DNA from: Prochlorococcus sp. AG-388-E21
GTDB lineage: Bacteria > Cyanobacteriota > Cyanobacteriia > PCC-6307 > Cyanobiaceae
Assembly: GCA_003279855.1 (NCBI GenBank)
Contig: QCGO01000007.1
Location: 1-64,000, forward strand
Direction: 5' to 3'
DNA: 64,000 nt
The notes beneath the pieces were generated by a model. It was not told where the DNA came from and made no database searches. It saw nothing but the letters and a program-made list of their open reading frames with translations. Positions 1 through 64,000 of the stretch are shown piece after piece (within the stretch, counting starts at the first letter, position 1; each line of letters begins with the position of its first letter). The position numbers and the translations under genes are program-made.

Positions 1-264
1 CCATTGCCTTGATTCTATTTTGTTTTCATATTTTGGTTGAATTTGTACAGGTATGACTTTATTCTTTGGTTCAATTTTCTTCAATTTACTTTTTGTCTTA
101 ACAGCATCAAGACTGATCATGAAAATGATTACAAAAATAATTGAAAACATATAAGCGAAACTATGCAGCGGACTATATTTATTACCAATGAAACCTGCAG
201 TTTCTAAGGAAATTGCAGCCGCAATCGTTAGATCGCTTATAGGAAGTTGAGACCATTTAATCAT
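1..264 (-). CDS. Hypothetical one-helix membrane protein (C-terminus cut by window edge)
   Basis: The minus-strand frame is open from an ATG at 264 to the window edge, 88 codons with no stop, so the C-terminus is missing. The N-terminus MIKWSQLPISDL precedes a hydrophobic segment at about residues 28-52. A Lys-rich, probably cytoplasmic tail follows. I do not recognise a family. The reading frame, membrane helix and basic tail resemble other small cyanobacterial membrane proteins, but nothing indicates a function. Confidence 0.6.
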   Translation of the reverse strand, partial: MIKWSQLPISDLTIAAAISLETAGFIGNKYSPLHSFAYMFSIIFVIIFMISLDAVKTKSKLKKIEPKNKVIPVQIQPKYENKIESRQW

Positions 265-627
265 CAATAAAAGATTTAGCTAAAAGAACGATAAAACAGT
301 AAATATAAATTCTCAAGGAGAATGAAACAAATAAAAATAAGACTTGATTAAAAAGCAGGTCAGGTTAATAAATCATGTAATTCTAGATATTTGGTCAATT
401 GAAATATAAATATTATCTACCTATTTTTACGTATTTGATGTTATCGATATATCATTCACTATTATCTCCAAAAGAAGATATTTAAACATATATTCCAGTG
501 ATTTTAAAATTATTGAAAGATAGAGAAATGGCTTGTTCATATTTATTCCTTTTTAAAGAGCATGGTTGATTTCCATAGCTTCCGCAGCGTTCTCATGACA
601 AATATAAAAGTAGTTTAAAAGTCCGAA
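265..627. other. Non-coding or uncertain stretch
   Basis: This is an AT-rich stretch of 363 bases between a leftward gene and a doubtful rightward one. I see only tiny open frames: a 9-codon one just after an AAGGAG at about 314-319, and a 17-codon minus-strand one near 545-600. There is no convincing promoter, hairpin or RNA gene. Confidence 0.4.
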
Positions 628-906
628 TTGTTTACTGAGTATTTAGATGTCACTACTCCAGAACTTTCTTGCTCTTTAACCTACATGTTATATTTGACTA
701 CTCAAAAAAATATTAATCAAATATTAGGTTTAAATTCTCCTGAATCAATAAGATTATTTATTAATCGTTCTTTTTCTGATCTAAGATTTTCTAGTGCTGA
801 ATTGGTAAATTGTTCTTTTGCCTCGAATTTAGGTGTTTTAATTATCTTTTTATTAGGTAACTTTTTGCGAGGCTTTGATTTCATTAATTCCATAAATATA
901 AATTAA
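628..906 (+). CDS. Doubtful hypothetical protein
   Basis: The open frame directly follows a TAA and would start at TTG (628) or, more plausibly, at the ATG at 682 (74 codons). The product is rich in Leu, Ile, Ser and Asn, with a hydrophobic stretch near the C-terminus. No motif or family is recognisable and no Shine-Dalgarno sequence is visible. It may be a chance frame in AT-rich DNA. Confidence 0.3.
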   Translation: MFTEYLDVTTPELSCSLTYMLYLTTQKNINQILGLNSPESIRLFINRSFSDLRFSSAELVNCSFASNLGVLIIFLLGNFLRGFDFINSININ

Positions 907-970
907 ATATTAGATGATTGAATAGGATATTAAGGTATGAATTTTTACAAAAAATAAGTTAATTTTTGTA

Positions 971-1010
971 ATCCACAGGTTATGAACATTTACTCACATT
1001 CCTGTGGAAA
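971..1010. repeat. Inverted repeat resembling a pair of DnaA boxes
   Basis: CCACAGG (973-979) and its reverse complement CCTGTGG (1001-1007) face each other across 21 bases. Extended outward, each arm is one mismatch from a DnaA-box-like nonamer (TAATCCACA, and CTTTCCACA on the minus strand). The repeat is seen directly; DnaA binding is inference. It lies between a doubtful frame and a membrane-protein gene. Confidence 0.35.
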
Positions 1011-1204
1011 GAACTGTTGAAAATTAGTCGAATAGTCAATAACCTTTTTCTGGAAACTTAGGATAAGACTTCATTAACTTGTAAAATTTATTTCACCTCC
1101 AGAGAACTGTATAGACTTAATTTTTAAAAAATATAGGTTGCCTTAATATTCTCTTGATAAAATTTAAGATTTATTCAATTTTTATTTTCTTATAAGAAAA
1201 ATTT

Positions 1205-1618
1205 TTGGCAGTATCCTTAATTTATGTAAGTAAAAAGATTCTTGTGAAATTTTTCTCGTATTTAATAAAGGCAATTTTTAAACCATTGCTGGTATTCGCT
1301 AAGTTTCTTACAACAACTTACGGAGTATTCTTAAAGTTTTTTCTTCAATTAAATGGAGGTTATTGGGGGAAAATAGGTATAGGAAAATATTCAAAAATTG
1401 AAAGAAAAAGATTTTTTTATATTTTACCTTTTTATATTCTTTTAGCTTTGTTGTTTGGACTTCTTTCTCTCATTTATTGGTATTTTGTTGTTTTATTTAT
1501 CCCTTTTTGGATAGAAAGATATTTAATAGATACTGCTCAATGGAATAATATTTTTTCTTCGATAATGGCTTTTGCCATAATCTTTGGTTGGCTTTTATTA
1601 CTTTCTAAGGCAAAATAG
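1205..1618 (+). CDS. Hypothetical membrane protein
   Basis: This frame of 137 codons starts at TTG. The N-terminal half is Lys/Phe-rich and amphipathic. Residues about 75-100 and 117-135 are strongly hydrophobic, so two membrane helices are likely. I recognise no family. The TTG was chosen because no ATG lies upstream in frame. It sits alone, followed by the non-coding stretch that carries two of the repeated elements of this window. Confidence 0.5.
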   Translation: MAVSLIYVSKKILVKFFSYLIKAIFKPLLVFAKFLTTTYGVFLKFFLQLNGGYWGKIGIGKYSKIERKRFFYILPFYILLALLFGLLSLIYWYFVVLFIPFWIERYLIDTAQWNNIFSSIMAFAIIFGWLLLLSKAK

Positions 1619-1706
1619 TTAGAGAATAATTTACTCTTTACAATAAAAAAAGACTCTGTGAGCCTAAGTGATGAGGATGATTTATCTCATTCATGAATAT
1701 TAGGAT

Positions 1707-1722
1707 GTACGGTTTAAGGAAC
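1707..1722 (+). repeat. Dispersed 16-mer, copy 1
   Basis: GTACGGTTTAAGGAAC is here. Near-identical copies are at 4701-4716 (minus strand, GTACGGTTTGAGGAAC) and 25095-25110 (plus strand, GTACGGGTTAATGAAC). All three are outside convincing genes. The match is direct observation; the role is unknown. Confidence 0.45.
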
Positions 1723-1794
1723 GACAAGGTACGGGAAGAGGTAAGTATATCTACTTATAAGGTTGAATATTTTGTCTAGAATCAAAATATGGTT

Positions 1795-1820
1795 GTCATG
1801 AGATATTTGTAGGGATGCAG
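1795..1820 (+). promoter_or_regulatory. Leader motif shared with the hairpin at 11571-11608
   Basis: GTCATGAGA (1795-1803) is followed after five bases by GTAGGGATGC (1809-1818). The same two blocks, in the same order, occur on the minus strand at 11608-11583. Here the motif sits about 35 bases upstream of the start codon of a 41-codon gene, so it could be part of its 5' leader or of a small RNA. The similarity is seen; the function is inferred. Confidence 0.4.
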
Positions 1821-1854
1821 CTTAAGCCAACTATAGTTTTAAGGAAATTAAATT

Positions 1855-1980
1855 ATGACTCAAAGAACAATTCAATTAACTCATCATGGAATGTCATTAG
1901 TGATTTGGTTGATCGCATTAAATAGTTTATATACCTTATTTTCTACATTTGAAAAAGCATTAAGTGATTCCGAAAAATAG
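1855..1980 (+). CDS. Small single-span membrane protein (41 aa)
   Basis: ATG at 1855 is preceded by AAGGAAATTAAATT, a plausible ribosome-binding site. The product begins MTQRTIQLTHHGMSLV and has one hydrophobic helix (about residues 13-29) and an acidic C-terminus. No family is recognised. The clear start, ribosome site and membrane helix make it a likely real micro-gene. Its leader holds the GTCATGAGA/GTAGGGATGC motif. Confidence 0.55.
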   Translation: MTQRTIQLTHHGMSLVIWLIALNSLYTLFSTFEKALSDSEK

Positions 1981-2152
1981 ATACTTTAATTAAAGGTCCA
2001 AGAAATAAATAGATTATTAGTTATTTGTAGGCGGTAGACCTACATGCAGATCTTTATCATTTAGATAAATATAGTATTTGATTTGTTTAAAAAAATATTA
2101 ATCAGAAAAAAATAATTAAGAGATTCGTACAATATTAAAATCTTCTATTTAC

Positions 2153-2416
2153 TTACCATTTTGGAATAGTTACTTGCCAACCTGAAGTGATTAATTGTTG
2201 GTACTCTTTGCGAGCAGCTTCTATTTTAATTTCTTTTCTTGTTTTCATAAGTGGAGGTTGAGCACCTAATACGCCAATAACAATTCCACTATCAACAAAC
2301 ATATATTCGAAAAACTTATCTTGATTATTTTTATTCTTTGTAAAACGTCTTACTTCTGTCCAGTTAGGGCATATTAACCATGCTTCCTCTGTTACCTTTC
2401 TAGAGTCTTTATCCAT
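2153..2416 (-). CDS. DUF1651-like small protein
   Basis: The protein has 87 residues with the pattern I associate with DUF1651, a family of picocyanobacterial proteins of unknown function: a central GAQPPLMKTRKEIKIEAARK segment, then a Tyr/Leu-rich helix and a terminal GWQVTIPKW. It overlaps the stop of the upstream 43-codon gene by eight bases (ATGGATAA), suggesting translational coupling. No biochemical role is known to me. The family call is from memory of the pattern, not a search. Confidence 0.7.
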   Translation of the reverse strand: MDKDSRKVTEEAWLICPNWTEVRRFTKNKNNQDKFFEYMFVDSGIVIGVLGAQPPLMKTRKEIKIEAARKEYQQLITSGWQVTIPKW

Positions 2417-2540
2417 AAATTTCCTCTAGGATTATTAGTTCTTTTATTGATATATGATTTTCTTTCTCTTGCTTCAAGGAATGGATACTCTTACAAGCCT
2501 CTATAGTTTCTAAAATTCTAAGATTAATTTCCTGTTTCAT
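2409..2540 (-). CDS. Hypothetical small protein (43 aa) coupled to the DUF1651-like gene
   Basis: The frame runs from ATG at 2540 to the TAA at 2409-2411. Its product begins MKQEINLRILETIEACKSIH and is mostly charged and helical, with no membrane segment. Its last eight bases overlap the start of the next gene, as in translationally coupled pairs, and this overlap is the main evidence that it is translated. No family is recognised. Confidence 0.5.
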   Translation of the reverse strand: MKQEINLRILETIEACKSIHSLKQEKENHISIKELIILEEIYG

Positions 2541-2798
2541 TTTCTTTTGCCAATTTTTGAAGAAAAATTAAATAATCCCATATCAAAATAGGGTTTAATT
2601 TCTTCTACTTTAGAACGAAAATTAATTAAAAATTTTTTTTAGTTAAATTCGTCTTAAAATATCAAATCATCCTCTGAAGACAAAAAATGATTTGGATGTT
2701 GTTTTTTATGTTTAAAAAAAATAGAAAAGGTAATTAATTAATGATGCCATTACTTTATTAAATTTCTAATATAAACTTTAAAAGATCTTGAATTAAAA

Positions 2799-3275
2799 AT
2801 GTTTAAAAACCTAATTTTATCTTCTTTTTTACTATTTACTTTGATTGGCATTATCTATCCTACGAAAAAAGAAAATACAAAGCTATTTAATTATTGTTAT
2901 TCTCTTGAAAAAATTCTTTCAAGGAATTCAATACAAAAAAGGGAAAATGTATCCCTGAAGGTTAAGTCAATTTCGAAAGATATTGCAAAATTTGGGATTA
3001 GTAAAACTAGAGGGCGTTTAATAAATAAGATGATTGATCAATATAAAATTTCTAAGGATTCTCGCATGATAAAACTTATTCCTAATAAGCTTTATTGTTT
3101 CTCGGGATATTGGATTGAGAAGATAAATCCTGGAACTTTTGAATCAATCTTTTATTCGAAAAGTAAAAAAGTAATTAATGAATTTAAAGATTTGAAAGAT
3201 GAAGTAGATGGAGTACTAAATGAGATTAATTCAGAATATAAATTCATAAAAAAAGAATTTAAGAGTCTTTTTTAA
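2799..3275 (+). CDS. Hypothetical secreted or membrane-anchored protein
   Basis: The protein has 158 residues. The N-terminus MFKNLILSSFLLFTLIGIIY looks like a signal peptide or anchor, followed by a Lys-rich soluble region with two Cys residues near 33 and 105. The C-terminal 40 residues are highly charged and probably helical. It stands alone between two leftward genes. No family is recognised. Confidence 0.6.
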   Translation: MFKNLILSSFLLFTLIGIIYPTKKENTKLFNYCYSLEKILSRNSIQKRENVSLKVKSISKDIAKFGISKTRGRLINKMIDQYKISKDSRMIKLIPNKLYCFSGYWIEKINPGTFESIFYSKSKKVINEFKDLKDEVDGVLNEINSEYKFIKKEFKSLF

Positions 3276-3340
3276 TATTTATCAGTGGCATATTTACTTT
3301 TTAGTGAAGTCATAATTGTAATTAGTAAGAGAATTAATTG

Positions 3341-3709
3341 TTAATCAGCTTCTAGTATTTCAGCATAATCAGAACAGGTATTAACAGTAAACCATTTCAT
3401 GGCTGACCAATTGTATTCTTGGTGGGTACCAGCTGCAACACTAACAAAACATTCATTCTCATACCAACTTCGATAGCTTGGGTTCAAACCAGTTCCTTTT
3501 AATCTATTTGATAAACCTTTCCCATATTTTTGAATAACAAGATTAATAGCCTTGTACTCTATTTCTCTTTGTAAATCATTTGCAAAAACTGGTATTGAAA
3601 TTAAAAAAATCGAAAAAAGAAATATGAGTTTAATATCAGGAATAGATTCTGAATATATTTTATTATTTTTAGTATAAATTTTTATTTTAAAATTGTATTT
3701 ACTAAACAA
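3341..3709 (-). CDS. Hypothetical exported protein with paired cysteines
   Basis: The frame has 122 codons. A hydrophobic segment at about residues 27-43 ending in VFAND looks like a signal peptide, so the true start may lie downstream of the first ATG. The mature part contains two Cys residues (in NECFVS and NTCSDY) that could form a disulfide. It lies 14 bases downstream of the ribbon-helix-helix gene and may be co-transcribed with it. No family is recognised. Confidence 0.55.
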   Translation of the reverse strand: MFSKYNFKIKIYTKNNKIYSESIPDIKLIFLFSIFLISIPVFANDLQREIEYKAINLVIQKYGKGLSNRLKGTGLNPSYRSWYENECFVSVAAGTHQEYNWSAMKWFTVNTCSDYAEILEAD

Positions 3710-3722
3710 ATAAAAGTTTACT

Positions 3723-3947
3723 CTATTTTTTTAAATTTTCTAAAACTGATATTCTATTTTTGACTTCATCTAATTCATCTAAAATACTCCTATTTTTTGT
3801 TTGATCATTTTTTATGTCATGAATATAATTAGATAGGACTTCATTAATCAATTCAACTAGCTTTCTATTATTTTCTAGTGCTACCTTCTTAAGGTTTTTC
3901 AATAAGTCTGGTTTGATATTTATATTTAGTTGCTTCCTTTCTGGCAT
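3723..3947 (-). CDS. Ribbon-helix-helix (CopG/Arc-like) DNA-binding protein
   Basis: This 74-residue protein begins MPERKQLNINIKPDLLKNLK: a short beta strand of alternating polar and hydrophobic residues followed by two helices, the layout of a ribbon-helix-helix repressor. Residues 50-74 could form a short coiled coil. Such proteins often act as dimeric repressors or antitoxins. The downstream gene at 3341 encodes an exported protein rather than an obvious toxin, so a toxin-antitoxin pair is not supported. Confidence 0.65.
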   Translation of the reverse strand: MPERKQLNINIKPDLLKNLKKVALENNRKLVELINEVLSNYIHDIKNDQTKNRSILDELDEVKNRISVLENLKK

Positions 3948-4232
3948 TTAGTTATTTATACTTAATTTTTATTCTATTCATTCCTTCTTCAATAAGACAA
4001 TATAAGGATTGTTAAATTTTTATAAATGATTTGGTAGTTATCTATTTTAATAGACTTTTCAGAATTGCTTGTTTCTAACTAAAAAAGATATTATTAGTTT
4101 TGGAAGTAAATTAACCATTAAATTAAAAAAATAATAAAGTTCTTTTAAAAAGATTAATTTTGGTAGGAAATACTACATCAAGTGCAAGCTTATACTGATT
4201 AGTTTATGTTTATAAATTCTTCTTACTAAACA

Positions 4233-4361
4233 ATGGAATTCGTCAAAAAATTTATGACTGAAAAAGCTGAAAAGTTTAACGGTAAAGCTGCAATGCTTGG
4301 TATGTTTGCTCTTGTTGGAGCTTACTACTTTACTGGTCAAATTGTTCCAGGTATTTTCTAA
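4233..4361 (+). CDS. hli: High-light-inducible protein (HLIP)
   Basis: This 42-residue one-helix protein carries the chlorophyll-binding signature (FNGKAAMLGMFALVGAY) and the TTGQ-like ending FTGQIVPGIF typical of short Prochlorococcus HLIPs. HLIPs insert in the thylakoid membrane, bind chlorophyll and carotenoid, and protect photosystems under light stress. The gene is monocistronic: a strong terminator follows 27 bases after the stop. The matching C-terminus of the two HLIPs at 12813-13060 shows they belong to the same subfamily. Confidence 0.9.
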   Translation: MEFVKKFMTEKAEKFNGKAAMLGMFALVGAYYFTGQIVPGIF

Positions 4362-4387
4362 TTACAAATTACTTTAGGAAAAATTGT

Positions 4388-4413
4388 GGGGGCTTATCAA
4401 GCCCCTTTTTTTT
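4388..4413 (+). terminator. Rho-independent terminator of the HLIP gene
   Basis: GGGGCTT pairs with AAGCCCC across a three-base loop, followed by nine T residues. It is the clearest terminator in the left part of the window. Confidence 0.9.
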
Positions 4414-4778
4414 ATCTATATATTGTATTGAAAAATTATGGGTAAATTTTGGATATAAACATTTATCTTTAAAAATAATCAAACTAAATTCACTAGTTAT
4501 CTTTGAAATCCATTGAATAGCTTAATCAATATAAAAGAAGGAAAAAGATTAAATTTTGGATGTTAAATAATTTCCAACTACTAAATATAAGCTTATTATT
4601 TTTAAGAGAAAAATTTTAGGAAGTGAATAATTTCCATAATATGTCTTAAAAACTCAAAAATTATAAAGTTCAATTATTGATCCTTTATCCGTATATGAAT
4701 GTTCCTCAAACCGTACATTATTTTAAAGCATAATAAATGATTTCCTAGTTAGAACATAATGTAGAAATTAAGATTCAA
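4414..4778. other. Non-coding stretch with one dispersed 16-mer copy
   Basis: This stretch of 365 very AT-rich bases has no credible gene. It holds a minus-strand copy of the 16-mer at 4701-4716 (GTACGGTTTGAGGAAC). AATAATTTCC occurs twice, near 4567 and 4627. It lies between the HLIP terminator and a small gene, so promoters for the latter should be here, but none is obvious. Confidence 0.45.
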
Positions 4779-4964
4779 ATGCCTTCAACGCCAATTAAAT
4801 CACTTAAAAAATATCTTTTGAGTTATAAAGATTCATTTAATAAAACATATCAGGTAGGATTCTATGCCCGCGATGCATACGATTGCCTAATGCTTGCCCA
4901 AGAATTTAATTCTTATATCCATGATCATCCACGTTCTGTAGTCAGAATTCAACAAAAATTTTGA
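4779..4964 (+). CDS. Hypothetical small protein (61 aa)
   Basis: The product begins MPSTPIKSLKKYLLSYKD and is soluble, with the sequence YQVGFYARDAYDCLMLAQEF in the middle. The pattern 'tyr-x-val ... ala-x-ala' followed by an HDHPRSVVRIQQKF ending suggests a small alpha/beta fold in which environmental input residues align with a strand-helix-strand. I do not recognise a named family. It looks like a real conserved picocyanobacterial gene from its composition. Confidence 0.6.
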   Translation: MPSTPIKSLKKYLLSYKDSFNKTYQVGFYARDAYDCLMLAQEFNSYIHDHPRSVVRIQQKF

Positions 4965-5158
4965 GATAATCATGAATCTAAAAAGATCACCTTTAGATTT
5001 ATTGTTTTAGCTGTTCTATTTGTATTGAGATATTGTCTTAAATTTTAAATTTAAATAATCAACTGAAGCGGATTATACATCCCAAAGAGAAGTATAAAAA
5101 GAAAGCCACAGACAAATAGAAAATATATTTAAAATATAAAGATATTTGATTTTTAACT

Positions 5159-5302
5159 ATGAACGTTTACGTATTCTGGATATTGTTTTTAGGGTTGTGG
5201 GGAATTGTCCCTTTAATGATTATAAAAGGTAGAACAGATGAAAAAACAAAGATAAAAACAGTCCCAGAAGTTAAAGCCAAGAAAAAAGGTTGGTTTAACT
5301 AA
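5159..5302 (+). CDS. Small single-span membrane protein (47 aa)
   Basis: ATG at 5159 starts a 47-residue product: MNVYVFWILFLGLWGIVPLM forms one membrane helix, followed by a basic cytoplasmic tail ending KKKGWFN. The sharp helix/tail pattern and clean start and stop support a real gene. No family is recognised. Confidence 0.6.
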   Translation: MNVYVFWILFLGLWGIVPLMIIKGRTDEKTKIKTVPEVKAKKKGWFN

Positions 5303-5414
5303 AAAATTTTATAAAGTAATCTAATCAATATAAATTAGTTCTTTGAAAACTTATCGGGATTGAAAAAAACCTTGAAATTTTACTCTTTTAAGAGCTAAAA
5401 AAATATTTAATATT

Positions 5415-6047
5415 TTATGGGTTCGCTAAGCGTGAAATATAATTTTCAATTTTGCCAGCATTAATCCAACCAGTTGCAATAGTTTTAACATCAGTTTTGT
5501 TAACTCTTCCTCGATGAATATGCGATATACCTGCCGGGAAAATAATAAGTTTCCCCTTCTCAGCTATTTCATGATGATTCTGCCAATGAAATTCAGTTCC
5601 ACCAGAACTGATATCATTACAATAAAGAATCCATGCTAAGACTCTATTGACGGGCTCTGTAGCTTCATCACTAATAGTCCAATCACAATGCCATTTTTTA
5701 AATCCCTCTCCTGGTTGATAACGTTGTAAATTAAATATTGGGTTAACAAATAAAGATTGTTCTGGGCAGCATTCTTTTATTAGAGGGTGATCCTCAAGAT
5801 ATTTTTTTAGTCCTGCATTAACGCCTCTAATTATGACTTCAGAGATTGCGAAGGCTTCTGGATCTGACCTATCTATTGAGACAAGACTAATATCAGTGGA
5901 TACTTTATATGGATCAGAATTTAAAGATGTAGTTTGTCCAAAAGAAATACCATTAGTGTGTAAGTCTTTGCGGCGATCAAAGAAAGAAATCACACCATCA
6001 GCTACTGCTTCAAATCCTGAATTTTTATATCTCCCAATTAGTTTCAT
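5415..6047 (-). CDS. 2-oxoglutarate/Fe(II)-dependent oxygenase
   Basis: From the ATG at 6047 the protein has 210 residues (a TTG at 6104 would add 19). It carries the double-stranded beta-helix iron site: HCD at 120-122 (HxD) and a distal His at 176 or 178 in GISHIHRGR, followed by basic residues suited to 2-oxoglutarate binding. The segment RYQPGEGFKKWHCDW resembles prolyl-4-hydroxylase-type enzymes, which hydroxylate protein or small substrates using O2 and 2-oxoglutarate. The substrate cannot be told. It is flanked by unrelated genes. Confidence 0.8.
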   Translation of the reverse strand: MKLIGRYKNSGFEAVADGVISFFDRRKDLHTNGISFGQTTSLNSDPYKVSTDISLVSIDRSDPEAFAISEVIIRGVNAGLKKYLEDHPLIKECCPEQSLFVNPIFNLQRYQPGEGFKKWHCDWTISDEATEPVNRVLAWILYCNDISSGGTEFHWQNHHEIAEKGKLIIFPAGISHIHRGRVNKTDVKTIATGWINAGKIENYISRLANP

Positions 6048-6141
6048 AACAAGTATAAGTATTGATGTATTGTAAATAATTCTTTCATCATATCTTTCAG
6101 ACAACCCTTTATTTTAGTTGGCTTTCTATTTAAGATAAAAA

Positions 6142-6670
6142 ATGGAACTTCATAAAAAATTTCTTTTTTAGTTGTGGTTGGATGTAGATCACCTAAAGCA
6201 AATATCGAACTGCATGACGTCAGGTGGGTAATAGGTTCAAAAATTGAGGATAATTTTGATCAATTAAGAAATGATTGGTTTGAATTTTATAATGGATTAC
6301 ATATTGATAGTTATAAAAAAATTGAATTTATTGATGGTTATAAAATAAATCTTAGAAATAAAGAGAATAATGAACCAAAAAATAAGATTTTTAAAAAAGA
6401 CAAATTCTTCAAAAAAAATTATGGTTTGTAAATATTGGAGGATATGATCCAAGTTCTATGCAAGAAAAACATGAATTTAGTTTCGTTGTAGCTTCTAGTC
6501 CTTCAGAGGCAAAAACTAAAGCCAAATCAAAATGGCTAATTGACTCCCAAAAAAAATATACAGATGATATTTATAGTGTTAAGAGCTTTACTGATGTAGA
6601 TGAATTTGAGGTTATAAAAAATATAAATAATTGGGAAATAGAATTAATACCGAATGATAATCATTTATGA
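6142..6670 (+). pseudogene. DUF1543 protein gene broken by two homopolymer frameshifts
   Basis: Three consecutive frames together spell one DUF1543-type protein. The N-terminus starts at ATG 6142 (MELHKKFLF) and stops at TAG 6169. The middle, VVVGCRSPKANIELHDVRW through HIDSYKK, continues in another frame until TAA at about 6429-6431. The C-terminal part, WFVNIGGYDPSS then HEFSFVVASSPSEAK, ends at 6670. Adding one T to the T6 run (6164-6169) and one A to the A8 run (6411-6418) restores a single frame of about 176 codons. The protein parts remain well preserved, so the lesion is recent, or is a sequencing error, or is corrected by slippage. Confidence 0.8.
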
Positions 6671-6770
6671 GAAAAAAATATTCCAGATTGGTTTATATAT
6701 ATGAGAATTGATAAAAAGTAATTTTAAATATTTAAGGTAAAAAGTCTTTAAAAAATCAAAACTAAAAATA

Positions 6771-6971
6771 TCAACTAATAGTGTTAAATCCACCACTTAC
6801 TAAGAATATAATTGCACCTAAGGCCATTGTTGCTACACCCATATAAGGATATTTTTTAATTCTTGTTTTGGTAATAGGAAGCCAGGAGATATACCTATCT
6901 GATTTTTTTTTATCTATTATTTTTTTTCTTGGAGGGATACCTAATACTTTCCTTCTTTTTGCTTCACCCAT
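6771..6971 (-). CDS. DUF2839 membrane protein
   Basis: The start was chosen at the ATG at 6971 because the sequence then begins MGEAKRRKVLGIPPRKK, the hallmark N-terminus of the cyanobacterial DUF2839 family. The C-terminal 25 residues form one membrane helix ending near LVSGGF. The product has 66 residues. The function is unknown; the basic N-terminus and single helix suggest a thylakoid or plasma-membrane-associated role. Confidence 0.8.
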   Translation of the reverse strand: MGEAKRRKVLGIPPRKKIIDKKKSDRYISWLPITKTRIKKYPYMGVATMALGAIIFLVSGGFNTIS

Positions 6972-7060
6972 TTTTTTTAATTGAATATAGATCAATCTTA
7001 AAATTTAAGTTACAAATGTGCGAGCTATTTAAGGTATTGCTTATTTGAATTACTTCCCAT

Positions 7061-7345
7061 TTAATCTGATAACCAACTTGTGATTTTTGTAGTGCTATAA
7101 ATATGACCTCCAGCTTCAATATTCTTTATTGTTTCGGGATCAGAGAATATATTTTTAGCGACTCCTTCTTCTGCTTGATGAATAACAATAACTTCTTTGG
7201 GATCTGTTAAACCCTTCCCTCGATAAAGAGGTAAAAGGCCTACACTTTTATGAAATTGATCTATTTCTTGACTATCAAAAATCTTAGCCCATTCTTCAAA
7301 TGTATTTGAAATTTTAAAGGTGAAAACAGTAGTTTCAATAGTCAT
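7061..7345 (-). CDS. DUF3764-like small protein
   Basis: This 94-residue soluble protein begins MTIETTVFTFKISNTFEEW and contains the segments FDSQEIDQ, LYRGKGLTDPKEV and AEEGVAKNIF, then GGHIYSTTKI. This layout (strand, EEWAKxFDS, RG-xxDP, VxVIHQAEEGVA, GHIY) fits DUF3764 as I remember it, a ferredoxin-like, ABM-type small domain. No enzymatic residues stand out. It is probably monocistronic. Confidence 0.65.
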   Translation of the reverse strand: MTIETTVFTFKISNTFEEWAKIFDSQEIDQFHKSVGLLPLYRGKGLTDPKEVIVIHQAEEGVAKNIFSDPETIKNIEAGGHIYSTTKITSWLSD

Positions 7346-7415
7346 AAAAAGGTTTTAATTAATCTATATTTTAGATCATTTTTTATAAATAAATTCAGAT
7401 AAGGTTTATTACTTA

Positions 7416-8588
7416 TTAAAGGCTTTTTAAACCTTCTTTAGAGAAAAATTTGATTATAAATAATGATATAGTTGCAGCTAAATAACCAGAAATGTTTAGA
7501 AATGGAGGAAGTATTAAAGGAAGAATGATAATGATTTTAAGGGAAGGTTTGACTTTGTCATAACTAAATATAAAAAGAGGCACATACCAAAATAAACCCA
7601 TAATCCATGAAATTGGATTAACGATATTAATCCAATTCATTATTGTGAAGAAACATAATGTAATTGAATATTTTGAATACTTAAAAAGACAAATCAAAGA
7701 TCCAATAGTACCAATAATTCCACTTAGTATTAAGTTATTTGATAATAAAGGATTAGCAAAGCCAAAAACGAAAAAATGTGAATGGAATAAATTTCTTGCA
7801 TCAGATGTTCTTACCATCATTGAATCTTTTATTATGCCTATATTATTTGGTAGCTCCTTTAAATCACCCATTGGGATCTCATTCCAAGGAATTGTTATTC
7901 TTTCAATAAAAGAAAGTCTCCATTCTATTGGACATAGAATAAGATTCAAAAAATATAATATTAATAAAGAAATTATTAGATATGTAAAAAATTTTATTCT
8001 TTGTTTGCTTTGAATAAAAGTAATTGCCAATAGCAAAGGAAATACTTTTATAAAACCTAATATTGCGATAGTACTTGAACTTAGTAAAAGAGCCCCTTTT
8101 TTATAAAAATAAAAAGATAATAATGCTATGCAAACTATAATGATTTCAACTTGTCCTCTTGAGATTGTTGCCAGAACAGGAAAACTTATTCCAACTATCA
8201 TCAAAGAATTGGGATTAATATAAAAAAGACGCTTTTTTATAATAAAAAAAGTTGATAATGTGATAAATGAAAGAGAAATAAAATTAAAGAGGTTTTTTGA
8301 AAATTCATATGGAAATATTGCAAACGGCGCAAATAAATAAGATGCTATTGGTGGATATTTCCAACCTGAAAATTTAGAAAGCTCAGAATTAACTGGACCA
8401 TAGAAATCAATATTTAATGAAATATGATTTAGATAGGGGTTAAGATTATTGAGGACTGATTTGCCAGCTAAATAGAAAGCTCTATAGTCGATAGCGTATG
8501 TTTCATTGCTTATATAAAAAATAAGAAAAATTGGACTTAGAGAAATAATATATTTATTCCATTTAATTTTTTTTTCAATTTTGTTCAT
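7416..8588 (-). CDS. GT87-family polyprenyl-phosphate-sugar glycosyltransferase
   Basis: This 390-residue polytopic membrane protein has about ten hydrophobic segments. An early DYRAFYLAG segment (Asp in the first extracytoplasmic loop) and the later YPPIASYLFAPFAIFPY motif are typical of GT-C enzymes of family 87 (DUF2029), which move mannose-type sugars from polyprenyl phosphate to lipid or glycan acceptors. It is divergent from the GT2-GtrA gene at 8657 with a 68-base gap. This suggests a donor-maker/user pair in envelope glycosylation. Family membership is inferred from motifs; the substrate is unknown. Confidence 0.75.
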   Translation of the reverse strand: MNKIEKKIKWNKYIISLSPIFLIFYISNETYAIDYRAFYLAGKSVLNNLNPYLNHISLNIDFYGPVNSELSKFSGWKYPPIASYLFAPFAIFPYEFSKNLFNFISLSFITLSTFFIIKKRLFYINPNSLMIVGISFPVLATISRGQVEIIIVCIALLSFYFYKKGALLLSSSTIAILGFIKVFPLLLAITFIQSKQRIKFFTYLIISLLILYFLNLILCPIEWRLSFIERITIPWNEIPMGDLKELPNNIGIIKDSMMVRTSDARNLFHSHFFVFGFANPLLSNNLILSGIIGTIGSLICLFKYSKYSITLCFFTIMNWINIVNPISWIMGLFWYVPLFIFSYDKVKPSLKIIIILPLILPPFLNISGYLAATISLFIIKFFSKEGLKSL

Positions 8589-8656
8589 TCAAACTTTCTT
8601 CCCTTACATATGGGTTTTGATTACTATATAGTAATTCAGTTGCACAGTTCAAAATA

Positions 8657-9748
8657 ATGATATCTATAGTTATTCCTACCTTTAATGAAGTAAAAAATAT
8701 AATACCTCTTTTAAAAACTTTAATTAATATAGTAACTGATTTTGATTATGAGATAATTGTTGTTGATGATGATTCCCCTGATGGTACATCTCAAGAAATA
8801 GATAAATTTATGAAGGATAATAAAAAAGTAAAATTAATAACAAGGGTTGGAAGGTCAGGATTATCTAGCGCTATTAAAGAGGGTTTAATATTTGCACAAG
8901 GAAAATATTTATTAGTTTTAGATGGAGATGGTCAGCACGACCCCAACTTTGTTCTAAATATGATTAAAAGAATTAAAAAAAATAAAGTTGCGATCGTTAT
9001 TGGAAGTAGATTTCTCAATTCTTCCAGGCTTGAGGGATTATCTAAAAAAAGGAGTTTAGGATCAAAAATTGCCAATAAAATTGCAGGTGCGTCATTATCT
9101 AATAATTATTCAAATCTAACTGACCACTTAAGTGGGTGTTTTTGTCTTAATAAGGAAATGACTAAAAATTTAATAAGAAAAATTGAAATAAATGGATTTA
9201 AATTTTTATATGAACTTCTTTCTTTAAGTAAAGGAAAACTTATAGTAGAAGAAGTCCCATTAATTTTTAAAGAAAGAAGATATGGAAATTCAAAATTAGA
9301 CTTGGCTATAGTGTGGGACTTTTTTATTTCGATTTTACATAGTTTTACTTTGAGAGTTATTCCAAGAAGAGCTATAAGTTTTGGATTAGTTGGATTTACA
9401 GGTATTTTTGTTCAACTTTTTATAACTTCATTTTTAACAAGAATTCTTTTAATAGAATTTTATGACGCATTACCTTTTGCTATAATATGTGCGGCCACCT
9501 CGAATTTTTTTATTAATAATCAAGTCACTTTTCGTTCAAATAGATTAATTAAATTAGCATTATTAATTGGTTTTTTTAAGTTTCTTTTAGTCGCATCATT
9601 ACCTATTATTGCAAATATAGGCATAACTACAGCTTTTTATAAATATACTTCTGCTGATACATTTATCGCACAGATTGCAGGAATAGTTATCGTCTATGCT
9701 TGGAATTATTTAGCTAGCAGTTCATTTGTTTGGAATAAATCAAATTAA
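8657..9748 (+). CDS. Polyprenyl-phosphate sugar transferase (GT2) fused to a GtrA domain
   Basis: The N-terminal 235 residues are a GT-A family 2 domain: IPTFNEVKN near the start, VVDDDSPDGTS at about 36-46, and DGDGQHDP at about 95 carrying the DxD-type metal site. The pattern is that of dolichol/polyprenyl-phosphate mannosyltransferases. Residues about 245-360 form four membrane helices of the GtrA type, thought to flip or anchor the lipid-linked sugar. The product would feed the divergent GT87 enzyme. The LptF/G-like permease gene begins 13 bases downstream. Confidence 0.85.
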   Translation: MISIVIPTFNEVKNIIPLLKTLINIVTDFDYEIIVVDDDSPDGTSQEIDKFMKDNKKVKLITRVGRSGLSSAIKEGLIFAQGKYLLVLDGDGQHDPNFVLNMIKRIKKNKVAIVIGSRFLNSSRLEGLSKKRSLGSKIANKIAGASLSNNYSNLTDHLSGCFCLNKEMTKNLIRKIEINGFKFLYELLSLSKGKLIVEEVPLIFKERRYGNSKLDLAIVWDFFISILHSFTLRVIPRRAISFGLVGFTGIFVQLFITSFLTRILLIEFYDALPFAIICAATSNFFINNQVTFRSNRLIKLALLIGFFKFLLVASLPIIANIGITTAFYKYTSADTFIAQIAGIVIVYAWNYLASSSFVWNKSN

Positions 9749-9761
9749 ATTTTTTTATTAA

Positions 9762-10958
9762 ATGAATTTTCAAATTATGTTTTTAAAAATAACTAGTATT
9801 TCCACTAGGAAATTAACAAATAATATCCCTCTTATTGATCGTTGGCTGCTTGGTCAATTGCTGCCTCCAATGTTGTTTGCAATTGGAGCTTTTACAGCAG
9901 TAAGTTTAAGTGTTGGAATTATGTTTGATTTAGTTAGGAAAATAGTTGAATTTGGGTTGCCATTCCAAGTCGCTTTAAAAGTTCTTATTTTAAAACTTCC
10001 TGGTTTTCTTGTTTTATCATTTCCAATGTCGATGCTTTTAGCTACTTTGCTGGCATATGGAAAGTTATCCTCGAATTCAGAGTTATTAGCTTTAAAAAGT
10101 CTAGGAGTTGCGAATAGAAGAATTATTTTTCCTGCGGTACTTCTTTCAATATTTATGACATTGTTAACCTTTACTTTTAATGACAGTCTGGTCCCTATGT
10201 CAAATCGAGTTGCAGAAAATACAATGCGAACCTCTTTAGGAAAAGCTATTAGTAGTGAAGAGGGAAAACATATAATGTTTTCTAGATATGGATCACAACT
10301 TGATAAATCTAATAAAGTCTCTGATTCAAATGAAAATTTAACTCATATTTTCTATGCCAAATATTTTCGAAATAATTTTATGGAAGAGGTTACATTAATT
10401 GACTTCTCAAGAATTGGCATGGAACAAATCCTTAAGGCAGAAAAAGGGGAATTTGATCAAAATAAAAACTTATGGATTTTTTATGATGGTCGATTAACAA
10501 TTACTCAGGATAGTGGAGATATTAGTTTTATTAATTTCAATGAATATAAATATCCTCTTGGAGAAGGGCCAAGGGAATTAGCAAAAGTACCATCCGACGC
10601 GAATGATATGACGGTAAGACAAGCAATTAAAGCTGAATCTCTTTACAGACAAGCAGGAAATAATAAAGAAGCTAGAAGAATGAGAGTAAGAATACAGGAA
10701 AAGTTTACTCTCCCGGCAGCATGTATAGTTTTTGGTTTAATTGGAAGTAGCTTTGGAGTTAGATCAATTTCAAGATCATCTAAAAGTCAGGGATTTGGCT
10801 TAAGTGTTTTAATGATATTTGGTTATTATCTTTTATCTTTCTTTTCAAGCTCCCTTGGCGTTAAGGGGATTTTCAATCCTGTATTAGCTGCTTGGGCACC
10901 TGTATTTTTATCTATAAATCTCTCTATGTTTTTACTTAGCAAGGCAAGTAAGATTTAA
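9762..10958 (+). CDS. LptF/LptG-family permease (YjgP/YjgQ)
   Basis: This 398-residue protein has membrane helices in the first 115 residues, a soluble beta-jellyroll-like central part (about 150-290) and a final membrane bundle (about 315-395). The early segment IDRWLLGQLLPPMLFAIGAF matches the start of LptF/G proteins. These form the membrane part of the ABC machine that extracts lipopolysaccharide and feeds it to the periplasmic bridge. Only one such gene is seen here. It follows the GT2-GtrA gene by 13 bases and may be co-transcribed. Which paralogue (F or G) it is cannot be decided. Confidence 0.85.
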   Translation: MNFQIMFLKITSISTRKLTNNIPLIDRWLLGQLLPPMLFAIGAFTAVSLSVGIMFDLVRKIVEFGLPFQVALKVLILKLPGFLVLSFPMSMLLATLLAYGKLSSNSELLALKSLGVANRRIIFPAVLLSIFMTLLTFTFNDSLVPMSNRVAENTMRTSLGKAISSEEGKHIMFSRYGSQLDKSNKVSDSNENLTHIFYAKYFRNNFMEEVTLIDFSRIGMEQILKAEKGEFDQNKNLWIFYDGRLTITQDSGDISFINFNEYKYPLGEGPRELAKVPSDANDMTVRQAIKAESLYRQAGNNKEARRMRVRIQEKFTLPAACIVFGLIGSSFGVRSISRSSKSQGFGLSVLMIFGYYLLSFFSSSLGVKGIFNPVLAAWAPVFLSINLSMFLLSKASKI

Positions 10959-11030
10959 TATTTAAAAGATAAAAACTTTGGCTATTGCAATTAATTTTGA
11001 TATTTGTTTTATTAAATAAAAAAAGAAGTA

Positions 11031-11150
11031 ATGACTTCCAAAACATTAGCAAGAAATTGCAATTGTATTCATTGCAAACAAAAATTGGAACAAATAAATC
11101 GTTCAAAAGTTTATTGGGATAAGTTAATTATTAGTAAATTGAATGCTTAA
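11031..11150 (+). CDS. Small Cys-rich protein (39 aa), possible zinc-binding
   Basis: The product begins MTSKTLARNCNCIHCKQKLE: three Cys in a CxCxxC arrangement, which with a neighbouring His could bind a metal or form a partial zinc ribbon. The rest is basic and helical. Start and stop are clean and a purine-rich AAGAAG lies just upstream of the ATG. No family is recognised. Confidence 0.5.
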   Translation: MTSKTLARNCNCIHCKQKLEQINRSKVYWDKLIISKLNA

Positions 11151-11266
11151 ATATTTCTTTGTGATTGGATTTCCATAAAATAAGGAAACATATTAAATAA
11201 AAAATACAAAAATAATTACAGCAATATTCAATATCAAGCTTAAATTTTTGGAGTTTAGATTCGTTT

Positions 11267-11368
11267 TTATCGAGCTTTTTTATTATTGCGGTAGATTTTG
11301 TTCTCTCGATTAAATAGCCATAAAATAGCAATTATACAAAAAGGAATAAGAATGAAATCTAAGGACAT
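11267..11368 (-). CDS. Putative single-span membrane peptide (33 aa)
   Basis: ATG at 11368 begins MSLDFILIPFCIIAILWLFN followed by a basic tail ending NNKKAR. The helix-plus-basic-tail layout matches the other micro-proteins of this window. A longer minus-strand frame (11131-11331) overlaps it in another phase but looks less protein-like, so I prefer this reading. No clear ribosome-binding site is seen. Confidence 0.4.
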   Translation of the reverse strand: MSLDFILIPFCIIAILWLFNRENKIYRNNKKAR

Positions 11369-11817
11369 ATTGAATTTAATCTATATCCTTTTTTAGCAAA
11401 GTTATTTTATCTTGACAGTAAAGTTTCAAAAATAAACTCTGATGCATAAGTTCTTATTCAACAACTTTTTCTTAAGTGCGAATCAATGCCTTATATAAAT
11501 TTTTTTATTTCAAATTAAAAACTGTTGATTCATTATTTTACAAACTGATACTATTTGCAAAAAATTAAAAAGAGCTTGCTCGCATCCCTACTAGCAAGCT
11601 CTCATGACGATTAAGTTAAATTCAGATTGACTTGAGCTTAACCAGCTAAGCACTTCCTAAATGCTTATTAATATTATAGTAAGTAAAATTACTTACTGTG
11701 AGTATAAATACTTAAATTGGGCTATGCTTGATTTAGCTGGCTAATCTATTTTATTCAAAAGAAATTTTAAACTCAATCTAATAATGCTTGTTAAAGACTT
11801 TGAATTTAAATAACGAC
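11369..11817. other. Non-coding stretch with hairpin and palindrome
   Basis: No gene is evident in these 449 bases. The stretch carries the leftward hairpin at 11571-11602 with its GTCATGAGA leader (11600-11608) and the palindrome GAGTATAAATACTT at 11700-11713. Together these suggest a short leftward RNA starting near 11700 and ending in the hairpin. Confidence 0.45.
11561..11602 (-). terminator. Hairpin terminator with conserved TAGTAGGGAT loop, copy A
   Basis: On the minus strand AGAGCTTGCT pairs perfectly with AGCAAGCTCT around a 12-base loop (AGTAGGGATGCG) and is followed by TTTTTAATTTTTT. No coding frame lies directly upstream, so it may end a small RNA. Its loop matches the plus-strand hairpin at 13882-13919. 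Confidence 0.7.
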
Positions 11818-11928
11818 CTAAAGATATTGACTGAAATCTTTATTTGTTAACTGATTAATAACTTTATCCAACCATTCGGTATTGGTTTCAGTTTTTTTTA
11901 TCTTGGGATTTTTCTTTCTTGTATGCAT
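11818..11928 (-). CDS. Hypothetical small protein (36 aa)
   Basis: ATG at 11928 is preceded by TGAGGAAAATTT, a good ribosome-binding site. The product begins MHTRKKNPKIKKTETNTEWL and ends NKDFSQYL: a basic N-terminus and a short amphipathic helix. No membrane helix and no named family. The good ribosome site supports translation. Confidence 0.5.
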   Translation of the reverse strand: MHTRKKNPKIKKTETNTEWLDKVINQLTNKDFSQYL

Positions 11929-12021
11929 AAATTTTCCTCAAATAAAAATTAAATTTAATTTAGAATAAATCAATTAAAAATCAACCTGCAAAATTTACAA
12001 GTTTACGTATAAAAGTTAATT

Positions 12022-12171
12022 TTAGTCGCAATAGAAAAGGCATTCTTTTTTAGAGGGATGCTCTTTGCACTCTTCAGCCCAATAGTCTTTGTTAGGTAAA
12101 AATGGTGATAAATCAGCCTTCAAAGAAATTTTATTTTTTGGAAGAATTTTGAAAGTGTCATTTAATGCCAT
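12022..12171 (-). CDS. Hypothetical small Cys-containing protein (49 aa)
   Basis: The start was placed at the ATG at 12171 because AAGGAGG lies eight bases upstream, although the frame extends further. The product begins MALNDTFKILPKNKISLKAD and ends with three Cys residues (one in EECKEH, two in KKECLFYCD), which could bind a metal or form a disulfide. It lies 19 bases downstream of the 33-codon membrane-peptide gene, probably in one operon. No family is recognised. Confidence 0.65.
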   Translation of the reverse strand: MALNDTFKILPKNKISLKADLSPFLPNKDYWAEECKEHPSKKECLFYCD

Positions 12172-12190
12172 GATTAAAAACCTCCTTCTT

Positions 12191-12292
12191 TTAATATTGT
12201 TGTTTGTAATCTTTCTTAGTTTGAGTAAGTCTAGCTCCAAGATAGGTTAATAAAATTAGCCAGAATAGAATCTCCAATCCGAGGTTGGTCAT
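12191..12292 (-). CDS. Single-span membrane peptide (33 aa)
   Basis: ATG at 12292 is preceded by TTGGAGGCAAATCAG, a strong ribosome-binding site. The product begins MTNLGLEILFWLILLTYLGA, one membrane helix, followed by a charged tail ending KKDYKQQY. It is the upstream partner of the 49-codon gene at 12022. The size and layout are those of small photosystem or cytochrome-complex subunits, but the sequence matches none I know. Confidence 0.6.
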   Translation of the reverse strand: MTNLGLEILFWLILLTYLGARLTQTKKDYKQQY

Positions 12293-12399
12293 CTGATTTG
12301 CCTCCAATTATTTGATTTGACTTTAATATGATTTTTATTATTCCGATAGAGTTTTTATACTGATTAAAGGTCCATTTTATTGAAGTTTATACCTGTTTT

Positions 12400-12513
12400 T
12401 TATATCCCGTCTTGATCTTCACCGAAAGGATTATATTTAATATCCCAAATTAAGACTACTGCAGTTGATAAAATTAGTAAGGCAAAAATTACTTGAGGCG
12501 GAGGGTAAATCAT
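12400..12513 (-). CDS. Single-span membrane peptide with acidic DQDG tail (37 aa)
   Basis: The product begins MIYPPPQVIFALLILSTAVV, one helix, and ends GEDQDGI. The acidic tail recalls the DDQDGG of the small proteins at 26433 and 27764. Its start lies two bases from the stop of the gene at 12515-12634, so the two are almost certainly translated together. No family is recognised. Confidence 0.55.
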   Translation of the reverse strand: MIYPPPQVIFALLILSTAVVLIWDIKYNPFGEDQDGI

Positions 12514-12514
12514 T

Positions 12515-12634
12515 TCATCGATTCATCATATAAGCAATAAAACCAGAGAAGGTAAGAAGCTTAAAAATAATAAAAAATGGCATGATATTCTCAGCTTTTA
12601 AACCAAAAGGTAAATATTTATTAATAGCGTTCAT
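12515..12634 (-). CDS. Single-span membrane peptide (39 aa)
   Basis: ATG at 12634 begins MNAINKYLPFGLKAENIMPF followed by a hydrophobic helix ending FIAYMMNR. It is the first gene of a two-gene unit with the DQDG-tailed peptide one base downstream. No family is recognised. Confidence 0.55.
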   Translation of the reverse strand: MNAINKYLPFGLKAENIMPFFIIFKLLTFSGFIAYMMNR

Positions 12635-12812
12635 TTTTCATAATTATTTAAATAATACTAACTAATTTTTTTAATAATAGAAAATGAGTCTATATTCTAA
12701 TTTTCTTCATTCGTATAATTTAAGGAGTATATAGGTTATGAAGTTAATTAAATAACATGAAAAAACCAGATTGAATACATCAATCTGGTTTGTAAATTTA
12801 TTTTGAAAAGAC

Positions 12813-12953
12813 TTAGATAAATCCAGGAATAATTTGACCTGTGGTTAAATAAGCTCCAATTAATGCAACAAACCCCATCATGGCAAATCTGCCATTTAGC
12901 TTTTCTGCAACGATTTTTTCTTTTTCAACTAATTTTGTTTCGTTGTTCTTCAT
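12813..12953 (-). CDS. hli: High-light-inducible protein (46 aa)
   Basis: The start at the ATG at 12953 gives MKNNETKLVEKEKIVAEKLN, then the HLIP core NGRFAMMGFVALIGAYLTTG with conserved Glu, Asn, Arg chlorophyll ligands, and the ending IIPGFI. The ATG overlaps the stop of the upstream HLIP gene (TAATG). It acts in thylakoid photoprotection with its partner. Confidence 0.9.
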   Translation of the reverse strand: MKNNETKLVEKEKIVAEKLNGRFAMMGFVALIGAYLTTGQIIPGFI

Positions 12954-13060
12954 TAGAACCAACCAGGAATGATTTGTCCAGTTGTTACGTAAGCACCTAC
13001 AGCTGCTACGAAACCTAACATTGCTGCCCAACCATTAAAACGTTCTGCTTCAGGAGTCAT
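12953..13060 (-). CDS. hli: High-light-inducible protein (35 aa)
   Basis: The ATG at 13060 gives MTPEAERFNGWAAMLGFVAA, the HLIP core in nearly minimal form, ending TTGQIIPGWF. In the position usually held by the Arg of ExxNxR there is Trp (NGW), as in some short Prochlorococcus HLIPs. It is the first gene of an overlapping two-HLIP unit, which suggests the two proteins are made in a fixed ratio and could form a heterodimer. Confidence 0.9.
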   Translation of the reverse strand: MTPEAERFNGWAAMLGFVAAVGAYVTTGQIIPGWF

Positions 13061-13226
13061 TTTTTTTAAAATAATTTATATTAATTAATATAACATATAT
13101 ATTTATTTTTGTAAATAAATAGACCTAATTGATCGAATTTTGGATTATTGAGCTACATTTCTGTTACATTAATGTCTTAGCTGTTTCAAAGGCTCTATAT
13201 CTTGACCAAGGGTTGCGACGCTCCTT

Positions 13227-13361
13227 TTAAAATTTAGACTTCTCATCAAATTTAGTTTGAAGTTTTGCCGCCCTATGCAATAAACCTACCGCTTCTTTTC
13301 TTCCAGTTGCGATGGATGCCAGATGCAATAGATCTGCATACTTTTTGTTTAATTTTTTCAT
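13227..13361 (-). CDS. Hypothetical small helical protein (44 aa)
   Basis: The product begins MKKLNKKYADLLHLASIATG and continues RKEAVGLLHRAAKLQ, a basic, amphipathic two-helix pattern. There is no membrane segment. The repeated basic/Leu pattern suggests a small nucleic-acid- or protein-binding helical hairpin, but no family is recognised. Confidence 0.55.
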   Translation of the reverse strand: MKKLNKKYADLLHLASIATGRKEAVGLLHRAAKLQTKFDEKSKF

Positions 13362-14132
13362 TTAATTTGTAATATTATAAATTCAGGATTGATAAGGAAA
13401 ATAAGTATTTATACTTAATCAAACAATAGATTAAAGCACTTATGTTTCTGAAAGTTTGACTCTTGCAATTGGTATTCTTATAAGAAATTCTTTAGCTTAG
13501 TCAATATTAATTAATCTTATCTCTGCCTGAGATAACCCTATAATACCATTAATCCACTAATAACTGTGATTTTAGTTAGCGTTAGTATATTCATAGTCAA
13601 AATTTAATAGATCTCTTAGGTTCTAATACATTGAAAAAATTCTTCTAATTATTATTTAATATACAAACCAATCTACTTAAAAATTTAAAGAACACGGATA
13701 GCAGTTCAAATAAGGATAGATCAACATAAACATGATTATGTTTAAGGAGTCTTTCTTATTATCCTTTTTTCATTTTTTTTAGTAACCAAATTCTTGCACT
13801 TTATTATTTATAAAATAATTTTGAGCAGATTTTTTATTAAGATCAAATCCTCATTTAATATATATTTTAACTAATATTATTAAAAGAGTTAGCTAGTAGG
13901 GATACAGGCTAACTCTTTTTTATTTAAAAAAATTTTTTAAGAAATAGAAACCTCCCAAAATGCAAAAGAAGAATATCTTTTTATCTAATATTCTTTTTTT
14001 AGATCGCTTTAATAATTAATTTAAAAGTATTTTAATTTTTTTATACAAATTTAAATTCTTGAATATTTAGATTAAATACTCTTTTTATTTAAGAAAATAA
14101 TTGCTATTAATAAATTAATTAAAAAAATAGTT
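13362..14132. other. Long non-coding stretch with hairpin and palindrome
   Basis: This stretch of 771 bases has no convincing gene. It holds the palindrome AAGTATTTATACTT at 13403-13416, an 18-codon hydrophobic minus-strand frame at 13538-13594, and an inverted repeat around AAACATGATTATGTTT near 13728-13743. It also holds the plus-strand hairpin at 13882-13919. It is the largest gene-free stretch of the window and a good place to look for small RNAs. Confidence 0.5.
13882..13925 (+). terminator. Hairpin terminator with conserved TAGTAGGGAT loop, copy B
   Basis: AAAAGAGTTAGC (13882-13893) pairs over 12 bases with GCTAACTCTTTT (13908-13919) around the loop TAGTAGGGATACAG, followed by more T. 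No gene lies upstream for over 500 bases on this strand, so it probably ends a non-coding RNA. Its loop shares ten consecutive bases with copy A. Confidence 0.75.
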
Positions 14133-14297
14133 ATGTCATTTACTACTTACTATATGCATTTGATTTTTTCTAGCGTTCCGTCCTTATTCACTTCTGAATT
14201 GATACTTTATATTTTACCAGTTTTAACTGTTTCAATATTGTTCTTTAGCTTCAAAATAATGTTTTATAATGCTCCAAAATTGAGAAGAGCTAAATAA
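14133..14297 (+). CDS. Small membrane protein (54 aa)
   Basis: The product begins MSFTTYYMHLIFSSVPSLFT, with hydrophobic stretches at about 8-18 and 22-44 and a basic tail ending APKLRRAK. One or two membrane helices are likely. It ends eight bases before the TTG of the DUF938 methyltransferase gene, so the two may be co-transcribed. No family is recognised. Confidence 0.55.
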   Translation: MSFTTYYMHLIFSSVPSLFTSELILYILPVLTVSILFFSFKIMFYNAPKLRRAK

Positions 14298-14305
14298 AAA
14301 CTATT

Positions 14306-14929
14306 TTGGATAATAGACTTTTCTTTCCTGCAACTGAGAGAAATAAAGATTCTATAGCAGAAGTATTATCAAGAATTCTTCTAAAAAGAGGTTATATTTT
14401 AGAAATTGGTAGCGGTAGTGGAGAGCATGCAATTAAATTTCAAAAATGCTTCCCCGAATTCACTTGGCAATCAAGTGATCCGGAACTAGTTCATAGAAAG
14501 AGTATTAGTTCTTGGATTGAGCATGAAGAATTAAATTTTCAAATGCCTCAACCTTTAGATATTGATGTGGAGAAAATTCCTTGGGAAATACCATCTGAAT
14601 TACAGAATTCTATTCAAGGAATAATATCTATCAATATGATTCATATAGCATCCTGGAAATGTACAAAATCACTGTTTAAAGAATCTGGTAATTTATTAAA
14701 AAATGGACAATTTTTGATGTTATATGGGCCATTTAAAATTGGTGGTAAGCACATTTGTAAAAGCAATGAATTATTTGATATTTCCTTAAAAATGCAAAAC
14801 GAATCTTGGGGTGTTAGAGATTTAGGAGAAGTTAGTGAAGAAGCTAACAAAAATGATTTTATTGAAGAGGAGCTTATTCGTATGCCTGCTAATAACTTTT
14901 CGGTAATTTACAGGAAAGGATCTTTATAA
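14306..14929 (+). CDS. DUF938 S-adenosylmethionine-dependent methyltransferase
   Basis: The TTG at 14306 was chosen because it gives MDNRLFFPATERNKDSIAEV, matching the usual DUF938 start (xDxRLFxPxxERNxxxI). Motif I of the methyltransferase fold, LEIGSGSGEHAIKF, is at about 31-44. The segment NMIHIASW at about 111-118 and LYGPFKIGG near 145 are family hallmarks. The protein has 207 residues, usual for the family. The methyl acceptor is unknown. Confidence 0.85.
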   Translation: MDNRLFFPATERNKDSIAEVLSRILLKRGYILEIGSGSGEHAIKFQKCFPEFTWQSSDPELVHRKSISSWIEHEELNFQMPQPLDIDVEKIPWEIPSELQNSIQGIISINMIHIASWKCTKSLFKESGNLLKNGQFLMLYGPFKIGGKHICKSNELFDISLKMQNESWGVRDLGEVSEEANKNDFIEEELIRMPANNFSVIYRKGSL

Positions 14930-15052
14930 AGGAATTATGAATAATTTTTTTCTGTAAAATTTTTATAAATTAAAAATTCATGAATTCAAATTACACAATT
15001 TATTAATTTATATAATTATTTTTCAACAGTTTTAATATCTTTTAAAAAGAAA

Positions 15053-15241
15053 TTACATTGATAACTGTCTGCTCCATTCTTTATGCTTCGCATCTAAGTC
15101 TGATACTTTATCTCCTAGACTTAATTGCTTTTCTAATAATTGCACTTTGGTAAGTGTTACTTCCTCGGAATAAAACTTGATTGGTTGCTTACCGTGTAGG
15201 TTGTCTCCGCTCATAACTACAAAAATAGAATCAATTTCCAA
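15053..15241 (-). CDS. Hypothetical small protein (62 aa)
   Basis: This soluble 62-residue protein begins MEIDSIFVVMSGDNLHGKQP, followed by KFYSEEVTLTKVQLLEKQLS. A strand is followed by a long amphipathic helix. No family is recognised; the composition is that of a genuine conserved gene. It is separate from the desaturase upstream on the same strand (88-base gap). Confidence 0.6.
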   Translation of the reverse strand: MEIDSIFVVMSGDNLHGKQPIKFYSEEVTLTKVQLLEKQLSLGDKVSDLDAKHKEWSRQLSM

Positions 15242-15329
15242 TTAAGTATTTAAGATAAAAAAGACTTAATTTCTAATTCTTTTATATTATTTTCAGATTT
15301 GCGTAAATTAATGTGATATTAGGTTAGTT

Positions 15330-16508
15330 TCAATAAGTTGTTTTAATTTTTTTTTTGTAAGAGGATTGCCAAATATATCTTCCTTCATCGACATCTGATT
15401 TAACCGCAATACAATTACAAGCAATATTCCATAGAGCTTTATGTATTGGGTCGGGATTAAAAAGATAGGCTTTATTGAATGCTTTTCTTATTGCAATAGT
15501 AGCCTTGGTAGCATGATAGTGAGGAATAGTTGGGCATACATGATGAACTACGTGACTTGAACCAATATTATGATGGAGAATATTAATAATCTTCCCATAA
15601 GGCCTATCAATTGAAAGAAAGGCTCCTCTCATAAAAGAAAATTCTGACTTAGAGAGGTGTGGAACGTCTGAATCAGTATGGTGAAGCCAAGTATATATAA
15701 CTAACCAACAATTAACTACTAATAAAGGTCCTACATACATTCCAATTATTGGAAAGAATCCATGTTTGATAATAAAAATAATAAGTCCAACTATTACTGC
15801 AGCTACACCAATATCTGAAATCCAAACTTTTTTAGCCCATACAGCAGGCCACAATGTTTTAGAAAAAGGTTTTCTTGGCCAAAAATGATTTGAAGTTCCA
15901 TATTTGAGACCACCTGTACTTCCTGATAATAAGTAAGCAGGCCAACCAAAAATAAGATGTAGAACTAATTGGAGAATTCCATACTTAGTTTTGCCTAATT
16001 TACTTGAGAAAGATAGTTCCTTTTCACCTCCAACTTTTTCGCTAATTCCATTCCCATCAATAACTATGGGCACGTGAGTTTCTCCATTAGTTATATGATT
16101 GGTGAAACGATGATGGACTGCATGTGAACGTTGCCAAGAGAAATACGGAACTAATAATAATGAATGAAGTAAATATCCAGTAATGGTTTCCAAAGTTTTA
16201 TTTTTTGAGAAGGCTCCATGACCACATTCATGGGCAATTACCCAAAAACCCATAGCAGTGGTTCCTGATAAAAGTGCATAAAGGATCCAAATCGGGATCA
16301 TTCTTTGACTAAAAGGAATTGTTAATCCTATTGCGACAACAATTGCCTGAATAATGATTGATTGTAAAAGATAGCCTAATGAAGTTATTGTTTGAGATTT
16401 AAAGCAGTTATTTGGAATAACACTTTGAAACTCTTTCATGCTTGGAATATCACTCATCTTTATTTTAAGTGCTTGACCTTTAAGGCCAGAAAATTTAATA
16501 TCGCTCAA
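15330..16508 (-). CDS. desA: Membrane fatty acid desaturase (DesA-like, delta-12 type)
   Basis: This 392-residue polytopic protein has the three His boxes of acyl-lipid desaturases: HECGH at 93-97, HAVHH at 129-133 and HVVHH at 319-323. These bind the diiron centre. The order and spacing, with SHAVHHRFTNH and a late CPTIPHYH, match cyanobacterial DesA, which introduces the delta-12 double bond into membrane lipid acyl chains using ferredoxin electrons. The exact position of the double bond is inferred from family resemblance. Confidence 0.85.
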   Translation of the reverse strand: MSDIKFSGLKGQALKIKMSDIPSMKEFQSVIPNNCFKSQTITSLGYLLQSIIIQAIVVAIGLTIPFSQRMIPIWILYALLSGTTAMGFWVIAHECGHGAFSKNKTLETITGYLLHSLLLVPYFSWQRSHAVHHRFTNHITNGETHVPIVIDGNGISEKVGGEKELSFSSKLGKTKYGILQLVLHLIFGWPAYLLSGSTGGLKYGTSNHFWPRKPFSKTLWPAVWAKKVWISDIGVAAVIVGLIIFIIKHGFFPIIGMYVGPLLVVNCWLVIYTWLHHTDSDVPHLSKSEFSFMRGAFLSIDRPYGKIINILHHNIGSSHVVHHVCPTIPHYHATKATIAIRKAFNKAYLFNPDPIHKALWNIACNCIAVKSDVDEGRYIWQSSYKKKIKTTY

Positions 16509-16709
16509 ATTATTATGGGTTAGGATTTAGTTTTTAATAAATTTTAGTTTATATAGTTTATTATCCATCAAAGACTCTTTTTATGAAAGTAATATGTAGT
16601 TTCAAATTTTCAAATAGTATTAATTTGGGCAAGTTTTTGAAAATTAATTAACATTTATAAATCTTCATAAGTTTAAAATTATTAGTAAATAATTAATAAA
16701 AATTATTTT

Positions 16710-16841
16710 ATGGCAATAAATAAAACTAAATATAGAAATAAAGTAGAAGTAATCGCTAAGGCAGAAAGAGGTAAGATTAAACCAGTATTTAGCCATCTAA
16801 AAAATCTAATTTTTCTGTTAATTACTTTTACCATTTTTTAA
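16710..16841 (+). CDS. Small basic membrane-anchored peptide (43 aa)
   Basis: ATG at 16710 begins MAINKTKYRNKVEVIAKAER, a basic N-terminus, followed by a C-terminal hydrophobic helix ending FLLITFTIF. No strong ribosome-binding site is seen. Tail-anchored topology is possible. No family is recognised. Confidence 0.45.
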   Translation: MAINKTKYRNKVEVIAKAERGKIKPVFSHLKNLIFLLITFTIF

Positions 16842-16860
16842 AAGGGCTAATCTAAACTTA

Positions 16861-16880
16861 TTGAAGCCCCAAGGCTTCAA
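16861..16880. terminator. Perfect 8-bp hairpin between convergent genes
   Basis: TTGAAGCC and GGCTTCAA pair around a CCAA loop, between the end of the 43-codon plus-strand gene and the end of the SRAP gene. There is no T-run on either side, so it is a weak or factor-assisted terminator or a transcript-stabilising hairpin. Confidence 0.5.
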
Positions 16881-16930
16881 CAAATAAACTTAATAAATTT
16901 CAATAACAAAAAATATTTAATATTTCCAAT

Positions 16931-17569
16931 TTAAAATAAGTTCATCTGATCAGTAGGTTTTTTATTAATTTCTTCCGTTATCCATCCAGATGATGACCAT
17001 CCCAACATTATGGGGATTAACCCTTTTAATTCATGAGCATCCTTAACCTGTTCAGTCCATTGTTCTTCGTATCCATTAGGAACAATAACTGGCATACGAT
17101 GATGTAAAGGTTTCACTAAATTATTTGGTTCAGTTGTTAAAACACAGCAACTTTCTAACTCTGCTCCATCAGGTGAAGACCATTTGCTCCAAATCCCTCC
17201 TAACCAAAAAGTTTCATAATTCTCTTTCCTGATACGATAGTTTTTTTCAAAAAAACCACTTGCTGGTATTAAACATCTTTTATGTTTCCAACTTCCACTA
17301 AATAATTTTTTCTCTTCCACAGTTTCTGATCTTGCATTAAATGGTCTGGGTCTTGCCTTATCAAAAGGATCTTTAGCCCAAGGTGATATAAAACCCCATG
17401 ACATAAAAGTTGTCTTAATTTTTCCTTCATTCTTAATTACAAGGACTGGATCAGTAGGTCTAATTAAATTCTGTGTCTCGTATTTATTATCAAGCCCTCT
17501 TGGATAGTCTTGTTTTAAAACTTTTGGTAACTTATCAAATTTAGTTTTAAGTTCAAATCTTCCGCACAT
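16931..17569 (-). CDS. yedK: SRAP (HMCES/YedK-type) abasic-site-processing protein
   Basis: The protein begins MCGRFELK, whose Cys2 after Met removal forms the thiazolidine crosslink with abasic sites in single-stranded DNA. Further hallmarks are FNARSETVEE (Asn, Arg, Glu of the active site, residues 77-86) and HHRMPVI with the conserved His. At 212 residues the length is usual for the family. It protects abasic sites at replication forks. The gene stands alone. Confidence 0.9.
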   Translation of the reverse strand: MCGRFELKTKFDKLPKVLKQDYPRGLDNKYETQNLIRPTDPVLVIKNEGKIKTTFMSWGFISPWAKDPFDKARPRPFNARSETVEEKKLFSGSWKHKRCLIPASGFFEKNYRIRKENYETFWLGGIWSKWSSPDGAELESCCVLTTEPNNLVKPLHHRMPVIVPNGYEEQWTEQVKDAHELKGLIPIMLGWSSSGWITEEINKKPTDQMNLF

Positions 17570-17622
17570 ATTAAATATTAGTATTTGGTTTTTAAATTTT
17601 ATTAGAAATTTATTTGATTGAT

Positions 17623-18300
17623 TTAAAATCCTTTAAATAACTTTAAATAATAAATAATTTCTGATAACTCATTAATTTTTTGAATCTTTTCTTGGCTAAA
17701 TTCATTTATTAATTTATTTAGTATCTCAATTTCTTTGGAAAAAAACATTAAATTACATTCCGCTTTTAGTCCTGAAATAGATCCTGCATATGAGTCTTCT
17801 ATAACCCAAGATTTTCTTGGATCTACATCCAATATTTTTAAAGCTCTCAAATAAGGATCAGGTGAAGGCTTGCCATTAGAAATGAACTTATCATCTCCAA
17901 GAACCTTTGTCTTGAATAAATTTAGCCAGGGATTTACAGAGCTTTTGATTTTAAAACTTTCACTACTACTACTTGTTACTAAAGCAATAGGTAAATTTGT
18001 ATTTATACAAAAATTGATTAATTCTATTGCTCCCTTAAAAGGTTTTGCTTTAGTGAGTACTTTATCTACTTTTAATTTTTGAATAATGAGTAATTCTTCT
18101 AATGAGCTTGCTTTATTTATCCATTTAAGGACTTTTTTTGCACAATCTATTCTCCTTCTTCCTTTTAATTCTAATAATTTATCGATTGATAAAGAATGTT
18201 TATATTCTTTTGCGGTTTCACTCCATGCATTAGCTAGTAATGGTTCTGTATCTAATAGAACACCATCTAAATCAAAAAGAATTGCTTCTGGGAATTCCAT
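17623..18300 (-). CDS. HAD-superfamily phosphatase (beta-phosphoglucomutase-like)
   Basis: Motif I FDLDGVLLDTEP (Asp10, Asp12) starts the fold, followed by a helical cap of subclass IA type. Motif II is VTSSSSES at about 108, and the Lys and acidic motifs are KPSPDPYLRAL and VIEDSYAGSISGL near 144-175. The 225-residue length suits small-molecule phosphatases of the CbbY/YniC group. The substrate is unknown. It lies 53 bases upstream of the SRAP gene on the same strand. Confidence 0.85.
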   Translation of the reverse strand: MEFPEAILFDLDGVLLDTEPLLANAWSETAKEYKHSLSIDKLLELKGRRRIDCAKKVLKWINKASSLEELLIIQKLKVDKVLTKAKPFKGAIELINFCINTNLPIALVTSSSSESFKIKSSVNPWLNLFKTKVLGDDKFISNGKPSPDPYLRALKILDVDPRKSWVIEDSYAGSISGLKAECNLMFFSKEIEILNKLINEFSQEKIQKINELSEIIYYLKLFKGF

Positions 18301-18411
18301 CTTTGTTGAAATATTTTAGATAAAATCTTTATTTAATATAGTCTTTTTTTATTTCGGTATTTAATTACTTTTTGTCTTTCAATAATAATATTTTAGAAAT
18401 TTGGATTGATT

Positions 18412-18543
18412 TTATAAGCCACGAACGTATCTTTTAGGGGGCAATGATTGCTTACGTGGCTTTACTAATATTGGCAAAATAATAACTCCGACAGTAAAAA
18501 CACATATTGGAGCAACAACCATGAGTATAGATTCTAGAGACAT
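18412..18543 (-). CDS. Single-span membrane peptide (43 aa)
   Basis: The product begins MSLESILMVVAPICVFTVGV, one helix, and ends with a basic tail PPKRYVRGL. The pattern helix + LVKPRKQ + arginine tail looks like a thylakoid micro-subunit. No family is recognised. Confidence 0.6.
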   Translation of the reverse strand: MSLESILMVVAPICVFTVGVIILPILVKPRKQSLPPKRYVRGL

Positions 18544-18737
18544 TAATTTATTCTCAAATTTCTCTTACTAATAGCAGTATTTATTTTTTTAGTCATGCGT
18601 ATATATATCTAATAAGGCTATATCTTTACAACTTTTTATATTGTTAAGGAAAAGCGAAAAAAAGATTAAATATGAGAAGTTCTTTAGATTTATATCCTAA
18701 ATAAAACCTAGTAAATTTTAATTGAGGAATTATTTTT

Positions 18738-18884
18738 ATGAATCAAGATAAAAAATGGATGTTAATGACTTACTACTGCCCAACTCATGGTGATGCAGGA
18801 AAAGTAGAACCTATACAAGTGACAAGGCAAGAAATTTACAGCAAATTATATGATAAAACTAAATCTAAAAAGGAAATTAAATAA
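18738..18884 (+). CDS. Hypothetical small protein (48 aa)
   Basis: ATG at 18738 is preceded by TTGAGGAATTATTTTT. The product begins MNQDKKWMLMTYYCPTHGDA and continues with a helix rich in charged residues. A Cys and a His (YYCPTHG) are close together. No membrane segment or named family; composition and ribosome site support a real gene. Confidence 0.6.
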   Translation: MNQDKKWMLMTYYCPTHGDAGKVEPIQVTRQEIYSKLYDKTKSKKEIK

Positions 18885-18914
18885 CCTATATTTTCAAAAA
18901 CAGGTAAGTAAAGC

Positions 18915-18946
18915 TTGACAGGGATAAGTATAAATACTTTTAATAC
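18915..18946 (+). promoter_or_regulatory. Promoter-like box with internal palindrome
   Basis: A perfect TTGACA is followed by the 14-base palindrome AAGTATAAATACTT and a TTAATA. A palindrome between the -35 and the presumed -10 is the classical place for a repressor operator. Spacing is 20 bases to TTAATA, longer than ideal. Confidence 0.4.
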
Positions 18947-19045
18947 AGTGTATCTTAAGAGACCAAAACATCCGATATGCTTTAGTCCACCCCATCATTA
19001 CTCTAGTCAAAGGAAGTGGCTTGAGAATTTTTTGGAGACTGCATT

Positions 19046-19093
19046 ATGGGTTATATGTATTTGAACGGAACTCATTTGTTTATTGCAAAGTAA
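19046..19093 (+). CDS. Candidate 15-residue micro-protein
   Basis: ATG GGT begins a product MGYMYLNGTHLFIAK. GGAG lies eight bases upstream at good spacing, and a promoter-like box is about 110 bases upstream. It is too short to judge by composition and could be chance or part of an RNA. Confidence 0.3.
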   Translation: MGYMYLNGTHLFIAK

Positions 19094-19187
19094 TTTATAA
19101 TAAATTTGAAAAATTAACCTATAAAGGTTTAAGTTACTTTTGTCACTAAATTGAAGATCTTAAGTTTCAAAAAACAAAAAATAAAAT

Positions 19188-20072
19188 TTAAAATTCGTTT
19201 TTTGATAATTTATTAGAGTTAATTATTTCCCATGCTTCTGATGCTGTATCAGCATATTTAAAAATTTTTAAATCTTCTTCGCTAATAAGCCCGAAATCAG
19301 CAAGTAAGTCAAAATTAATTAAATTATTCCAATATTTCCTGCCAAATAAAATTATTGGAATTTCACTTTTCATTCCTGTTTGTCTAAGAGTTAATAATTC
19401 AAATAATTCGTCTAATGTCCCAAACCCTCCAGGAAAAAAAACAGCAGCAACAGAGCGCATTACAAAATGAATTTTGCGTAATGCAAAATAATTAAATTTA
19501 AAACAAAGTCCAGGAGTTATAAAAGAATTTGGGAATTGTTCATTCGGTAACTGTATGTTTAAACCAATAGACTTACAGTCTGCTTCAAAAGCGCCTCTAT
19601 TAGCCGCCTCCATAATTCCTGGTCCACCTCCTGTCACTATTACATGAGAATTGCATTTATCATCTTGATTATTTATTGAAGCTAGTTTTGAAAATTCTCT
19701 TGCGGATTCATAGTAATGACTCATAGAGAGTAAATTTTTTAACTTGTTAAATTTATTTTTTAATTTAATAGATTGAGGACATTTTTCTAATAAGTTTTTT
19801 ACTTCATCGATTTTGCTCTGAGCTGATGATTCTTCGACAATTTTTGCACCTCCAAAAACGATAATAGTTGAGATGATATTTTGTTCTTCTAGTACTAATT
19901 CAGGCTTAGTTATTTCCAGCAGCATTCTTACACCTCTCATTTCGTCACTTTTAAGCAAATTAAGATCTTCCTGTGCAAGTTTGTAGGAATTCGAATCAAG
20001 AATTAAATTTAGATTTTTTTCTCTTTTATCAGTATTATTGAGCTTTTTGAAGTCATTAATATTGTTAATCAT
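19188..20072 (-). CDS. LOG-family (TIGR00730-type) nucleotide-binding protein
   Basis: The protein carries the family motifs GGGPGIMEAANRGA and PGGFGTLDELFELLT (PGGxGTxxE), the Rossmann-like core of LOG proteins, often mislabelled lysine decarboxylases. LOG enzymes hydrolyse ribose-5-phosphate from nucleoside monophosphates, in plants giving free cytokinins. The N-terminal 100 residues are an extra extension with a helical, Asn/Lys-rich character, and the total of 294 residues is longer than the minimal enzyme. The role in cyanobacteria is uncertain. Confidence 0.85.
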   Translation of the reverse strand: MINNINDFKKLNNTDKREKNLNLILDSNSYKLAQEDLNLLKSDEMRGVRMLLEITKPELVLEEQNIISTIIVFGGAKIVEESSAQSKIDEVKNLLEKCPQSIKLKNKFNKLKNLLSMSHYYESAREFSKLASINNQDDKCNSHVIVTGGGPGIMEAANRGAFEADCKSIGLNIQLPNEQFPNSFITPGLCFKFNYFALRKIHFVMRSVAAVFFPGGFGTLDELFELLTLRQTGMKSEIPIILFGRKYWNNLINFDLLADFGLISEEDLKIFKYADTASEAWEIINSNKLSKNEF

Positions 20073-20170
20073 GGATTCAAGAATAAATATGTTTTTTATA
20101 TAGAGAATGGATCTTTTTACTAATAGTTATTTAAAAAATATTAAATATAGTTTTTCCTTTACCTATTTAC

Positions 20171-20320
20171 CTATTCATCTAAATCGCATGTCAATTCACA
20201 TTGATTCAGTTCAGAAGCAGAAATTCTATCCAAAATTCTCAGCATATCAATTTCAGAAAGATCTCCATTAGAGTTCCACTTTAGAGTTGTTTTTCTTTGA
20301 AGAGAATGTCTTTTATTCAT
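20171..20320 (-). CDS. Hypothetical small protein (49 aa) with C-terminal Cys pair
   Basis: ATG at 20320 has AGGGAGGAAATAAAA before it, a strong ribosome-binding site located inside the upstream gene. The product begins MNKRHSLQRKTTLKWNSNGD and ends with two Cys spaced by three residues (QCELTCDLDE). It overlaps the upstream twin-CX3C gene by eight bases, so the two are translationally coupled. Confidence 0.6.
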   Translation of the reverse strand: MNKRHSLQRKTTLKWNSNGDLSEIDMLRILDRISASELNQCELTCDLDE

Positions 20321-20471
20321 TTTTATTTCCTCCCTTAAGATGAATTTCTACACATCTAGTAACACATTCTTGATGTCCATCAACAATGCTGCATTCACTA
20401 ATGCATTCAAAATATGAATCTATGGTATCTTTTGCTGTTATTTGATTCGAAGAAAAAAACAACTCATCCAT
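20313..20471 (-). CDS. Hypothetical small protein (52 aa) with twin CX3C motif
   Basis: The product begins MDELFFSSNQITAKDTIDSY and contains CISEC and CVTRC separated by eight residues. Twin CX3C pairs on two helices form disulfide-stapled helical hairpins in other small proteins (for example small Tims and CHCH proteins), so such a hairpin is plausible here. The coupled downstream protein also ends in CELTC. No family is recognised. Confidence 0.6.
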   Translation of the reverse strand: MDELFFSSNQITAKDTIDSYFECISECSIVDGHQECVTRCVEIHLKGGNKNE

Positions 20472-20653
20472 AATTTTTGTCCCTTAATTTGGAATGAGAT
20501 ATAGCATGACTTTAAAAAATAATTTTTGCTTTGTTAAGAAAAATTGGATAAATAAGTATTAGTTACTAGTCTTAAGTTTTAATTTTATAAAAAGGTAAAA
20601 TCTTATTCCCCACCTTGTTTTATTGGATCTATTAAATACTTAAAAACTTTATC

Positions 20654-20887
20654 TTAACAATTTAAATTTTTACTTTTAGGTTTATTTTTTAGTAACTTCT
20701 CTGATTTCGATTTATAACTATCTGGGTCCCAATCTTGTTGGATATCTTTAATGAAATCAAAAATAAATTCATTAGGACATTCAAGTTCTTTGTGAAGATC
20801 ATTTAATTTTTGATGTATGTATTTTTTAGTACAAGAAATTAATCGATCTTTTTGATAATTTGTAGGTTGCCATTTTTTATTATTCAT
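20654..20887 (-). CDS. Hypothetical small protein (77 aa)
   Basis: This soluble, basic product begins MNNKKWQPTNYQKDRLISCT and has a helical middle (FIFDFIKDIQQDWDPDSY). It has three Cys, one at the very C-terminus. No family is recognised. It is isolated on the minus strand before a bidirectional hairpin. Confidence 0.5.
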   Translation of the reverse strand: MNNKKWQPTNYQKDRLISCTKKYIHQKLNDLHKELECPNEFIFDFIKDIQQDWDPDSYKSKSEKLLKNKPKSKNLNC

Positions 20888-20935
20888 AAAGGTTATTTTC
20901 TACTTACTGATTTTTATATTGCTCCAAGTGATATT

Positions 20936-20975
20936 AAAAAGTAAATCAGCATAAAGACTGATTTACTTTTTAAAA
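20936..20975. terminator. Strong 14-bp hairpin with A- and T-tracts
   Basis: AAAAAGTAAATCAG pairs perfectly with CTGATTTACTTTTT around CATAAAGA. With A on the left and T on the right it could terminate transcription on the plus strand and, less well, the minus strand. It lies between divergent genes starting at 20887 and 21016, which is odd for a terminator, so it may instead attenuate a rightward leader. Confidence 0.6.
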
Positions 20976-21015
20976 ATTTCGTTAGATGATAATAATGTAC
21001 TTTTTAGATTTTCAA

Positions 21016-21168
21016 ATGAGATCAATTATTAGTTGGCTTTCTAAAATGTTAGAAAGCATGGCAAATGCTTTTATTCATCCTGTTAAAAATGATTTACCCC
21101 CATCTATTGGAGCTCACGCTTACAGCAGCATTCCTCTAAAAAGGAAAATGCGAAGAAGACTTAGCTAG
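21016..21168 (+). CDS. Hypothetical small basic protein (50 aa)
   Basis: The start at the ATG at 21016 gives MRSIISWLSKMLESMANAFI; an ATG ten codons upstream is also possible. An amphipathic N-terminal helix is followed by PPSIGAHAYSS and a very basic C-terminus (KRKMRRRLS). Its stop is three bases from the convergent desaturase stop. No family is recognised. Confidence 0.55.
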   Translation: MRSIISWLSKMLESMANAFIHPVKNDLPPSIGAHAYSSIPLKRKMRRRLS

Positions 21169-21171
21169 TAT

Positions 21172-22278
21172 TTAATTAATTGGAATTAGATTCTGGTTCT
21201 TACTGTCCCAAATAATATATCTAAAACAATTTGGGAAATCACTTAATTTGAGAACTTTTGATTTTTGCAGTAAATGTAAATTTGCTTTATGACAAGCTCT
21301 TAAATTGTAATTAGGAATTCTTTCGGATAGATGATGAATGCTATGGAACGAAATATCAGCTAAAAACCAGTTTAACCAATTTGGGATATCTAAATTGCTA
21401 CTGCCAGAAATAGCACCTTCGATAATATCCCAATTTTTTGTATTACTTGCATATGCATTTTCATAGTTATGTTGTATAAAAAAGATGCATATGAAAATTG
21501 CTGCTGAAAAAGTTAATATTAGAGAATAAAAAGTTAAGAAAAAAGTAGCTCCTAACCATTTACACATAATTATCCATCCACTTATCACAATAATATTGTT
21601 TGCTATTAGATCAAATAATTCATCAAAATTGTCTCCATAATCAGAGAAAGGCGGTTTAATTCTCGATTGAATATTTAAAAGTCCTGAATAATTTCTTTTT
21701 TTTAATTTAATAAAAGTTTCTTGCATTAACGATTTTATAAAATTAATAATAATTAGAATTAACCCTAATCTAGCTTTAATAACTAAATAAAAGAAGCCAC
21801 CAGGGAAAAGCATTAACCAATGTCTACTTATCTTATAGATAACTTTTTCTCTTTTATTAAGAGCCTCATAATCTTCTAGGCTTAAAACATCTACAGGACC
21901 TTTGTAAATTTCCCAATTCCCATTATTCCTATGGTGGAATGCATGGTCATTAGCCCAAGGTTTATGAGGTATCCCATTTAATAAACCCAGACAAAAGCCA
22001 AAGAAGTTATTCAAAGAACGTTTTTCAAATAAGGAATTATGCCCGCAATCGTGCATTAATGAGAATGTTCTAGAAGACAAGAGGGTAAGAAAAAAAAGAA
22101 TGGGAATAAGTAAAAACCCTTTTGCAATTTGTAAAAGAGGAGAATATACGATTTTAGAGACAATAAACCAAAGAGAAATTATCGGTATAAGAGTAGTTAT
22201 TAACTGATAACAAGCTTTGAAATTATTTCTTTTAAGAAATGGCTTTAATATAAAATCTGACCTCTTGATTTTATTCAT
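21172..22278 (-). CDS. Membrane fatty acid desaturase-like diiron protein
   Basis: This 368-residue polytopic protein has His boxes HDCGH (76-80), HAFHH (112-116) and HSIHH (312-316). These bind a diiron centre, and a late ERIPNYNLRACH is typical of the FA_desaturase superfamily. It is clearly different from the DesA-like protein at 15330. It could act on fatty acids or on another lipid such as a carotenoid. It is convergent with the small basic protein gene at 21016. Confidence 0.8.
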   Translation of the reverse strand: MNKIKRSDFILKPFLKRNNFKACYQLITTLIPIISLWFIVSKIVYSPLLQIAKGFLLIPILFFLTLLSSRTFSLMHDCGHNSLFEKRSLNNFFGFCLGLLNGIPHKPWANDHAFHHRNNGNWEIYKGPVDVLSLEDYEALNKREKVIYKISRHWLMLFPGGFFYLVIKARLGLILIIINFIKSLMQETFIKLKKRNYSGLLNIQSRIKPPFSDYGDNFDELFDLIANNIIVISGWIIMCKWLGATFFLTFYSLILTFSAAIFICIFFIQHNYENAYASNTKNWDIIEGAISGSSNLDIPNWLNWFLADISFHSIHHLSERIPNYNLRACHKANLHLLQKSKVLKLSDFPNCFRYIIWDSKNQNLIPIN

Positions 22279-22404
22279 ATAAATTTTTCTTTAATCCTCT
22301 TTAATTAGGATAGCTTAGTTATTATTTATCGTGGCAAAGTTTTCAATTTGCCGATATATAAAAACTATAGCCAATACTTTGTTATTGATTGATTTGATTG
22401 GAAT

Positions 22405-23400
22405 TTATTTTATAGAATTACCCATATCTATTAAAGTTTTTTCTAATGCAATAGGTTCCCAATTATATATAGAAATAGTTTCCCTAATATCAGCGCCATA
22501 AGATCCTCTATTAACCATGGCAGCCATACTTTTCATCTCTTTGTTAAATGGTGCTAGAGAATTTATCATTTTTGTAGGGATAAAGTTTTGAGGTGATTTC
22601 TTGTAGCCATTTTTTCTTAAAATATTAGAAATTTCCATAATATTGATCCCTTGAGGAGAAGTCGCAATTATTCTTTTATTATCACTTTGGTTTTTTCTAA
22701 GAGATTCGACATGTAACTTGGCGACATCTCTTACATCTACGACAGTAAAATATGCATCTGGTAGTGCTGGAAATTTACCATTAATCATTTTTGAAATAAG
22801 TTCTGCCGAAGCACCATCAGTATCATCACTTAGCAATGGACCAAAAACCATCCCAGGATGAATAGTTGTCATTGAAAAAGAGTGTTCATTGTCATTATGA
22901 ATAAAATCCCATGCAGCTTTTTCTGCAATTGTTTTACTTTTTACATATGCACCAACGTTTTTTGTTGTATCTGTCCAGTCTTCAGGCGAGCATAACTGCT
23001 TGTCATGCCCATACGCAATTGCAGCCATAGAAGAAGTTAGGACAACTTTCTTGACTTTAGAGGAATTTTTTGAAGCATTCAACGCTCTTAAAGTTCCCTC
23101 TACTGCAGGATTGATAAGAATAGATTCCTTTTTAGGCTCTTCGATAGTAAAAGGAGATGCAACATGAAGAAGATAATCACAATCAGAGGCTGCCTCATCC
23201 CATCCCTCATCATCTAGAAGGTCAAGTTTACAAAATTCCAGCTTATGATTATCTGAATCTTTATCAAGAGATTTTCTTACTTCACCTTCTCTATTCATAT
23301 TTCTTAGAGATCCTTTGACAAGATAACCTGCTTTTATTAGCTCATGTATGCAGTGAATAGCAATAAACCCAGATGCACCAGTAACTAAAACTTTTTCCAA
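22405..23400 (-). CDS. Extended short-chain dehydrogenase (dihydroflavonol-reductase-like)
   Basis: The N-terminal VTGASGFIAIHC is the glycine-rich NAD(P)-binding turn of extended SDRs. The active-site Ser lies in VVLTSSMAA, with Tyr and Lys in GAYVKSKTIAEKA (YxxxK). The 331-residue length and the HPGMVFGPLL segment fit the dihydroflavonol-4-reductase/cinnamoyl-CoA-reductase-like group, which reduces aldehydes or ketones. The substrate is unknown. The gene is monocistronic. Confidence 0.85.
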   Translation of the reverse strand: MEKVLVTGASGFIAIHCIHELIKAGYLVKGSLRNMNREGEVRKSLDKDSDNHKLEFCKLDLLDDEGWDEAASDCDYLLHVASPFTIEEPKKESILINPAVEGTLRALNASKNSSKVKKVVLTSSMAAIAYGHDKQLCSPEDWTDTTKNVGAYVKSKTIAEKAAWDFIHNDNEHSFSMTTIHPGMVFGPLLSDDTDGASAELISKMINGKFPALPDAYFTVVDVRDVAKLHVESLRKNQSDNKRIIATSPQGINIMEISNILRKNGYKKSPQNFIPTKMINSLAPFNKEMKSMAAMVNRGSYGADIRETISIYNWEPIALEKTLIDMGNSIK

Positions 23401-23547
23401 AATAATTTTGTTTTATTTCTACTTTTATTATGATCTATTAGTCCGCACAAAAATACAAAAGGATTTTTATTTATATAGTTTTTAGAACTTTATTTTGAAA
23501 ATTAGTATTTAAGAATTTAAAAACTAAAAAGTTGCTTGAATATTATT

Positions 23548-23826
23548 TTAATTGCCATGATGTCTACTATTTCTTCTGGAGCGATCTTTTTGCTCCGCCT
23601 TGTTAACTCTAATTTCTCTACCCATCCACTCGACATCTTGTAAATCATCAATCGCAGTTTTCTCTGAGCTTTCGCTAGTCATTTCAACAAAGCCAAAACC
23701 TCTTTTTCTTCCTGAATCCCTCTCCAAAGGAATTGTACATTTTGTTACTTCACCATAAGACTTGAAAAGGTCTTTAAGGTCTTCTTCTTCAGTTTCCCAG
23801 GATAAATTTCCAATAAAAATAGTCAT
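23548..23826 (-). CDS. rbp: RNA-binding protein with single RRM
   Basis: The start was placed at the ATG at 23826 so that the protein begins MTIFIGNLSWETEEEDLKDL. RNP2 is IFIGNL and RNP1 is KRGFGFVEM (about residues 41-49). After the RRM the tail is basic and charged (KDRSRRNSRHHGN). Cyanobacterial Rbp proteins of this type are small cold-inducible RNA chaperones, and some guide photosynthetic mRNAs to thylakoids. The 92-residue length fits. Confidence 0.9.
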   Translation of the reverse strand: MTIFIGNLSWETEEEDLKDLFKSYGEVTKCTIPLERDSGRKRGFGFVEMTSESSEKTAIDDLQDVEWMGREIRVNKAEQKDRSRRNSRHHGN

Positions 23827-23966
23827 AGTGTAAAAATATTTAGTAAAAGATGCGATATCCAACCATATTAACTAAATATGAAAATTTAAAGGCTTCTTAT
23901 ATAGATCATTGTATATCAATTATGTGTGATTTTTAGAGTTGTATTCTAATTAAACAGTTTTAAAAA

Positions 23967-24122
23967 CTAGAGAATAAATTCTTTAGACATTGTTCTTAAT
24001 TGATCTAAATTTAGTTTATTTAAATAATTTATTATTTCATTAGAACTTTCTCTCGATTTGAGATTTTGACTTTCGCAAATTAAGCTGCTAGAGATCAAAT
24101 CTATAAGATGTTGTTTGTCCAT
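23967..24122 (-). CDS. Hypothetical small helical protein (51 aa)
   Basis: The product begins MDKQHLIDLISSSLICESQN and continues with a second amphipathic helix (NEIINYLNKLNLDQLRTMSK). The soluble two-helix layout resembles a protein-interaction hairpin. No family is recognised. Confidence 0.5.
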   Translation of the reverse strand: MDKQHLIDLISSSLICESQNLKSRESSNEIINYLNKLNLDQLRTMSKEFIL

Positions 24123-24263
24123 GACCTCTTATAAGCCATTTTATTTATATTAAGAACTTAAAATCTTGAATTCCAAACCTTATTACTATGATTTTTTTTA
24201 CTAATTTTTCTATTTTTGAGACTATTTATCTCTAAAAGTGGTATTTAAATTTCTTTCTTAATT

Positions 24264-24485
24264 TTATAAATTTTTTAAATCTTGATCTATTTTTTGCAAT
24301 CTTTCATTTAATTCTTGCTTTTCTTTTAATAAGGATTTTTTCTTTTTTTGGAGTTCTTTATTAAAAGGTGAATTAAAGTATTTTTGATAAGCCAGAAAAA
24401 ATACAGCTAACGCTACAACAATACCAAGTGCTCCAATTATTAATAAAGGTGATGATGGAAAATCATAAAAAGGTACTGAAGGCAT
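24264..24485 (-). CDS. Membrane-anchored coiled-coil protein (73 aa)
   Basis: Residues 14-32 form one helix (LLIIGALGIVVALAVFFLAY). The C-terminal half is a Lys/Glu/Leu-rich coiled coil ending LQKIDQDLKNL. The architecture resembles small membrane scaffold proteins. No named family. Confidence 0.6.
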   Translation of the reverse strand: MPSVPFYDFPSSPLLIIGALGIVVALAVFFLAYQKYFNSPFNKELQKKKKSLLKEKQELNERLQKIDQDLKNL

Positions 24486-24708
24486 TTCTATATAAAGTTC
24501 TATCTTAGCTTTTTTTTGATTTAAATAATATAAGATAAATACCTAATATTTTATTTATCTAGTTTTTGATATTAATAAAAAAGTCTTATTAAACAGCGAA
24601 ATTTTCTAAAGTTGCTTATTAATAATCCTTCCATATATAAAATGAGTAATTCTACAGGTGCCAAATAGATAATGACCAATAATTATTAATATAGTGAATA
24701 TATTGTTA

Positions 24709-25038
24709 ATGAAGAAAATAGTTAAAGAAGAGAGTAAAAATACATCTGAATTATGGTTTAATTGGTTGACTAGAAAACTAAATTCTTATGAGGCTTTTAA
24801 AGACTTTGCTTCAGGTCAAAATCCTGAAGATGTAGCAGAGAATTTTGTTGCAATTAATAGTTTGGGGATATCCGATATTTTTGATAAATTTGATGAAGAA
24901 GATAAAGATACACTTGATCAATTTCAAAAGTTATCTGAATGTGAATGGCATGTATTCAGAATTCTAAAAAAACAATTAGAGTTTAGAAATAAAGTAACTT
25001 TTGTAGATTTTAAAAAAAATAAAAAAATAAAAAAATAA
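24709..25038 (+). CDS. Hypothetical acidic helical protein, paralogue of 36599-36865
   Basis: From the ATG at 24709 (GTG at 24694 is possible) the protein has 109 residues. The pattern ELWFNWL near the start, then PEDVAENFV and FDEEDKDTLDQFQKLSE, aligns with ELWFSWF, PSQIAERFV and FDEDNYQALDEFMKLSE of the gene at 36599. They are therefore members of one small family. The C-terminus is Lys-rich and lies in an A-rich tract. No function is known to me. Confidence 0.6.
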   Translation: MKKIVKEESKNTSELWFNWLTRKLNSYEAFKDFASGQNPEDVAENFVAINSLGISDIFDKFDEEDKDTLDQFQKLSECEWHVFRILKKQLEFRNKVTFVDFKKNKKIKK

Positions 25039-25094
25039 AAAAATAAGAAAATAAGAGAGTGAAAGAAAGCTTTTTTAAACGCTTGATTTTTTTT

Positions 25095-25110
25095 GTACGG
25101 GTTAATGAAC
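25095..25110 (+). repeat. Dispersed 16-mer, copy 3
   Basis: GTACGGGTTAATGAAC differs from copy 1 (1707-1722) at two positions. It lies 36 bases upstream of the small gene starting at 25146. Confidence 0.4.
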
Positions 25111-25145
25111 TTCATTGTTCGGTTAAGCCATTAAAATTATGCTCA

Positions 25146-25322
25146 ATGGAGACCATCTTTTTATTAGGTTATATATATTTTTTAGACATCATGAAAAACT
25201 TGATTAGCTCCTTCTCTATTCTTAATTTTAAAAAGAATTTGAATAAAAACTCTAAAGAAACTAGTTTGAGCAATAAGGAAAATTTAGTTCATTACAGAAG
25301 GGATTTAGACTCTCTAGGTTGA
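25146..25322 (+). CDS. Hypothetical small protein (58 aa)
   Basis: The ATG at 25146 gives METIFLLGYIYFLDIMKNLI, hydrophobic, then a basic region and the ending NLVHYRRDLDSLG. A later ATG at 25191 would give 43 residues. No clear ribosome-binding site decides between them. Its last codons lie close to the convergent DUF805 gene. No family is recognised. Confidence 0.45.
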   Translation: METIFLLGYIYFLDIMKNLISSFSILNFKKNLNKNSKETSLSNKENLVHYRRDLDSLG

Positions 25323-25332
25323 TATTCAAAAT

Positions 25333-25668
25333 TTAAAAAGTTTTTGATTTCCCATTTCCAGATTTACCAAAACCAAGCCATATAAACCATACTATCCAAC
25401 CAAACACTGGTATTAAATTTATAAATATCCACTCCCAGTTCTTTCCAAAGTCTCTTAGTCTTCGAACATCAATCGCAATCTGAGGGACTATACAAACCAA
25501 TCCATAAATATTAAAACCAAATGTTCTTAAAAATATTGGAATAGTACAAATAGTTATAATAATATTTACTAATTGAACTCTCCACCAATCAGATCTTGTT
25601 GTTTTGCTATTAAAGTTTGTAGCTTTAAGCCAAAATTCTTGATAGGCATTCAAAAAATTCTTATACAT
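25333..25668 (-). CDS. DUF805 membrane protein
   Basis: This 111-residue protein shows the DUF805 pattern: an early FWLKATNFNSKTTRSDWW (the typical F-x-G-RxxRxxYW-like start), hydrophobic helices, DVRRLRDFGKNWEW in the middle (the RRLHDxGxS/N motif) and a final helix ending WLGFGKSGNG. The function is unknown; these inner-membrane proteins are widespread in bacteria. Confidence 0.85.
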   Translation of the reverse strand: MYKNFLNAYQEFWLKATNFNSKTTRSDWWRVQLVNIIITICTIPIFLRTFGFNIYGLVCIVPQIAIDVRRLRDFGKNWEWIFINLIPVFGWIVWFIWLGFGKSGNGKSKTF

Positions 25669-25754
25669 AAGCTCTAAATTTAATCATTTACTAAATAAAC
25701 ATTATTATTCAAAGAGTATTCGCTTAAGAGAATTAATTTATGTATGCCTTTACT

Positions 25755-25979
25755 CTAAATAGGATCGAATAAATTCACGTTGTTTTTAATTATGTTTTGA
25801 TTTTGATTTTGATTTGGTAATGTGCAAAAGCCGTCCTTACAAATAATATTTTCTTTTTCAATTTTCAATGGCTGGGGGAAAGCATCATCTTTTGAATTAT
25901 TTGAAGATTCAATTTGCATATATAAAATTAATAGAAACATCATTAAATTAATAACTAAATTTATTTGAATAGGCAACAA
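25755..25979 (-). CDS. Hypothetical membrane-anchored or exported small protein (74 aa)
   Basis: The hydrophobic N-terminus MLPIQINLVINLMMFLLILY is followed by a polar region with two Cys (IICKDGFCTLP) that could form a disulfide in the lumen or periplasm. The C-terminus is Asn/Gln-rich. No family is recognised. Confidence 0.5.
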   Translation of the reverse strand: MLPIQINLVINLMMFLLILYMQIESSNNSKDDAFPQPLKIEKENIICKDGFCTLPNQNQNQNIIKNNVNLFDPI

Positions 25980-25998
25980 AATTAATAATAATTATCTT

Positions 25999-26097
25999 TT
26001 ACTTCTTTTTTTGATTTGGAAGATCTCTCCAAAATAGAGCCATGATATAAATAAATAAAGTAATAGAAAAAATATAAAGTAGAGAATTAAGATGCAT
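25999..26097 (-). CDS. Putative single-span membrane peptide (32 aa)
   Basis: ATG at 26097 begins MHLNSLLYIFSITLFIYIMA and ends in the polar tail PNQKKK. The layout fits the other micro-proteins here, but no good ribosome-binding site is seen. Confidence 0.4.
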   Translation of the reverse strand: MHLNSLLYIFSITLFIYIMALFWRDLPNQKKK

Positions 26098-26249
26098 CTT
26101 GAGTTTTCGTCAGAAATTTATCAAAATAAAAAATTAATCTAATTAATGAGTAATTTCTATTTAACTTAAAATAAATTTTAAACACAATTATAGTTTTATT
26201 TGTTCTGATTTAAAAAATTTACACCAGAAATAAAAGGAAATAAAAATGT

Positions 26250-26369
26250 TTATTTAGTATTTTTACCCATTTCTTTAAGAGCCTCCTTACCTTCTTTAAG
26301 TGTTTTAGTTACTAACCAGTAAAGAAATACAAGAATCAAAGTGGCTAGTAGTATTAATGAAGAAGTCAA
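26250..26369 (-). CDS. Single-span membrane peptide (39 aa), TTG start
   Basis: The only possible start before the helix is TTG at 26369, giving MTSSLILLATLILVFLYWLV then a charged tail KTLKEGKEALKEMGKNTK. The helix-tail layout is convincing. No family is recognised. Confidence 0.5.
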   Translation of the reverse strand: MTSSLILLATLILVFLYWLVTKTLKEGKEALKEMGKNTK

Positions 26370-26432
26370 TTTAAATTAAAGTAATTAACTTGATTTTTCA
26401 AAATTTTAAAATTATTAATGTAAGAATTAAAA

Positions 26433-26612
26433 TTAACTCTTAGCTCCTGAATATGCAGGGATCATCATTCCGCCATCTTGATCATCGTTATCATCGTCAA
26501 ATCCACCACCTAGAAACAACTCAACTAAAACTAATATAGCCATAGGATAGAAACACCATAATATTGCTGAGAATGGGCTTATTGATGAAGCTGCTGAATA
26601 AATTTCTGTCAT
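26433..26612 (-). CDS. Small membrane protein with DDQDGG tail (59 aa)
   Basis: The product begins MTEIYSAASSISPFSAILWC, with one helix at about 12-35, then GGGFDDDNDDQDGG and a hydrophobic tail. The acidic DDQDGG motif recurs in the plus-strand gene at 27764 and, as EDQDG, at 12400. Acidic clusters of this kind can bind divalent cations or partner proteins. No family is recognised. Confidence 0.6.
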   Translation of the reverse strand: MTEIYSAASSISPFSAILWCFYPMAILVLVELFLGGGFDDDNDDQDGGMMIPAYSGAKS

Positions 26613-26904
26613 AAATAGACTTTAAACAAAAAAAAAGTTTATTGTGGATATTTTGATCTGTTTTTTCTTTATGAAATTGTATGAAATAAAAAATGAATAC
26701 CAGTTACGAAAAGGGTTTAGAGAATAATTACTTAGGAAATTATCTCCTTATTTGATTTCTAAATATAAGTTTTTTACTTAAATATTTTCTAATAATTAAT
26801 TAATATTGACGTCTTGAGATGTGTTAATGTGACAAATGTTACTTAACAATAATTGTGAAATTTGGATTCAAAAACTATTATTTATCTTGATTTTATAGTT
26901 TTTT

Positions 26905-27033
26905 ATGTTCTCTTTCACTTTTGACCCATTAGCTGCAATTTTTGGTATTGCAGGATTAGTAGGGTTTGTTTTCTTTGTATCAGCGGCCAAAGGAACTTCA
27001 AGTATTAATACAAGTGCTAAAAAAGATATTTAA
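26905..27033 (+). CDS. Single-span membrane peptide (42 aa)
   Basis: ATG at 26905 begins MFSFTFDPLAAIFGIAGLVG, one helix rich in Gly and Ala, followed by a short polar tail ending SAKKDI. The sequence is typical of a thylakoid micro-subunit but matches none I know. Confidence 0.55.
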   Translation: MFSFTFDPLAAIFGIAGLVGFVFFVSAAKGTSSINTSAKKDI

Positions 27034-27100
27034 GTTTCAAAATTGATAAATAATAGGTAAGTAATTTTAATTATCAATATCTTTTAGAAAGATTTATCAA

Positions 27101-27274
27101 TCATTCATTATCCCATTGTTTAGAAATAAATATCAGAAAACTCTCAATGTCTTCTTCTGGGCAATTAGTTTGATTTTTTAAATTTATACATGTTTGTTTT
27201 ATCGTTTCGAAGGCTTCTTTGACAGTTTCGTTTTTTTTGATAACTTCGAAATATTCCTTATCAGTGAAAGTCAT
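27101..27274 (-). CDS. Hypothetical small soluble protein (57 aa)
   Basis: The start at the ATG at 27274 gives MTFTDKEYFEVIKKNETVKE, then a helical region with two Cys and the ending FLIFISKQWDNE. It is amphipathic throughout. No family is recognised. Confidence 0.5.
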   Translation of the reverse strand: MTFTDKEYFEVIKKNETVKEAFETIKQTCINLKNQTNCPEEDIESFLIFISKQWDNE

Positions 27275-27363
27275 AAAAAATATATGATTTAACAATTAAT
27301 TTACTAGTTTATACTAGCTTATAGAACAATATTATTTAATTTATGGGAATATTTTTTTTAAAT

Positions 27364-27642
27364 CTATTCCCCTAATCTAAAATGTTTTTTTAAACTTTTA
27401 ATTATTTGCCATTCGCAAGAAAGTCCTTCAGGAAATTCAACTAAGTCTCCTGATTTAATTAAGTAACTTCCTCCAGCTTCTGTCTTAATTTTTGCTTCAC
27501 CTTCAATTATGTAACAAATTTCTTTTTCCCTGTAAATCCAAGAAAAATTACATGGTTCGCTCTCCCAAATAGGCCAATTCTTTATTCCGTACTGAATTAT
27601 TAAACTGGCGCTGCATGGCGATTTGATAAGAACTTTCACCAC
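27364..27642 (-). CDS. Cupin-fold protein (cupin_3/DUF861 type)
   Basis: This 92-residue single beta-barrel begins MVKVLIKSPCSASLIIQYGI. Hallmarks are WPIWESEPCNFSW, then YIIEGEAKIKTEAGGSYLIKSGDLVEFPEG, the typical Glu-Gly and GDxVxFP motifs. The motif corresponding to the first metal His is replaced (Tyr/Cys-rich), so metal binding is uncertain. Family members include ureidoglycolate-hydrolase-like and unknown-function proteins. Confidence 0.75.
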   Translation of the reverse strand: MVKVLIKSPCSASLIIQYGIKNWPIWESEPCNFSWIYREKEICYIIEGEAKIKTEAGGSYLIKSGDLVEFPEGLSCEWQIIKSLKKHFRLGE

Positions 27643-27763
27643 AAAAATACCTTAGTACAGTCATTATAATTAAATTGTCAATTTAAATTATATTTGAACA
27701 ATGTTAATTAATTTACAAATTTTATTTTATTTTTCTATTAGTATCTAATAAATGCTTTTATAA

Positions 27764-27898
27764 ATGGACGAGCTTTCAGCACTTTCTATATCAATATCAA
27801 TAGCTTCACTTGGGATATATTGTTTATTTTTTGCTTCAAGTGATGATGATGATCAAGATGGCGGTCACATTGTAAAGTCGGCTCAAAAAATCAATTAA
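27764..27898 (+). CDS. Single-span membrane peptide with DDQDGG motif (44 aa)
   Basis: The product begins MDELSALSISISIASLGIYC, one helix, then SSDDDDQDGGHIVKSAQKIN. The acidic DDQDGG is the same as in the protein encoded at 26433 on the other strand. Start and stop are clean. No family is recognised. Confidence 0.6.
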   Translation: MDELSALSISISIASLGIYCLFFASSDDDDQDGGHIVKSAQKIN

Positions 27899-27960
27899 TT
27901 TAGGTAATTAATATATTTAATAAGGACTTATAACCTATAAAGCCGGCATATATGCATGAT

Positions 27961-28101
27961 ATGAAAATTAAATATACTTCAAAGATTCCAAGTGTCTTTT
28001 TCTTTAAAACTTTCATATTGAATAACGTTTCTAAAATTATTTTATTGATTGTTTTTTCTATTAACATGAGTATTTATTACATAGATTTCACTTTCATATA
28101 A
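27961..28101 (+). CDS. Putative small membrane peptide (46 aa)
   Basis: ATG at 27961 (another in frame at 27952) begins MKIKYTSKIPSVFFFKTFIL and ends in a hydrophobic helix SIYYIDFTFI. Its last eight bases overlap the 3' end of the convergent EamA gene. Its high Phe/Ile/Lys content could also arise by chance in AT-rich DNA. Confidence 0.35.
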   Translation: MKIKYTSKIPSVFFFKTFILNNVSKIILLIVFSINMSIYYIDFTFI

Positions 28102-28969
28102 TTATTAGACACAAACCTAAAAATAATAATGTAGTAAAGGATATAATACCTTTTGTTATCTGTCCTTCTTCTTTAGTTACGAAAAAAAGAGAAATTACAG
28201 GGGAGGTACTAAGTAATGTCCAACCTATGCCTAAAGGAAGAGTCTTGAAAACAATCTGTTGAAGCAATATGCCTAAATTTGTTCCTAATAATATTGAGAG
28301 TAAAAATCTTTTTTGATCATTAAAATCTAATTTCTTTAAGAAAAAATTAATTCTAAATTTTTTTATTGTTATTAAAAATATTATTGCTCCAAGTAACCTG
28401 ATCTCTGTTGTTTGAAAAGGAGATAGATTGCTTTCTAAAAATACTTTACGAGATAAAAGCCCCCCTAATACAGCACATAAAACTGATAAAAAAGGAAATA
28501 TATAAACGCTTAGATTATTTCGTTCTGTAATGTTGGTCAAATTATTAACTACAAGATTAGTTCTCTTTCTAAGTAGAATGAAAAGTGAAATTGATATAAT
28601 TAATATACCCACATAAGACCTAAATGCTAGGTTTTCATCAATAAAAATTTCACCAGATAATGCGGCTAATATTGGCGATAATGTTTCAATAGATAAAGTT
28701 CTTCTAGTACCAATTAGCTGCAATGACTTTATATAAAAAGTATCTCCTAAACCTATTCCTATAACTCCACTAAATAACAGAGTAATAATAGATTTCAAAT
28801 CATTTAAAACACTGATATTGATAAATGCAGGAAGAAAAATTAGAAATGCGATTATATTTTTTACTAAATTAATGTCTATGGATTTATACTTTTCGGTTTG
28901 TGAACGCCATATGAAGCATGCATAAGTCCAAGATATTGCTGCTCCGAATGCAGAAAAAATTCCAATCAA
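28094..28969 (-). CDS. EamA/DMT-superfamily transporter
   Basis: This 291-residue protein has ten predicted membrane helices in two similar halves, the EamA layout. The start MIGIFSAFGAAISWTYACFI is typical, with the proline-containing helix-ends LSPILAALSGEIF in half one and LLSTSPVISLFFV in half two. DMT transporters export or import small metabolites; the substrate cannot be inferred. A 32-codon membrane peptide gene lies 22 bases upstream on the same strand. Confidence 0.85.
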   Translation of the reverse strand: MIGIFSAFGAAISWTYACFIWRSQTEKYKSIDINLVKNIIAFLIFLPAFINISVLNDLKSIITLLFSGVIGIGLGDTFYIKSLQLIGTRRTLSIETLSPILAALSGEIFIDENLAFRSYVGILIISISLFILLRKRTNLVVNNLTNITERNNLSVYIFPFLSVLCAVLGGLLSRKVFLESNLSPFQTTEIRLLGAIIFLITIKKFRINFFLKKLDFNDQKRFLLSILLGTNLGILLQQIVFKTLPLGIGWTLLSTSPVISLFFVTKEEGQITKGIISFTTLLFLGLCLIII

Positions 28970-28991
28970 AACTAATAATTTTAAAAATTTT

Positions 28992-29090
28992 TTATTTTAT
29001 AAATTGTGTTATTGCTAAAAAGAAAACGTATAGAAGAATAATAAAACCTGGCAGATACTGTATTAAAGACTTTAATTTGTTAGTTTCCAT
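28992..29090 (-). CDS. Putative single-span membrane peptide (32 aa)
   Basis: ATG at 29090 begins METNKLKSLIQYLPGFIILL and ends LAITQFIK, one helix with short polar ends. It lies just upstream of the EamA transporter gene on the same strand. No clear ribosome-binding site and no known family. Confidence 0.45.
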   Translation of the reverse strand: METNKLKSLIQYLPGFIILLYVFFLAITQFIK

Positions 29091-29353
29091 GATATTTAAA
29101 TTTGATATTTCTATTTAAATAATATAAAGTCTAAATACAGTCATTAGAAGCAGATAAATTAAGAAATTAACATAAGGTTTAATACTAAAAATATGTAAGG
29201 TGATTTTTAAATAAGAAAATTCATAAGAAGTTCATCAGAAAATTTATATTTTTCATATTTATATCTGAAAGCAGTAAGTATTATGTTGAATCAATCACCA
29301 AGCAATTACTTTAATTTAATGATTATCTAATATAAAAATAAATTATCAATAAT

Positions 29354-29506
29354 ATGGAATTAATTAATAGAAATGATGTTTCGCTGGGTCTAGCACCATT
29401 CGACATATTAGGCTTTAAATCCGAAGAAGAACTTAACTTAGAAATTTCAAAGCTTATTAAGGCTAGAAGCGAATTCGATACAAAAAATAAAGCAAGTTCT
29501 AATTAA
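29354..29506 (+). CDS. Hypothetical small soluble protein (50 aa)
   Basis: The product begins MELINRNDVSLGLAPFDILG and continues FKSEEELNLEISKLIKARSEFD, an extended segment followed by a long charged helix. No family is recognised. The composition and codon pattern look genuine. Confidence 0.55.
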   Translation: MELINRNDVSLGLAPFDILGFKSEEELNLEISKLIKARSEFDTKNKASSN

Positions 29507-29537
29507 TACTTCTGAAAGTTTGATACAAAAAATTTTT

Positions 29538-29774
29538 TTAAAAATTATTTTTTCTACTTGGATATAAACTTTCTAACTTTCTTCTCCTTTCGGTCTTTGC
29601 GTTAATTCTGTCTTCTTTCTCTTTTTTCTTTATTTCATCGTTTATTTTGTTTTGTCTATAACCTATCCAAAGAAGTACCCAAATTACTGAAGTTAATAAC
29701 AAAAGAGCAGTATATTGGCCCGTCATTGGAAAGCTAGCTTCAGAATATTTGACGTAGGAAAATAAATTAACCAT
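29538..29774 (-). CDS. Membrane-anchored charged helical protein (78 aa)
   Basis: Residues 20-40 form one helix (QYTALLLLTSVIWVLLWIGY), followed by a long Lys/Glu/Arg-rich helix (INDEIKKKEKEDRINAKTER) and the tail ESLYPSRKNNF. It resembles the 73-codon gene at 24264 in layout. No named family. Confidence 0.6.
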   Translation of the reverse strand: MVNLFSYVKYSEASFPMTGQYTALLLLTSVIWVLLWIGYRQNKINDEIKKKEKEDRINAKTERRRKLESLYPSRKNNF

Positions 29775-29967
29775 CTAACTAAAATAATATATAAAAGATA
29801 TTTGCGTGTTTATATAAACTATAAAATTTAAAATGTCTTTAATTTATTATTCTCCATATTTCAAGATAATTTAGTCTAAGAGTTGAATTTTTTATTTAAA
29901 AAGGGTTTTTTTTTTATAAAATTGAATTGCTATCATCAGATTAAGGAAATATTGAGAGCCTACATTT

Positions 29968-31212
29968 TTGAACCCTTTTGATTTAGTAGTAGTTGGTGGT
30001 GGAGCAGCAGGTTTCATGACGGCAGTAACAGCTGCCGAAAATGGTGTTAAAAGGATAATAATTCTTGAAGGCTCCTCAAAGCTTATGGAGAAAGTAAGAA
30101 TAAGTGGAGGTGGTAGATGCAATGTAACTAATGCATCATGGATACCGAGTGAGTTAGCAGAAAATTATCCTCGAGGTGGTATTAAGCTTTTGGAATCATT
30201 TAATCGTTTTGCCGCTGGAGATGTATTTGATTGGTTTGAGAAAAGAGGATTGAATTTAAAGATTGAAGCTGATAATAGAGTATTTCCAGTATCTGATTCA
30301 TCTTTAGATGTAATAAGGTGCTTAAAAAAAAATGCAATAAATAAAGGTGTAGAGATATCAACTAAATTTTTTGTTAAAGAAATTTTAAAAACTTCAGATA
30401 ACCTTTTTACTATTTTCAATAGTGAAAAAATTTCGATAATTGCAAAAAATATTATTCTTTCCACTGGAGGCCATCCTAGTGGATATAAATTAGCTAAAAA
30501 GTTTGGCCACAGTATAATAAGACCTGTCCCGTCCCTTTTTACTTTCTCCACAAAAGAAACAAAATTGAATGAGTGTAGTGGTGTCTCTATTAAAAATATA
30601 GATATTGAAATTCAACTAAATAACAAATCTTTTAAAAATAGAGGAGATTTACTTATAACTCATTGGGGATTTAGCGGCCCTGCTGTCCTAAAGCTCTCTT
30701 CGATAGCTGCGAGAGAATTGTTTGACCAAAAGTATAAATTTAATTTAATAATTAGATGGTCAAACCTTGAATATAAAGAGTTAAAAGAAAAAATTGATAA
30801 CCTGAAATTTAATAATGGAAAATTAAACTTAATTAATTTAAGACCTCTACCTTTGTTAACAAAGAGGTTGTGGGTGTTCTTATTAAATAAAATGGAAATT
30901 AATAAAGATAAGAAGTGGTCAGATCTTCTTGCAAATGAAAGAGAGAAAATGATAAATAGCCTATTGAAAGATAAATATATTATTTCTAGTAAAGGCCCCT
31001 TTGGAGAGGAATTTGTCACCTCTGGAGGTGTCTCAATCAATGAAGTTAATTTTAAAAGTATGGAAAGTTTAATATGTCCAGGTTTATTTTTTTCTGGTGA
31101 AGTTCTAGATGTTGATGGAATCACTGGGGGGTTCAATTTTCAACATTGTTGGACGAGTGGATGGCTTGCAGGACAGTCAGTCTCAAAGTTATGTGGCAAA
31201 GTAACAAATTAA
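29968..31212 (+). CDS. HI0933/BaiN-type FAD-dependent oxidoreductase
   Basis: The TTG at 29968 is needed to include the Rossmann dinucleotide motif VVVGGGAAGFMTAV at the very N-terminus. Further family signatures are KVRISGGGRCNVTNA (about 39-53), TGGHPSGYKLAKKFGHSI (about 169-186) and the C-terminal LDVDGITGGFNFQHCWTSG. At 414 residues it has the usual length for the family. These are flavoproteins of largely unknown physiological substrate. Confidence 0.9.
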   Translation: MNPFDLVVVGGGAAGFMTAVTAAENGVKRIIILEGSSKLMEKVRISGGGRCNVTNASWIPSELAENYPRGGIKLLESFNRFAAGDVFDWFEKRGLNLKIEADNRVFPVSDSSLDVIRCLKKNAINKGVEISTKFFVKEILKTSDNLFTIFNSEKISIIAKNIILSTGGHPSGYKLAKKFGHSIIRPVPSLFTFSTKETKLNECSGVSIKNIDIEIQLNNKSFKNRGDLLITHWGFSGPAVLKLSSIAARELFDQKYKFNLIIRWSNLEYKELKEKIDNLKFNNGKLNLINLRPLPLLTKRLWVFLLNKMEINKDKKWSDLLANEREKMINSLLKDKYIISSKGPFGEEFVTSGGVSINEVNFKSMESLICPGLFFSGEVLDVDGITGGFNFQHCWTSGWLAGQSVSKLCGKVTN

Positions 31213-31297
31213 TAAGTTTATCTTTTTTTTATTAAGTATTTATCGATAAAAGTTTTTTAAACAGAGATTAATTTTAAAGTTGAAAAACTAAAAAAGA

Positions 31298-32050
31298 ATG
31301 ATGCAAAATCTAATTCCTAAAAAGGAAGAAGAAGAAAGAAGGTTAAAAGCATTAGCTGAATATAGAATATTGGGGACTAAGCCAGAATCCTGTTATGACG
31401 ACATTACAAAAATAGCAGCTTCAACATGTAATGTTCCGATATCTTTAATGACCTTAGTTGATAAAGATAAGCAATGGTTTAAGTCAAAAGTGGGCCTCGA
31501 AATTAATGAAACAAAAAGGGATTGGTCTTTTTGTACCCATGCTATTCAAGAAAATAGCCCATTAATTATTCAGGATGCTTTTCAGGATGAAAGATTTATC
31601 AATAATCCCTTGGTAACTGGTGATCCTAAAATTAGGTTTTATGCTGGGTTCCCTCTTAAAAATAGAGAGGGAAATAAACTTGGAACCTTATGTGTTATCG
31701 ATCGGAAACCAGGTGATCTTTCTCCAAAACAATATAATGTAATGGAATTATTATCTAAGCAAATAGTTTCTTTTTTGGAGTTAAGAAAAAAATCTCTCAA
31801 TTTATTAGAGGCTTTATCTAATTTGCATAAACAAGAGGGTATATTATCAGTCTGTTCATATTGCAGAGAAGTTAAAAATAATGATGGCGATTGGATGCAT
31901 TTAGAAAAATATCTATCGAAAATAAGTGATATTAGATTTAGTCATGGTGTTTGTGATGTTTGTATGGAAAAGCATTTTCCAGATGTGGTTGAGGTCTGGA
32001 ATAAAAAAGATTCTTTTCACGAGGGGCAAGAAAGGTTCCTGAAATCCTAA
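31298..32050 (+). CDS. GAF-domain sensor protein with C-terminal Cys-rich module
   Basis: The protein has 250 residues. Residues about 25-165 form a GAF domain (PISLMTLVDKDKQWFKSKVG, WSFCTHAI, FYAGFPL, GTLCVIDRKPG). After a helical linker, residues about 187-229 carry two CxxC pairs (CSYC and CDVC) around GDWMHLEKYLSK, a module often found at the end of GAF sensory proteins and possibly metal-binding. There is no output kinase or cyclase domain, so it must signal through a partner or act alone. Confidence 0.85.
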   Translation: MMQNLIPKKEEEERRLKALAEYRILGTKPESCYDDITKIAASTCNVPISLMTLVDKDKQWFKSKVGLEINETKRDWSFCTHAIQENSPLIIQDAFQDERFINNPLVTGDPKIRFYAGFPLKNREGNKLGTLCVIDRKPGDLSPKQYNVMELLSKQIVSFLELRKKSLNLLEALSNLHKQEGILSVCSYCREVKNNDGDWMHLEKYLSKISDIRFSHGVCDVCMEKHFPDVVEVWNKKDSFHEGQERFLKS

Positions 32051-32134
32051 AATTTAAAATTACTTTTTTATTGAAAACATTTTTGGACGAATATATATTT
32101 AAATAGCTAGTATTGTATAAATTTAGACTTGCAA

Positions 32135-32620
32135 ATGTTACTAGGAACTTTATTTACAGGTGAAATAGCTAAAAGTGCATTAATTGCTTATATCCATTAC
32201 TTGGGAATCATACTGTGTTTTGGATCTCTTTTATTTGAAAGGCTGACTTTAAAAGTTGATCTGAATAGAAACCAAACTATTTCAATGGTCTTTGCAGATG
32301 TTATTTATGGCTTGGCTGGGGTTGCTATATTGGTTACTGGAATTTTACGGGTTAAATATTTTGGACAAGGTGGTGCTTTTTATACAGAAAATCCAATTTT
32401 TTGGATTAAAGTCTCTCTATATATTTTGGTTGGATTATTATCATTATACCCAACAACAACTTATATTTTGTGGGCGATACCATTGAGTAAAAATAAATTA
32501 CCTGAGATCTCAGAAAAACTTGTAAAAAGATTTAGATTTATTATTACAACTGAATTAGTAGGTTTTGCAACTATCCCTCTTTTCGCGACTTTAATGGCTA
32601 GAGGAGTAGGTTTAGGTTGA
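32135..32620 (+). CDS. DUF2214 membrane protein
   Basis: From the ATG at 32135 (TTG at 32129 would add two residues) the protein has 161 residues and four membrane helices. GEIAKSALIAYIHYLGIILC, the YGLAGVAILVTGILRVKYFG segment and LVGLLSLYPTTTYILWA fit the DUF2214 family. The function is unknown. It overlaps nothing and is followed after eight bases by a DUF1643 gene. Confidence 0.8.
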   Translation: MLLGTLFTGEIAKSALIAYIHYLGIILCFGSLLFERLTLKVDLNRNQTISMVFADVIYGLAGVAILVTGILRVKYFGQGGAFYTENPIFWIKVSLYILVGLLSLYPTTTYILWAIPLSKNKLPEISEKLVKRFRFIITTELVGFATIPLFATLMARGVGLG

Positions 32621-32627
32621 AAATTTT

Positions 32628-33164
32628 ATGGAAAGAAGTTGTTTATTAAGTAGAAATAAAGAATATAGATGGAGTTTGAGTTTTAAAATAAATAAATCAA
32701 AAAAAGATATAATATTCATAGGTTTAAATCCATCCCTTTCAGATTTAAATTATATTGATAATACAACGAGGAAAATAATCAAAATCTGCAAAAACTATAA
32801 TTATGGAAATCTTAAAATAATAAATCTATTTGCTTTAATTTCTAAAACACCTGATAAATTATTTACTCATAAGAAACCTGTTGGCTATTTAAACAACAAG
32901 TTTATAAATAAAAGCTTAAAATACTGGTCTGAAAATCAAAATTGTCACTTGTGGTTGGGTTGGGGTAACAACGGGATCTTTCTTAATAGGAATTACAAAG
33001 TTTCTAAAAAAATAATGAATTCTTATTCAATAAAAAAAGATAATTTTGTGAATCCCTTAGGTCCTCTTTTTATAAAAAAGACAAAAAAACAAAATCCTAT
33101 ACACCCTTTATATTGCTCTAATAAATCAGTACTTCAATCAGAATCTTTATTAAAGTTTTCGTGA
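32628..33164 (+). CDS. DUF1643 protein
   Basis: The 178-residue protein shows the DUF1643 pattern: an N-terminal R-Y/W-R segment, IFIGLNPSLSD (about 29-39), DNTTRKIIKIC (about 43-53), GNLKIINLFALISKTPDKL, and WLGWGNNG near 102. The function is unknown to me. It begins eight bases after the DUF2214 gene, so an operon is likely. Confidence 0.85.
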   Translation: MERSCLLSRNKEYRWSLSFKINKSKKDIIFIGLNPSLSDLNYIDNTTRKIIKICKNYNYGNLKIINLFALISKTPDKLFTHKKPVGYLNNKFINKSLKYWSENQNCHLWLGWGNNGIFLNRNYKVSKKIMNSYSIKKDNFVNPLGPLFIKKTKKQNPIHPLYCSNKSVLQSESLLKFS

Positions 33165-33229
33165 TGTAAAAAGAGCTAATGCTATTCTTTTAAAAATATG
33201 TTAACTTTTAGGAAAATCTAAAATATGAG

Positions 33230-33358
33230 ATGAAAATCTCTAAACAATTACAAAAGCTAAAGAATTTAAATGTTAAAGCAGAAAACTGTTTAACAAGAGA
33301 TGAAGCAAAAAAAATTATTAGTAAAGCAACGAAGGCACAAAAAAAAATAACTTTCTAA
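33230..33358 (+). CDS. Hypothetical small basic protein (42 aa)
   Basis: The product begins MKISKQLQKLKNLNVKAENC and continues with a Lys-rich helix (RDEAKKIISKATKAQKKITF). No membrane segment. It could bind nucleic acid. No family is recognised. Confidence 0.5.
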   Translation: MKISKQLQKLKNLNVKAENCLTRDEAKKIISKATKAQKKITF

Positions 33359-33454
33359 AAATAATTTTTCTAATTTTCATTTCTCTCAACTCCCATAATT
33401 GGACTCCTTCCGAAGGATAAATAAAAATTTTATAAATTTTTTATAAATAATTAG

Positions 33455-34186
33455 ATGGCTTTAAATATTCTCAAGTTCAGAAAATCTAATGAAAGATTTA
33501 AATCAAATAGAAAATGGCTTGATTCAAAACACTCATTTTCTTTTGCAGAGCACAGGGATCCATTCTGGGATAATTTTGGAAAAATTAGAGTAATTAATGA
33601 GGATGTCATTTCTCCTAATTCTGGTTTTAATACTCACTCTCATTCGAATATGGAGATAGTCACAATAGTTATAAAAGGAGAGATTACACATAGAGATTCA
33701 TTAAATAATTTAGGAATAATTCCTGAAGATGAAGTGCAGGTTATGTCTGCAGGAACAGGGATTTCTCATAGTGAAAAAAATGAAAAAAATACAGATTGCA
33801 AATTATTTCAGATATGGATCTATCCAAATATTCAAGATCTCAAGCCGTCATATAATCAAATTTCTATTAAGAATACTTCTGGGAATAATCTAATTGTTGA
33901 TTCTTTAAAAAAAAATAAATGTCAGCTTTTTATAAATCAAGATATATCTATATGGCGGTGTAAATATAACCTTTCAAACAAAAAAAATTTGCCTTCAGAA
34001 ATAGAAAAATTTAATTGGATTCAAATAATAGAGGGTGATTTGTTAGTAAGAGATAAAAATAATAAATCAAGTAAAAAACTTTCTTCTGGTGATGGTTTGG
34101 GATTTGAGATTTCTGATGTCAGCGATATAGATATTCGCTCAGATACCTACGTCGATATTCTTTTATTCTCTATGCCAAAACTATAA
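33455..34186 (+). CDS. Pirin-family protein
   Basis: The N-terminal cupin shows pirin hallmarks: WLDSKHSFSFAEHRDP, FNTHSHSNMEIVTIVIKGEI (two His metal ligands), RDS and SAGTGISHSEKN (His and Glu ligands). The C-terminal cupin is more divergent. At 243 residues it is of normal pirin length. Bacterial pirins bind Fe or Ni; some are quercetinases, others regulators, and the specific role here is unknown. Confidence 0.9.
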   Translation: MALNILKFRKSNERFKSNRKWLDSKHSFSFAEHRDPFWDNFGKIRVINEDVISPNSGFNTHSHSNMEIVTIVIKGEITHRDSLNNLGIIPEDEVQVMSAGTGISHSEKNEKNTDCKLFQIWIYPNIQDLKPSYNQISIKNTSGNNLIVDSLKKNKCQLFINQDISIWRCKYNLSNKKNLPSEIEKFNWIQIIEGDLLVRDKNNKSSKKLSSGDGLGFEISDVSDIDIRSDTYVDILLFSMPKL

Positions 34187-34189
34187 TAT

Positions 34190-34504
34190 TTAATCTAAAG
34201 AGTCTTTATTGAATGTGTTCAGTGCTTGTAATGCCATATTTAGATGAACTTCCATAGCACCTAATGCAATTAAGGAATTAGAGGATTTATCTTTTAATAA
34301 GTTTTTATTTCGCTTAGAAATTGTTTTAATAACATCTTTAGTTACGATCTCCCAATTATTTATTAATTCATCAAATTTTTGTTTTTCTAAGCTTTCAGTA
34401 TTTTTTTTATCATCAGAAGCATTAAGGTCTTTTTGTGCATTTAACATCAAGTAAGATAATTTTTTATGGCTTATTGCTTGAGGTAAATTGTTAGACTCAC
34501 TCAT
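34190..34504 (-). CDS. Hypothetical helical protein (104 aa)
   Basis: This all-helical soluble protein begins MSESNNLPQAISHKKLSYLM, has charged central helices and ends LGAMEVHLNMALQALNTFNK. Its stop is four bases from that of pirin (convergent). It lies downstream of none, so it has its own promoter. No family is recognised; the composition suggests a conserved cyanobacterial gene. Confidence 0.6.
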   Translation of the reverse strand: MSESNNLPQAISHKKLSYLMLNAQKDLNASDDKKNTESLEKQKFDELINNWEIVTKDVIKTISKRNKNLLKDKSSNSLIALGAMEVHLNMALQALNTFNKDSLD

Positions 34505-34604
34505 GTTTCTTTCAAATTTATATTCAAATTTTACTAAATAAGAGGAAATTTGCTAGTAGTATATTGGTTGTAATGACCGACCTGGAATAATTCCAACTAA
34601 AACT

Positions 34605-36026
34605 TTAATGCACGAAAGACTTTATATTGAAGTTTTCATGGATTAATTTTTTAAAAATCTCACCTCTTTGTTCATAGTCTCTAAATTGATCAAAACTCGA
34701 ACATGAAGGAGAAAATAATAAAGTTTCAGTTTGATTATTTTTAATATAATGACTGGCGTAGTTGATTACTTCTGAAAGATCATTAAAAGTCAAAATATCA
34801 TTCTTAAATCCTCCCTCAAGGATCAATTTCTTTAAGGTTTGGGAGCTTTCGCCAAAAAGAAATACAGCTTTTGCTTTTTTATTAATAATCTTTACCCACT
34901 CAATAGAATCGCCATTTTTTAACCTACCTCCAGAAATTATTATGGGAGCACCTTTAATTGCACTTATACCTGCTATGGAAGAGTCAAAATTGGTAGCCTT
35001 GCTATCATTAATTATTTCAAGTTCATTGCATTGGAATATCGTCTCCATTCTATGGGGAAGTTGTTCATAGCTAAGTAAAGCATTCTCAATTATCTCAGGG
35101 GACAATCCAATTTTTCTTGCAGCTGCTACAGCTAGTAATAGATTTTGAGCATTATGATTACCCTTTAATTTAAAGATTTTTAAACTCAATAATTTTTCCC
35201 GTCTTTCTACAATAAAGTCTTCATTATTAATCCAATAATCACAGTGATCTAGATCTGATTCATCAGAACTAGTGGTTATCCATATTCCATTTGAAAGTGA
35301 TTTAAAATTTTCTTTTAAATATTTATCGTCGTAATTATAAATTCTAAATTCTGCTTGTTTTAGTAAGCTATTTTTTATCTTGAAATAATTATCAATGGTT
35401 TTGTGTCGATCAAGATGGTCGGGAGTAAATGTTGTCCAAATTCCAATTTTAGGTTTTATGCAATTTGTCGCTATTTCTATCTGATAACTGCTTAATTCAG
35501 CGACTAACCAATCAATATTTTTGATTTTTTTTGAGTAAGCAATTTCGCATAATGGGGTACCAATATTGCCTGCAAAAGGGGCTATTAAACTATTTTCTCT
35601 AAGTATATGACTTAATAAGTGAGTTACTGTAGTTTTCCCGTTAGTTCCCGTAATCCCAATCCAATTTATATTCTTTAAACATTCCCATGCGATATTTATT
35701 TCTCCTATTACAACGATTCCTTTTTCTTTAAGTTTGATTATTGTTTTATGGTCATAGGGTATAGCAGGACTTACAACAACATATTCAATTTGTTTAAGAC
35801 ATTTGGAAAACTCATCAAATAAAAATTGTTTATTTAAGCAAACAGATATATCGAGTTTTTCTAGTATTTCCTTTGTTTCTAAAAGTTCTTTATTTTCATT
35901 ACTTTCCCAAACAATAACTCTCTTTCCCATACTTCTTAAATACTTTGCTGCCCAAAAACCAGATCTTCCTAACCCAATAACAAAATTTATCTTTCCTTCT
36001 TTTTTTGAATTATTTTTAATAGACAT
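34605..36026 (-). CDS. murD: UDP-N-acetylmuramoylalanine--D-glutamate ligase
   Basis: MurD adds D-glutamate to UDP-MurNAc-L-Ala in cytoplasmic peptidoglycan synthesis. The ATP-binding P-loop [15 protein letters not shown] is at about 122-136, followed by [14 protein letters not shown] (about 207), and [15 protein letters not shown] with the substrate-binding residues. [20 protein letters not shown] near the end is the MurD signature. The 473-residue length is usual. It stands alone rather than in a cell-division cluster, as in other cyanobacteria. Confidence 0.95.
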
Positions 36027-36076
36027 TAAATTTATAATTAAATTAAGGATTAGAAATTAACCGGTCTTTCTAAATT

Positions 36077-36325
36077 ATGAAAAATTCTTTAAAAACTAAT
36101 CTAATTTCTAAATTAAAATTAATAAATGTTTTTTTAATTATTTTTGGATTTAATTCAATAGATATTGAATTAAAAGCTCATATTAGAGGTTATTATTCAA
36201 CTGAAAGTGAAGCCAAAGTAAAAGCACAAGAGCTTGGTTGCCTTGGAACATTTAAAATAAAAGAAATGTGGATGGTTTGTGAAAGTGAAAAAGATCTTCA
36301 TAAATACCTTAGAAAAAACAAATAA
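36077..36325 (+). CDS. DUF3721-like exported small protein
   Basis: A hydrophobic N-terminus (about 16-32) suggests export. The mature part carries YYSTESEAKVKAQELGCLGTFKIKEMWMVCE, matching the DUF3721 pattern (Ala-rich helix, GCxGxH-like, WMxC). Two Cys in LGCLG and MVCES could pair. The stop overlaps the start of the next gene (TAATG), so the two are co-translated. Confidence 0.7.
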   Translation: MKNSLKTNLISKLKLINVFLIIFGFNSIDIELKAHIRGYYSTESEAKVKAQELGCLGTFKIKEMWMVCESEKDLHKYLRKNK

Positions 36326-36594
36326 TGTCTAAAACTAAAACAAGAAAACTTCACAGAAGTATTACTCTCATAGCAGTAATTCCATTATTGATAACTGTTC
36401 TTAGCGGAAGCTTATATTCATTATTTCAATATTTTGGATTTGATTTCTTTTGGCTTATGAAAATCCATACAGGAAATTTTTTCTTTATGAATCTACAACC
36501 TCTTTTCACGCCTGTTGTAGGTTTTCTAACAATATTTGCAATAATTTCTGGTTTATTTTTATTTCCTAGATCTAAAATTAAATATCCAGATTAA
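36325..36594 (+). CDS. PepSY-associated-type membrane protein (89 aa)
   Basis: An N-terminal RKLHRSITLIAVIPLLITVL helix and a later MKIHTGNFF before the next two helices match the first part of PepSY-associated TM proteins (HR...LHTG pattern), here in a minimal three-helix form. It overlaps the DUF3721-like gene by one base and precedes the acidic-helical gene by four bases. The three probably form an operon. The function is unknown. Confidence 0.65.
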   Translation: MSKTKTRKLHRSITLIAVIPLLITVLSGSLYSLFQYFGFDFFWLMKIHTGNFFFMNLQPLFTPVVGFLTIFAIISGLFLFPRSKIKYPD

Positions 36595-36598
36595 TTAA

Positions 36599-36865
36599 AT
36601 GAAAGAAAATATTACTGAATTATGGTTCTCTTGGTTTTATAAAAATTGGGAGAAAAATGCTCCGGGTAATTTGATTGAGGAAGGCTTAACTCCATCACAA
36701 ATTGCAGAGAGATTTGTAAATGAAAATCATAAAGAATTTCTAGAAATAGCCAAAGAATTTGATGAAGATAACTATCAGGCTTTAGATGAGTTTATGAAAC
36801 TTTCAGAAAGTGAATTGCATATTCTGAAATATTTTTTGAAGTTAATTAAACTAAAAAACTTATAA
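36599..36865 (+). CDS. Hypothetical acidic helical protein, paralogue of 24709-25038
   Basis: This 88-residue protein has ELWFSWFYKNW near the start, PSQIAERFV, then FDEDNYQALDEFMKLSESEL, aligned with the protein encoded at 24709. The conserved W and acid clusters define a small family. It is the third gene of the 36077-36865 operon and overlaps the SDR gene's 3' end (convergent, six bases). Confidence 0.65.
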   Translation: MKENITELWFSWFYKNWEKNAPGNLIEEGLTPSQIAERFVNENHKEFLEIAKEFDEDNYQALDEFMKLSESELHILKYFLKLIKLKNL

Positions 36866-37789
36866 AAAACTACTAATTATTTCCATACTCTTTTCCCATA
36901 AATTTTTTCTTTCTTTTTTATTTAGAGCAAATGGTGAAGTTGGAGATAATTTTGGATGACCTCTAAAATTGAATTTAGGCCCGTAATGTTCTCCTCCCTT
37001 TGCCTCAGGAGAGGTAGCAGCAAGTAATTGAGGTAATGCTCCCATCTCTGCTGATTGAAAAATTGGACTAAATAATTCTAAAGAAAAAGTTTCAATTGGA
37101 CTTGGTTTTGGTTTCTGTGCTGAAAAAAGATTTGTTTTTGCAATACCTGGATGCGCTGCCAATGAAAAAATATTCTTGTTTTCTAGTTTTTCATTTAACT
37201 CTAAAGCGAACATTACGTTAGCTAATTTACTATTAGCGTATGATTCCCACTTGTTGTAATATTTTTCTGCTTTTAGATTTTTCCATCCAACTTTTCCAAA
37301 GAACTGAGCCCCTGAAGTTACTGTTACTATTCTAGATTCTTCTTTTCTTTCGATTAAAGGAAGGAATTTAAGTGTTAGAAGCATATGCGCCAAATGATTG
37401 ACCGCAAATTGTATTTCAAAACCTTGTTTACTTAATGTTTTTGGTGGGTGCATTATGCCTGCATTGTTAATGAGCAAATCTAAATTCTCAATCTCACTTG
37501 ATATTTTTGATCCAAGTTCACTTACATTATTTAAATCTGATAGATCTAGTTCTATTGGAGTAAATTTACCTTCAGGATTAAGCGACTTTAATTTGTCTAT
37601 AGCCGAATTAGCCTTCTCTAAACTTCTGCAAGCAAGCAAAACATGTGCATTTTTTTCTGCTAGAGCTTTAGCGGTGTAATAGCCTAGACCACTATTTGCT
37701 CCAGTAATAAATGCAGTTTTCCCATCTAAATTGGGAATATCTGATATGGTCCAATCAGAATTTTTATTCTTAGATTTAGTCGCAGTCAT
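36860..37789 (-). CDS. Classical short-chain dehydrogenase (retinol-dehydrogenase-like)
   Basis: The cofactor motif TGANSGLGYYTAK (about 29-41) is followed by NNAG in LLINNAGIMHPP, the active-site Ser in TVTSGAQ and YANSKLAN (YxxxK, about 183-190). AAHPGIAKTNLF follows. The 309-residue length and the GANSGLG motif place it near retinol dehydrogenases and protochlorophyllide reductase-like SDRs. The substrate is unknown. Confidence 0.85.
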   Translation of the reverse strand: MTATKSKNKNSDWTISDIPNLDGKTAFITGANSGLGYYTAKALAEKNAHVLLACRSLEKANSAIDKLKSLNPEGKFTPIELDLSDLNNVSELGSKISSEIENLDLLINNAGIMHPPKTLSKQGFEIQFAVNHLAHMLLTLKFLPLIERKEESRIVTVTSGAQFFGKVGWKNLKAEKYYNKWESYANSKLANVMFALELNEKLENKNIFSLAAHPGIAKTNLFSAQKPKPSPIETFSLELFSPIFQSAEMGALPQLLAATSPEAKGGEHYGPKFNFRGHPKLSPTSPFALNKKERKNLWEKSMEIISSFL

Positions 37790-37949
37790 TTACTAATTCT
37801 TCCTTAAGATATTAAAACTTAATTTAAAACTAAGCTCACACATTATTTTTATAGTAAATACTTATGGTAAGGATCGTGAGCACTACAATAATTACTCTTT
37901 TTATTATTTAATTAAAGCTAATTTTTTATAGTTAATTAGTTTTAATTAA

Positions 37950-38699
37950 TTAATTTTTAATTGCATATTGCCATTCATTGTATTTTGAGAAATTTGTTTC
38001 TCTAAGTAACTGCAATTTTCTGCTATTTATTTTGATGACAATTCCATCAGTTGGGTATTTAGAAAATATTTTTCCATCTAACCATTTTTTTCTAAATAAC
38101 TCGACTTGGCTTGTAAAATTTGTGAAGTAACTTTGAGGGGTGATAAAGCCACATTTTTTAAGATAGTTAAGGGTTTCATACTGGTTAAGTCTTCCATTAA
38201 GTATTTGGAAACAGCAAAAACTTAAATTTTCTGTAATCCTTTTTTTATTGTTGAGGAATTCGCTTGTAATCTTTTGGGAAAAATAGGGAGTTTCGTTTGG
38301 GGCATAAAGCTCACCTCTAACTTGAAAATCTCTTTGGATAGGAAGGCTATTGGGGACATCTTTAATCTTTTCAATTTTGCTTGAGACATCAAATCCGTTT
38401 CTTGTAATGGCTTTATTAAACTTGCCATTTATATATTTAATTGCAATACTGCAACCATCAATTTTTGGTTGAATGCTCAATCTTGTATTTTTTAATAAGC
38501 TATTTAAAAACTCTTTATGATTGTCCTTCGGCAATGAGGGTAATAATAAATTACTTCTTTGATTAAAATAATCACATTTTGGATCTGTACGAAGTAAGTT
38601 TCTTTCAAGTTGATCAAATGCTTTATCAGATATAAGAGCATTGCCTATTCGATATTGTTCATCAAGATATTTAACATTTTTTTCTAATAATAAACCCAT
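37950..38699 (-). CDS. Stand-alone NAD-dependent DNA ligase adenylation domain
   Basis: The 249 residues align with only the first two domains of LigA. A short Ia-like NAD-binding part (ISDKAFDQLE) comes first. Then come the adenylation domain with KIDG (Lys79, the AMP acceptor), the VRGELYAPN motif (about 127-135), DGIVIKINSRKLQ and the terminal WQYAIK, equivalent to motif V. The OB-fold, zinc, helix-hairpin-helix and BRCT parts are absent, and no continuation is seen downstream. It could be an adenylation-only ligase subunit or a nicking/repair paralogue. The catalytic residues look intact. Confidence 0.85.
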   Translation of the reverse strand: MGLLLEKNVKYLDEQYRIGNALISDKAFDQLERNLLRTDPKCDYFNQRSNLLLPSLPKDNHKEFLNSLLKNTRLSIQPKIDGCSIAIKYINGKFNKAITRNGFDVSSKIEKIKDVPNSLPIQRDFQVRGELYAPNETPYFSQKITSEFLNNKKRITENLSFCCFQILNGRLNQYETLNYLKKCGFITPQSYFTNFTSQVELFRKKWLDGKIFSKYPTDGIVIKINSRKLQLLRETNFSKYNEWQYAIKN

Positions 38700-38998
38700 A
38701 GTATTTATTGGATAATTTTGAAAAAGTTTTTGATGAGATTTTTTACTTAAGTCAAGGATTTATAGATACAAATTTGACTTTAGGAGTAAAAACATTTGGC
38801 TTATCCATATATATTTTCTTATGAGGAGTTCACTTGCAAAGTATAAAATGTACTCATTTAAGGTTTAAATCAAATACTTCAATAAAACATTTTTTCAGAA
38901 AATTGTTTCAAGATTTTTAATCATTAATTAAGAAATTAAAAACCTTTATTTAGTTAAGCCCATACAATTTAGAAAAAAATTTTTTAGCATATCCAAAA

Positions 38999-40138
38999 AT
39001 GCCATTACTTTTAGATGCTCAGGAAAAGTGGGACGATTTTTTAGAGAATAAAGTCACTAAATACGAAAAACTGCGTAATTTTGATTATGGCCCAACTAAT
39101 AAAAGCTCCGTTTCAAAATTATCACCTTATATTTCTCATAGGGTTTTATTAGAATACGAATTGCTTGAAGAGGTTAAAAAGAAATATCATTCTCAAAAGA
39201 TTAATAAATTTGTTGAGGAGATTTATTGGAGAATTTATTGGAAAGGTTGGATGGAAAATAGACCAAAGGTGTGGAGTGATTTTATTTCGGAAAAAAATTA
39301 TGAATACGATTTTAAAATATATAATAAAGCAATAAATGGAAACTCAGAATTAGGTTTTTTCAATTCATGGGTTAATGAGTTAAAGACTTATAACTACTTA
39401 CACAATCATACTCGTATGTGGTTTGCTAGTACTTGGATTTTTAATTTAGGTCTGCCCTGGCAATTAGGCGCAAGTTTTTTCTTTAAACATCTTTATGATG
39501 GAGATGCTGCCTCGAATCTTTTGAGTTGGAGATGGGTTGCAGGATTACAAACAAAAGGAAAGCAATATCGTTTTTCCCCAGCAAATCTCAGGAAATTTTC
39601 TAATAATAGGTTCAATGTTGAAAAGATTAATAATAGGCAAATTTTTCTTGAAGAAAAAAATCAAATCCCACTTGATGATGAGATTTATAAAAGCAATATG
39701 GAACAAAAATCAAAGACCCTTATATTATTTGAAAATGATTTACATGTTTCAACTCTTGAAAATATCTTACGAAATTACAAGAGCGTTTTTATTATCCTAC
39801 TAGGCAATGCTCAAAGAAAAATAAAATTATCTGAAGCAGTTCTGAGTTTCAAACAACAAATAGTTCTTGAATTCATAAAGCAATTTGATAATGTTACTCA
39901 GATTGATCCTTTAAAATTAAAAGAGACATTGGTCGATATTGATCAGTTAGATATGATTTATCCTGGCGTTGGTGAAAATAACGACTTTATAAATAGTTTT
40001 AAAAGTTTAAATAATAAGTTGATTTTTAATTTAGTAAGAGATCATGACTTATTTGCTTGGAAGTTTGCCAAAAAAGGGTTTTTTAAATTCAAAGAAAATA
40101 TACCCAAAATTAATCAATATGTTTTTCAAAATTATTAA
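38999..40138 (+). CDS. Photolyase/cryptochrome-like protein with FAD domain first
   Basis: Residues about 30-205 match the FAD-binding helical domain of photolyases: SKLSPYISHRVLL, EEIYWRIYWKGW, HNHTRMWFASTWIFN, LGASFFFKHLYDGDAA and LSWRWVAGLQTKG. The N-terminal alpha/beta domain normally before it is absent. Instead residues about 239-379 form a Rossmann-like region starting TLILFENDLHV, which recalls the LxWFRxDLR start of that missing domain. The order therefore looks circularly permuted. DNA repair or blue-light sensing is possible; permutation is my inference. Confidence 0.75.
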   Translation: MPLLLDAQEKWDDFLENKVTKYEKLRNFDYGPTNKSSVSKLSPYISHRVLLEYELLEEVKKKYHSQKINKFVEEIYWRIYWKGWMENRPKVWSDFISEKNYEYDFKIYNKAINGNSELGFFNSWVNELKTYNYLHNHTRMWFASTWIFNLGLPWQLGASFFFKHLYDGDAASNLLSWRWVAGLQTKGKQYRFSPANLRKFSNNRFNVEKINNRQIFLEEKNQIPLDDEIYKSNMEQKSKTLILFENDLHVSTLENILRNYKSVFIILLGNAQRKIKLSEAVLSFKQQIVLEFIKQFDNVTQIDPLKLKETLVDIDQLDMIYPGVGENNDFINSFKSLNNKLIFNLVRDHDLFAWKFAKKGFFKFKENIPKINQYVFQNY

Positions 40139-40200
40139 TGAAAATTTTTGAAAGGTAATTTATTTTTAATAAGCGAGAAATTTTAAATATGCAAATCTCT

Positions 40201-40214
40201 AAGTATAAATACTT
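40201..40214. promoter_or_regulatory. Palindrome AAGTATAAATACTT upstream of the DoxX gene
   Basis: A perfect 14-base palindrome in the intergenic region 40139-40292, about 80 bases upstream of the DoxX start. The same palindrome, or a one- or two-base variant, is at 11700, 13403 and 18926. An operator role is inferred. Confidence 0.4.
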
Positions 40215-40292
40215 AATTAAAGATCAGTTTTATGGTTTAATCCACGATGAATAATGTGGCTAGTTATTTTTACTTAAGAAATACGTTTTATA

Positions 40293-40853
40293 GTGCTTTC
40301 AACAATTCTTACAAAATCATTCAGCAAAGATACAGCTTTATTAATCCTAAGAGTAATTACTGGTACAGTTTTAATTCATCATGGGTTTGAAAAGCTAGCT
40401 AATATAGAAAATTTTGCTGATGCTTTTGTCAGACCTCTGCACTTACCTTTCCCAATATTCTTGTCATATGTAGCTGCATTTTCAGAAATAGGTGGAAGCT
40501 GGTTGTTAATACTTGGTTTAGCTACAAGATTTGGTGCATTAGCAATAGTTGGTACTATATCTGTTGCTATTTATCATGCTCTAGTAACATCTGGATTTAA
40601 TATCTTCTTATTAGAACTTCTACTACTTTACTTTGCTTCAGCTACCTCAATAGCACTAACAGGTCCTGGAGATTTCTCGATTGATGAAGTAATTATAAGA
40701 GTATTGAGATCTGAATCAGATGATGAAGATATTCAAGAATCAATTAAAACAAAGGTTAATACTGGTAAATCAATCAATCAAGAAGATTCTACAAACAAAG
40801 GTGGTATCTTCCAATTCTTACAAGCAAACCTACTCTCAGATACTTCAAATTAA
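40293..40853 (+). CDS. DoxX-family membrane protein
   Basis: A GTG start gives MLSTILTKSFSKDTALLILR. The DoxX core of four helices follows, with LRVITGTVLIHHGFEKLANI (about 19-38), the EIGGSWLLILGLATRFGAL segment (about 65-83) and an acidic cytoplasmic tail of about 50 residues. DoxX proteins are inner-membrane proteins of unclear function, some linked to redox or quinone chemistry. The tail-to-tail overlap with the gene at 40850 is four bases. Confidence 0.85.
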   Translation: MLSTILTKSFSKDTALLILRVITGTVLIHHGFEKLANIENFADAFVRPLHLPFPIFLSYVAAFSEIGGSWLLILGLATRFGALAIVGTISVAIYHALVTSGFNIFLLELLLLYFASATSIALTGPGDFSIDEVIIRVLRSESDDEDIQESIKTKVNTGKSINQEDSTNKGGIFQFLQANLLSDTSN

Positions 40854-41017
40854 ATTTTTGGATAGAGACTATCAATAAATTCCTGTCTTTTTTGTAAGGA
40901 ATTTATTTTTTCAAATTTAATTTTTAAAGTTGCTTCCGTTAAACTTAAGAAAAGTCCCAAAGCCGTTACCCAAGATAAAAAGATTAATGGATTTTCAGGA
41001 ATTTCTGAGAAAATCAT
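40850..41017 (-). CDS. Hypothetical small membrane protein (55 aa)
   Basis: ATG at 41017 begins MIFSEIPENPLIFLSWVTAL, one helix, followed by a charged helix ending EFIDSLYPKI. Start and stop are clean. Its stop overlaps the DoxX stop on the other strand. No family is recognised. Confidence 0.55.
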   Translation of the reverse strand: MIFSEIPENPLIFLSWVTALGLFLSLTEATLKIKFEKINSLQKRQEFIDSLYPKI

Positions 41018-41092
41018 ATAGTTAATATTTCTTTTATAAAACTGACCGATCTATTTAATTTTTTCAACCTAAGTAAACAATTTAGAAATATT

Positions 41093-41644
41093 TTATGGAT
41101 TTATTTCCATTCTTTCCCAATTCTTTTCCTTATGCCAGACATACCTCTTGTGGATAGGCGTTACTAATTTAAGGAGATCTACAGAATATATTTCAAATTC
41201 TAATACAACAAAACTTTCTGGTTTATTTAAATCACTAGAAATTATTTGAGAAGTGCAAATATTTTTATTAATCTCTTTTCCGGGATGTTGCCAAAACCAA
41301 GTTGATTTGGATCTATCTGATAAAGAATCCCAATATTTCATATTTTCCTTTAACATCTTCATTTTCCCTTTAAATCTGAATTGTGATTTGCTTTTAAAAA
41401 AAAGCCATAAAACCTCTGCGTTGGGGTTTACCTTTAATTGAGCAACTTTTTCGCTGCGGCTATCAGTAAAAATAAGGATTGAACTTTCAGTTTGCCATCC
41501 TCTAAAAACTACCGTACGTAATCTAGGTTCGTTATTCCCGTTAATAGTACAAAGCTGAAACCACCTACTTGAGGGTAAATTACCTTCTTTTTTTCTTGCA
41601 GCTTTTAATTCCTGCCTCCATATTGGAATTTTATTTTCCTTCAT
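41093..41644 (-). CDS. Pyridoxamine 5'-phosphate oxidase-like flavoprotein (Alr4036 type)
   Basis: The ATG at 41644 gives MKENKIPIWRQELKAARKKE, the usual start of this group. The FMN-binding split barrel follows: SRWFQLCTINGNNEPRLRTVVFRGW, then DSRSEKVAQL, ALLYWLFFKSKSQFRFKG-like strands, and the C-terminal WHKEKNWERMEINP with the terminal Pro typical of PNPOx. The 183-residue length fits the Alr4036 family. Vitamin B6 oxidation is possible but other FMN chemistry is too. The start overlaps the preceding membrane-protein gene by 14 bases. Confidence 0.8.
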   Translation of the reverse strand: MKENKIPIWRQELKAARKKEGNLPSSRWFQLCTINGNNEPRLRTVVFRGWQTESSILIFTDSRSEKVAQLKVNPNAEVLWLFFKSKSQFRFKGKMKMLKENMKYWDSLSDRSKSTWFWQHPGKEINKNICTSQIISSDLNKPESFVVLEFEIYSVDLLKLVTPIHKRYVWHKEKNWERMEINP

Positions 41645-42254
41645 TAAATTTGGGTAAAAGTAAACCAGTAATTCGCTTATATTCCGCAAATGAAGCATAT
41701 TTTGTAAGAGATTTGTCCTTTTTTAGCATTCTTGGTAGAAATACTCCAAAGAAAAATAAAGCAAGAATAGCAAAAGGTATATAACTCATAGAAAGTATGG
41801 CAAATGATAAATAAATTAGTATTTCACCTAAATAATTTGTATTTCTTATATTTTTGAAAAATCCATCTTTAATAAGTTCTTTTTTGATTTTAAGAGTGAA
41901 ATATTTTTGTGCATCACTTGCAAAATGAAGAAAAACACCAACTATATTTATTGAAATAGAGGCTGCAATTATAGGATACGAAACTGATTTTTGAGAGGAA
42001 ATGAGTATAAATGGGGCTATCCAGTAACTACCAAGGAAAATAAACCCGGTAAATGAAGTTATGAAATTTATTTTTTCCTTAAAATATGGATCTGGAAATA
42101 TTTTTTCTTTTAACAACCAAAGTATTCCATAAGTTCCATGCAAGGATAAATAAACCCATGCAGCAATTGAATAATTTTTATAAAACATCATTAACCCTGT
42201 TACAACAAACACAGTTAAGCCTTTATGCAGGTTGATTATTTGATTAAGTTTCAT
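41631..42254 (-). CDS. Isoprenylcysteine-methyltransferase/DUF1295-like membrane protein
   Basis: This 207-residue protein has five or six membrane helices. The C-terminal part carries NIRNTNYLGEILIYLSFAIL, PRMLKKDKSLTKYASFAEYK and LLLPKF, the NPxYxGE-like and basic motifs of the ICMT/steroid-reductase fold, which methylates or reduces lipid-like substrates. The substrate is unknown. It overlaps the PNPOx-like gene downstream by 14 bases, so the two are translated together. Confidence 0.75.
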   Translation of the reverse strand: MKLNQIINLHKGLTVFVVTGLMMFYKNYSIAAWVYLSLHGTYGILWLLKEKIFPDPYFKEKINFITSFTGFIFLGSYWIAPFILISSQKSVSYPIIAASISINIVGVFLHFASDAQKYFTLKIKKELIKDGFFKNIRNTNYLGEILIYLSFAILSMSYIPFAILALFFFGVFLPRMLKKDKSLTKYASFAEYKRITGLLLPKFNEGK

Positions 42255-42319
42255 TTTCTAATCAATCTAAAAAACGAAAGTATTATTTGTGGATCTTCTT
42301 GCATTCATCAATAATCTAA

Positions 42320-42391
42320 TGGGCGATACTGGATTCGAACCAGTGACCACTACCTTGTCGAGGTAATGCTCTACCGCTGAGCTAATCGCCC
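42320..42391 (-). tRNA. tRNA-Val (anticodon GAC)
   Basis: On the minus strand the acceptor GGGCGAT pairs with ATCGCCC, the D-arm is GCTC...GAGC, the anticodon loop TCGACAA has anticodon GAC, and the T-arm carries GTTCGAATCC with the TTCGA loop. The discriminator is A. The 72-base cloverleaf is complete; CCA is not encoded. Confidence 0.95.
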
Positions 42392-42445
42392 TTTTGAAAA
42401 AGTCAAATATTTGAACTCCCTATATGAAAATAGCAGTTCAAGGAT

Positions 42446-43237
42446 TCATTTTCTAAGTAACTTAATTTTCCATCTTAGTCTTTTGGTTATTTCTAAATCT
42501 AGAATTTCAATAAACCCTTTGTTTTCAAGTTGAAGTTTGTCACCAACTTTTACACTAATAGTACCTTTCTTTACTGTCTTACCATTTAATTTAAGCATTC
42601 CAGTTTCTATCCTTTCCAAAATTTTGTTCCTAGAGATCCTGAAACCTGCAGAAGCTATCGCATCTATCCTTGTTGAAGCCTCTACGGTATTAATTATTTT
42701 TTTTGATCTCCCAACAGGTATTTGTAATTCATCTAAACAAACTATTTTTATTTTTACTTTTACATCTCTTAGGGAGAAAATCTTTTCATTTAAGAATTCA
42801 ATTTTTGAATCGTCGATTATTCCTTGGGCTCCTCTATCTCCTGTGGTCCAAATATCACCAATTTTTTCTTTCCTCAATCCATTATCTACTAAAAAGGATC
42901 TAAAATCATCCTGAGTTGCGTTGTCAAATAAAAAATTGCCATTCATTTGAATACCTTTCGCAGGGAAATCTTTAATTAGTTCATTTTTCTCTGGGATATT
43001 ATCTTCTCTAAAACATGCAATCTTGGATCTTTGGGCTGAATTATATCCTCCAAAAACAAAAAATTTAAAATCATTTAAATTTTCAAATTCTTTCAAAATT
43101 TCTTCACACACAAATGTTGAATTAAACCCGGTCCAATATGTTTGCCAATGTTTTAAGGATAAATTAGAAATATTTATTAATTCCTCAATTTCTTTTTTGT
43201 AATTTGAATTTATTAATAATTCCTTCAAGTCAATCAT
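42446..43237 (-). CDS. Photosystem II S4-domain protein (YlmH-like)
   Basis: The C-terminal 70 residues are an S4 RNA-binding domain (EASTRIDAIASAGFRISRNK, then TGMLKLNGKTVKKGTISVKV). The middle has the YlmH-like domain with GGYNSAQRSKIACFRED and GDIWTTGDRGAQGI. Together these match the cyanobacterial PSII S4 family (TIGR03069), an RNA-binding protein linked with PSII function and related to chloroplast homologues. Its start abuts the stop of the gene at 43238 with no gap. Confidence 0.85.
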   Translation of the reverse strand: MIDLKELLINSNYKKEIEELINISNLSLKHWQTYWTGFNSTFVCEEILKEFENLNDFKFFVFGGYNSAQRSKIACFREDNIPEKNELIKDFPAKGIQMNGNFLFDNATQDDFRSFLVDNGLRKEKIGDIWTTGDRGAQGIIDDSKIEFLNEKIFSLRDVKVKIKIVCLDELQIPVGRSKKIINTVEASTRIDAIASAGFRISRNKILERIETGMLKLNGKTVKKGTISVKVGDKLQLENKGFIEILDLEITKRLRWKIKLLRK

Positions 43238-43804
43238 TTAGCCTTCTATAAAAATTATGTCTCTAGGGTCTGATTGTTTTATTAAAGCCCAAGGTAACTC
43301 AGTTCCTATTTGATTTTCAAGAAGAACAAGCCATTTCCCTTCTTTATTGAAATCAATAATAGATCTCAACTCTTTATTTCTATTGAGGTTAATACTTGCT
43401 GAAGATACAATGCTACCTAAATATCCTGAGCCCATACCCAAAAGACCCCCCATGAAAGATTCTCCTATATTGTTTAATCCAAGGAAGCTAAAAGTGGATA
43501 AGTTTGTCATATTAGAAAATGCTATGCCTGCTATAAAACCAAATGGCATTAGCCAGTTACGCATATTTTTCTGTCTTATTTTTCTATCAAGTTTGGGATT
43601 TAGGATTCTTATGTTTTCAATTTCTTCAGATTTAAAGAAGCTATTTGAGGATAAATTTAATAATTGTTGTTGATCAGGAGTTGTTTTTTCTTTAGATGGC
43701 AAAATTAATAAGCATTCTGTTAGAAATATTGATTTGTCCTTAAAAACATTTAATAGATCAAGGCATTTTTCTAGCTCATTAAATATCACTATACTTTTAG
43801 TCAA
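43238..43804 (-). CDS. Conserved cyanobacterial membrane protein (188 aa)
   Basis: A soluble N-terminal part of about 90 residues is followed by a Gly-rich double-helix hairpin (about 90-140; FGFIAGIAFSNM, GESFMGGLLGMGSGYLG) and a soluble C-terminus with WLVLLENQIGTELPW and DPRDIIFIEG. The Gly-rich helices resemble glycine-zipper membrane segments. It ends exactly where the PSII S4 gene begins, so the two form an operon. The function is unknown. Confidence 0.7.
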   Translation of the reverse strand: MTKSIVIFNELEKCLDLLNVFKDKSIFLTECLLILPSKEKTTPDQQQLLNLSSNSFFKSEEIENIRILNPKLDRKIRQKNMRNWLMPFGFIAGIAFSNMTNLSTFSFLGLNNIGESFMGGLLGMGSGYLGSIVSSASINLNRNKELRSIIDFNKEGKWLVLLENQIGTELPWALIKQSDPRDIIFIEG

Positions 43805-43906
43805 TTTTCATTCCTCAAATGTTGGTTTGTTGATTCAAATTAATAAAACAAGATATCTCTACTATAGATTAAGTTAAAGTAAAAAAATTAAAGAACAACT
43901 CTTTAA

Positions 43907-45493
43907 ATGACAAAAGTTTTAATTACAGACCCAATTGATCAAACGGGAATTGATATTCTTTCCCAAGTCGCTCAAGTTGATCAGAAGATAGGAATCTCGA
44001 ACTCTGAATTGGCATCTATTATCCATGATTATGATGCTCTTATGATACGCTCTGGCACTCAAGTTACAGGAGATATTATTAATTCTTCTAAGAAACTAAG
44101 AATAATTGGAAGAGCTGGGGTTGGTGTAGATAATGTGGATGTTAAGGCGGCTACTCAAAAGGGGGTACTCGTTGTTAATTCTCCTGGAGGGAATACTATA
44201 GCTGCTGCCGAGCATACAATTGCCATGATGTTGGCATTATCAAGAAATATACCAATTGCAAATAGTAGTACTTTTTTGGGTAAATGGGAAAGAAAAAAAT
44301 TTGTTGGTAATGAGTTGTTTAAGAAAAAGCTAGGTGTTGTAGGTTTAGGAAAAATAGGAACTCATGTCGCAAAAGTTGCTAATGCTCTTGGAATGGATGT
44401 TTATGGATATGATCCATTTGTTTCCTCAGAAAGAGCACAACAATTACAGGTCAGATTGTCCGAATTAAAAACATTGTTTGAGGAATCTGATTATGTAACT
44501 TTACACTTGCCGAGGACTTCAGAAACCGAAAACCTAGTAAATATCAAGGTGCTTAAAAGTATGAAAAAAAATGCAAAATTAATAAACTGTGCGCGTGGGG
44601 GAATCATTGATGAAGAAGCTTTAGCTGAGGCACTTAATAATTCATTAATAGGAGGAGCGGCTATTGATGTGTTTGCTAAAGAGCCATTAGACTCCAATTC
44701 ACCACTACTTAAAGTTGCTAAAAATTTAATCCTTACTCCTCATTTAGGAGCATCAACTAGGGAAGCTCAAGAGAATGTTGCTGTAGATGTTGCTGAACAA
44801 ATAAGAGATGTTCTTTTGGGACTTTCTGCTCGAACAGCAGTAAATATTCCGGGTTTAAGTCCTGACATTATGGATAGCCTTAAACCTCATTTACAATTAG
44901 CTGAAACAATGGGCCTTTTAATAAGCCAACTTTCTGGAGGACAAATTCAAAAGTTAGAGGTAAGGCTTCAAGGTGAATTCGTGCAGCACCCTTCACAGCC
45001 TTTAATAATAGCAAGTTTAAAAGGTCTATTAAGTAAGGCTCTAGGTGATCGAATAAATTATGTTAATGCTTCTCTTGAAGCAGAGTCTAGAGGTATTTCA
45101 GTAGTTGAAAGTAAAGACGAGGCTAGACCAGAATTTGCTAGTGGTTCACTTCAATTAACTACATTTGGAGATAATGGTGAACATAGTGTTGCAGGAAGCA
45201 TTTTTGCTGATGGCGAATTGAGAATAATTAGCATTGATCAATATCCAGTTAATGTTTCTCCAAGTAGATTTATGCTTATAACTAGGCATAGAGATATGCC
45301 AGGCATTATTGGAAAGTTGGGTTCCCTCCTAGGGGACCACAATGTCAATATTGCCTCAATGCAAGTTGGTAGAAAAATTGTCAGAGGAGAGGCTGTTATG
45401 GTTTTAAGTATTGATGATCCTATTCCTACAAATTTGCTTGAATCAATTCTTGAGGTTGAGGGTATCACTAGTTCTGATCCAGTAACTTTATAA
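43907..45493 (+). CDS. serA: D-3-phosphoglycerate dehydrogenase
   Basis: SerA catalyses the first step of serine synthesis, oxidising 3-phosphoglycerate with NAD+. Residues 1-310 are the D-2-hydroxyacid dehydrogenase fold: GRAGVGVDNVD (about 68-78), the dinucleotide motif GVVGLGKIGTHV (about 145-156), the catalytic Arg in NCARGGIIDE and His in LTPHLGASTREAQ. An intervening domain (about 315-450) and a C-terminal ACT domain (about 455-528, RHRDMPGIIGKLGSLLGDHN) complete a type-1 enzyme of 528 residues. prmA follows after 16 bases. Confidence 0.95.
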   Translation: MTKVLITDPIDQTGIDILSQVAQVDQKIGISNSELASIIHDYDALMIRSGTQVTGDIINSSKKLRIIGRAGVGVDNVDVKAATQKGVLVVNSPGGNTIAAAEHTIAMMLALSRNIPIANSSTFLGKWERKKFVGNELFKKKLGVVGLGKIGTHVAKVANALGMDVYGYDPFVSSERAQQLQVRLSELKTLFEESDYVTLHLPRTSETENLVNIKVLKSMKKNAKLINCARGGIIDEEALAEALNNSLIGGAAIDVFAKEPLDSNSPLLKVAKNLILTPHLGASTREAQENVAVDVAEQIRDVLLGLSARTAVNIPGLSPDIMDSLKPHLQLAETMGLLISQLSGGQIQKLEVRLQGEFVQHPSQPLIIASLKGLLSKALGDRINYVNASLEAESRGISVVESKDEARPEFASGSLQLTTFGDNGEHSVAGSIFADGELRIISIDQYPVNVSPSRFMLITRHRDMPGIIGKLGSLLGDHNVNIASMQVGRKIVRGEAVMVLSIDDPIPTNLLESILEVEGITSSDPVTL

Positions 45494-45509
45494 ATAATTT
45501 GAGTAGTTA

Positions 45510-46412
45510 ATGGAAATAAAAAATTGGTATAAACTTACTTTTGAAATAGAAACTAATTTAGAAGAAATTATTATTTGGAAATTAAATGACTTAGGTATAT
45601 CGAGTTACGCATTTGAAATTTTATTAAATAATAAAAATAATAAAAAAGTAATAATTTGGCTTCCAAATTTAAATTGGTCAGAAAGTTTAAGAATTAAACT
45701 TGTAAGAAATATTAAAGAGGTTTTAGATAAAAATAATTATAAAACCAATTGTTTTGAGTGGAGTCTTATTGCACAGGAAGATTGGATATCAAGCTGGAAG
45801 AAATATTGGGGACCAGAACTTGTAGGTGATAACTTACTTGTATTACCTTATTGGATTGAATTACCAGAGGAATATAAAAATAAGAAAGTTATTGAAATAG
45901 ATCCTGGAGCAGCTTTCGGTACGGGAAGTCATCCCACGACATCTCTTTGCTTAGAAAAATTAGAAAAAATTTCTTTATCTAGTAATAAAATATTAGATAT
46001 AGGTTCTGGTAGTGGAGTTTTAAGTATTGCGGCTAAATCTTTTGGCGCTAAGGAAGTTTATGCTATTGATAATGATTATCTTGCAATAAATTCGACTGAG
46101 TCTAATTTTCGGCTAAATTTCGGCACACTAGATGATCTAAAGACTTATCTTGGACCATTTGATGAGTTGGTTTCAAAATATTCTTTAAAGAATTTTGATT
46201 TAATTTTATGTAATATTCTTTTTGAGGTTATAAAAGGCATAATCCCTGAAATAAGTAACTGCCTTAAAAAAGATGGAAAAGTAATTTTGAGTGGTATTTT
46301 GAATTCACAAAAAGATGAAATTTTTAATTTATTGAATGCTAGTAATTTTCAAATAAATGATGTATCTTCTAAAAAAGATTGGGTGTGCATTACAGCACAA
46401 AAAATCCCTTGA
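45510..46412 (+). CDS. prmA: Ribosomal protein L11 methyltransferase
   Basis: PrmA trimethylates lysines of ribosomal protein L11. A substrate-binding N-terminal domain is followed by [20 protein letters not shown] (about 131-150), the PrmA signature, then [20 protein letters not shown] (SAM motif I, about 160-179) and [10 protein letters not shown] (post-I motif). The 300-residue length is usual. It lies 16 bases after serA, so it is probably co-transcribed. Confidence 0.95.
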
Positions 46413-46555
46413 TCTAATAAATACATAAGTTTTGCTAATGTAACCTCCCTTTCTCATTGCATTGTTTCATTTTTTACTCTTTACACACACAAATGCTCGT
46501 AAACAATGTTAAAAAAGTAGTAAAGGTATTTTTTTACCATCAATTTTTTATTTAA

Positions 46556-46855
46556 ATGGCTTCTTACAAAGTTACACTTATCAGCGAAAGTGAAGGTCTC
46601 AATTCTACGATTGAAGTACCTGATGATCAGTACATTCTAGATGCTGCTGAAGAACAAGGCGTTGATCTACCATATTCTTGTAGAGCAGGAGCTTGTTCTA
46701 CTTGTGCAGGTAAAATCACATCAGGAACTGTTGATCAATCTGACCAAAGTTTTCTAGATGATGATCAACTAGAAGCTGGCTTTGTCCTTACTTGTGTTGC
46801 ATATCCATCTTCAGATGTAACAATTAATACTCATGCTGAAGAAGAGCTTTATTAA
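46556..46855 (+). CDS. petF: Plant-type [2Fe-2S] ferredoxin
   Basis: This 99-residue soluble protein carries electrons from photosystem I to NADP+ reductase and other acceptors, including the desaturases in this window. The cluster ligands are Cys42, Cys47, Cys50 ([10 protein letters not shown]) and Cys80 (LTCVAYP). The highly acidic surface and the C-terminal AEEELY are typical. A good terminator follows. It is preceded by 143 non-coding bases, room for its own promoter. Confidence 0.97.
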
Positions 46856-46899
46856 TTATAAAAAATAACTTTAGTTAGTTGTTTTATTAAAATTTTTCT

Positions 46900-46929
46900 G
46901 CCATTCTCATATGAGGTGGCTTTTTTTTT
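46900..46929 (+). terminator. Terminator of petF, close to the next start
   Basis: GCCATTCTCAT pairs (with one bulge and wobble pairs) with ATGAGGTGGC, followed by nine T. The next gene starts only seven bases later, so its mRNA either reads through this terminator or starts within it. Confidence 0.75.
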
Positions 46930-46936
46930 GCGATAA

Positions 46937-47302
46937 ATGAATAAATTTGAATTTTTTAAAACTGATGCAATTCAATCAAGTTACGGTGGTCAATTCAGTT
47001 ATAAAGTGATTGGACCATGTTGCAGGCTATATGACAGGGAAGAGTTGCCTTGGCCTTGTTCTAGACTGGCCTGGCGCAGTAAAGAGCCAAGTTGGAGAAG
47101 AATAGGAGCTAGATTTGTAGCAGATATGGCCTCAAGGAAATGTCCATCGTATTCAGTTCAAATTTTAGAACCAGGATCAAAACCTGTAGAAACGGTAATA
47201 ACACTATTCTCAAAGAAGTTTTCTTCAGAAATTCAAGAATGGTGGTACAGCAAAAAACCAGGCTCAAAAGAACCTGGTAATGTGTTGCCAGAAAGTATTT
47301 AA
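46937..47302 (+). CDS. Conserved cyanobacterial protein (121 aa)
   Basis: The soluble product begins MNKFEFFKTDAIQSSYGGQF and has a well-defined Cys/Trp/Arg-rich core (GPCCRLYDREELPWPCSRLA, SWRRIGARFV), then an amphipathic C-terminus. Three Cys close together suggest metal or disulfide chemistry. I recognise no named family. It starts immediately after the petF terminator, an unusual arrangement. Confidence 0.65.
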   Translation: MNKFEFFKTDAIQSSYGGQFSYKVIGPCCRLYDREELPWPCSRLAWRSKEPSWRRIGARFVADMASRKCPSYSVQILEPGSKPVETVITLFSKKFSSEIQEWWYSKKPGSKEPGNVLPESI

Positions 47303-47312
47303 AGTATTTTTT

Positions 47313-47891
47313 TTAAGCTTTTGGTTTTGGAGGCATATAACCTCTTAAACCTGAGCATTCAAGACTGTCAACTGTATCCACGCCAGTTTTTGAATTAGTA
47401 CCTGTCGCTCTCTCACATAATGATTTCCTCTCAGAAAGATCGAGATTGGCGTCAGTAAAGTCTGTTCCATCTATAGTTGCCCCATTAAAAACACTTTTCA
47501 TTAGCTCTCCATTTGTAAGATTTGCATCTGATAAATCAGCATTATCAAAACGTACGGCATAAGCAATAAGATCTTTCATGTTTGCGCCTTTGAAACTAGA
47601 GTTCTTGGCAGTTGTTACGCTCATATAGGCACCTTGTAGGTTGGCTTCGCCTAAATCTTGATTAGATAAATCATATTTTACATATTCATTATTTTGAAGA
47701 TCTGCACCATGAAGATCTTCTTTCAATCCATCTACTGATGAAGGATCACTTGGATAAAGTGCATTTGCAGAGATTGGATTAAGAAGTAAACCAATAATCA
47801 ATGGAAGAAAAATAAGAAGTCTTTTGAAAGACTTGTTTAGTGATGAAAAAATAGAAACCATTTCGATCGACATCAAATTAAAAAAAACCAT
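47313..47891 (-). CDS. Pentapeptide-repeat protein, probably thylakoid lumenal or periplasmic
   Basis: The first 45 residues include a basic stretch and a hydrophobic signal ending SANALYPSD; ATGs at 47873 or 47861 are alternative starts. Residues about 60-155 contain a run of A(D/N)LxX repeats (DLSNQDLGEANLQGAYMSV, GANMKDLIAYAVRFDNADLS), forming a right-handed quadrilateral beta helix. Two C-terminal Cys (SLCERA, LECSGL) could pair. Related lumenal pentapeptide proteins are known in chloroplasts; the role is unknown. Confidence 0.85.
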   Translation of the reverse strand: MVFFNLMSIEMVSIFSSLNKSFKRLLIFLPLIIGLLLNPISANALYPSDPSSVDGLKEDLHGADLQNNEYVKYDLSNQDLGEANLQGAYMSVTTAKNSSFKGANMKDLIAYAVRFDNADLSDANLTNGELMKSVFNGATIDGTDFTDANLDLSERKSLCERATGTNSKTGVDTVDSLECSGLRGYMPPKPKA

Positions 47892-47950
47892 AAGACTATT
47901 ATTTCATGGGTTGGTCATTTACAACCCTACTGCTCACGAACTGTTGCAGT

Positions 47951-48889
47951 TTATTTAATTTCTGCGGTTAAAAAATCTTTAGCAAGATAAGTATTAGGGA
48001 AGATTTTTTGAGCTTCTTTTAGCAAATCGCTTGGCTTGATTGGACTTCTTTGAGTATATCTTGGGCTTAAATGTGTGATAATTAATTTCTTTACGTTAGA
48101 CAATAGTGCAGTTTTTGCTGCCATTATTGTTGTCGAATGTAATTTTTCGTAAGCCATTTTTTCATCTTCTTTTGAAAATGTAGATTCATGAACTAGTAAA
48201 TCAGCATTTTTAGATAAGTTAACTGCCGATTCGCTAAAAACTGTATCAGTACAGTAAACAAAACTTTCACCTTTTCTAGGAGGACCACAAAAATCTTGCC
48301 CATTAAAAGATCTCCCATCTTTCAATTGAACTGTTTTACCTGCTTGTAATTCTGAATATATAGGCCCGGGAGGAATATTTGAATCTTCTGCTTTTTTGAT
48401 ATCGAATACTCCTGGCTTATCTTTTTCGCTCACACGATAACCATAAGCAGGTAGCCTATGCTTAAGGCAGGCACAATGAACTTTTAACTTATCGTTTTCA
48501 AATAAAATTTTATTTAATGAGGCGAAATCTTCAACTTCTCGAAAACGTAAAGGAAATGACAATTTGCAATAGCTATTATTAAGTGCCGAATTTACAAAAT
48601 TTCTTAACTCTGAAGGACCATAAATTTCAATACCATTACTATTGCCCGATAACCCTAATGTAGCCAAAAGGCCTGGTAAACCATAAATATGATCACCATG
48701 CATATGAGTAATAAATATTTTTTTAATTTGTGAAGACTTAATATTACTCTTCATTAGTTGATGTTGTGTTCCTTCTCCGCAATCAAAAAGCCATACTTCG
48801 GCGGTTTGAGATAATTTAAGGGCTAAGGAAGAGACATTTCTTGTTAAGGTTGGCACCCCAGAGCTTGTTCCCAAGAAAGTGATGTTCAC
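47951..48889 (-). CDS. rnz: Ribonuclease Z (tRNase Z)
   Basis: Cleaves the 3' trailer of tRNA precursors lacking encoded CCA, such as the tRNA-Val in this window. Zinc ligands are in [10 protein letters not shown] (HxHxDH, about 62-71), a later His in CACLKHR (about 138), the Asp in VYCTDTVFS and His in ITHLSPRY. The 312-residue length is that of the short form. It is monocistronic and divergent from the SpoIID/LysM gene at 48978. Confidence 0.95.
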
Positions 48890-48977
48890 TTTTGATGTTA
48901 TTTTTATTTTATTAACTAGATTAAATCTAGACTTTTAGTCAGACTTAGGCAAATGCAAAATTTGTTTTTCAAACATA

Positions 48978-50363
48978 GTGATTTATAAAATTATAAAAAA
49001 TTCTTATAAATTTTATTTAATAGGGATAATAATTTTTTGTGTTTTCCAGAATCGATCTGTATCTGCAGCCAGAGAGCCCTTGATAAGGGTTCTAATATCA
49101 AAAAATAGAAATTTAAGGATAAGATCTGATAGGTCAATTCCATTAATTATCAAAGGACAAAAATTTTCAAATAAAAAAATTAAAGGTTTAACTTTAAAAA
49201 AAGAGAGTAATAGAACAACAATATTTTTTGATAAGAATAAACAAAAAATATATGACTTGAAAAATAAAGCAAAAATCGTAGTTAAATCTTCTGATGGGAG
49301 AGGTATTTGGGTCGGTCAGAAAAGATACTCAGGAAAACTTAATCTCTACATTCTTGATTCTGAAATATTAGTGATTAATATCCTTGGAATTGAGAAGTAT
49401 CTTAGTAGTGTTGTAGGCTCAGAGATGCCAGCCAAATGGCCTTTGGAAGCATTAAAAGCTCAAGCTATTGCTTCAAGGACTTATGCTTTGAAGCAAAAAG
49501 GAAATTCTCTTTATGATATTGATTCAACAAATATGAATCAAGTCTATCGTGGGCTAGAGGCTAGAACTTATAAAACCACAAGGGCAGTAAAAAGTACAAG
49601 ATCATTAGTTTTGACATATAAAAATAAATTGATTAATGCCTTATTTCATAGTAGTTCAGGAGGTATGACTGAAAATAGCCAAGATGTTTGGAAGAATGAG
49701 TATCCATATTTATCTAGTGTTAAAGATTTTGATAAAAATAATCCAAAACTTAGATGGCAGAAAAAATTCTCAAATGAAGAATTAAAAAGCTTGTTTCCTA
49801 AAATTGGTGGGATAAAAAAAATTGAGATTCTAAATATAACTAATACTGGAAGAGTGAAAAATGTAAAACTATTGGGATATTATGGTTCTGATCAAATGTC
49901 TGGAGTTGATATTAGAAAAAGAATGAATCTTAAAAGTAATTTTGTGAGATTTAAATTTATTGAAGATAATGAAATTGAATTTAATAACAATAATTCCAAA
50001 CTATTAACAACTAATAAATTTGAAGATGAACCCCTATCCCATATTGTTAAAGCTGGGGATAGTTTGAATGATATTGCTTATAAGTACAACGTAAGTGTTT
50101 ATGAAATAATTGACTTAAATAGTATTAAAGATTCTTCATTAATTAAAATAAATCAAAAATTATTAATTCCAAGAAATAGCTCGAATACATCATCTACCAT
50201 AGAAAAAATTTTGGTTGTTTCAGGATCTGGATCTGGTCATGGTGTGGGAATGAGTCAATGGGGTGCAAAATATATGGCTTCCAAAGGTCAAAAAGCAGAA
50301 AGAATATTAAAACATTTTTATAAGGGTGTAAGAATTAAACCATTTAGCAAAAATTTCTTATAA
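48978..50363 (+). CDS. SpoIID/LytB-domain protein with LysM
   Basis: A GTG start gives an N-terminal signal (FYLIGIIIFCVFQNRSVSA, about 12-30). Residues about 150-320 form the SpoIID domain (VVGSEMPAKWPLEALKAQAI, YRGLEARTYKTTRAVKSTRS, LFHSSSGGMTENSQDVW), a lytic-transglycosylase-like domain acting on peptidoglycan. A LysM repeat (about 358-398, IVKAGDSLNDIAYKYNVS) is inserted before the end of the SpoIID domain (GSGSGHGVGMSQWGAKYMAS), an unusual embedded arrangement also seen in other cyanobacteria. It probably remodels the cell wall. Confidence 0.9.
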   Translation: MIYKIIKNSYKFYLIGIIIFCVFQNRSVSAAREPLIRVLISKNRNLRIRSDRSIPLIIKGQKFSNKKIKGLTLKKESNRTTIFFDKNKQKIYDLKNKAKIVVKSSDGRGIWVGQKRYSGKLNLYILDSEILVINILGIEKYLSSVVGSEMPAKWPLEALKAQAIASRTYALKQKGNSLYDIDSTNMNQVYRGLEARTYKTTRAVKSTRSLVLTYKNKLINALFHSSSGGMTENSQDVWKNEYPYLSSVKDFDKNNPKLRWQKKFSNEELKSLFPKIGGIKKIEILNITNTGRVKNVKLLGYYGSDQMSGVDIRKRMNLKSNFVRFKFIEDNEIEFNNNNSKLLTTNKFEDEPLSHIVKAGDSLNDIAYKYNVSVYEIIDLNSIKDSSLIKINQKLLIPRNSSNTSSTIEKILVVSGSGSGHGVGMSQWGAKYMASKGQKAERILKHFYKGVRIKPFSKNFL

Positions 50364-50366
50364 AAA

Positions 50367-51284
50367 TTATTTGGCATTAAGAACTAATTTGGGATGCAAT
50401 GCAGTTTTATCTTCATTAATAAAACCAATTCCTAAAAGGAGTTTTTTGTGGTCAATAATTTTTATTGGTTTTTTGTAATCAAAAGAGGAGCTCTTAACAA
50501 AATTATTAGCATTAAATTTAATTATCCGCCCTGTTTTCCAAAAGTGAATTTCTTCTTGATTAGTTAAAACTAGTGTTGAGATATGATCAAGAGCAGAAAT
50601 TGTGGGAATAATAAAAGGTGAATTTTTCTCATTAAGATCACTTAGGTCAGATATTTTTATAGAATTTCTCTCATGGAATCCACAAGCCGAAATCCTTTTT
50701 AGGTTCAACAGACAACCTTCTGAATCTAAGACTTGCCCCAAATCTCTAGCTATAGATCTTATATAAGTTCCTGAGGTACATGAAACTTTTATTTCTAATA
50801 TGCCATTCGCTTGATCCCATTCTTTTAATACTAATTCTTCTATTTCTACTTCTCTTGGGTGTAATTCAAATTCCTCATTCTTCAAAGATTTTTTGTATGC
50901 TCTTTCTCCATTAACGTGTACGCTTGATACTTTTGGAGGGACTTGTTGAATAATCCCTCTGAAGTTATTTAAATAATTATCTAATTCATTATTACTCAAA
51001 ATAGGCCACTTTTTTTTATTTAGAATTTCGCCTTGTATATCATCAGTTTTTGTTCTTATACCTAATTGGATTTGTCCAATGTAGGTTTTACCTTGAGGTA
51101 AATATTGAATAAATCTTGTGGCATTTCCTATCGCAATTGGTAATGTTCCTGTTACCTCAGGATCTAAAGTACCTGTGTGACCGACTTTTTTGGTACCTAA
51201 TAATTTCCTTATCTGTTTAACGCAATCATGCGAGGTGCACCCTTTCTCTTTATTAATTGATATGAATCCATCCTTAATTTCCAT
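50367..51284 (-). CDS. truB: tRNA pseudouridine-55 synthase
   Basis: Modifies U55 in the T-loop of tRNAs. Catalytic Asp lies in [18 protein letters not shown] (about 36-53). [20 protein letters not shown] and [15 protein letters not shown] are further TruB signatures, and a C-terminal PUA-like part follows. The 305-residue length is usual. It ends four bases from the SpoIID gene (convergent). Confidence 0.95.
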
Positions 51285-51362
51285 TTTAATATTAAGATTG
51301 CTATGAGAACTATTTCTTACTATTTTATTATTTTTAAATAAGGTATTGTTTAAAGAAAGAAA

Positions 51363-52100
51363 TTGAAAAATGATGATTCAATATTAAAACAGTTTAGTGA
51401 TGATGCTTTTGATTTGAAATCACACTTAATGGAATTTTTATCTATCGAGGAGGGTGATTTAGATGGGTTCCTCGAAAACGCTAAGATGGATTTAGCTAAT
51501 CTTCATCCCGGGGGTAGTTTAAGTGAGGCTGAAGACTTTTATAAAGAAATTGTTGGAGATAAGCATTTGGCAGATTTGGCCGCTTGGCATATTTCAAGTA
51601 AGGATTATATTGCTGACACGTTAAAACTTCAGCAGAGATTTTCAAGAAATTTGGTCTTGGATTTTGGTGGAGGGATTGGTACTCATGCCTTAGCTAATGC
51701 TATGTCTACAAAGGTTAAGCATGTTTTTTTCGTTGATATTAATAAAACAAATAGAGATTTTGTTGAATATAGGGCTAAAAAACTTGGAGTGGACAATAAA
51801 CTCACGTTTTGTAAAACAATTCTGGAAACAAAAATATCTAGATTTGATACGATCGTATGCCTTGATGTATTAGAGCATTTATCTGATCCGGCTTTTTATC
51901 TTGATACCTTTCATAAAATAATGGGACCTAACTCAATTGGATTATTTAATTGGTACTTTTATAAAGGAGAAAATAATGAATATCCTTTTCACGTTGATGA
52001 TGAGCAAATTATTGAACAATTTTTTAAGACTCTACAATCAAAATTTGTAGAAGTTTTTCATCCTATTCTTATTACTACAAGATCCTATAAAAAGAATTAA
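51363..52100 (+). CDS. Class I S-adenosylmethionine-dependent methyltransferase
   Basis: A TTG start gives [23 protein letters not shown] motif I is [18 protein letters not shown] (about 98-115), motif [17 protein letters not shown], and motif [22 protein letters not shown] (about 161-180), as in small-molecule methyltransferases. The N-terminal 90 residues are an extra helical domain. The substrate is unknown. It is convergent with rpmA (overlap of four bases). Confidence 0.8.
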
Positions 52101-52357
52101 AGAACTACATTTACTCTTTTTCTGTTTCTTAAATTCCTTTTGATACTGTCAAAGCTCACAGTACCTTCTTTTAGTGCGAAAAGTGTATCATCCTTTCCTT
52201 TCCCAACGTTAATTCCTGGTAAAAAAGAAGTACCTCTTTGACGGATTATGATAGATCCTGCTGATACTTTTTCACCTCCATAAGCTTTAACGCCTAGTCT
52301 CTTAGAATTTGAATCTCTTCCATTTCTGGTTGATCCGGTACCTTTTTTATGTGCCAT
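52097..52357 (-). CDS. rpmA: 50S ribosomal protein L27
   Basis: The 86-residue protein begins [20 protein letters not shown], continues [22 protein letters not shown] and is L27 throughout. The N-terminus reaches the peptidyl-transferase centre. It follows rplU by nine bases in the standard L21-L27 operon. Confidence 0.98.
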
Positions 52358-52366
52358 TAGTAAAAA

Positions 52367-52807
52367 TTAGTTTTCTGGATTAGAGGCCTTTGGGCTAGTA
52401 CTCTTTTTTTTAACTTCAGTTTTTGAAGATGTTTTTGGAGTACTGTTTGCAATTGATATAGATTTTACCATAACTCTTGTGAGTTCTTGTCTGTGACCCA
52501 TTTTTCTACGTGTTTTCTTTTTAGGACGCATTTTATATACGATTATTTTCTTATCTCTCTTATGTGAAACAACTTCTAGTTCTATTTTTGCATTTTTTAC
52601 ATAAGGCTGACCAAGTGAAATATTATCTTTATCTTTTATAAGGAGAATTTTATCAATAGTAATTTTATCTTTTTCTTTAGCATTTAACCTGTCAATATCA
52701 TAATATTTATCAACCTCAAACCAAAATTGTTGGCCTGATGTCTCAGCTATTGCATACAAATTATCATTTTTTGCAGGATTTTCAGAAGTTTTTTTTGAAG
52801 AAGTCAT
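52367..52807 (-). CDS. rplU: 50S ribosomal protein L21
   Basis: The L21 core (YAIAETSGQQFWFEVDKYYD through MGHRQELTRVMVKSI) is flanked by extra N- and C-terminal Lys/Ser-rich tails, giving 146 residues against about 103 in most bacteria. The motif KMRPKKKTRRKMGHRQ is diagnostic. It binds 23S rRNA. It is the first gene of the rplU-rpmA operon, divergent from kaiB across 145 bases. Confidence 0.97.
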   Translation of the reverse strand: MTSSKKTSENPAKNDNLYAIAETSGQQFWFEVDKYYDIDRLNAKEKDKITIDKILLIKDKDNISLGQPYVKNAKIELEVVSHKRDKKIIVYKMRPKKKTRRKMGHRQELTRVMVKSISIANSTPKTSSKTEVKKKSTSPKASNPEN

Positions 52808-52952
52808 ATAATGAGGACGCCGATAGGCTCAAATATATTAATTTGATTAAGCCTGTTTAGCAGTCATGAATGTTTGTTTATTTTCTTATTTTATAGTGTA
52901 ATAAGTCAAGGTTTATTATTAAAACCTTTTATTAAACTTGGGGTGTTAACAA

Positions 52953-53276
52953 ATGGCGGCAAGAAAAACATATATTTTAAAACTTTACGTAGCAGGTAAT
53001 ACTCCCAATTCAATGAGGGCTTTGAATACTCTTAAAGAAATTCTAGAAAATGAATTTAAAGGAGTTTATGCTTTAAAAGTAATAGATGTTCTTAAACAAC
53101 CGCAACTTGCTGAAGAAGATAAGATTTTGGCAACCCCAACTCTTGCCAAGATTTTACCTCCTCCTGTTAGAAGAATAATTGGTGATTTATCAGATAGAGA
53201 GAAGGTTTTAATTGGATTAGATTTACTTTTTGATGAATTATCAGAGAGTGAATATAGTGGAGGTACAAAAACTTAA
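52953..53276 (+). CDS. kaiB: Circadian clock protein KaiB
   Basis: The 107-residue fold-switching thioredoxin-like protein begins [20 protein letters not shown] and contains the cis-proline region [20 protein letters not shown], typical of KaiB. It binds KaiC in the dephosphorylation phase. kaiC follows after 77 bases. There is no kaiA on either side, so the oscillator is the KaiBC-only type of Prochlorococcus. Confidence 0.97.
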
Positions 53277-53353
53277 TAAAAACTTTTATAATAAAACTTT
53301 TATAATTAAAAAATATATCAATATTTATAGAATAATTTTCCCGTTCAAAATCT

Positions 53354-54883
53354 ATGAAAGATAAAAAAATTAGTAAATCAATTAAAATGCAAGTCCAGAA
53401 AATACCTACTGGAATTGAGGGGTTTGATGATGTTTGTAGGGGAGGCTTGCCTGCCGCGAGAAGCACTCTTGTCAGTGGGACATCTGGAACTGGTAAAACT
53501 GTTTTTTCTCTACAATATTTACATCATGGTATTTGTAATTTTGATGAGCCAGGAATTTTTATTACCTTTGAAGAATCACCTTTAGATATTATTAGAAATG
53601 CAGCTAGCTTTGGTTGGGATTTACAGAAATTAATTGATCAAAATAAACTTTTTATTTTGGACGCTTCTCCTGATCCTGACGGTCAAGATGTTGCTGGTAA
53701 TTTTGATCTTTCAGGTTTGATTGAAAGGATTAGTTATGCGATTAGAAAATATAAAGCTAAGAGAGTAGCGATAGACTCAATAACCGCTGTGTTTCAGCAA
53801 TATGATGCTATTTATGTTGTTAGAAGAGAGATTTTTAGACTTATTGCGAGATTAAAAGAAATAGGAGTTACCACCGTAATGACGACAGAAAGAGTGGACG
53901 ATTATGGCCCAATAGCTCGTTATGGCGTTGAGGAATTTGTGTCTGATAATGTTGTACTACTTAGGAATGTTCTTGAGGCAGAGAAAAGAAGAAGAACTTT
54001 AGAAGTTTTAAAGTTGAGAGGCACAGTACATATGAAAGGAGAATTTCCCTTCACAATGGGAGATAATGGCATAATTGTTTTTGCCTTAGGAGCGATGAGA
54101 TTAACGCAAAGATCCTCAAATATAAGAATAAGTTCAGGAGTTAAAGATCTTGATGAAATGTGTGGAGGCGGTTATTTTCAGGATTCAATAATTCTGGCAA
54201 CCGGCGCAACTGGTACAGGTAAAACTATGCTCGTATCAAAGTTTATTGAAGATGCTTATAAAAATAAAGAAAGAGCAATACTTTTTGCCTATGAAGAATC
54301 TAGAGCTCAACTAAATAGAAATGCTACGAGTTGGGGAATAGATTTTGAAAAGATGGAAAATGACGGATTATTAAAAATTATTTGTGCGTACCCTGAATCA
54401 ACTGGTTTAGAAGATCATTTACAGATTATAAAATCGCAAATAAATGAATTTAAACCTAAGAGATTGGCAATAGACTCTCTCTCTGCATTGGCTAGAGGAG
54501 TGAGTTTGAATGCTTTTAGACAATTTGTAATTGGAGTTACTGGTTATTCAAAACAAGAAGAGATAGCAGGTTTTTTCACAAATACTGCCGAAGAATTTAT
54601 GGGAAGTCATTCTATTACCGACTCTCATATTTCAACTATCACAGATACGATATTGTTATTACAATACGTTGAAATTAAAGGGGAGATGGCTAGAGCCATA
54701 AATGTTTTTAAAATGAGAGGCTCATGGCATGATAAAAGGATAAGAGAATATATAATTACTGGCCAAGGCCCTGAAATAAAAGATTCATTTTCTAATTTCG
54801 AACAAATATTTAGCGGTGCACCTCATAGAGTTATTTCTGATCAGGGTATGCAAAACGTTTTTAAGGGAATTGAAAATAATTAG
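53354..54883 (+). CDS. kaiC: Circadian clock ATPase/kinase KaiC
   Basis: Two RecA-like domains are present. CI has the Walker A GTSGTGKT (42-49), and CII has GATGTGKT (284-291). The autophosphorylation pair Ser427-Thr428 in DSHISTITD corresponds to S431/T432 of Synechococcus KaiC. EES segments in both domains supply catalytic Glu residues. The 509-residue length is ten shorter than the Synechococcus protein, with N-terminal residues and the tip of the C-terminal A-loop/tail being the likely differences. The last four bases overlap the nblS stop on the other strand. Confidence 0.97.
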   Translation: MKDKKISKSIKMQVQKIPTGIEGFDDVCRGGLPAARSTLVSGTSGTGKTVFSLQYLHHGICNFDEPGIFITFEESPLDIIRNAASFGWDLQKLIDQNKLFILDASPDPDGQDVAGNFDLSGLIERISYAIRKYKAKRVAIDSITAVFQQYDAIYVVRREIFRLIARLKEIGVTTVMTTERVDDYGPIARYGVEEFVSDNVVLLRNVLEAEKRRRTLEVLKLRGTVHMKGEFPFTMGDNGIIVFALGAMRLTQRSSNIRISSGVKDLDEMCGGGYFQDSIILATGATGTGKTMLVSKFIEDAYKNKERAILFAYEESRAQLNRNATSWGIDFEKMENDGLLKIICAYPESTGLEDHLQIIKSQINEFKPKRLAIDSLSALARGVSLNAFRQFVIGVTGYSKQEEIAGFFTNTAEEFMGSHSITDSHISTITDTILLLQYVEIKGEMARAINVFKMRGSWHDKRIREYIITGQGPEIKDSFSNFEQIFSGAPHRVISDQGMQNVFKGIENN

Positions 54884-56949
54884 AATAATTCACTTACTTG
54901 GGAATCCGAAAAATTTTCTACATTACTAATTGTTTGAGCGAGCAATTCATCTTTATCAGATTGTTCTAGGGGTAAATCAAACCAAAATGTTGTGCCTATT
55001 CCTAGTTCGCTCGCCATTCGAATTTGACCACCATGTTTCTCAATTATTCCTCTAACAATTGATAATCCTAATCCTGTACCTTGTTCGGTATGGACAGCAT
55101 TTTCAACTCTATAAAAACGATCAAATATTTTCTCTTGGTCAGGTTGCGATATTCCTGAACCATTATCCGCTATCTCAATTCTTACTTTAGGTAAAGGTGA
55201 AACTAATTCACATTGAGGAGCCTCTTTATTGTTGTTCGGGGGAAAGGCTGGACATGAATCAGGCCAAGTATAAGCTCTAATTTTGAGAGTGCTATTTTTT
55301 GGACTGAATTTCAAACCATTACCTAGTAAATTGTCAAAAACTTGTAATAGCAAGTCGAAATTTCCAAGAATTGATGGGATATTTTCCTCGATATCATGTG
55401 CTAAGGAAACATTCTTTTCAGTAGCATTAAGTCTATAATTTCTAAGTGTTTGTTCAATAGCTGGTTTAATTTCCATAGGCTCTAATTGAATTATTTTACC
55501 TGATTCCAATCTTGATAAATCAAGTACATCATTAACTAGTCTTGTTAATCTATCAGTCTCTGAATTAGCGATACCCAAAAATTCAAGTTGTTCCTCATTA
55601 GAAAGTTGATCTTTTAAGTCATATAAAGTCTCTACATAACTTTTTATATTAAAAAGTGGTGTTCTTAGCTCATGAGAAACATTACTTATAAATCTATTTT
55701 GTGCAGCATTAAGTTCAACTTCTCTTGTTAAATCTTGAATTGTCACTGCAATTCCTTTTAATTCAACTTTATTTGTATCCAAAACGGATTGTAAAACAAT
55801 TCTTAGAGTCCTTGCAGGTTCGCCCAAGCTGCACCTCAAATCATCATTTTCCTTTTCTCTTTTTAAAATTGATTCTATATTTGTATGTAAGTCATTAGAT
55901 AAAATTTCAGGAATTTCATTTAAAAGATATTTACCTTCTAAGAATCTTCCTTCCCAACGAAATAGTCTTTTTGCTGTGGGATTAGTTAGAACTATTTTGC
56001 CTTTGGAGTCCAACAGTATTGCACCATCTGCCATTTTAGCTATCAGGGACTGCTGCTTTATCTGAGCAGCTTTAAGCTCTTCAATATTTGCCTCATCGTA
56101 ATTCTCTAGTTGAGAAGCCATCCGGTTAAAACCTGTAAGTAGTTCTCCTAGATCACCAGTCATCGGTAAAGAGATCCTAGATTTGAAATTGCCTTTTGAA
56201 ATTTCTCTAACACCCTTTACTAATTCTCTTACAGGCCTAGTAATGGTTAATGCATTAAATACTGCTCCAAGTATCACTAAAACCCAAATAGAAATAAAAA
56301 CTGCTATTGTTACTTCTCTAGTTAATGCAGCACTAGACAAAGCCTTTTTGTTAGGTGTAACTCCCAAAGCTAATGTTCCTAGATACTTACCTTTCCACAA
56401 CATTGGTACAAATACATCTGTAACTTGTCCTTGAGGGGTGGCATGCTGTCTTACTAAAGGAAATTGAGGTCTCTTCTTTAATTCTGATGGTAACTTTAAT
56501 CTTCTAGTTAATTGAAATTGGTTATCTGAACTTGTAGGTGTAGCACTAATTGGAATTCCAAGTTGAACAATATCTTCAGCATCAGTAAAAAAAATATAAC
56601 GTAAATTTCTACTTGATCTCCAAAACTTTTCTGCAACATTAGATATCTCTTTCTTTTGATTATTTGCAACTAGTTCAGTAACATTACCTGATAGTAGAAG
56701 TCCTAGATCTCGTGCGTATCTTGTGTCATTCATACCAGCATCTCTTTGAATACTATTAAGAGCAAAAAATGTTATGCCAGTCATTAAAAGACTCACAACA
56801 AGAGTTGCTATAGCTAATAGTTTTGTTCTTAAACTAAAACCACTCCACCAAGTTAAAACTCTGTTTGACCAGTGGTCAGGACTATTATCATCAATCAATT
56901 TTTCTGAAGGTGTAAGTTTTGTCTTATTAGGCTCTTTGCTTTCTATCAT
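54880..56949 (-). CDS. nblS: NblS/Hik33-type membrane sensor histidine kinase
   Basis: Two membrane helices (about 43-65 and 213-236) flank a periplasmic part. A HAMP domain (about 237-285) and a PAS domain (about 300-405) follow. The HisKA motif has the phosphorylated His426 in VSHELRTPL, and the HATPase has DNGSGISQPDQEKIFDRFYR. The 689-residue architecture (HAMP-PAS-HisKA-HATPase) is that of NblS/DspA, which through RpaB controls high-light genes such as hli. Its start overlaps the purD stop (ATGA). Confidence 0.93.
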   Translation of the reverse strand: MIESKEPNKTKLTPSEKLIDDNSPDHWSNRVLTWWSGFSLRTKLLAIATLVVSLLMTGITFFALNSIQRDAGMNDTRYARDLGLLLSGNVTELVANNQKKEISNVAEKFWRSSRNLRYIFFTDAEDIVQLGIPISATPTSSDNQFQLTRRLKLPSELKKRPQFPLVRQHATPQGQVTDVFVPMLWKGKYLGTLALGVTPNKKALSSAALTREVTIAVFISIWVLVILGAVFNALTITRPVRELVKGVREISKGNFKSRISLPMTGDLGELLTGFNRMASQLENYDEANIEELKAAQIKQQSLIAKMADGAILLDSKGKIVLTNPTAKRLFRWEGRFLEGKYLLNEIPEILSNDLHTNIESILKREKENDDLRCSLGEPARTLRIVLQSVLDTNKVELKGIAVTIQDLTREVELNAAQNRFISNVSHELRTPLFNIKSYVETLYDLKDQLSNEEQLEFLGIANSETDRLTRLVNDVLDLSRLESGKIIQLEPMEIKPAIEQTLRNYRLNATEKNVSLAHDIEENIPSILGNFDLLLQVFDNLLGNGLKFSPKNSTLKIRAYTWPDSCPAFPPNNNKEAPQCELVSPLPKVRIEIADNGSGISQPDQEKIFDRFYRVENAVHTEQGTGLGLSIVRGIIEKHGGQIRMASELGIGTTFWFDLPLEQSDKDELLAQTISNVENFSDSQVSELF

Positions 56950-58286
56950 TTAGTTGTCCTCTCAGCAATTTTTTTTATTCTGACTTGATGACCAATATCT
57001 TTTCTATAATAGATACCGGCAAAACTTATTTCTTTTAAATTCTTGTAAGCCTTTTCAAAAACCTTATTAAAATCTTTGCCTTGACAAACAATACTAAGAA
57101 CTCTCCCTCCATCTGTAATAAATTCACCTTTGGAATTTAAAGATGTTCCTGAATCGAAGATTTGACAATCTTCAAAGTCAATATTGCCGTAATTAATTGG
57201 ATAGCCTTTTTCATAATTATGAGGATAACCTTTGGAAGTAGCAATTACACAACCGCTGAATTTATTCGACATTTTAATTTTTTCGTTTCCGAGAAGATTA
57301 CCCTTGGCACATTTTTGTAAAAGACTCACAAAGTCTTTGTCCATTAAAGGCATTATTGTTTGGCATTCAGGATCGCCAAATCTGCAGTTATATTCTATAA
57401 CTTTTGGACCTGATTTTGTGATCATTAATCCAAAATATAAAACCCCTTTGTAGTCGATTTTCTTCCTCAACAATGAATCAATTGTAGGTTCAATTATTTC
57501 CTTGGTAATACTTTTAAGAAGACTTTTTGTCATCAATGGAGTAGGAGAATAAGCTCCCATACCTCCTGTATTAGGCCCTTTATCATTCTCATTAAGTCGT
57601 TTATGATCTTGAGCCGTAGGAAGTAAAACATATTTCTTTCCATCGCAAAGAGCAAAAACTGATACTTCTGGACCCTCAATTTTTTCTTCCAAAACAACTA
57701 TCTCGCCAGCATCACCAAATTTCCCCTTAAATATTTCTTCCGTAGCATTTATAGATGCTTCTTTTGATTCAGGGATGAAAACCCCTTTCCCTGAAGCTAA
57801 TCCGTCAGCTTTTACTACTAATGGATTTGGAGATGTAAAGATAATTTCTTTTGCTTCCTTTAATGACTTAACTTTCCAAGAATTTGCAGTAGGAATATTT
57901 GCGTCTTTCATAAACTCCTTTGCCCAAGATTTACTTGATTCTAATTTTGCTCCATCTGAACCAGGACCAAACACATCAAAACTATTTCTCCGAAGAACAT
58001 CCCCTAAGCCCTCTGCTAAAGGTGTCTCTGGTCCTATTACCACTAAGTCAATATTTAGATATTTTAGTTTCGAGGTTAATTCTTTAATATTATTTAAATC
58101 TAAATTAATTCTCTCAGATTTATTTATTTTTTTTGAACCAGCATTACCTGGGAGTAGATAAATTTTCTTGATTAAGTCATTTTTTTGAATAGCCCATGCT
58201 AATGCATTTTCTCGACCACCATTACCAATTATTAAAATATTTTCTAATTTATTAGAAGTTTTAGTGTTGATTGTATTAATACTCAT
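56946..58286 (-). CDS. purD: Phosphoribosylamine--glycine ligase
   Basis: The second step of purine synthesis. An N-terminal domain begins ILIIGNGGRENALAWAI, an ATP-grasp domain follows (VKADGLASGKGVFIPESKEA, about 160-180; NTGGMGAYSP; YNCRFGDPECQTIMPL), and a C-terminal domain ends the protein. The 446 residues fit PurD. It overlaps nblS by four bases, coupling a biosynthetic gene to the light-stress kinase, an order conserved in the genus as I recall. Confidence 0.96.
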   Translation of the reverse strand: MSINTINTKTSNKLENILIIGNGGRENALAWAIQKNDLIKKIYLLPGNAGSKKINKSERINLDLNNIKELTSKLKYLNIDLVVIGPETPLAEGLGDVLRRNSFDVFGPGSDGAKLESSKSWAKEFMKDANIPTANSWKVKSLKEAKEIIFTSPNPLVVKADGLASGKGVFIPESKEASINATEEIFKGKFGDAGEIVVLEEKIEGPEVSVFALCDGKKYVLLPTAQDHKRLNENDKGPNTGGMGAYSPTPLMTKSLLKSITKEIIEPTIDSLLRKKIDYKGVLYFGLMITKSGPKVIEYNCRFGDPECQTIMPLMDKDFVSLLQKCAKGNLLGNEKIKMSNKFSGCVIATSKGYPHNYEKGYPINYGNIDFEDCQIFDSGTSLNSKGEFITDGGRVLSIVCQGKDFNKVFEKAYKNLKEISFAGIYYRKDIGHQVRIKKIAERTTK

Positions 58287-58418
58287 GAAGGGGTTGTTTA
58301 TATATAATAAAGTTTGAAATGAAATTCAATTAAAATAGATTTTTTAGTCTATTAAACATTTCTATTGCTAGCAAATAAATCAATTATATTCTATTTTTAG
58401 TTCTCAAAGGGGTTTTTA

Positions 58419-59147
58419 ATGAATAGCAAATTAAAGTTTATTTATGAAGGTAAAGCAAAAAAAATATTTGCTTATGAGGATTCAGATAAAATAATAATTG
58501 AATTCAAAGATGATGCCACAGCTTTTAATGCTTTGAAGAAAGCTAAGTTTGAGGGCAAAGGGGAATTGAATTGTCTTATAAGTTCAAAAATATTTGAGTT
58601 TCTTATAAAAAACAACATACCAACCCATTACATTGGGCTCAAAAATAATTATTCAATGATCGCTCAAAAAATAAAAATCATTCCCCTTGAAGTTGTTCTT
58701 AGAAATACCGCATATGGATCTCTGTGTAAACAGACTACAATCAAGCCAGGATCAGTTTTGGAAAGACCCTTGATTGATTATTATCTTAAGAATGATACTC
58801 TTAATGATCCTCTCCTAACAAAAGATAGAATTAATTTATTGAAGATAATTGATAATGAGGAACTGGAATTTATAAGTAATATGACATTAAAGATTAATAA
58901 ACTTCTCAAAACATTCTTTTATAATATCAAATTAGATCTTGTGGATTTTAAATTAGAGTTTGGTTATAATTCTGATGGGCAAATTGTTCTAGGCGATGAG
59001 ATCAGTCCTGATAATTGCAGATTATGGGATCTTAATCAAAAAAATGGTACTATAGTAAGCCTTGATAAAGATAGATTTAGAAATGATTTAGGTGGCTTTA
59101 TTGAAGCTTATAGTGAAATTAATAAAAGAATAAATAATTTTATTTAA
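58419..59147 (+). CDS. purC: Phosphoribosylaminoimidazole-succinocarboxamide synthase
   Basis: SAICAR synthase of purine synthesis. FIYEGKAKKIFAYEDSDKII begins the ATP-binding part, then EFKDDATAFNALKK, VVLRNTAYGSLCK, and LVDFKLEFGYNSDGQIVLGD with catalytic acids, and DEISPDNCRLWD. The 242-residue length is usual. It is divergent from purD across 132 bases, suggesting shared purine-responsive control. Confidence 0.96.
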   Translation: MNSKLKFIYEGKAKKIFAYEDSDKIIIEFKDDATAFNALKKAKFEGKGELNCLISSKIFEFLIKNNIPTHYIGLKNNYSMIAQKIKIIPLEVVLRNTAYGSLCKQTTIKPGSVLERPLIDYYLKNDTLNDPLLTKDRINLLKIIDNEELEFISNMTLKINKLLKTFFYNIKLDLVDFKLEFGYNSDGQIVLGDEISPDNCRLWDLNQKNGTIVSLDKDRFRNDLGGFIEAYSEINKRINNFI

Positions 59148-59185
59148 TTCAAACGACTCTTCATCTATCTAGTTTTTAAAATATT

Positions 59186-61327
59186 ATGCAAAAAAATCTT
59201 CCAAAATTTACAAAAGCTTTTGCAAGCATAGCTTGTTTTTCTTTTATTTTGATTTCAAATAATGCAGAATTAGCAGCTAGGTATTTGCTTAATAAAGAAG
59301 GAGAATTTAAAAAAATTAAAATCAATAATAATACAAATCAATACTTAAATGATCCGATATCAGCTTTTAATTTTGTGAAAAAGAATAATACGTTAATAGT
59401 AGATAACGGTGAAAGAGATTCTGATGAGAATGTTCTCATTTCAGAAATAATTATTGAAGGATGGGAAAATCATCCTGAAGGTAGAAAGTTGGAGTTAGCC
59501 GCTTATGATTCTATGACTATCAAGCCTGGAAGCGTTGTTAATAATAAAGAATTAAATAATGATTTAAATTCTATCTATGCCAGTGGTTGGTTCTCAGGGG
59601 TAAAGATTAAGTCTCAAGACGGTCCACTAGGAGTGAAGCTTATAGTTAGCGTTGTGCCTAATCCAATCCTGAAAAAAGTCAAAATTAATCCGAAAAATGC
59701 AATTATTCCTAATGAATTTGTGAATAATATTTTTACTGAGGATTATGGAACCACTCTGAATTTAAGTGAACTTCAAAATAGAATAAAGTTGATTAAAAAA
59801 TGGTACACAGAAAAGGGTTATTCTCTTTCAAGAATAAATGGTCCTGAAAGAATCTTTGGTGATGGAGTTGTCATTTTAAATGTAGAAGAAGGAATAGTTT
59901 CTGATATTGAATTAAGGTTTATGGGATCAGATGGAGAATCTATTGTGGATGGGAAACCTAGGAAAGGCAAAACAAAAGATTGGGTCATAAAGAGAGAATT
60001 GAAGACAGTCCCAGGCTCTATATTTAATAGAAAAATATTAGAAGCCGATATAAAGAGACTTTATGCCACATCTCTGTTTGATGATATCAAAGTTTCTCTT
60101 GGTCCGGATAATAAAAATCCTGGAAAAGTTTTAATTTTTTTAGATTTGAGTGAGCAAAGAACAGGTTCCCTAACAGGTGGTCTAGGGTACAGTAATAGTT
60201 CTGGTATCTTTGCACAAATTGGATTGTCAGAAACTAATGCTTTAGGAAGAGCATGGTCAACAAATATCAACCTTAATTTTGGCGAATACTCAACAACTTA
60301 TAACTTTTCTTTATCTGACCCTTGGATAAAGGGAGATAAATATAAAACTTCTTTTAGGACAAATGTGTTTTTAAGTCGAGATTATCCTCAAGAATTTAAA
60401 AGTGAAAATAATGGAAGAATTTATGCTGTCGATGATACTACCTCTGAGAGTACAGATTCTTTCTCATCAATAGTTCTAGAAAAAACAGGAGGTGGATTCT
60501 CATTCTCAAGGCCTCTTAACGGTGGAGATCCTTTTAAAGAAACAAAATGGAGAGTTCTTGCAGGAATGAATTTTAAACAAGTAAAAATGATTGATAGTGA
60601 CGGAAATAAAAAACCTTATGGAACTAAAAAACCAACAACCGCAAATATAAGTGAAATTATTTGTATTGGGTATACACCTAAAGATGGTTCATGCCCTGAT
60701 AAAAATACATTAGTTAGTTTTATTGGCTCAACTACAAGAAATAATTTTAATAATTCGGTTAATCCAACTTCAGGAAATAAATTAAGTTTTGGTAGTGAAC
60801 AATTTATTTCAATGGGAAATAACTCTCCGACTTTTAATAGAATACGAGCTGCATATGCATTTTTCATCCCAACAAAATTGATTAATCTTACTAAAGGATG
60901 TAAGTCCAGTGAGGTTGTTAATAGTGATTGTCCTCAAACTATTGGATTCGAATTTAAAGCTGGAACAATTATTGGGGATTTACCTCTTTATGAAGCATTT
61001 TGTATGGGAGGTTCTTCCTCTGTGAGAGGTTGGAGCTCGTGTGATCTTTCTGTAAGTAAAAGTTTTGTGGAAGCAACTGCTGAATACCGGTTCCCCGTCT
61101 GGAGAATGATATCAGGGGCTTTATTCGCTGATTTTGGAAGTGATTTAGGGTCCCAGAATAACGTCCCAGGTAAACCAGGTAAACTATTAGAAAAATCGGG
61201 TTCTGGTTATTCTCTCGGAGGAGGGGTCGGTATTAAGACACCAATTGGACCTCTAAGATTGGATGTCGCCAGTAAAGACTTAAGTGGTGATTGGAGATAT
61301 AATCTCGGAGTTGGATGGAAATTTTAA
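59186..61327 (+). CDS. bamA: BamA/Omp85 outer-membrane assembly protein
   Basis: A signal-like N-terminus (about 8-32) is followed by POTRA domains (about 85-325; residues such as EIIIEGWENHPEGR, GDGVVILNVEEGIVSDIELR, RTGSLTGGLGYSNS) and a C-terminal 16-stranded barrel (about 340-713) with the conserved GGSSSVRGW motif and a final GVGWKF. It inserts beta-barrel proteins in the outer membrane; the plant relative is Toc75. It is 713 residues. lpxC begins immediately at its stop. Confidence 0.93.
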   Translation: MQKNLPKFTKAFASIACFSFILISNNAELAARYLLNKEGEFKKIKINNNTNQYLNDPISAFNFVKKNNTLIVDNGERDSDENVLISEIIIEGWENHPEGRKLELAAYDSMTIKPGSVVNNKELNNDLNSIYASGWFSGVKIKSQDGPLGVKLIVSVVPNPILKKVKINPKNAIIPNEFVNNIFTEDYGTTLNLSELQNRIKLIKKWYTEKGYSLSRINGPERIFGDGVVILNVEEGIVSDIELRFMGSDGESIVDGKPRKGKTKDWVIKRELKTVPGSIFNRKILEADIKRLYATSLFDDIKVSLGPDNKNPGKVLIFLDLSEQRTGSLTGGLGYSNSSGIFAQIGLSETNALGRAWSTNINLNFGEYSTTYNFSLSDPWIKGDKYKTSFRTNVFLSRDYPQEFKSENNGRIYAVDDTTSESTDSFSSIVLEKTGGGFSFSRPLNGGDPFKETKWRVLAGMNFKQVKMIDSDGNKKPYGTKKPTTANISEIICIGYTPKDGSCPDKNTLVSFIGSTTRNNFNNSVNPTSGNKLSFGSEQFISMGNNSPTFNRIRAAYAFFIPTKLINLTKGCKSSEVVNSDCPQTIGFEFKAGTIIGDLPLYEAFCMGGSSSVRGWSSCDLSVSKSFVEATAEYRFPVWRMISGALFADFGSDLGSQNNVPGKPGKLLEKSGSGYSLGGGVGIKTPIGPLRLDVASKDLSGDWRYNLGVGWKF

Positions 61328-62164
61328 GTGTTTTCTTGGCCTTCTAATTATGATTCCTGTTACACACTCTCTGGTGTTATTACTAAAGAGGGTGTAGGGC
61401 TTCATAGTGGTGAAAAAACAAGAATAAAAATTTCGCCGTTTGAAAAAGAGGGTTATTATGTTTCTTTTTCTGATAAGCCTGACGAAATTTTTAAGTTAAA
61501 TCAAGATTTAATTGGCAGTACTATGTTGTGTACTGCAATCAAATTAGCGGGAAGAAATTTATATACAATTGAACACTTATTAGCCTCATTGGCAGGTTGT
61601 GGATTGAGTTATATTCATATCGAAGTTGATGGGAAGGAAATCCCATTGCTCGATGGATCAGCAATCCAATGGGTTAGGGCATTTGAAGAAGTTGGTATTA
61701 AAAGAGTTCCTAAACCAAAAAACTTTATAAAAGAGATAAATAAATCAATTATATTTAATAAAGATAGTTCAGTTATCGCTCTAACTCCATCTAATAAAAT
61801 TACAATTATCTCAACTATAAATTTTTCTTATAAAGCAATTGGAAATCAAACTTACGTAATAGATTTAAATCCAAATAGTTTTGTGGAAAATATTGCTCCT
61901 GCTCGTACATTTGGTTTTAAGGACCAATTTCAAGAATTAAGTGAATTGGGATTAATAAAAGGGGGCAGTTTAGAAAATGCCCTTGTATGTGATGGGGATA
62001 AATGGGTTAATCCTCCATTAAGATTTAGTAATGAACCTATAAGACATAAGATTTTAGATCTTATTGGGGACTTAGCTTTGGTAGGGTTACCTAAGGCTCA
62101 AATTTTAGTCTATAAAGGATCACATTCTTTAAATGCTTTATTAGCCTCAGCACTAAAAAATTAA
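61328..62164 (+). CDS. lpxC: UDP-3-O-acyl-N-acetylglucosamine deacetylase
   Basis: The committed step of lipid A synthesis. The zinc site has His in TIEHLLASLAGCG (about 78-90) and HK-x-LD in PIRHKILDLIGDLAL. The catalytic Glu is in the early EHL. A GTG start directly after bamA gives MFSWPSNYDSCYTLSGVITK, with the usual LxGVGLHSG signature. It is 278 residues. The end of bamA and start of lpxC are contiguous, so they are co-translated. Confidence 0.95.
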   Translation: MFSWPSNYDSCYTLSGVITKEGVGLHSGEKTRIKISPFEKEGYYVSFSDKPDEIFKLNQDLIGSTMLCTAIKLAGRNLYTIEHLLASLAGCGLSYIHIEVDGKEIPLLDGSAIQWVRAFEEVGIKRVPKPKNFIKEINKSIIFNKDSSVIALTPSNKITIISTINFSYKAIGNQTYVIDLNPNSFVENIAPARTFGFKDQFQELSELGLIKGGSLENALVCDGDKWVNPPLRFSNEPIRHKILDLIGDLALVGLPKAQILVYKGSHSLNALLASALKN

Positions 62165-62181
62165 CTTTATTTTCTTAAGTT

Positions 62182-62640
62182 TTGGAACAACAATTATCGA
62201 CTGAAAATAATCAACTATCTTCTGAGGAAATATTAGGTCTTTTGCCTCATAGATTTCCTTTCGCTCTTATAGATAGAGTTATAGAACATGTCCCAGGCAA
62301 AAAAGCTGTCGCATTGAAAAATGTGACTATAAATGAGCCTCAATTTCAGGGGCATTTCCCAGAGAGACCTTTAATGCCAGGGGTGCTAATTGTTGAATCA
62401 ATGGCTCAAGTAGGGGGAATAATCGTAACTCAAATGCCTGACCTTCCCAAAGGACTTTTTGTATTTGCAGGTATTAATAATGTCAAATTTAGAAGGCCAG
62501 TATTACCTGGAGACCAATTAGTAATTACTTGCGAGTTATTAAGTATAAAAAGAAAAAGATTTGGGAAGGTAAAAGGTGAAGCTCATGTTGATGGGAAGTT
62601 GGTTTGCTCAGGCGAATTAATGTTTTCATTAGTTGATTAA
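62182..62640 (+). CDS. fabZ: 3-hydroxyacyl-ACP dehydratase
   Basis: Hot-dog fold dehydratase of fatty acid synthesis. The active-site motif [15 protein letters not shown] (His in LLPHRFPF) and Glu in [20 protein letters not shown] are clear. A TTG start gives 152 residues. It lies between lpxC and lpxA, where it supplies acyl groups to lipid A synthesis, a common order. Confidence 0.95.
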
Positions 62641-62644
62641 AAAC

Positions 62645-63475
62645 ATGGAGATTAAAAATACTAATTTTAAAGGTGCAATAGTTCATCCAAATGCATTTGT
62701 TGATTCAAGTGCAGAGTTGAATGATGGAGTTTCTATTGCTAGTGGAGCTATTATCGGACCAAACGTCATAATAGATTCAGGTACTCAAATAGGCCCCAAT
62801 GCTGTTATTGAAGGGAAAACAAAAATAGGTAAAAATAATAAAGTTTTCCCAAATGTTTTTATTGGACTTGAACCTCAAGACCTTAAATATAAGGGTGCAT
62901 CTACAGAGATAATTATTGGGGATAATAATACTTTTAGAGAATGTGTAACTATTAATAAGGCAACTGACGAAGGTGAAAAAACAATTATTGGGAATAATAA
63001 TTTATTAATGGCTTATACACATATTGGTCATAATTGTGAAATTGGTAATGGAATTGTTTTGTCAAATAGTGTCCAGGTTGCTGGTCATGTAAAAGTTGAA
63101 GATAATGCAATTATTGGAGGTTGTTTAGGTATCCATCAATTTGTACATGTAGGATATCTGGCAATGATAGGTGGAATGACAAGAGTAGATAGAGATGTTC
63201 CTCCTTTTTGTTTAGCTGAGGGACATCCTGGTAGATTGAGAGGCTTAAATAGGGTAGGAATTAAAAGAAGTGGGTTGATGGAAAATAAAGATTTTGATTT
63301 GAAATTATTGCAAAATACCTGGAATTTATTATTTAAATCTAAAGATGTAATTTCTATTTCATTGGAAATAGCGATGAAAGAAAAATTAGACTTTTCATCC
63401 AACAAACTATGTACTTTTTTAAAAGATTCAATATCTTATAAAAGAAGAGGACCAATGCCTTCAAATAATTTATGA
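62645..63475 (+). CDS. lpxA: UDP-N-acetylglucosamine acyltransferase
   Basis: The ATG at 62645, four bases after the fabZ stop, gives MEIKNTNFKGAIVHPNAFVD. The first two thirds are a left-handed beta helix of hexapeptide repeats (ASGAIIGPNVIIDSGTQIGP, VFIGLEPQDLKYKG, THIGHNCEIGNGIVLSNSVQ with catalytic His). A helical C-terminus follows. The 276-residue protein acylates UDP-GlcNAc in the first lipid A step. Its stop overlaps the lpxB start (ATGA). Confidence 0.95.
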   Translation: MEIKNTNFKGAIVHPNAFVDSSAELNDGVSIASGAIIGPNVIIDSGTQIGPNAVIEGKTKIGKNNKVFPNVFIGLEPQDLKYKGASTEIIIGDNNTFRECVTINKATDEGEKTIIGNNNLLMAYTHIGHNCEIGNGIVLSNSVQVAGHVKVEDNAIIGGCLGIHQFVHVGYLAMIGGMTRVDRDVPPFCLAEGHPGRLRGLNRVGIKRSGLMENKDFDLKLLQNTWNLLFKSKDVISISLEIAMKEKLDFSSNKLCTFLKDSISYKRRGPMPSNNL

Positions 63476-64000
63476 ATAGAAAGATATTCATAAGCACCGG
63501 TGAAGTTTCAGGAGATTTACATGGAAGTTTATTAGCTAATGCATTATTTATTGAAGCCAAAAAACGTTCGGTTGATTTAGAAATATGTGGCTTGGGTGGA
63601 GAAAGGATGCGGAAAGAGGGTGTAAAAATTCTTCAAGATACTACGTCAATTAGTGCAATAGGAATTTGGGAGGCTTTACCCCTTATTCTTCCAACAATAA
63701 GAATTCAAAGAAGATTTTATAAATTACTAAAAAAATATCCTCCTGATTGTTTGATTTTGATTGACTATATGGGCCCTAATATTAATATTGGTGCTAAATT
63801 AAAAAGATCGAGAAATAATATTCCAATTTATTACTACATAGCTCCCCAAGAATGGGCTTGGAGAGTTGGTAACAATAGCACTACAAATTTAATTAATTTT
63901 TCTGATAAAATTTTTGCGATTTTTAAGCAAGAAGCAATTTTTTATAGAAGGAGGGGTGGAAATGTTTCTTGGGTTGGACATCCAATGCTTGATTTAACGA
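63472..64000 (+). CDS. lpxB: Lipid A disaccharide synthase (C-terminus cut by window edge)
   Basis: The start overlaps the lpxA stop. The product begins MNRKIFISTGEVSGDLHGSL (the SAGEASGDxxG signature of LpxB) and continues CGLGGERMRKEGVKIL, LIDYMGPNINIGAKLK and YYIAPQEWAWRVGN. About 176 residues are in the window and the frame is open to the edge. It joins two acylated glucosamine units in lipid A synthesis, completing the operon bamA-lpxC-fabZ-lpxA-lpxB. Confidence 0.95.
   Translation, partial: MNRKIFISTGEVSGDLHGSLLANALFIEAKKRSVDLEICGLGGERMRKEGVKILQDTTSISAIGIWEALPLILPTIRIQRRFYKLLKKYPPDCLILIDYMGPNINIGAKLKRSRNNIPIYYYIAPQEWAWRVGNNSTTNLINFSDKIFAIFKQEAIFYRRRGGNVSWVGHPMLDLT

Follow-up and report, generated by a model that had tools for sequence, protein, structure and literature searches.

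The window is a stretch of 64,000 nucleotides from Prochlorococcus sp. AG-388-E21 (contig QCGO01000007.1). On its plus strand, GTCATGAGA lies at 1795-1803 and GTAGGGATGC at 1809-1818, ahead of a gene for a 41-amino-acid protein (1855-1980, plus strand). On the minus strand, the same blocks recur at 11608-11600 (GTCATGAGA) and 11591-11582 (GTAGGGATGC), and a hairpin at 11571-11602 has a 10-bp stem, a 12-nt loop, and a T-tail. At a third locus, 13882-13919, there is a hairpin with the loop TAGTAGGGATACAG. A preliminary description of the window had given these block positions, and they held, save that one end was off by one (11583 was given; 11582 is correct). The 8-mer GTAGGGAT occurs four times in the window, against 0.81 expected, and 1 of 100 shuffles reached four; genome-wide it is not enriched (25 occurrences in this genome, versus 31 for the reversed control). 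Taken alone, this 8-mer is weak evidence. The non-random part is not the 8-mer core but the pair of blocks, which is far above chance: the pattern GTCATGAG-N3..18-TAGGGAT was found in 104 of 151 Prochlorococcus genomes, while the reversed pattern had one match in all 151.

The minus-strand locus is a known small RNA. Comparison with the Yfr RNAs, as the preliminary description had suggested, showed that 11577-11666 (minus strand) matches Rfam family Yfr20 (RF02367; PMC2518516), with a cmscan score of 99.9 bits against a gathering score of 44. The element that carries the blocks, which we will call the module, forms the 3' end of Yfr20: at 11568-11612 (minus strand), it comprises the flank AATCGTCATGAG, a stem, the loop AGTAGGGATGCG, and a T-tail. 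A search with the Yfr20 family at E up to 0.001 gave matches in 43 of 99 genomes, each of which belongs to this genus, and placed one copy exactly at the published MED4 coordinates (1336435-1336523), so we take that genome (G015) to be MED4. In MED4, Yfr20 is an 89-nt RNA from genomic island 5 with its own transcription start, and it was the only ncRNA of that study to rise from darkness to high light (PMC2518516). It is short-lived, at 2.0 min, and in 2010 Yfr1 to Yfr21 were described as being of unknown function (PMC2897979). Induction by high light via its own promoter is known for MED4 (PMC2518516); for the genome studied here, we assume it by analogy. All 30 Yfr20 loci have the flank TCGTCATGAG, despite divergence in the central part of the RNA, and a group of Yfr20s with a shortened stem mostly has GUGGGAUAC where others have GUAGGGAUAC or UGC. 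We also noticed that the 5' hairpin (the first 20 nt, AGCATTTAGGAAGTGCTT) is almost invariant across the 30 loci; this hints that the RNA has another functional part in addition to its 3' module.

The module consists of a 5' flank (AUCGUCAUGAG, or (A)UCGUCAUGAG in the form used for alignment), a variable stem, a loop with UAGGGAUR, and a U-tail. We aligned 25 diverse elements with stems of up to 11 bp. At 8 of the 11 stem pairs, both sides have changed; 94.1% of cells are paired, compared with at most 57.5% if the two sides are slid. These elements were chosen by a pattern that fixes the flank and the loop, and the selection itself thus accounts for the conservation of both within this set. 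A loop-blind search, anchored in the stem of the hairpin behind a gene for a 59-amino-acid protein, found TAGGGATA in nearly all of the module matches returned, with variants within those eight letters in six genomes. (The matches also include an unrelated recurrent site, with the loop CCATTTTGTC, and a few single matches.) Among nine alignment rows with a changed GGGA, seven keep a GNRA loop, as judged by eye, which suggests a structural role for the loop. The modules meet the criterion for intrinsic terminators (a G+C-rich hairpin followed by a U-run); the leader at 1795 does not.

We built a covariance model, R1, from the 25 elements, leaving out the loci at 13875 and 1795. R1 scores the Yfr20 module at 68.4 bits (the model included a close relative of it), 13875-13919 (plus strand) at 40.2 bits (E = 2e-7), and 1791-1825 at just 14.4 bits (E = 0.2). 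The covariance model for Yfr20 itself reports nothing at 13875 or 1795, even with permissive thresholds. The loci at 11608 and 13882 are thus members of one family; 1795 has both blocks too, and its membership is less certain. In sum, the three loci are one known small RNA, one new relative (13875), and one probable relative (1795).

The second module, at 13875-13919 (plus strand), has the loop TAGTAGGGATACAG, a 12-bp stem, and a T-tail, without the flank block. It folds better than 200 of 200 shuffles. Its counterparts lie 1.6-4.7 kb from Yfr20 and point away from it; in MED4, the equivalent of position 13919 is near 1333767 on the minus strand. Their stems differ by paired changes (between the window, MED4, and others), while the loop is identical in 10 of 10 aligned orthologues. 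According to the preliminary description, loops that were not conserved in relatives would have refuted a recognised motif; both this loop and the Yfr20 flank are conserved, and its suggestion of a recognised RNA motif, perhaps a small-RNA family, held. There is no clear gene in front of the 13875 hairpin, which could be the 3' end of an unannotated RNA, although the transcript is only inferred.

At the third locus, the element at 1788-1835 (plus strand) has an outer stem, TATGGTTG/CAACTATA, around GTCATGAGA and GTAGGGATGC. The preliminary description had viewed it as the leader of the 41-codon gene: the blocks are confirmed, the fit to the family is weak, and the blocks have decayed in some orthologues. 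Relatives of the 41-aa gene are found in 75 of 151 genomes, and the protein has no match in NCBIfam or Pfam. In 30 loci sampled from those 75 genomes, the leader is present in 8 (L065-L071 and L075); in the other 22, the 41-aa gene lies directly behind what appears (by eye) to be another coding end. Both blocks are intact in the window, G010, and G149; MED4 and G028 have one loop change each; and the loop is lost in G161, G175, and G021. The outer helix is paired in 95% of cells and the inner in 90%, but covariation does not rise above shuffles (2 of 14 pairs changed on both sides, which 100 of 500 shuffles reached), and the window's leader folds no better than shuffles. On balance we lean towards considering this leader a module relative, if a weaker one. 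We also considered a riboswitch or another known leader family, but of four Rfam matches in 1500-2100, none came near its gathering score and none overlapped 1795-1818. Separately, a block at about 1706-1741 (TGTACGGTTTAAGGAACGACAAGGTACGGGAAGAGG, with repeated GTACGG) is strongly conserved upstream of leader-type 41-aa genes.

Modules are hosted by Yfr20, by hli operons, by the family of 59-aa genes (MNLGLLFLKVN...), and by the 13875 hairpin. A gene for 35 or 36 amino acids (MDFISKRQGY...) that lies behind an hli gene also precedes a module, and hli genes alone precede the module at C4:171337 in the same genome as the window and in G172, where the protein passes the Pfam cut-off for PF00504. 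The 59-aa and 35/36-aa families have no match in NCBIfam, and the members that we tried have none in Pfam.

Within the genus, R1 has matches at E up to 0.1 in 145 of the 151 genomes, including 51 of 51 of high quality. Across the family (genomes at least 85% complete, E up to 0.01), it matches 114 of 334 genomes, all in 1 of 37 genera, with no match in the other 36. (G348, a genome of the same genus, has no match, and large R1 searches lose weak matches.) The genus includes the high-light strain MED4 (PMC7368042). We take it to be the high-light clade as a whole. A search of all genome contigs with the two-block pattern returned matches mostly from unrelated phyla. Viruses do not seem to be carriers: R1 was run on each of the 110 viral stretches that hold the two-block pattern exactly, and it gave four matches at E up to 0.5, the best at 25.8 bits. 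Three of them, which we inspected, resemble chance, and the fourth (L281) scores 21.7 bits. The 20-nt pattern of the 13875 class was found in no viral stretch. A genus-wide module common to Yfr20 and hli operons is new.

The three loci are also near a shared DNA dyad, TAAGTA-N4-TACTTA, which gives some support at the DNA level to the preliminary description's other proposal, a shared regulator site. The dyad occurs at 10 places in this genome (none for the reversed control), at 5 in MED4 (none), and at 4 each in G042 and G022 (one palindromic control place each). The four in the window are at 1742-1757 (TAAGTATATCTACTTA, before the 41-aa gene), 11680-11695 (before Yfr20), 13402-13417 (41 nt before a 44-aa reading frame on the minus strand, about 460 nt upstream of the 13875 hairpin), and 40200-40215 (before a DoxX-family gene). 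A shorter dyad with one mismatch is no commoner in the window than in shuffles. Of the 30 Yfr20 loci, 27 could be oriented, and in all 27 the dyad precedes Yfr20 at an almost constant distance: it is exact in 20, has one mismatch in 6, and has two in 1. By eye, it precedes all 8 leader-type 41-aa genes. Elsewhere it precedes genes that match an alternative-oxidase family, NdhI, and NAD(P)H-quinone oxidoreductase subunit 4 (ndhD-type); these family matches, and the one to DoxX, come from 100-aa pieces. The dyad could be a light or redox operator; the transcription factor is unidentified.

Patches that stay conserved while their stems change point to base pairing, and we therefore searched for complements of these patches. 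CTCATGACG occurs at 31 sites in seven genomes: 14 are modules (on the other strand), 7 are the start of one gene, and 10 are elsewhere. As a 9-mer it is not enriched in these genomes (31 versus 27 for the reversed control). The gene start recurs once per genome in 7 of 7, and none of the 10 other sites is found in more than two genomes. The gene is psbD, which encodes the D2 protein of photosystem II (TIGR01152, 705 bits). Its start reads CGUAUCCC-GAAGCUAAAAACGAUUU-CUC-AUG-ACG-AU. Furthermore, (C)GUAUCCC, the complement of the loop block (GGGAUAC or GGGAUGCG), lies 17 nt (16 in G042) before CUCAUGACG; the layout GUAUCCC-N16/17-CUCAUGACGAU holds in 7 of 7 genomes, and GTATCCC was not part of the query that found the psbD starts. 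Both blocks thus match the psbD start, in the right order for one antiparallel complex. This complementarity, which goes beyond the preliminary description, is conserved at a single target start in all seven genomes, as is expected of trans-acting base-pairing small RNAs. Estimated duplex energies are -18.5 to -18.8 kcal/mol for the flank and -11.2 (UAC form) to -13.8 (UGC form) kcal/mol for the loop. UCAU is the only open part of the flank in the predicted fold of free Yfr20, and GGGA is the only open part of the loop patch, with the rest mostly paired; the psbD sites are half open in their predicted fold. GTATCCCTA alone occurs at 47 places in the seven genomes, versus 64 for its control, and beyond the modules, recurrent places are in two genomes each (among places whose locus was examined, which is not all of them).

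Is psbD a better partner than other genes? With 300 dinucleotide shuffles of the psbD start, the native value was reached 0 or 1 times for whole modules and three times for 13875. Of 49 gene starts from the window, two outscore psbD for 13875 and one does so for the leader; for the other modules, none does. We also ranked 1008 gene starts taken from parts of three genomes outside the genus, with a single psbD among them. It came first for class A modules (-39.7, next -31.6), for class C (-37.9, next -34.0), and for Yfr20 (-37.7, next -37.3, a thin margin of 0.4 kcal/mol), but it was outside the best six for the hli-operon module, 13875, and the leader. Among 248 starts from the home genus, after setting aside an open reading frame antisense to a module (L427), psbD leads for Yfr20, class A, class C, and hli-operon modules; one start ranks above it for the leader, and three do for 13875. 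When the flank and loop of class A were shuffled, 0 of 72 versions reached -39.7, and the gap of 8.1 compares with at most 5.6. Finally, we considered 60 aligned modules (61 matches minus one unrelated terminator, L436:806), whose rows are related and not independent. A perfect complement of at least 9 nt is found in the flank of 35 of the 60 (shuffles: mean 0.09, maximum 2), and one of at least 7 nt is found in the rest of the module in 33 of the 60 (shuffles: mean 3.5, maximum 9).

The psbD sites are also present outside the genus. In the outgroup G195 (L615, 620001-640000), the psbD start already has both, CCGTATCCC and CTCATGACGATCGC. Since R1 is silent outside the home genus, the conservation of these sites is independent of the module, and something other than the module may keep them in this module-free relative. 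The antisense of the G195 psbD start contains GATCGTCATGAGTG, the class A flank; this would fit an origin of the module by inverted copying, which remains a possibility and is not proven. In cyanophage psbD genes (8 of 512 matching records), the region between 120 nt upstream and 30 nt downstream of the start contains neither GTATCCC nor CTCATGAC. The module would thus have no hold on the synthesis of phage D2. The eight phage D2 proteins (L517-L524) begin with MVAST, MTTST, or MTSST and not with MTIAV. Scanning viral contigs for the two sites yielded 45 stretches, and no relative of D2 is encoded in them.

We propose that the module is a terminator-forming antisense element of this one Prochlorococcus genus that acts as a two-point clamp on the start of the psbD mRNA. 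The flank AUCGUCAUGAG would pair across the start codon (CUCAUGACGAU), and the apical loop (GGGAUAC or GGGAUGCG) would pair with GUAUCCC or CGUAUCCC, ending 19-20 nt before the AUG. We infer that the target between the two sites could bridge the folded stem. If the stem merely spaces the patches, this explains why it varies while the loop and the flank do not. Since Yfr20, which high light induces, ends in the module, as do hli operons and small-protein mRNAs, light-stress transcription would be coupled to a block on ribosome loading at psbD and to lower D2 synthesis. The 13875 hairpin would offer only the loop patch; the 1795 leader has both patches and could pair with psbD from a 5' UTR. The family, the stem covariation, the hosts, the range, and the complementarity are observed; pairing in the cell, repression (probably in strong light), and action in trans of mRNA 3' ends are all inferred. 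We consider it likely that pairing with psbD is the module's function, with no interaction or expression data to draw on, and we are less sure of the sign of the effect. psbD as a specific predicted target is new, as is two-point pairing as an explanation for conserved loops on unrelated stems.

The other explanations are all unlikely. First, the flank and loop might be the site of an RNA-binding protein or a ribonuclease that marks light-stress transcripts, with the psbD match a coincidence. Conservation of loop and flank on varying stems would fit, as would the retention of GNRA in most loop variants and a 13875 class that keeps the loop without the flank. However, both blocks match a single gene start in the right order in all seven genomes. 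The CsrA site resembles the module loop, but the gene for CsrA, the sole protein that we examined, is absent from 61 of 61 genomes, while a control search found CsrA in 3 of 14. Second, the arrow might be reversed: psbD mRNA, abundant by day, could bind Yfr20 and the hli mRNAs and stabilise or sequester them. The same complementarity supports this, as do the midday peak of psbD mRNA (PMC2663038) and the short life of Yfr20 (PMC2897979). But the contacts lie over the psbD start codon, which is the usual place for repressing the bound mRNA.

It is likewise unlikely that these are plain intrinsic terminators that spread with duplicated genes, with their likeness due to descent and the psbD pairing without a role. 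Several copies do lie behind paralogous genes, all have T-tails, and two copies in MED4 are identical. However, the hosts include unrelated genes and a small RNA, the stems diverge with compensation while the flank and loop stay, and the 1795 leader has the blocks yet no terminator. Lastly, the blocks might encode a mini-ORF (ATG AGN NNN NNN TAG), which is in frame at 1797 and in Yfr20, but this is all but ruled out: the frame is broken in copies such as GTCATGAGCTTGCTTTTAGGGAT, in several classes, and 13875 has no ATG.

We found no link between Yfr20 and psbD in the open-access literature that we searched; one paper (PMC2897979) has both words, in separate tables. In its sections bearing on Yfr20, the paper that described it gives neither a target nor a tie to hli 3' ends, and "psbD" is absent from its main text (PMC2518516). 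Our two-point clamp resembles ApcZ, an RNA from an mRNA 3' end that ties light harvesting to photoprotection by inhibiting translation. ApcZ differs in coming from one operon and acting on ocp, whereas our module is on many transcripts, its predicted target is psbD, and the photoprotection genes are the hosts. PsrR1 of Synechocystis is a light-responsive small RNA that represses photosystem mRNAs near their starts, and its targets are photosystem I and antenna genes. The two would be alike in light-linked repression near the starts of photosystem genes and would differ in their targets. Yfr1, Yfr2, and Yfr10 of Prochlorococcus are also multi-copy small RNAs with conserved unpaired motifs, but the motifs are different, and "Yfr20" and "hli" are absent from the main text of that paper (PMC6778093). 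The Yfr2 pull-down contains psbD mRNA (PMC6778093, whose text labels psbD as CP43 and psbC as D2).

Prochlorococcus has few regulatory proteins (PMC2518516). A bolder version of our proposal is that high-light Prochlorococcus has a movable antisense clamp, which may have begun as the psbD start copied in inverse orientation, and that this clamp was added to photoprotection mRNAs and to Yfr20 at their 3' ends. The hli-type transcripts would then themselves hold down D2 synthesis in trans and stand in for protein regulators in a minimal genome; we are inclined to doubt this, if not by much. In MED4, psbD mRNA peaks at midday (PMC2663038). In strain PCC 9511, psbD mRNA follows irradiance and the D1 and D2 proteins fall by 30-40% by day (PMC3441193). 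A daytime drop in D2 despite the rise of its mRNA could reflect translational repression in strong light, but other causes would fit too. If correct, our proposal may contribute to an explanation of the fall of D2 in PCC 9511 at the brightest time of day, when psbD mRNA rises. A target of Yfr20 that is common to hli operons would link photoprotection with the synthesis of photosystem II in a very abundant ocean phototroph, and mRNA 3' ends would have been recruited repeatedly, within one genus, to act on one gene.
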